Positions 1 to 10,879 of a stretch of DNA of 10,879 nt are shown here, one piece after another. A program made the position numbers and the translations under genes. The notes beneath the pieces were generated by a model. It was not told where the DNA came from. It saw nothing but the letters and a program-made list of their open reading frames with translations, and ran no database searches. This stretch comes from Actinomycetota bacterium (GTDB lineage Bacteria; Actinomycetota; Thermoleophilia; Solirubrobacterales; Solirubrobacteraceae), in contig CAJCIJ010000078.1 in the NCBI GenBank assembly GCA_903970315.1, positions 1 through 10,879 on the forward strand. Reading direction: 5' to 3'. The stretch's first letter is position 1, and each line of letters starts with the position of its first letter.

Positions 1-1
1 A

Positions 2-262
2 TACGGCACCGACCTGACCAACTACCGCGGTTCGGGCCTGCGCAGGGCTGCGCGCGCCCTTCAGTACATGTTCGAGCTGGCACACATCAGCCCGCGGATC
101 AAGCGTCTGTACATCTACAACTGGACAGGAGCCAAGCCCCGCGAACTCTTTGACGCGGGACTGACCGACCCCCACGGCAAGCCGCGCCCCGGCTACGTGG
201 TGGTGTGCGACCACATCCTCCACAACAGCCGCAAGTGCGACGTCCACGTAAGCAGCCACTGA
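2..262 (+). CDS. C-terminal end of a probable glycoside-hydrolase-like protein (5' partial)
   Basis: The reading frame is open from base 2 to the TGA at 260-262, giving 86 residues; the start lies outside the window. The visible part has a helix-like stretch with FELAHISPRI, then RLYIYNWTGA, FDAGLTDPHGKPRPGY and a Cys-containing tail (CDHILHNSRKCDV). A hydrophobic strand ending in a Trp motif, followed by 'FDAGL-DP-G-PRP-Y', resembles the last strand and helix of TIM-barrel glycosidase-like secreted proteins of actinobacteria. That is recognition of style; no catalytic residue is in view. The two Cys near the end could form a disulfide in an exported protein. The next gene begins 16 nt downstream on the same strand, so the two may be co-transcribed, although no shared function is evident. 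The family assignment is tentative; the coding status is well supported. Confidence 0.6.
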   Translation, partial: YGTDLTNYRGSGLRRAARALQYMFELAHISPRIKRLYIYNWTGAKPRELFDAGLTDPHGKPRPGYVVVCDHILHNSRKCDVHVSSH

Positions 263-278
263 GCGAGCCGGCCGGAGC

Positions 279-1289
279 ATGAGAGCGGTCCAGATCGCCG
301 AGCTGACGGGGCCGGCCAGCGCGCTGCGCTTGGTCGACGTGCCCGCGCCGCAACTCTCCGATCCGCCCGTGGCGGGCGAGGGGGTGCTGATCGACGTGCA
401 CGCCGCCGGGGTTGCCTTCCCCGAGGTGCTCCAGACCCGTGGCGGCTACCAGATCAAGCCCGAGCTGCCGTTTATCCCTGGCAGCGAGGTGGCTGGGGTC
501 GTCCGCAGCGCAGCGCCGGAGGCATCGGTGTCGGCGGGCCAGCGCGTGATGGCCTTCTGCGGTCTGGGCGGGTTCGCCGAGGTGGCGGTGGCGCCGGCGC
601 ACCTGACATTCGCCCTGCCGGACTCCCTGGACTACGCCCAGGGTGCATCGTTGATCCTCAACTACCACACTGCGCACTTCTCGCTTGTGCGCCGCGGGCG
701 CGTGAGCGCGGGCGAGTGGGTGCTGGTTCATGGGGCCGCCGGAGGCGTGGGCACCGCTGCGCTCCAGGTGGCCTCGGCCCTGGGTGCGCGCACGATCGCG
801 GTGGTCTCCAGCCCCTCCAAGGCCACCGTGGCGACCGCTATGGGGGCCGAACACGTGCTGCTCTCCGACGGGCCATGGAAGGACCAGGCTCGCGAGCTGA
901 CAGGCGGCGGCGTGGATCTCGTCTTCGACCCAGTCGGCGGTGACCGCTTCACGGACTCGCTGCGCTCGCTGGCCCCGGAGGGTCGCCTGGTGGTCGTTGG
1001 CTTCGCGGGAGGCACAATCCCCGAGGTCAAGGTAAACCGCCTGCTTTTGGGCAACACCGAGGTCGTGGGCGCCGGCTGGGGTGCCTTCGCGGTCTCCCGA
1101 CCCGACGTGTGCGCCGAGATCGGCGACGCCCTGGACGGCATGATCGCAAGCGGTCATGTGCGCCCGCTGGTCGGCGAGCGGTTCCCGCTGGAGAGCGCCG
1201 CCAAGGCCTTGGGAGTTATCGACGAGCGCCGCGCCGTGGGCAAGGTGGTGCTCGACGTCGCCGACCCCGCCGGCCCCGCCGGCCCTTAG
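279..1289 (+). CDS. Zinc-independent NAD(P)H:quinone oxidoreductase-type MDR protein
   Basis: A 336-residue cytoplasmic oxidoreductase of the medium-chain dehydrogenase/reductase superfamily, at the family's usual length. The N-terminal GroES-like domain (about residues 1-125) includes IPGSEVAGVV at 66-75. The Rossmann domain has the nucleotide-binding glycine motif GAAGGVG at 152-158, followed by the usual TALQVASALGA helix. A C-terminal 'RRAVGKVVL' stretch at 318-326 closes the fold. The catalytic zinc ligands of alcohol dehydrogenases are absent, which points to the quinone oxidoreductase/zeta-crystallin branch: NAD(P)H-dependent reduction of quinones or activated double bonds. The real substrate cannot be read from sequence. 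The ATG at 279 matches the family's typical MRAVQ start, although the only SD-like run (GGAG, 274-277) sits unusually close. The end is a short Ala/Gly/Pro tail, and its TAG overlaps the stop codon of the opposing small gene by 4 bp. Glutamate is coded 16 GAG to 1 GAA, a useful baseline for the next operon. Confidence 0.93.
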   Translation: MRAVQIAELTGPASALRLVDVPAPQLSDPPVAGEGVLIDVHAAGVAFPEVLQTRGGYQIKPELPFIPGSEVAGVVRSAAPEASVSAGQRVMAFCGLGGFAEVAVAPAHLTFALPDSLDYAQGASLILNYHTAHFSLVRRGRVSAGEWVLVHGAAGGVGTAALQVASALGARTIAVVSSPSKATVATAMGAEHVLLSDGPWKDQARELTGGGVDLVFDPVGGDRFTDSLRSLAPEGRLVVVGFAGGTIPEVKVNRLLLGNTEVVGAGWGAFAVSRPDVCAEIGDALDGMIASGHVRPLVGERFPLESAAKALGVIDERRAVGKVVLDVADPAGPAGP

Positions 1290-1522
1290 CGGTCCTCCGG
1301 CTCGGCGCTGACCGACGCGTGCCCCATATGCCACTGGTGGCAGAACTCGCACCGGTAGACCGACAGGCGCTCGCGGCTGTGCAGCTGGGCTATGTAAGCC
1401 GCCTGGCGGGCCTCTGACTCCTCGGCGTAACGCTGCTTTGAGCCGCACGCGGCGGCCTTGCGCTGGGCAAACCACTGCTCGATGTCGCGGGGCATGCGCC
1501 CAGGGTGCCAGATGGCGCGCAA
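1286..1522 (-). CDS. Small Cys/His protein, putative zinc-binding (CxxC-x3-H type)
   Basis: A 78-residue protein when started at the TTG ending at 1522. The fold-defining part is Cys26-Gly-Ser-Lys-Gln-Arg-Tyr, a charged Ala-rich helix (about residues 33-50), then Y56-R-C58-E-F-C61-H-Q-W-H65-M-G-H68. One Cys ahead of a helix and a CxxC pair followed by WHxGH look like a compact zinc ribbon. The pattern 'C..K.-.Y....A...A......L..YRC..C..WH.GH' is one I know from many small actinobacterial hypothetical proteins, but no function is established to my knowledge. The start was chosen because a clean GGAGG lies 5 nt upstream. Alternatives are ATG at 1495 (69 aa, no SD) and GTG at 1582 (98 aa). The frame stays open to a TTG at 1675, so the N-terminus is uncertain. 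The gene converges on the MDR gene, sharing 4 bp at the stops. Confidence 0.72.
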   Translation of the reverse strand: MRAIWHPGRMPRDIEQWFAQRKAAACGSKQRYAEESEARQAAYIAQLHSRERLSVYRCEFCHQWHMGHASVSAEPEDR

Positions 1523-1527
1523 GACGC

Positions 1528-1532
1528 CCTCC
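1528..1532 (-). promoter_or_regulatory. Ribosome binding site deciding the start of the small Cys/His gene
   Basis: The minus strand reads GGAGG at these bases, inside a longer GGGGAGGG run, 5 nt before a TTG codon (1520-1522). It is the best SD sequence near any candidate start of this gene and favours the TTG over the in-frame ATG at 1495, which has none. Confidence 0.5.
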
Positions 1533-1705
1533 CCTGGGTGCTCCAGGGGCGGAAGCGCCCGCAGGGCGGACCCAGGCGGCACGCTCCCGAAGGCCCGCCC
1601 AGATGGGCTCCCAACGGCGCCATAAGCCCACGGCTGCTGGGCAATTGTCCGTTTAGAGGCCACAACACGATTCAAGGCGCGGGCAGGAGCAGCCGACTAA
1701 CTGGA

Positions 1706-1740
1706 GACGGCGCAGTCGTGACGCCGCGGTCGGCGCCGTC
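1706..1740. repeat. 8-bp inverted repeat (hairpin) upstream of the pseudopilin operon
   Basis: GACGGCGC at 1706-1713 is the exact reverse complement of GCGCCGTC at 1733-1740, with a 19-nt loop. It lies about 130 bp before the likely first start codon of the pseudopilin operon. There is no T-run, so it is not a typical terminator. It could be a 5'-leader structure or a protein-binding site, or chance in GC-rich DNA. Confidence 0.3.
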
Positions 1741-1871
1741 CGCGTACCGCCATGAGACACCGAACCGCTCCAAGCAAGCACCAGGGCCCGTCCCGCCCGG
1801 GTCGCAGCTGCACGACGCCTGCCGCCGGGCGAGCGCGATTGGCGAGACGGCTATTGGCGGGCCGAGCCACA

Positions 1872-3269
1872 GTGCTCAGGCAGCTCGTACCAGAGCGCGG
1901 GGACACGCTGATTGAGGTCCTGATCGCAGCCTTCGTGCTGGCGCTGATCGTGGGGGCGACCTTTACCGGCCTGGAGGGAAGCACGCGCGCAGCGGCACTC
2001 GGCCGCGCCCGCTCCCAAGCCCAGGCGCTGGCAGAACAGGACGAGGAGCGCCTGCGCGGCGACTCCATTCAGGCCCTTGTCACCCTCTCGGAAGCCTCGA
2101 CGGGGGAAAGCCGTACGGTCACAGAGAACGGCACCAAGTTCACGATCACCTCCACCGTGAAGGCAAAGGAAGAAGAAACGTCGGTCAGCTGCACCTCGGG
2201 AACGCCTTCGGTCAACGACTTCCTGACGGTCTCCGAAGTCGAATGGCGCCCATCGCCGCCGCACGAAGAAAAGATCAAGGAGTCCTCGCTGATCGCCAGG
2301 CCTCCCGGGGTCAACCTGATCGTGCAGATCAACGGCGCCGCGGGCACCGGCGTGGCCGGCATGTCGGTGACGTCAACGCAGAAGAGCACCGGCAAGAGCG
2401 AAACGGGCGCGACCGATGCGTCGGGATGCAAGCTGTTCACGTCGACCCTTGAAGGCGGCACCTACGACATCAACGTAGCCCAGACCAACTACGTAGACCA
2501 GAACTGGTACCGGGAACTGAAGGAAGACCCCAAGGCCCAGACGGAACGCAACCTGGTGTCCGGTGTCACCACGCGCGCATCGTTCGAATTCGAAAAGGCG
2601 GGCCAGCTAGCGGTCAAGCTGCTCACCGGCGACAGCACCGAACTCGGCATCAGCAGCAGCTGGCCGGGCCAGGCCCTGAACGTGCTGGCTTCGGAATCGT
2701 CGCACATGAACCCCACCTACAGGACACTCCGGATCAGCAACAACGAACCGCGGACCGAATTCTCCTCAGTCGAAGAACAGGCGGGAGTGTTCCCGCGCAC
2801 CTACACGGTCTACCCGGGCGGCTGCACCGGCAACAGCCCGGCCTTGTACGGCTCGACCGCATCCACAGCCACGGTCACCGCCGGCAACACCACGACAGCG
2901 ACGCTGACCGAGCAGGCGCTCGTGGTTGACGTCTACAAGGGCACCTCAACCAGCACAGAACTGCTCACCACCGAAGAGCCGAAGGTAGTCATCAAGGAAA
3001 AGACGACGGCCGGCGAAGGATGCACGGAACGCACCTTTGACCCGACGACGTTGCCCTTCAAACCCCCCACCGAACCCACTGAATACCCGACCGCGGCGCG
3101 CGGTGCCCTGCGCTTCCCGGGACTGCCCTTCGGCAAGTACTCGGTCTGTCTGGAACACGCCGGCATGCACTACCGCCGCAGCGCCGACGAAACCGAACTG
3201 GGCGGAGGCACCAAGGCTGCGAAGGTCAAGCTCTACTGGGGCGAAGCCACCGAATCCGGGAGTTGTTGA
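1872..3269 (+). CDS. Prepilin-type protein with long surface region (PilV-like minor pseudopilin)
   Basis: Begins with a type IV prepilin signal: a short basic leader ending ...PERG, the cut site G10|D11, then DTLIEVLIA with the conserved Glu at mature position 5, and a hydrophobic helix to about residue 32. An Asp at mature position 1 is common in actinobacterial prepilins of the GDTLIEV type. The body (465 residues in all) is far longer than a usual minor pilin. Residues ~144-212 look like a carboxypeptidase-regulatory/CnaB-like beta-sandwich ('GVAGMSVTSTQ...TDASGCKLF...GGTYDINV'). Two further Thr/Ser-rich beta regions follow at ~229-340 and ~349-465, the last with 'RFPGLPFGKYSVCLEH'. Six or so Cys suggest disulfides outside the cell. 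The likely role is a tip or priming subunit of a type IV pilus or pseudopilus, processed by prepilin peptidase. The GTG at 1872 gives a normal 10-residue leader; the frame is open to ATG 1752. First gene of a coupled operon; Glu is mostly GAA. Confidence 0.82.
   Translation: MLRQLVPERGDTLIEVLIAAFVLALIVGATFTGLEGSTRAAALGRARSQAQALAEQDEERLRGDSIQALVTLSEASTGESRTVTENGTKFTITSTVKAKEEETSVSCTSGTPSVNDFLTVSEVEWRPSPPHEEKIKESSLIARPPGVNLIVQINGAAGTGVAGMSVTSTQKSTGKSETGATDASGCKLFTSTLEGGTYDINVAQTNYVDQNWYRELKEDPKAQTERNLVSGVTTRASFEFEKAGQLAVKLLTGDSTELGISSSWPGQALNVLASESSHMNPTYRTLRISNNEPRTEFSSVEEQAGVFPRTYTVYPGGCTGNSPALYGSTASTATVTAGNTTTATLTEQALVVDVYKGTSTSTELLTTEEPKVVIKEKTTAGEGCTERTFDPTTLPFKPPTEPTEYPTAARGALRFPGLPFGKYSVCLEHAGMHYRRSADETELGGGTKAAKVKLYWGEATESGSC
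3258..3262 (+). promoter_or_regulatory. Ribosome binding site of the second pseudopilin gene, inside the first
   Basis: GGGAG lies within the last codons of the upstream gene, 6 nt before the ATG at 3269. It decides between that ATG and two in-frame TTG codons just upstream (3263 and 3266). The ATG overlaps the upstream TGA as TGATG, a layout typical of translational coupling. Confidence 0.6.
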
Positions 3270-4024
3270 TGCCTCGTCTTGGTAGCCAGCGTGGCTTCAC
3301 CCTGATCGAACTGCTCGTCTCGATGGCGATCGGCTCGATTATTTCGCTCACGGCGGTCGGCCTGATTGTCACCACCCGCAACAGCGGCAATCGCATCAAC
3401 GAACAGATCCACATTGACCAGACGGCGCGCGTGGCGATGGAGAACCTGATGCGCAACCTCCACTCGGCATGCGTGGTTCCGGAAAAGCCACCCGTTCAGT
3501 CTGGCAGCACCGAATCGACCCTCAGGTTCATCTCGGCCACGGGCCAGGAAGCTGCCGTGACCCCAGTGCTTCACGAAGTCCTGTTCACCGCGTCCAAGGA
3601 AGAACTGAAGGAAAAGCTGTATGAAACCAACACGGGGAGCACATACGGCGAATGGACCTTCAAGACCTCGCCGGCGACCGAACGACAGCTCGCCACCGGG
3701 ATTCAGGCAATCACCGAAAAGCAAGGGGCCACGGAACGACACGTGCCTGTCTTCCGTTACTACGAGTACTACCAGGAAAACACCAGCACACACGTAAACC
3801 CGCATCCCGGGGAACTTGAAACCGAATACCTTGCGGCCAGTGGAAGCGGCCTGAACACGGAACTGGCCGAAAACGTCTCCAAGGTCACCGTGGCATTCCG
3901 CGCCGCTCCGATCGCCGCCGGGCACCAGCCCGAGCCCAAGGCCACAGTGCTCGAAGACACCGCGCTCTACCGCCTGACCCCGACTTCGGTCGAGGAATCG
4001 GCCTCGCCGGAACCATGCGCATGA
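3269..4024 (+). CDS. Prepilin-type protein, PilW-like minor pseudopilin
   Basis: A 251-residue protein with a textbook type IV prepilin N-terminus: leader MPRLGSQR, cut site G9|F10, then FTLIELLVSMAIGSIIS, with Glu14 at mature position 5 and a hydrophobic helix to about residue 33. After the helix comes 'QTARVAMENLMRNLHSA', the amphipathic segment seen in PilW/GspJ-like minor pilins. The rest is a Thr/Glu/Ser-rich globular domain without a recognised fold; it has a YYEYYQEN stretch near the middle and ends in ...PEPCA. It should be inserted in the membrane, cleaved and N-methylated by prepilin peptidase, then built into a pilus or pseudopilus tip with its neighbours. The ATG overlaps the previous stop by 1 nt and the TGA overlaps the next start by 4 nt. 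Glutamate codons number 23 GAA to 4 GAG, the reverse of the MDR gene. Confidence 0.9.
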   Translation: MPRLGSQRGFTLIELLVSMAIGSIISLTAVGLIVTTRNSGNRINEQIHIDQTARVAMENLMRNLHSACVVPEKPPVQSGSTESTLRFISATGQEAAVTPVLHEVLFTASKEELKEKLYETNTGSTYGEWTFKTSPATERQLATGIQAITEKQGATERHVPVFRYYEYYQENTSTHVNPHPGELETEYLAASGSGLNTELAENVSKVTVAFRAAPIAAGHQPEPKATVLEDTALYRLTPTSVEESASPEPCA

Positions 4025-5757
4025 CCGCCCCCGCAAGTCAAGGCCCGGAGCGCCCGCGCGCGCGCAGCGAGGCGGGCTTCACGTTGATCCTCGTGCTGGG
4101 GGTCATGTTCGTGGTATCGGTGCTGATCGCGGCATCGGTCGTGGGCGCTGTGGGCGAGATTAACCTCTCGCGCACCGCCACATCGCAGAAGAAGGCCTAC
4201 TACGCTGCGCAGGCGGGGATCGGGGACTACCTGTTCCACCTCGATGAGGACGGCGATTACCTCACCCACTGCACCTCGCCCACGCCTGCCAACGCGGCGC
4301 TGAACAACTACTACAAGTCCAGCTCCTCAAACGTACCGCTCAGGGCCACAGAACTGACCAAGGCGAAGGTGCCGGAATCCTCCGAAGAGGAATACGCGAT
4401 CCAGTTGCTGCCGTCAAGGAGTGCCGAAGCGCGCGGTGAATACCAGTGCAACCAGGAAAAGGTCGCCGAAACGATGATCGAAGAATCCGAACCGGTGGCG
4501 GGCACGTTCCGGATCAAGGCGACAGGCTTCTCGGGCCACGAGAAGGCCTCCATCGTGGCCACGTTCAAAAACGAAGGGTTCCTGGCGTTCGCCTGGTATT
4601 CGGTCTACGAAGCGACCGATCCCGCGTTCTATAGGGGCTACAAGACCGAAACCGAACTGTCCAACTGCGAAGGGTACTGGCCGGAACGCTACGAAAAGGG
4701 GTGCACGATCTCTCACCAGATCTACAAGGCCTCCGACAGCGTTCACGGGCCGATCCACAGTGAGGATCACGCCGAGATCTGTGGCTCGCCGACGCTGGGA
4801 CGGACCAAGACCGACAAGGTTGAATTTGGCCACTACGGAGTGGCCGCAGAAGGCACCGAAGAAGCTAGCCTGGGCTACAGCAAGGAGACCCAGAGTTGCA
4901 CCAACGAACTGACGATGAACGGGACATACGTCCCCGTGGCCAACGTGGCGTCGATTCAGCCGCCTCCCAGCGACGCCGAACTGGCATCCCTGGTGGAAAC
5001 CGAATACGAGTTTCACGACAAGACCCAGATCACCCTGGCTGGCTCGACGCTGGAAATCACCGAGCACCCCCACTGGAACTCGGCATCGCTGACTGAACGG
5101 GAAAAGACCGAACGCGTCGTCAAGGCCTGGCCGGCAACCGGCGTCATCTACGTGGCCAACAACTCCTGCACCGAAGCCTACCAACCGTTTATCGTGGAAT
5201 ACACCGAACCCACAGAATGCGGCAATCTGTGGGTGCACGGGACCTATTCCAAGTCGCTCACGATTGCGGCCGAAAACGATGTGGTCGTCAATGGGAACAT
5301 CAACGACTCCACCGAAGTCTCGGGCAAGCCGGCCGGAAGTGCCCTCTTTGGCATGATCGCTGACAAGTTCGTCCGCGTCTACCACCCGGTGCTGTCGGGG
5401 TACGTCGACGAACCCCTCGCCAACAACTGCACGCGGCCCGCAGTCAATCCGATGACGGAAATCACCATCGATGCATCCATCCTGGCCCTGAACGGCTCGT
5501 TCGACCTGGACAACGTGCTGTGCCAGCGCGAATACCCAGAGAACAACCTCAACGTCTATGGTGCGATCGCCCAGCTCTACCGCGGCCCGGTCAGCGTGAG
5601 CGCCTGCGGCGGCACCACCTGTACGTTCGTCTCGGGCTACCACAAGAACTACAACTACGACGAACGGCTCCGCGCGGGCGAGCCGCCGCACTTCCTGAAC
5701 CCCGTCCGCGCCGCCTGGCAGATCCAGCGCGAGACCAACGCTACGGCGCCGTCCTAG
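4021..5757 (+). CDS. PilX-like pseudopilin with conserved C-terminal surface domain
   Basis: A 578-residue protein, third in the operon. The leader (MTAPASQGPERPRARSEAG) is followed by G19|F20-T-L-I-L and a long hydrophobic helix, then 'QKKAYYAAQAGIGDYLFHL', the signature of PilX N-termini. Mature position 5 is Leu24 instead of Glu, as often in PilX-type proteins, which assemble next to a Glu5-bearing partner. The C-terminal third has a repeating beta pattern ('SLTIAAENDVVVNGNIN'), then FVRVYHPV near residue 450, LNVYGAIAQLYRGPV near 511 and GYHKNYNYDERL near 540. I know this set from the DUF4900-like C-terminus of large PilX-like proteins; it probably forms a beta-solenoid exposed at the surface. 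ATG 4021 makes an ATGA overlap with the upstream stop and has GGAA 8 nt upstream; ATG 4015 is an alternative. Glutamate is GAG in the N-terminal pilin part and mostly GAA in the body. Confidence 0.87.
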   Translation: MTAPASQGPERPRARSEAGFTLILVLGVMFVVSVLIAASVVGAVGEINLSRTATSQKKAYYAAQAGIGDYLFHLDEDGDYLTHCTSPTPANAALNNYYKSSSSNVPLRATELTKAKVPESSEEEYAIQLLPSRSAEARGEYQCNQEKVAETMIEESEPVAGTFRIKATGFSGHEKASIVATFKNEGFLAFAWYSVYEATDPAFYRGYKTETELSNCEGYWPERYEKGCTISHQIYKASDSVHGPIHSEDHAEICGSPTLGRTKTDKVEFGHYGVAAEGTEEASLGYSKETQSCTNELTMNGTYVPVANVASIQPPPSDAELASLVETEYEFHDKTQITLAGSTLEITEHPHWNSASLTEREKTERVVKAWPATGVIYVANNSCTEAYQPFIVEYTEPTECGNLWVHGTYSKSLTIAAENDVVVNGNINDSTEVSGKPAGSALFGMIADKFVRVYHPVLSGYVDEPLANNCTRPAVNPMTEITIDASILALNGSFDLDNVLCQREYPENNLNVYGAIAQLYRGPVSVSACGGTTCTFVSGYHKNYNYDERLRAGEPPHFLNPVRAAWQIQRETNATAPS

Positions 5758-5759
5758 CG

Positions 5760-5812
5760 CCAAAAAGCCCGTCCGTATCGGCTCCCCGCGCTTCAGTGCC
5801 GATGCTTTTTGG
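5760..5812. terminator. Compound inverted repeat between pseudopilin operon and GGDEF gene; possible terminator or attenuator
   Basis: CCAAAAAGC at 5760-5768 is the exact reverse complement of GCTTTTTGG at 5804-5812. Nested inside, ATCGGC at 5777-5782 pairs exactly with GCCGAT at 5798-5803 around a 15-nt loop, leaving an 8-nt bulge on the left side. The hairpin starts 3 nt after the TAG of the PilX-like gene and ends 15 nt before the ATG of the GGDEF gene. The five T's lie inside the stem and no U-tail follows, so this is not a standard intrinsic terminator. It may partly end the operon transcript or mask the start of the next gene. A second GCCGAT at 5813-5818 offers alternative pairing. Confidence 0.45.
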
Positions 5813-5827
5813 GCCGATTCTGTAGGT

Positions 5828-8047
5828 ATGGGTATAGGGGAATTCCTGTGCCGCGACGACACTGAGCGCCGCCGCATCACCGAACTCGGGCGCTCCATCC
5901 GTCCGGGCGCGCCGTTCATGCTTGCCCTGTTCATGGTCGCAGGGCTGGCCGGCACGCCGGCCTATGGCTGGCTGCCCCTGCTGCCCCCCGCCCTGGCGTT
6001 CGCCGCCTATGGCGTGATGTGGGTGATCAACCCGCCGCGCAGAGAGCGACCGGAGCTCTTGGTGGCCAGCGCACTGGTGTTCGCCGAGGCGATGATGACA
6101 ACCTCGCTTGCGATTGCGCGCGGGCCACGAGGCTATGGGCTGGTGATCCTCACCATGCCCGTGCTGCTGGCGGCGCTCGTATTCCCCAAGCGTGTGGTGA
6201 TCGCCTCGATGGCGATCGGCGCCGCGACGATGTCCGCAGTGCTCCTCACCACGGACATCGGCGAGGTGCGCCACACCCCTCCCGTGGCCTTCGTGAGCAT
6301 CTTCGTGCTCTGCTCGCTGGCAGTCACCGCGTATGTCATTCGCGGCCTCGACGACGCGTCCAGGCGGTCGGCTTTCCTGGACGAGCTGACCGGCGCGCTC
6401 AACCGCGCTGCCCTGACCCCGAAGCTCGCCGAGCTGTCCTACAGGGCCTCGTTGACCAACGAACCGGTCGCCGTGATCGTCGCGGACATCGACCACTTCA
6501 AGGACATCAACGACGCCCGCGGCCATGCCCACGGCGACGCCGTTCTGCGCGAGATCGTGCGCCGCCTGAACATGTGCAGCGGCGCCGAGCCCATCTACCG
6601 ACTGGGCGGCGATGAGTTCGTCGTCTTGCTGCCAGGGCTAAACGCCGCCGCGGCGTATGACCTGGCCGTCGGCATGTGTCACGCGATCGCCACGGCGCCG
6701 GTAGATGGCACGACCGTGACCATGTCCTTCGGCGTGGCCGCCTCGCTGATGCGCGGTCCGTTTGACTTCGACGCCTGCTTCGCACGCGCCGACGCCGCCC
6801 TGTACGCGGCAAAGCGCGAGGGACGCGATCGCGTCCACGTGGCGCCGCACGATGCGCAAGGGGTGCCGCAGGACGCACAAGCGGTGCGCGACCGCGCCGA
6901 CCGGGCGGCGAGCGGCCCTGCGGGCCAGGGGCACCCGAGCGCGGGCCAGGGGCACCCGAGCGCCGACCAGCAGACGGTCACAGACGAGCTTGAGCGCGAG
7001 TTCACGATCGACATGAACCGGCGCCTGATGCTGCTATCGCTGCCGCTGGTCCTGGGTGCGACGATCGTGATTGTGGCGAGCGCGCCGTGGTTTGGCTGGC
7101 ACACGCTCATCGGGCCGGCCGTGGGCGCCATCCCGTACTACCTGCTCTCCTGGGATGCACACCGGTTCCGTCGTCCAAGCCGTGCGCTGTTTGCCGGCTG
7201 GGCCATCTTCCAGACTGCTATCGCGGCCGGGTTTGTCGCCGCCTACGGCGCCCCCCTGTTCGCTTTGCCCCTGTTTGTGCTGCTGGTACCCGGCGGCTGT
7301 GCGGTGTTCAGGAGCAGGCGCACCACCGCGCTGGGGGTCGGCTACACGGCGCTGTTGATGACCGCTGTGTCCTTCGGGCTCCAGGCCCATCGGGTGCTTG
7401 ACAACCCCGCCGTGCTGCTGTTCCCGCTGGCGTTGCTGTGCGAGGCCGCATACGTGGGCGCCGCGGTGGGCCGCTCGGCTGTGGCCTTCCGAGGCGCGGG
7501 GATCGTGGACGAGCTGACAGGCCTACTGAACCGCACTGCGCTTGGCACGCGCCTGATCGAGCTTGAGTCGCAGGCCACCGACACCCCCCGGCGGGTGGCC
7601 ATCGTGCTCGCCGACCTTGACCGTTTCAAACAGCTCAACGACTCCCACGGCCACAGCTGCGGCGACGAGGTGCTGCGGGCGGTATCGGACCGCATCCACG
7701 GCTCGCTGCGAAGCTTCGACTCCGCCTACCGGCTGGGCGGCGAGGAGTTTCTGTTGCTCCTCCCCGACGCCGACCTCCGCGCAGCGCGCCAGGTGGCCGA
7801 GCGGCTGCGCGTGGCGGTGGGGTCCCAGCCCTGCGGCGAACAGACCGTATCGATCTCGCTCGGAGTCGCAGTCACCGCACCGGGCAAGCCATTTGACTAC
7901 ACCGACATCTTCGGCCGCGCCGACAAGGCCCTCTACAACGCCAAGCGCGCCGGGCGCGACCGCGTGTGGGTTGACGAGGGGTCTCTGCCGGCCGTCGCGC
8001 CCGCCGACCACAGCGGCGACCGTCGGGCAGTGACGCACTCCGCGTAG
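5828..8047 (+). CDS. Double diguanylate cyclase, 6TM-GGDEF-6TM-GGDEF membrane protein
   Basis: A 739-residue protein made of two similar modules. Module 1: six predicted membrane helices (~29-46, 51-67, 77-97, 103-120, 123-141, 151-171), then a GGDEF domain (~180-338) with DIDHFKDIND at 220-229, GH..GD at 232-237 and GGDEF at 260-264. Module 2: helices from ~400 to 548, then GGDEF (~559-715) with DLDRFKQLND at 596-605 and GGEEF at 637-641. Both domains keep the metal-binding Asp/Glu residues and GTP-contact Asn/Asp, so both should make c-di-GMP from two GTP. An RxxD inhibitory site (R628-S-F-D631) sits 5 residues before GGEEF in module 2; the equivalent in module 1 is SGAE, so it is missing there. 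Linker ~339-383 is low-complexity and holds a 21-bp tandem repeat. No EAL or HD-GYP domain is present. The start has no good SD. Glutamate codons are mostly GAG. Confidence 0.93.
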   Translation: MGIGEFLCRDDTERRRITELGRSIRPGAPFMLALFMVAGLAGTPAYGWLPLLPPALAFAAYGVMWVINPPRRERPELLVASALVFAEAMMTTSLAIARGPRGYGLVILTMPVLLAALVFPKRVVIASMAIGAATMSAVLLTTDIGEVRHTPPVAFVSIFVLCSLAVTAYVIRGLDDASRRSAFLDELTGALNRAALTPKLAELSYRASLTNEPVAVIVADIDHFKDINDARGHAHGDAVLREIVRRLNMCSGAEPIYRLGGDEFVVLLPGLNAAAAYDLAVGMCHAIATAPVDGTTVTMSFGVAASLMRGPFDFDACFARADAALYAAKREGRDRVHVAPHDAQGVPQDAQAVRDRADRAASGPAGQGHPSAGQGHPSADQQTVTDELEREFTIDMNRRLMLLSLPLVLGATIVIVASAPWFGWHTLIGPAVGAIPYYLLSWDAHRFRRPSRALFAGWAIFQTAIAAGFVAAYGAPLFALPLFVLLVPGGCAVFRSRRTTALGVGYTALLMTAVSFGLQAHRVLDNPAVLLFPLALLCEAAYVGAAVGRSAVAFRGAGIVDELTGLLNRTALGTRLIELESQATDTPRRVAIVLADLDRFKQLNDSHGHSCGDEVLRAVSDRIHGSLRSFDSAYRLGGEEFLLLLPDADLRAARQVAERLRVAVGSQPCGEQTVSISLGVAVTAPGKPFDYTDIFGRADKALYNAKRAGRDRVWVDEGSLPAVAPADHSGDRRAVTHSA
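6920..6961 (+). repeat. Perfect 21-bp tandem duplication in the GGDEF protein linker
   Basis: Bases 6920-6940 and 6941-6961 are identical. The unit is in frame and yields GQGHPSA twice in the linker between the first GGDEF domain and the second membrane module (about residues 365-379). Its perfection implies recent slippage or selection for linker length. The paralogue at 8832-10879 has a different, longer Ala/Pro/Gly-rich linker without this repeat. Confidence 0.9.
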
Positions 8048-8135
8048 GGGGCGATGTCCCACCCCACCGCGGCTCGGCGGAGCAGGGGCTTACGACCCCA
8101 ACGCGCTGAACGGCGGGGCAGCGGCCACCCGCAGC

Positions 8136-8141
8136 TACTCT
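8136..8141 (+). promoter_or_regulatory. Candidate -10 element for a leaderless Uma2 transcript
   Basis: TACTCT fits the actinobacterial TANNNT -10 pattern and ends 6 nt before the ATG at 8148. No Shine-Dalgarno sequence precedes that ATG. Transcription from this element would begin at or next to the A of the start codon. No convincing -35 hexamer was found. The idea is inferred from spacing. Confidence 0.35.
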
Positions 8142-8147
8142 TGGCAC

Positions 8148-8666
8148 ATGGCAACGGTTGTGCTCGACCCCCAGCCTCCGGAGATCGCCGCGCTGATCGC
8201 GCGGCGGCAGAAGCTGGACCTCGATCGTTTAGACGAGATGTGGGAGGGCGTCTACCACATGAATCCCGCGCCACACAGCCGACACGCACGCATCGTGCAG
8301 CAGCTCGCCGAGCTGATCGGGGAGCCGGCCCGCGCTGCCGGCCTGGTCCCGGTCATGAGCGTGTTCAACCTGGGTGTCGCCGACGACTACCGGGTGCCCG
8401 ACGGCGGCGTGCTGCGTCCCGGCCCCGATGCGGCCTACCATCCCACGGCTGCAATCGCCGTTGAGATCCTCTCACCGGGCGATGAGACCTGGGAGAAGCT
8501 GCCGTTCTACGCGGCGCACGACGTCGACGAGCTCCTGATCGTCGATCCCGAGACCCGAGCCATCCGCTGGATGGCGCTGGACGGCGGGGCCTACAGTGAT
8601 GTTCAGACCAGCGCGCTGCTCGCGCTTGGTCCCGCCGAGCTGACCACGAAGATCGACTGGCCGTAA
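8148..8666 (+). CDS. Uma2 (DUF820) family putative endonuclease-fold protein
   Basis: A 172-residue protein, typical length for the Uma2 family, which has a PD-(D/E)XK nuclease-like fold. Visible motifs in order: the N-terminal 'LDEMWEGVYHMNPAPHSRHARIVQQLAELI' region (residues ~28-57), DYRVPDGG with the candidate acidic residue D85, AVEILSPGDETWEK with E106 and K117 as the remaining catalytic candidates, and DELLIVDPE at 127-135 just before the C-terminal strands. The family is widespread in cyanobacteria and actinobacteria; nuclease activity is predicted from the fold and cellular function is unknown, although the domain is often found near mobile or accessory DNA. No partner gene is adjacent. 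It stands between two convergent double-GGDEF paralogues, 100 bp after the first and followed by an apparent gene remnant. Start chosen as the family-typical MATVV. Confidence 0.88.
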   Translation: MATVVLDPQPPEIAALIARRQKLDLDRLDEMWEGVYHMNPAPHSRHARIVQQLAELIGEPARAAGLVPVMSVFNLGVADDYRVPDGGVLRPGPDAAYHPTAAIAVEILSPGDETWEKLPFYAAHDVDELLIVDPETRAIRWMALDGGAYSDVQTSALLALGPAELTTKIDWP

Positions 8667-8668
8667 AA

Positions 8669-8761
8669 GCGCGACGGCGCGCGGGGCGCTACACGTTGGA
8701 GCTCACGGCCGGCAGCGGCAAGACCAAGCAGACAACCAGCCAGCCGATCACGGTCGCCTAG
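8669..8761 (+). pseudogene. Probable remnant: 3' end of an Ig-like-domain protein gene
   Basis: Directly after the Uma2 stop, frame 2 reads RRRAGRYTLELTAGSGKTKQ, then TTSQPITVA and a TAG at 8759-8761. 'AGRYTLELTA-G----S-PITV-stop' strongly resembles the last two beta strands of bacterial Ig-like or fibronectin-like domains ending secreted actinobacterial proteins ('GxYTLTLTA...SxPVTVTxxV'). No start codon with an SD or upstream domain exists; going further upstream, the frame runs antiphase through the Uma2 gene. I read it as the surviving tail of a gene cut off by insertion or rearrangement. At 31 codons, chance cannot be excluded. Confidence 0.4.
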
Positions 8762-8787
8762 ACGATCAAGGTCGGTTGACGGCCGCG

Positions 8788-8801
8788 ATCGTGGCCACGA
8801 T
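8788..8801. repeat. Perfect 14-bp palindrome between convergent genes
   Basis: ATCGTGGCCACGAT is its own reverse complement. It lies 31 bp beyond the stop of the minus-strand GGDEF gene and about 120 bp beyond the Uma2 stop. It could be an operator or a small hairpin. About one such palindrome is expected by chance in a window this long, so position is the only argument for it. Confidence 0.25.
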
Positions 8802-8831
8802 GGATCGACAGGCCACGTCGGGGACGCTGAA

Positions 8832-10879
8832 CTACGCCCAAGCGGCGTGGACAGCGGCGCGCGAGGAGGCCGACACCGGCCAGGTGCCGGGCCGCTGCTG
8901 ATCGACGCAGACCCTGTCACGGCCGGCTCGCTTGGCCTCATAGAGGGCGCTGTCGGCCCTGCCAAAGACCTCGCCGTAGACAAACCGCGCACCGGGCTTT
9001 GAGACGGCCACCCCGACGGAGATGGTCACCTCGCTGTGGCCGGCGAGCTTTGAGCGCACCGCCTGGCGCAGCCGCTCGGCGACCTGCTTGGCGGCGTCGG
9101 CGTCGGCGTCTGGCAACAGCAGCAGGAACTCCTCACCGCCCACTCGGTATGCCGAGTCAAAGCCGCGCAGCGAGGTTCGGATGCACTCGGCGACCTCCCT
9201 TAGTACCAGGTCTCCGGCAGTATGCCCGTAGCGGTCGTTTACCGCCTTGAAGTGATCGAGGTCTGCGAGCACCACAGCGACGGGCCGTGGCGTCCCGCTT
9301 GCCGCCTGCGCCTCAAGCTCGATCAGGCGAGTGCCCAGCGCGGTTCGGTTGAGCAGTCCCGTGAGCTCATCGACGATGCCGGCGCCGCGCGATGCCATCG
9401 CCGAGCGACCGACGATTGCACCCGCGTAGCCGGCCTCGACCAGCAGCGCCAGGGGAAACAGCAGCTCGGCCGGGTTGTGCGCCACGCGGGCCGCGTCCAG
9501 CCAGAGGGCCACCGCGGTCATCAGCAGCGCCGTGTACACCGTACCCAGGGCCGCGGCGCGGGTGCTGCGTAGCACGGCGCAACGGCCCGGCACCATCTGT
9601 ACGAGCACAGCGAGCGCAAACAGAGGTGCGCCGTGCGAGCAGGCAAAGCCCACCGCAATTGAGGTCTGGAAGATCCCCCAGCCCGCAAACAGCGCGCGGC
9701 TGGGACGGCGAAAACGACGTGCGTGGCGTGAGATCAGGTAGTAGGGCACCGCCCCGATCGCCGGCGCTATCAGCGGGTGCCATCCGAACGACGGGATGGC
9801 GGTGGAGGCGCCGATGAAGGCGCACACCGCAATCACCCGAAACAGCGTCCTCAGTCGCCCGTTGAGGTCGAGCACGAATTCACGCTCCAGCTCGTCTGTG
9901 ACCGAGCCGTTGCTGGCGCTGTCGTGATCGGGGCCGCCGTGCGTCCAGCCGGCCGCCAGCGAGCGGGTATCGATCGCCGGTAGTAGTCGCAGGGTCCGCT
10001 GTGGAGATTGCGCGCCGGCGGGCGCGCCGGCCCCCGCCGCCGGCTGGGACTCCGCGCCCCCGTGCACCTCGGAGACGCCAGTGCGACGGAGCTGCGGCGC
10101 CGGCGCGGCGACGTCCAGCTCAGATGCCACATGCACACGATCGCGACCACGTCGCTTGGCCTCATAGAGGGCGTGATCGGCGCTGGCAAAGACTGCGTCA
10201 AAGTCAAATGGCTCGCGTATGTGCGATGCCGCCACGCCGAAGGAGACCGTGGCGCGCAGGCCATCCACGGGCCAGTGGCGGACCGCGCGCCACAGCTGCG
10301 CCGCCACCTCCTTTGCCGCGTCGGCGTCAAGACCGGGAAGGAGCACGATGAACTCCTCGCCTCCCAGCCTGTAGACGGGCTCGGCCGAGCTCACGCAGGC
10401 GCTCAGCCGGCGTGCGATCTCGTGCAGGACGGCGTCGCCCTTGACGTGCCCGTGCTGGTCGTTGATCTCCTTGAAGTGGTCGATGTCGGCGACGATCACG
10501 GCCACCGGCTCGCCGCTCATCCGTGCCCGGTGGGTCAGTTCGGCCACCTTGGGCGCCAGCGCCGCGCGGTTCAGAACGCCGGTCAGCTCGTCCACGAACG
10601 CGGTGCGGTGCGATGCATCGTCGAGGTCACGGATGACAAGCGCTGTGACCGCCAGGGTCACGAGCACGCACAGCGACGACACGGCAACTGCGGGGATGTG
10701 GCGCACCTCGGGCATATCCACGGCGACCAGCACGACCACGAGCAGCAGGACCCCGATCGCGATGGCAGCGATGGCCACGCGCTTCGGGAAGATGAGCGCT
10801 GCGATCAGCACCGGCAGCGAGAGCAGCTCCAGCGAGTAACCGCGCGGCCCCCTACCCAGCAGCAGGGCCACCGCCATCA
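8832..10879 (-). CDS. Second double diguanylate cyclase, paralogue of the one at 5828-8047 (5' partial)
   Basis: At least 682 residues; the N-terminus is beyond the right edge. The ATG at 10875-10877 is not the true start: it aligns with an internal Met (M90) of the paralogue, so two to three membrane helices are missing. Counting from that Met, the remaining helices of module 1 end at ~82, and GGDEF domain 1 (~91-250) has DIDHFKEIND at 131-140 and GGEEF at 172-176. An Ala/Pro/Gly-rich linker (~252-325) follows, then six helices (~345-492) and GGDEF domain 2 (~502-658) with DLDHFKAVND at 539-548 and GGEEF at 580-584. RxxD (R571-G-F-D574) is present only before the second GGEEF; the first has SSAE there. 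All four catalytic-site motifs per domain are intact, so both should synthesise c-di-GMP. It converges on Uma2 and the other double cyclase. The short tail after CVDQQ is unlike its paralogue's. Confidence 0.93.
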   Translation of the reverse strand, partial: MAVALLLGRGPRGYSLELLSLPVLIAALIFPKRVAIAAIAIGVLLLVVVLVAVDMPEVRHIPAVAVSSLCVLVTLAVTALVIRDLDDASHRTAFVDELTGVLNRAALAPKVAELTHRARMSGEPVAVIVADIDHFKEINDQHGHVKGDAVLHEIARRLSACVSSAEPVYRLGGEEFIVLLPGLDADAAKEVAAQLWRAVRHWPVDGLRATVSFGVAASHIREPFDFDAVFASADHALYEAKRRGRDRVHVASELDVAAPAPQLRRTGVSEVHGGAESQPAAGAGAPAGAQSPQRTLRLLPAIDTRSLAAGWTHGGPDHDSASNGSVTDELEREFVLDLNGRLRTLFRVIAVCAFIGASTAIPSFGWHPLIAPAIGAVPYYLISRHARRFRRPSRALFAGWGIFQTSIAVGFACSHGAPLFALAVLVQMVPGRCAVLRSTRAAALGTVYTALLMTAVALWLDAARVAHNPAELLFPLALLVEAGYAGAIVGRSAMASRGAGIVDELTGLLNRTALGTRLIELEAQAASGTPRPVAVVLADLDHFKAVNDRYGHTAGDLVLREVAECIRTSLRGFDSAYRVGGEEFLLLLPDADADAAKQVAERLRQAVRSKLAGHSEVTISVGVAVSKPGARFVYGEVFGRADSALYEAKRAGRDRVCVDQQRPGTWPVSASSRAAVHAAWA

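What the first reader, a model, noticed from the sequence alone, without database searches (positions are those of the whole stretch)
5828..8047. Single-chain diguanylate cyclase: two complete catalytic modules in one polypeptide
Diguanylate cyclases normally need two GGDEF domains from separate chains to meet. Here one chain carries two intact GGDEF domains, each with its own six-helix membrane sensor-like region and a flexible linker. It could act as a built-in dimer in which two different inputs are compared. The usual tandem architectures are GGDEF-EAL or a GGDEF pair with one degenerate copy; here both keep D..D, FK..ND, GH..GD and GG(D/E)EF.
Basis: partly seen in the sequence, partly recalled or inferred. 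Interest (0 to 1): 0.72.

Follow-up and report, generated by a model that had tools for sequence, protein, structure and literature searches.

The report
Two-in-one membrane c-di-GMP-making enzyme
A bacterium carries a membrane enzyme in which two complete copies of a signal-making unit are joined in one chain, laid out like the human enzymes that make cyclic AMP, with the predicted product-feedback switch kept in only one copy.

Summary
ORF 5828-8047 (739 aa) is 6TM-GGDEF-6TM-GGDEF with both catalytic sites complete. A second copy (8832-10877, minus strand, cut by the contig end) lies in the same window, and the 120 homologues listed of 236 found all hold two GGDEF domains. The 6TM-GGDEF unit was duplicated within this family; lone relatives of the unit exist. 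Metal, guanine and GG(D/E)E residues are invariant in both domains of the 120. A separately arisen tandem group shows the same bias (RxxD 2 of 11 first, 9 of 11 second domains). AlphaFold2 gives compact models (pTM 0.87; distant member 0.81). Structure searches match human membrane adenylyl cyclases end to end; for the window protein the 12-helix part overlays AC9 at 4.4 A over 367 residues, without sequence homology shown. Best reading: a single-chain pseudo-heterodimeric diguanylate cyclase, laid out like mammalian adenylyl cyclases, with one-sided feedback. Pairing of the two active sites within one chain, activity and ligands are inferred.

The parts
5828..8047 (+). tandem diguanylate cyclase gene, 739 aa: 6TM-GGDEF-linker-6TM-GGDEF
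5906..6340 (+). six-helix membrane block 1 (residues 27-171)
   Evidence: hydropathy peaks at residues 38, 56, 88, 111, 132, 161; helices in model
6371..6832 (+). GGDEF domain 1 (Pfam match)
   Evidence: 118.2 bits
6578..6589 (+). I-site position of domain 1, reads SGAE (no RxxD)
6605..6619 (+). GGDEF motif of domain 1 (residues 260-264)
6848..6982 (+). variable cytoplasmic linker (residues 341-385)
   Evidence: lowest conservation of the parts compared (0.37); pLDDT 44-59 in blocks 341-380
6983..7024 (+). conserved segment before membrane block 2 (DELEREFTIDMNRR)
   Evidence: conservation 0.69
7025..7468 (+). six-helix membrane block 2 (residues 400-547)
   Evidence: peaks at 411, 432, 462, 485, 508, 536; hhalign to block 1 E 5.4e-40
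7505..7963 (+). GGDEF domain 2 (Pfam match)
   Evidence: 138.8 bits
7709..7720 (+). I-site of domain 2, RSFD (residues 628-631)
   Evidence: aligned to RQSD of 3ign, titled as complexed with c-di-GMP
7736..7750 (+). GGEEF motif of domain 2 (residues 637-641)
8832..10877 (-). second tandem cyclase, 681 aa visible, 5' end cut by the contig end; GGDEF matches at 10137-10601 (domain 1) and 8913-9374 (domain 2)

Best explanation
The gene encodes a single-chain, pseudo-heterodimeric membrane diguanylate cyclase. A 6TM-GGDEF unit was duplicated and fused in frame. The two six-helix bundles pack in the membrane as one 12-helix body; the last helix of each runs on into its GGDEF domain; the two GGDEF domains meet inside the chain to form the two-GTP catalytic dimer that makes c-di-GMP. 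Each bundle acts as a sensor, so two diverged inputs set one active dimer. Feedback by product is one-sided, because only domain 2 keeps the I-site arginine. Shown: layout, complete catalytic residues, topology, duplication history, I-site asymmetry. Predicted: compact fold. Inferred: pairing in cis, activity, sensing, one-sided feedback.
Against: No coordinates were available, so active-site facing was not measured. AlphaFold2 may place the halves by signals that come from homodimers. The whole-chain AC matches have low TM-scores (0.30-0.33) and rmsd near 28-30 A, so only the order and the membrane part agree. For the second model AC8 and AC9 match end to end, but the membrane-only AC9 chains are not among the 50 rows shown. 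Most D2 I-sites read RxxE, so feedback strength is uncertain; in two of four tandem ORFs fetched late (L174-L176, L179, not placed in a tree) the D2 Arg is lost (SALE, HALE). A second phosphate-contact Arg (as I recall its role) is kept in only 105 and 104 of 120. One fetched copy in G033 (L051:2569-4818) has degenerate domains. No biochemical data.
Confidence: 0.6

Rival explanations
1. Two chains pair: domain 1 with domain 1' and domain 2 with domain 2' (or crosswise), so the protein is an ordinary DGC dimer with twice the domains, and covalent linkage only doubles the output or stabilises assembly.
For: Lone relatives of the half-unit exist and a solved DGC of the same half layout, ImcA, is a homodimer (PMC10904736, passages). 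Each half alone looks complete.
Against: High pTM for a single chain of four modules. One-sided I-site loss fits two unlike partners better than two like pairs (inference).
Confidence: 0.25
2. Domain 1 binds GTP as a regulator and domain 2 is the enzyme, pairing between chains.
For: Domain 1 lost the I-site; in GGDEF-EAL proteins, GTP binding to GGDEF rearranges the partner domain (PMC7825114, passages).
Against: Domain 1 keeps the catalytic residues listed in 120 of 120 homologues and is as conserved as domain 2 (0.67 each).
Confidence: 0.1
3. Recent tandem duplication without special function, drifting.
For: Several paralogues per genome; one degenerate copy.
Against: The family is deep (38-66% identity to the window protein) and both catalytic sites are kept in 120 of 120.
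Confidence: 0.03

Closest known systems
ImcA of Pseudomonas aeruginosa (6TM-GGDEF; cryo-EM 8wcn; PMC10904736, passages)
   Different: one unit per chain, so both dimer halves are identical; kinship of its membrane block to ours not tested
Mammalian membrane adenylyl cyclases AC1-AC9 (pseudo-heterodimers; PMC9552081, PMC11606603, passages)
   Same: 6TM-catalytic-6TM-catalytic in one chain from duplication and fusion; end-to-end Foldseek matches to AC5, AC8, AC9; 12-helix part 4.4 A over 367 residues to AC9
   Different: class III cyclase domain, cAMP product; TM1 and TM2 of each isoform are said to share no sequence similarity (PMC9552081), whereas here the two blocks do; here both catalytic sites look complete; no sequence match of the membrane block to AC
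Rv1625c/Cya (6TM-class III AC homodimer; PMC9433096, passages)
   Same: plays the role for AC that lone 6TM-GGDEF proteins play here
   Different: class III cyclase; single unit; not compared by structure here
Separate tandem TM-GGDEF-TM-GGDEF proteins of genus g17 (family f4, same order)
   Same: two GGDEF domains each preceded by a membrane block (4-6 peaks counted); same bias in I-site (RxxD 2 of 11 D1, 9 of 11 D2)
   Different: arose separately: one clade of all first domains rejected, p_AU 4e-57
MASE-type sensors (MASE11, PF20969)
   Same: weak hits in 6 of 55 membrane blocks (best E 0.0037)
   Different: only weak matches; membership not established

Membership tests
Diguanylate cyclase (GGDEF) | GGDEF domain above curated cut-off | tested here: met
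   two matches, 118.2 and 138.8 bits against 23.8
Diguanylate cyclase (GGDEF) | catalytic and GTP-binding residues complete | tested here: met
   both domains of the window protein; 120 of 120 homologues for metal Asp, guanine Asn and Asp, GG(D/E)E; phosphate Lys 120 and 119
Diguanylate cyclase (GGDEF) | synthesis of c-di-GMP by a GGDEF dimer | not testable with these tools
   needs biochemistry
I-site-regulated diguanylate cyclase | RxxD five residues before GG(D/E)EF | tested here: inconclusive
   met in domain 2 (RSFD), not met in domain 1 (SGAE)
Membrane adenylyl cyclase (mAC) | order 6TM-catalytic-6TM-catalytic | tested here: met
Membrane adenylyl cyclase (mAC) | class III cyclase catalytic domains | tested here: not met
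   Pfam gives GGDEF and no class III cyclase family at E up to 0.001
Membrane adenylyl cyclase (mAC) | 12-helix arrangement as in AC9 | tested here: met
Membrane adenylyl cyclase (mAC) | sequence homology of membrane anchors | tested here: inconclusive
   profile of 55 membrane blocks against PDB sequences: one hit at E up to 10 (E 9.8, Phospholipid phosphatase 3), no AC
MASE11 sensor | match above curated cut-off | tested here: inconclusive
   only weak hits, 6 of 55, best E 0.0037

The most novel reading that the evidence does not exclude
A natural single-chain pseudo-heterodimeric diguanylate cyclase: the c-di-GMP counterpart of mammalian membrane adenylyl cyclases, reached in bacteria by duplication and fusion at least twice, in which product feedback is confined to one half and two diverged six-helix receptors jointly set one catalytic pair. 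The adenylyl-cyclase-like 12-helix body would then be a general design for a two-input membrane cyclase.
Probability: 0.4. Interest if true: 0.8.

Novelty: new variant of a known kind. Interest (0 to 1): 0.62.

Why it matters
The use of the two six-helix anchors of mammalian adenylyl cyclases has been called a blind spot (title of PMC12414865, search listing), and their duplication is placed probably in an early eukaryotic cell (PMC9552081, passages). Here a bacterial family with another catalytic domain has the same layout while its two halves are still recognisable as copies and lone units survive beside it. That makes it testable why a cyclase would be joined into one chain: unlike inputs, fixed stoichiometry, and feedback held in one half. 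For c-di-GMP research it would offer a natural linked dimer in which each half-site and the I-site can be altered alone. Searches for two or tandem GGDEF, GGDEF-GGDEF, dual, double or duplicated GGDEF, and pseudo-heterodimer with diguanylate cyclase (open-licence PMC papers only, lists seen, most papers not opened) showed no title or abstract start that describes an active single-chain GGDEF pair; the matching passages that I opened in eight papers speak of GGDEF-EAL proteins or of contacts or pairing between GGDEF domains in general, or the phrase matched by chance (PMC5588039). A subscription paper or an unopened one could still hold it; domain databases list GGDEF pairs (recalled, not checked).

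Tried and rejected
Split inhibitory site (primary on D2, secondary Arg on D1). The residue 14 before the metal Asp, which I recall as PleD R313, is Arg in D1 of the window pair and of P0001, P0003, P0004 and P0009, all six with strict RxxD in D2. Across the family D1 has Arg there in only 4 of 120, so I do not generalise it. A call meant to show the PleD alignment cut it off by its E-value setting.

Conserved neighbours: a pilin-like cluster lies upstream in the window; among the loci read one orthologous pair (C183; G005:C11) has an upstream gene with nearly the same C-terminal sequence in both. I give no functional weight to either. RNA element: no Rfam match at E up to 1 in the window; the hairpin before the start codon is no stronger than shuffles (z -0.28). 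Sigma-70 promoters and terminators by simple scan of 5600-8900: none.

The genome-contig scan kept 80 loci with generic GGDEF proteins. It served as a rough baseline: 0 of 87 GGDEF ORFs, from the 76 of 80 loci that gave one, hold two GGDEF domains (profile built from this family, loci cut 3 kb from the match, so a second domain could be missed).

D2 recruited from lone units rather than sister to D1: not rejected (p_AU 0.185), though the best tree joins D1 and D2 (100/99).

Rows left out: trees used 30 of the 120 listed P proteins and 11 of them; L169 (second domain truncated), L172, L174-L176, L178 and L179 were in no tree; L057 is a frame-split copy; 116 of the 236 homologues were not listed and not examined. 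In one search the 21 single-GGDEF ORFs include L045, a 743-aa protein without membrane helices before its GGDEF; L057 was set aside.

Full report
Observation. ORF 5828-8047 (+, 739 aa) is open from an ATG. Pfam matches GGDEF twice, at 6371-6832 and 7505-7963. The mean hydropathy of 121 aligned sequences gives six peaks before each GGDEF domain; with loops assigned by eye, K/R content is 0.25 inside and 0.044 outside, so the N terminus and both GGDEF domains are cytoplasmic. Counted one by one, 111 of 120 homologues have 5-7 hydrophobic peaks before domain 1 and 112 of 120 have 5-6 between the domains; six of the nine others are short at the N end.

More copies. A second gene of the same layout lies convergently at 8832-10877 (minus strand); its 5' end is cut because the contig ends there. 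Full-length copies also lie on contigs C374, C183 and C267 of the same genome. In relatives, tandem ORFs of this family were read from G005, G002, G037, G017, G033 and G040, G037 being a single contig. A protein search found 236 homologues at E up to 1e-30 and listed 120, 38-66% identical to the window protein; all 120 hold two GGDEF domains. Membrane block 2 alone was found in 53 of 201 genomes of the order and 3 of 296 of the phylum, the own genome counted in both, so at that sensitivity it is mostly lineage-bound.

Two complete active sites. In the 120 homologues the metal Asp, the guanine-contact Asn and Asp, GG and the two acidic residues of GG(D/E)E are kept in 120 of 120 first and 120 of 120 second domains; the phosphate Lys in 120 and 119; a following Arg in 105 and 104. 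The F of the FK motif is F in 107 first and 119 second domains. The residue roles are recalled from PleD work, not from a call.

One-sided I-site. Counting nine residues back from GG, Arg is present in 2 of 120 first domains and 120 of 120 second domains. Strict RxxD is 0 of 120 and 33 of 120; the remaining second domains read RxxE (84) or RxxQ (3). The 20 lone relatives of the half-unit (4-6 hydrophobic peaks before GGDEF) have Arg in 20 of 20 and RxxD in 16 of 20. Of 162 GGDEF columns compared, the I-site Arg column is the most divergent between the two domains (total variation 0.98; next 0.77; median 0.22). In the window protein domain 1 reads SGAE and domain 2 RSFD; in the second copy SSAE and RGFD. 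The D2 site aligns with RQSD of 3ign, titled as a GGDEF domain complexed with c-di-GMP. Against: in two of four tandem ORFs fetched later the D2 Arg is gone (SALE, HALE).

History. A tree of 74 half-units places first domains in one clade (100/99), second domains in one clade (100/99) and the two together (100/99), with the 20 lone units outside; an earlier quick tree of 109 rows agrees (D1 97, D2 99, together 94), with the frame-split L057 inside the D1 clade. The membrane blocks are themselves homologous (hhalign E 5.4e-40 over 163 columns). So the whole 6TM-GGDEF unit was duplicated; recruitment of the second half from a lone unit is not excluded (p_AU 0.185). Tandem proteins of genus g17 in family f4 arose separately: one clade of all first domains is rejected (p_AU 4e-57). 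There RxxD stands in 2 of 11 first and 9 of 11 second domains (one of the 11, L169, has a truncated second domain; Fisher p 0.009, which ignores shared descent). Two further tandems differ: L172 has RRQD in both, L178 has GTRG and RHEG.

Mechanism. The best reading is a linked dimer: 12 helices as one body, two GGDEF domains meeting in the cytoplasm, two diverged sensors, and product feedback through the second domain only. Pairing in cis, activity, sensing and feedback remain inferred. AlphaFold2 could be led by homodimer signals, and no coordinates were available to measure active-site facing. Pairing between chains stays the main rival.

Known systems. Mammalian mACs are described as pseudo-heterodimers from duplication and fusion of a bacterial 6TM precursor, probably in an early eukaryotic cell, with no sequence similarity left between TM1 and TM2 of any isoform (PMC9552081, passages; PMC11606603, passages). 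Cya/Rv1625c is the homodimeric counterpart (PMC9433096, passages). Among DGCs, ImcA is a solved 6TM-GGDEF homodimer (PMC10904736, passages). As a rough baseline, 0 of 87 GGDEF ORFs from the generic genome-contig loci are tandem. It works like an mAC in layout; it is not a member, since the catalytic domains are GGDEF.

Verdict. A real, conserved, probably functional variant of membrane diguanylate cyclases, with a parallel in layout to mammalian adenylyl cyclases and a clear I-site asymmetry. All evidence is computational.

Noticed in passing
window 1752-5757 (+): Three consecutive ORFs that look like prepilin or pseudopilin proteins (N_methyl Pfam match on 3263-4024; the other two by eye) directly upstream of the cyclase gene.
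   Followed up: partly
window 8148-8666 (+): Uma2-family ORF (PF05685, putative restriction endonuclease) between the two convergent cyclase genes.
   Followed up: no
L051:2569-4818: A tandem copy in G033 with degenerate GGDEF motifs lies next to an intact tandem gene; it could be a non-catalytic partner.
   Followed up: no
L061:484-2771 (-): Two adjacent lone 6TM-GGDEF genes head to tail in G033, a two-gene counterpart of the fused form; the tree places them outside the tandem clade.
   Followed up: partly
L046:540-5246: Two tandem cyclase genes follow each other in G005.
   Followed up: no
L057:296-2784: In G040 the tandem frame appears split into two open frames (305 and 653 aa), a frame shift or sequencing error.
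   Followed up: no
L062:674-2185 (-): The window's own genome also has a lone TM-GGDEF gene (G000:C116) with an intact RAFD I-site.
   Followed up: partly
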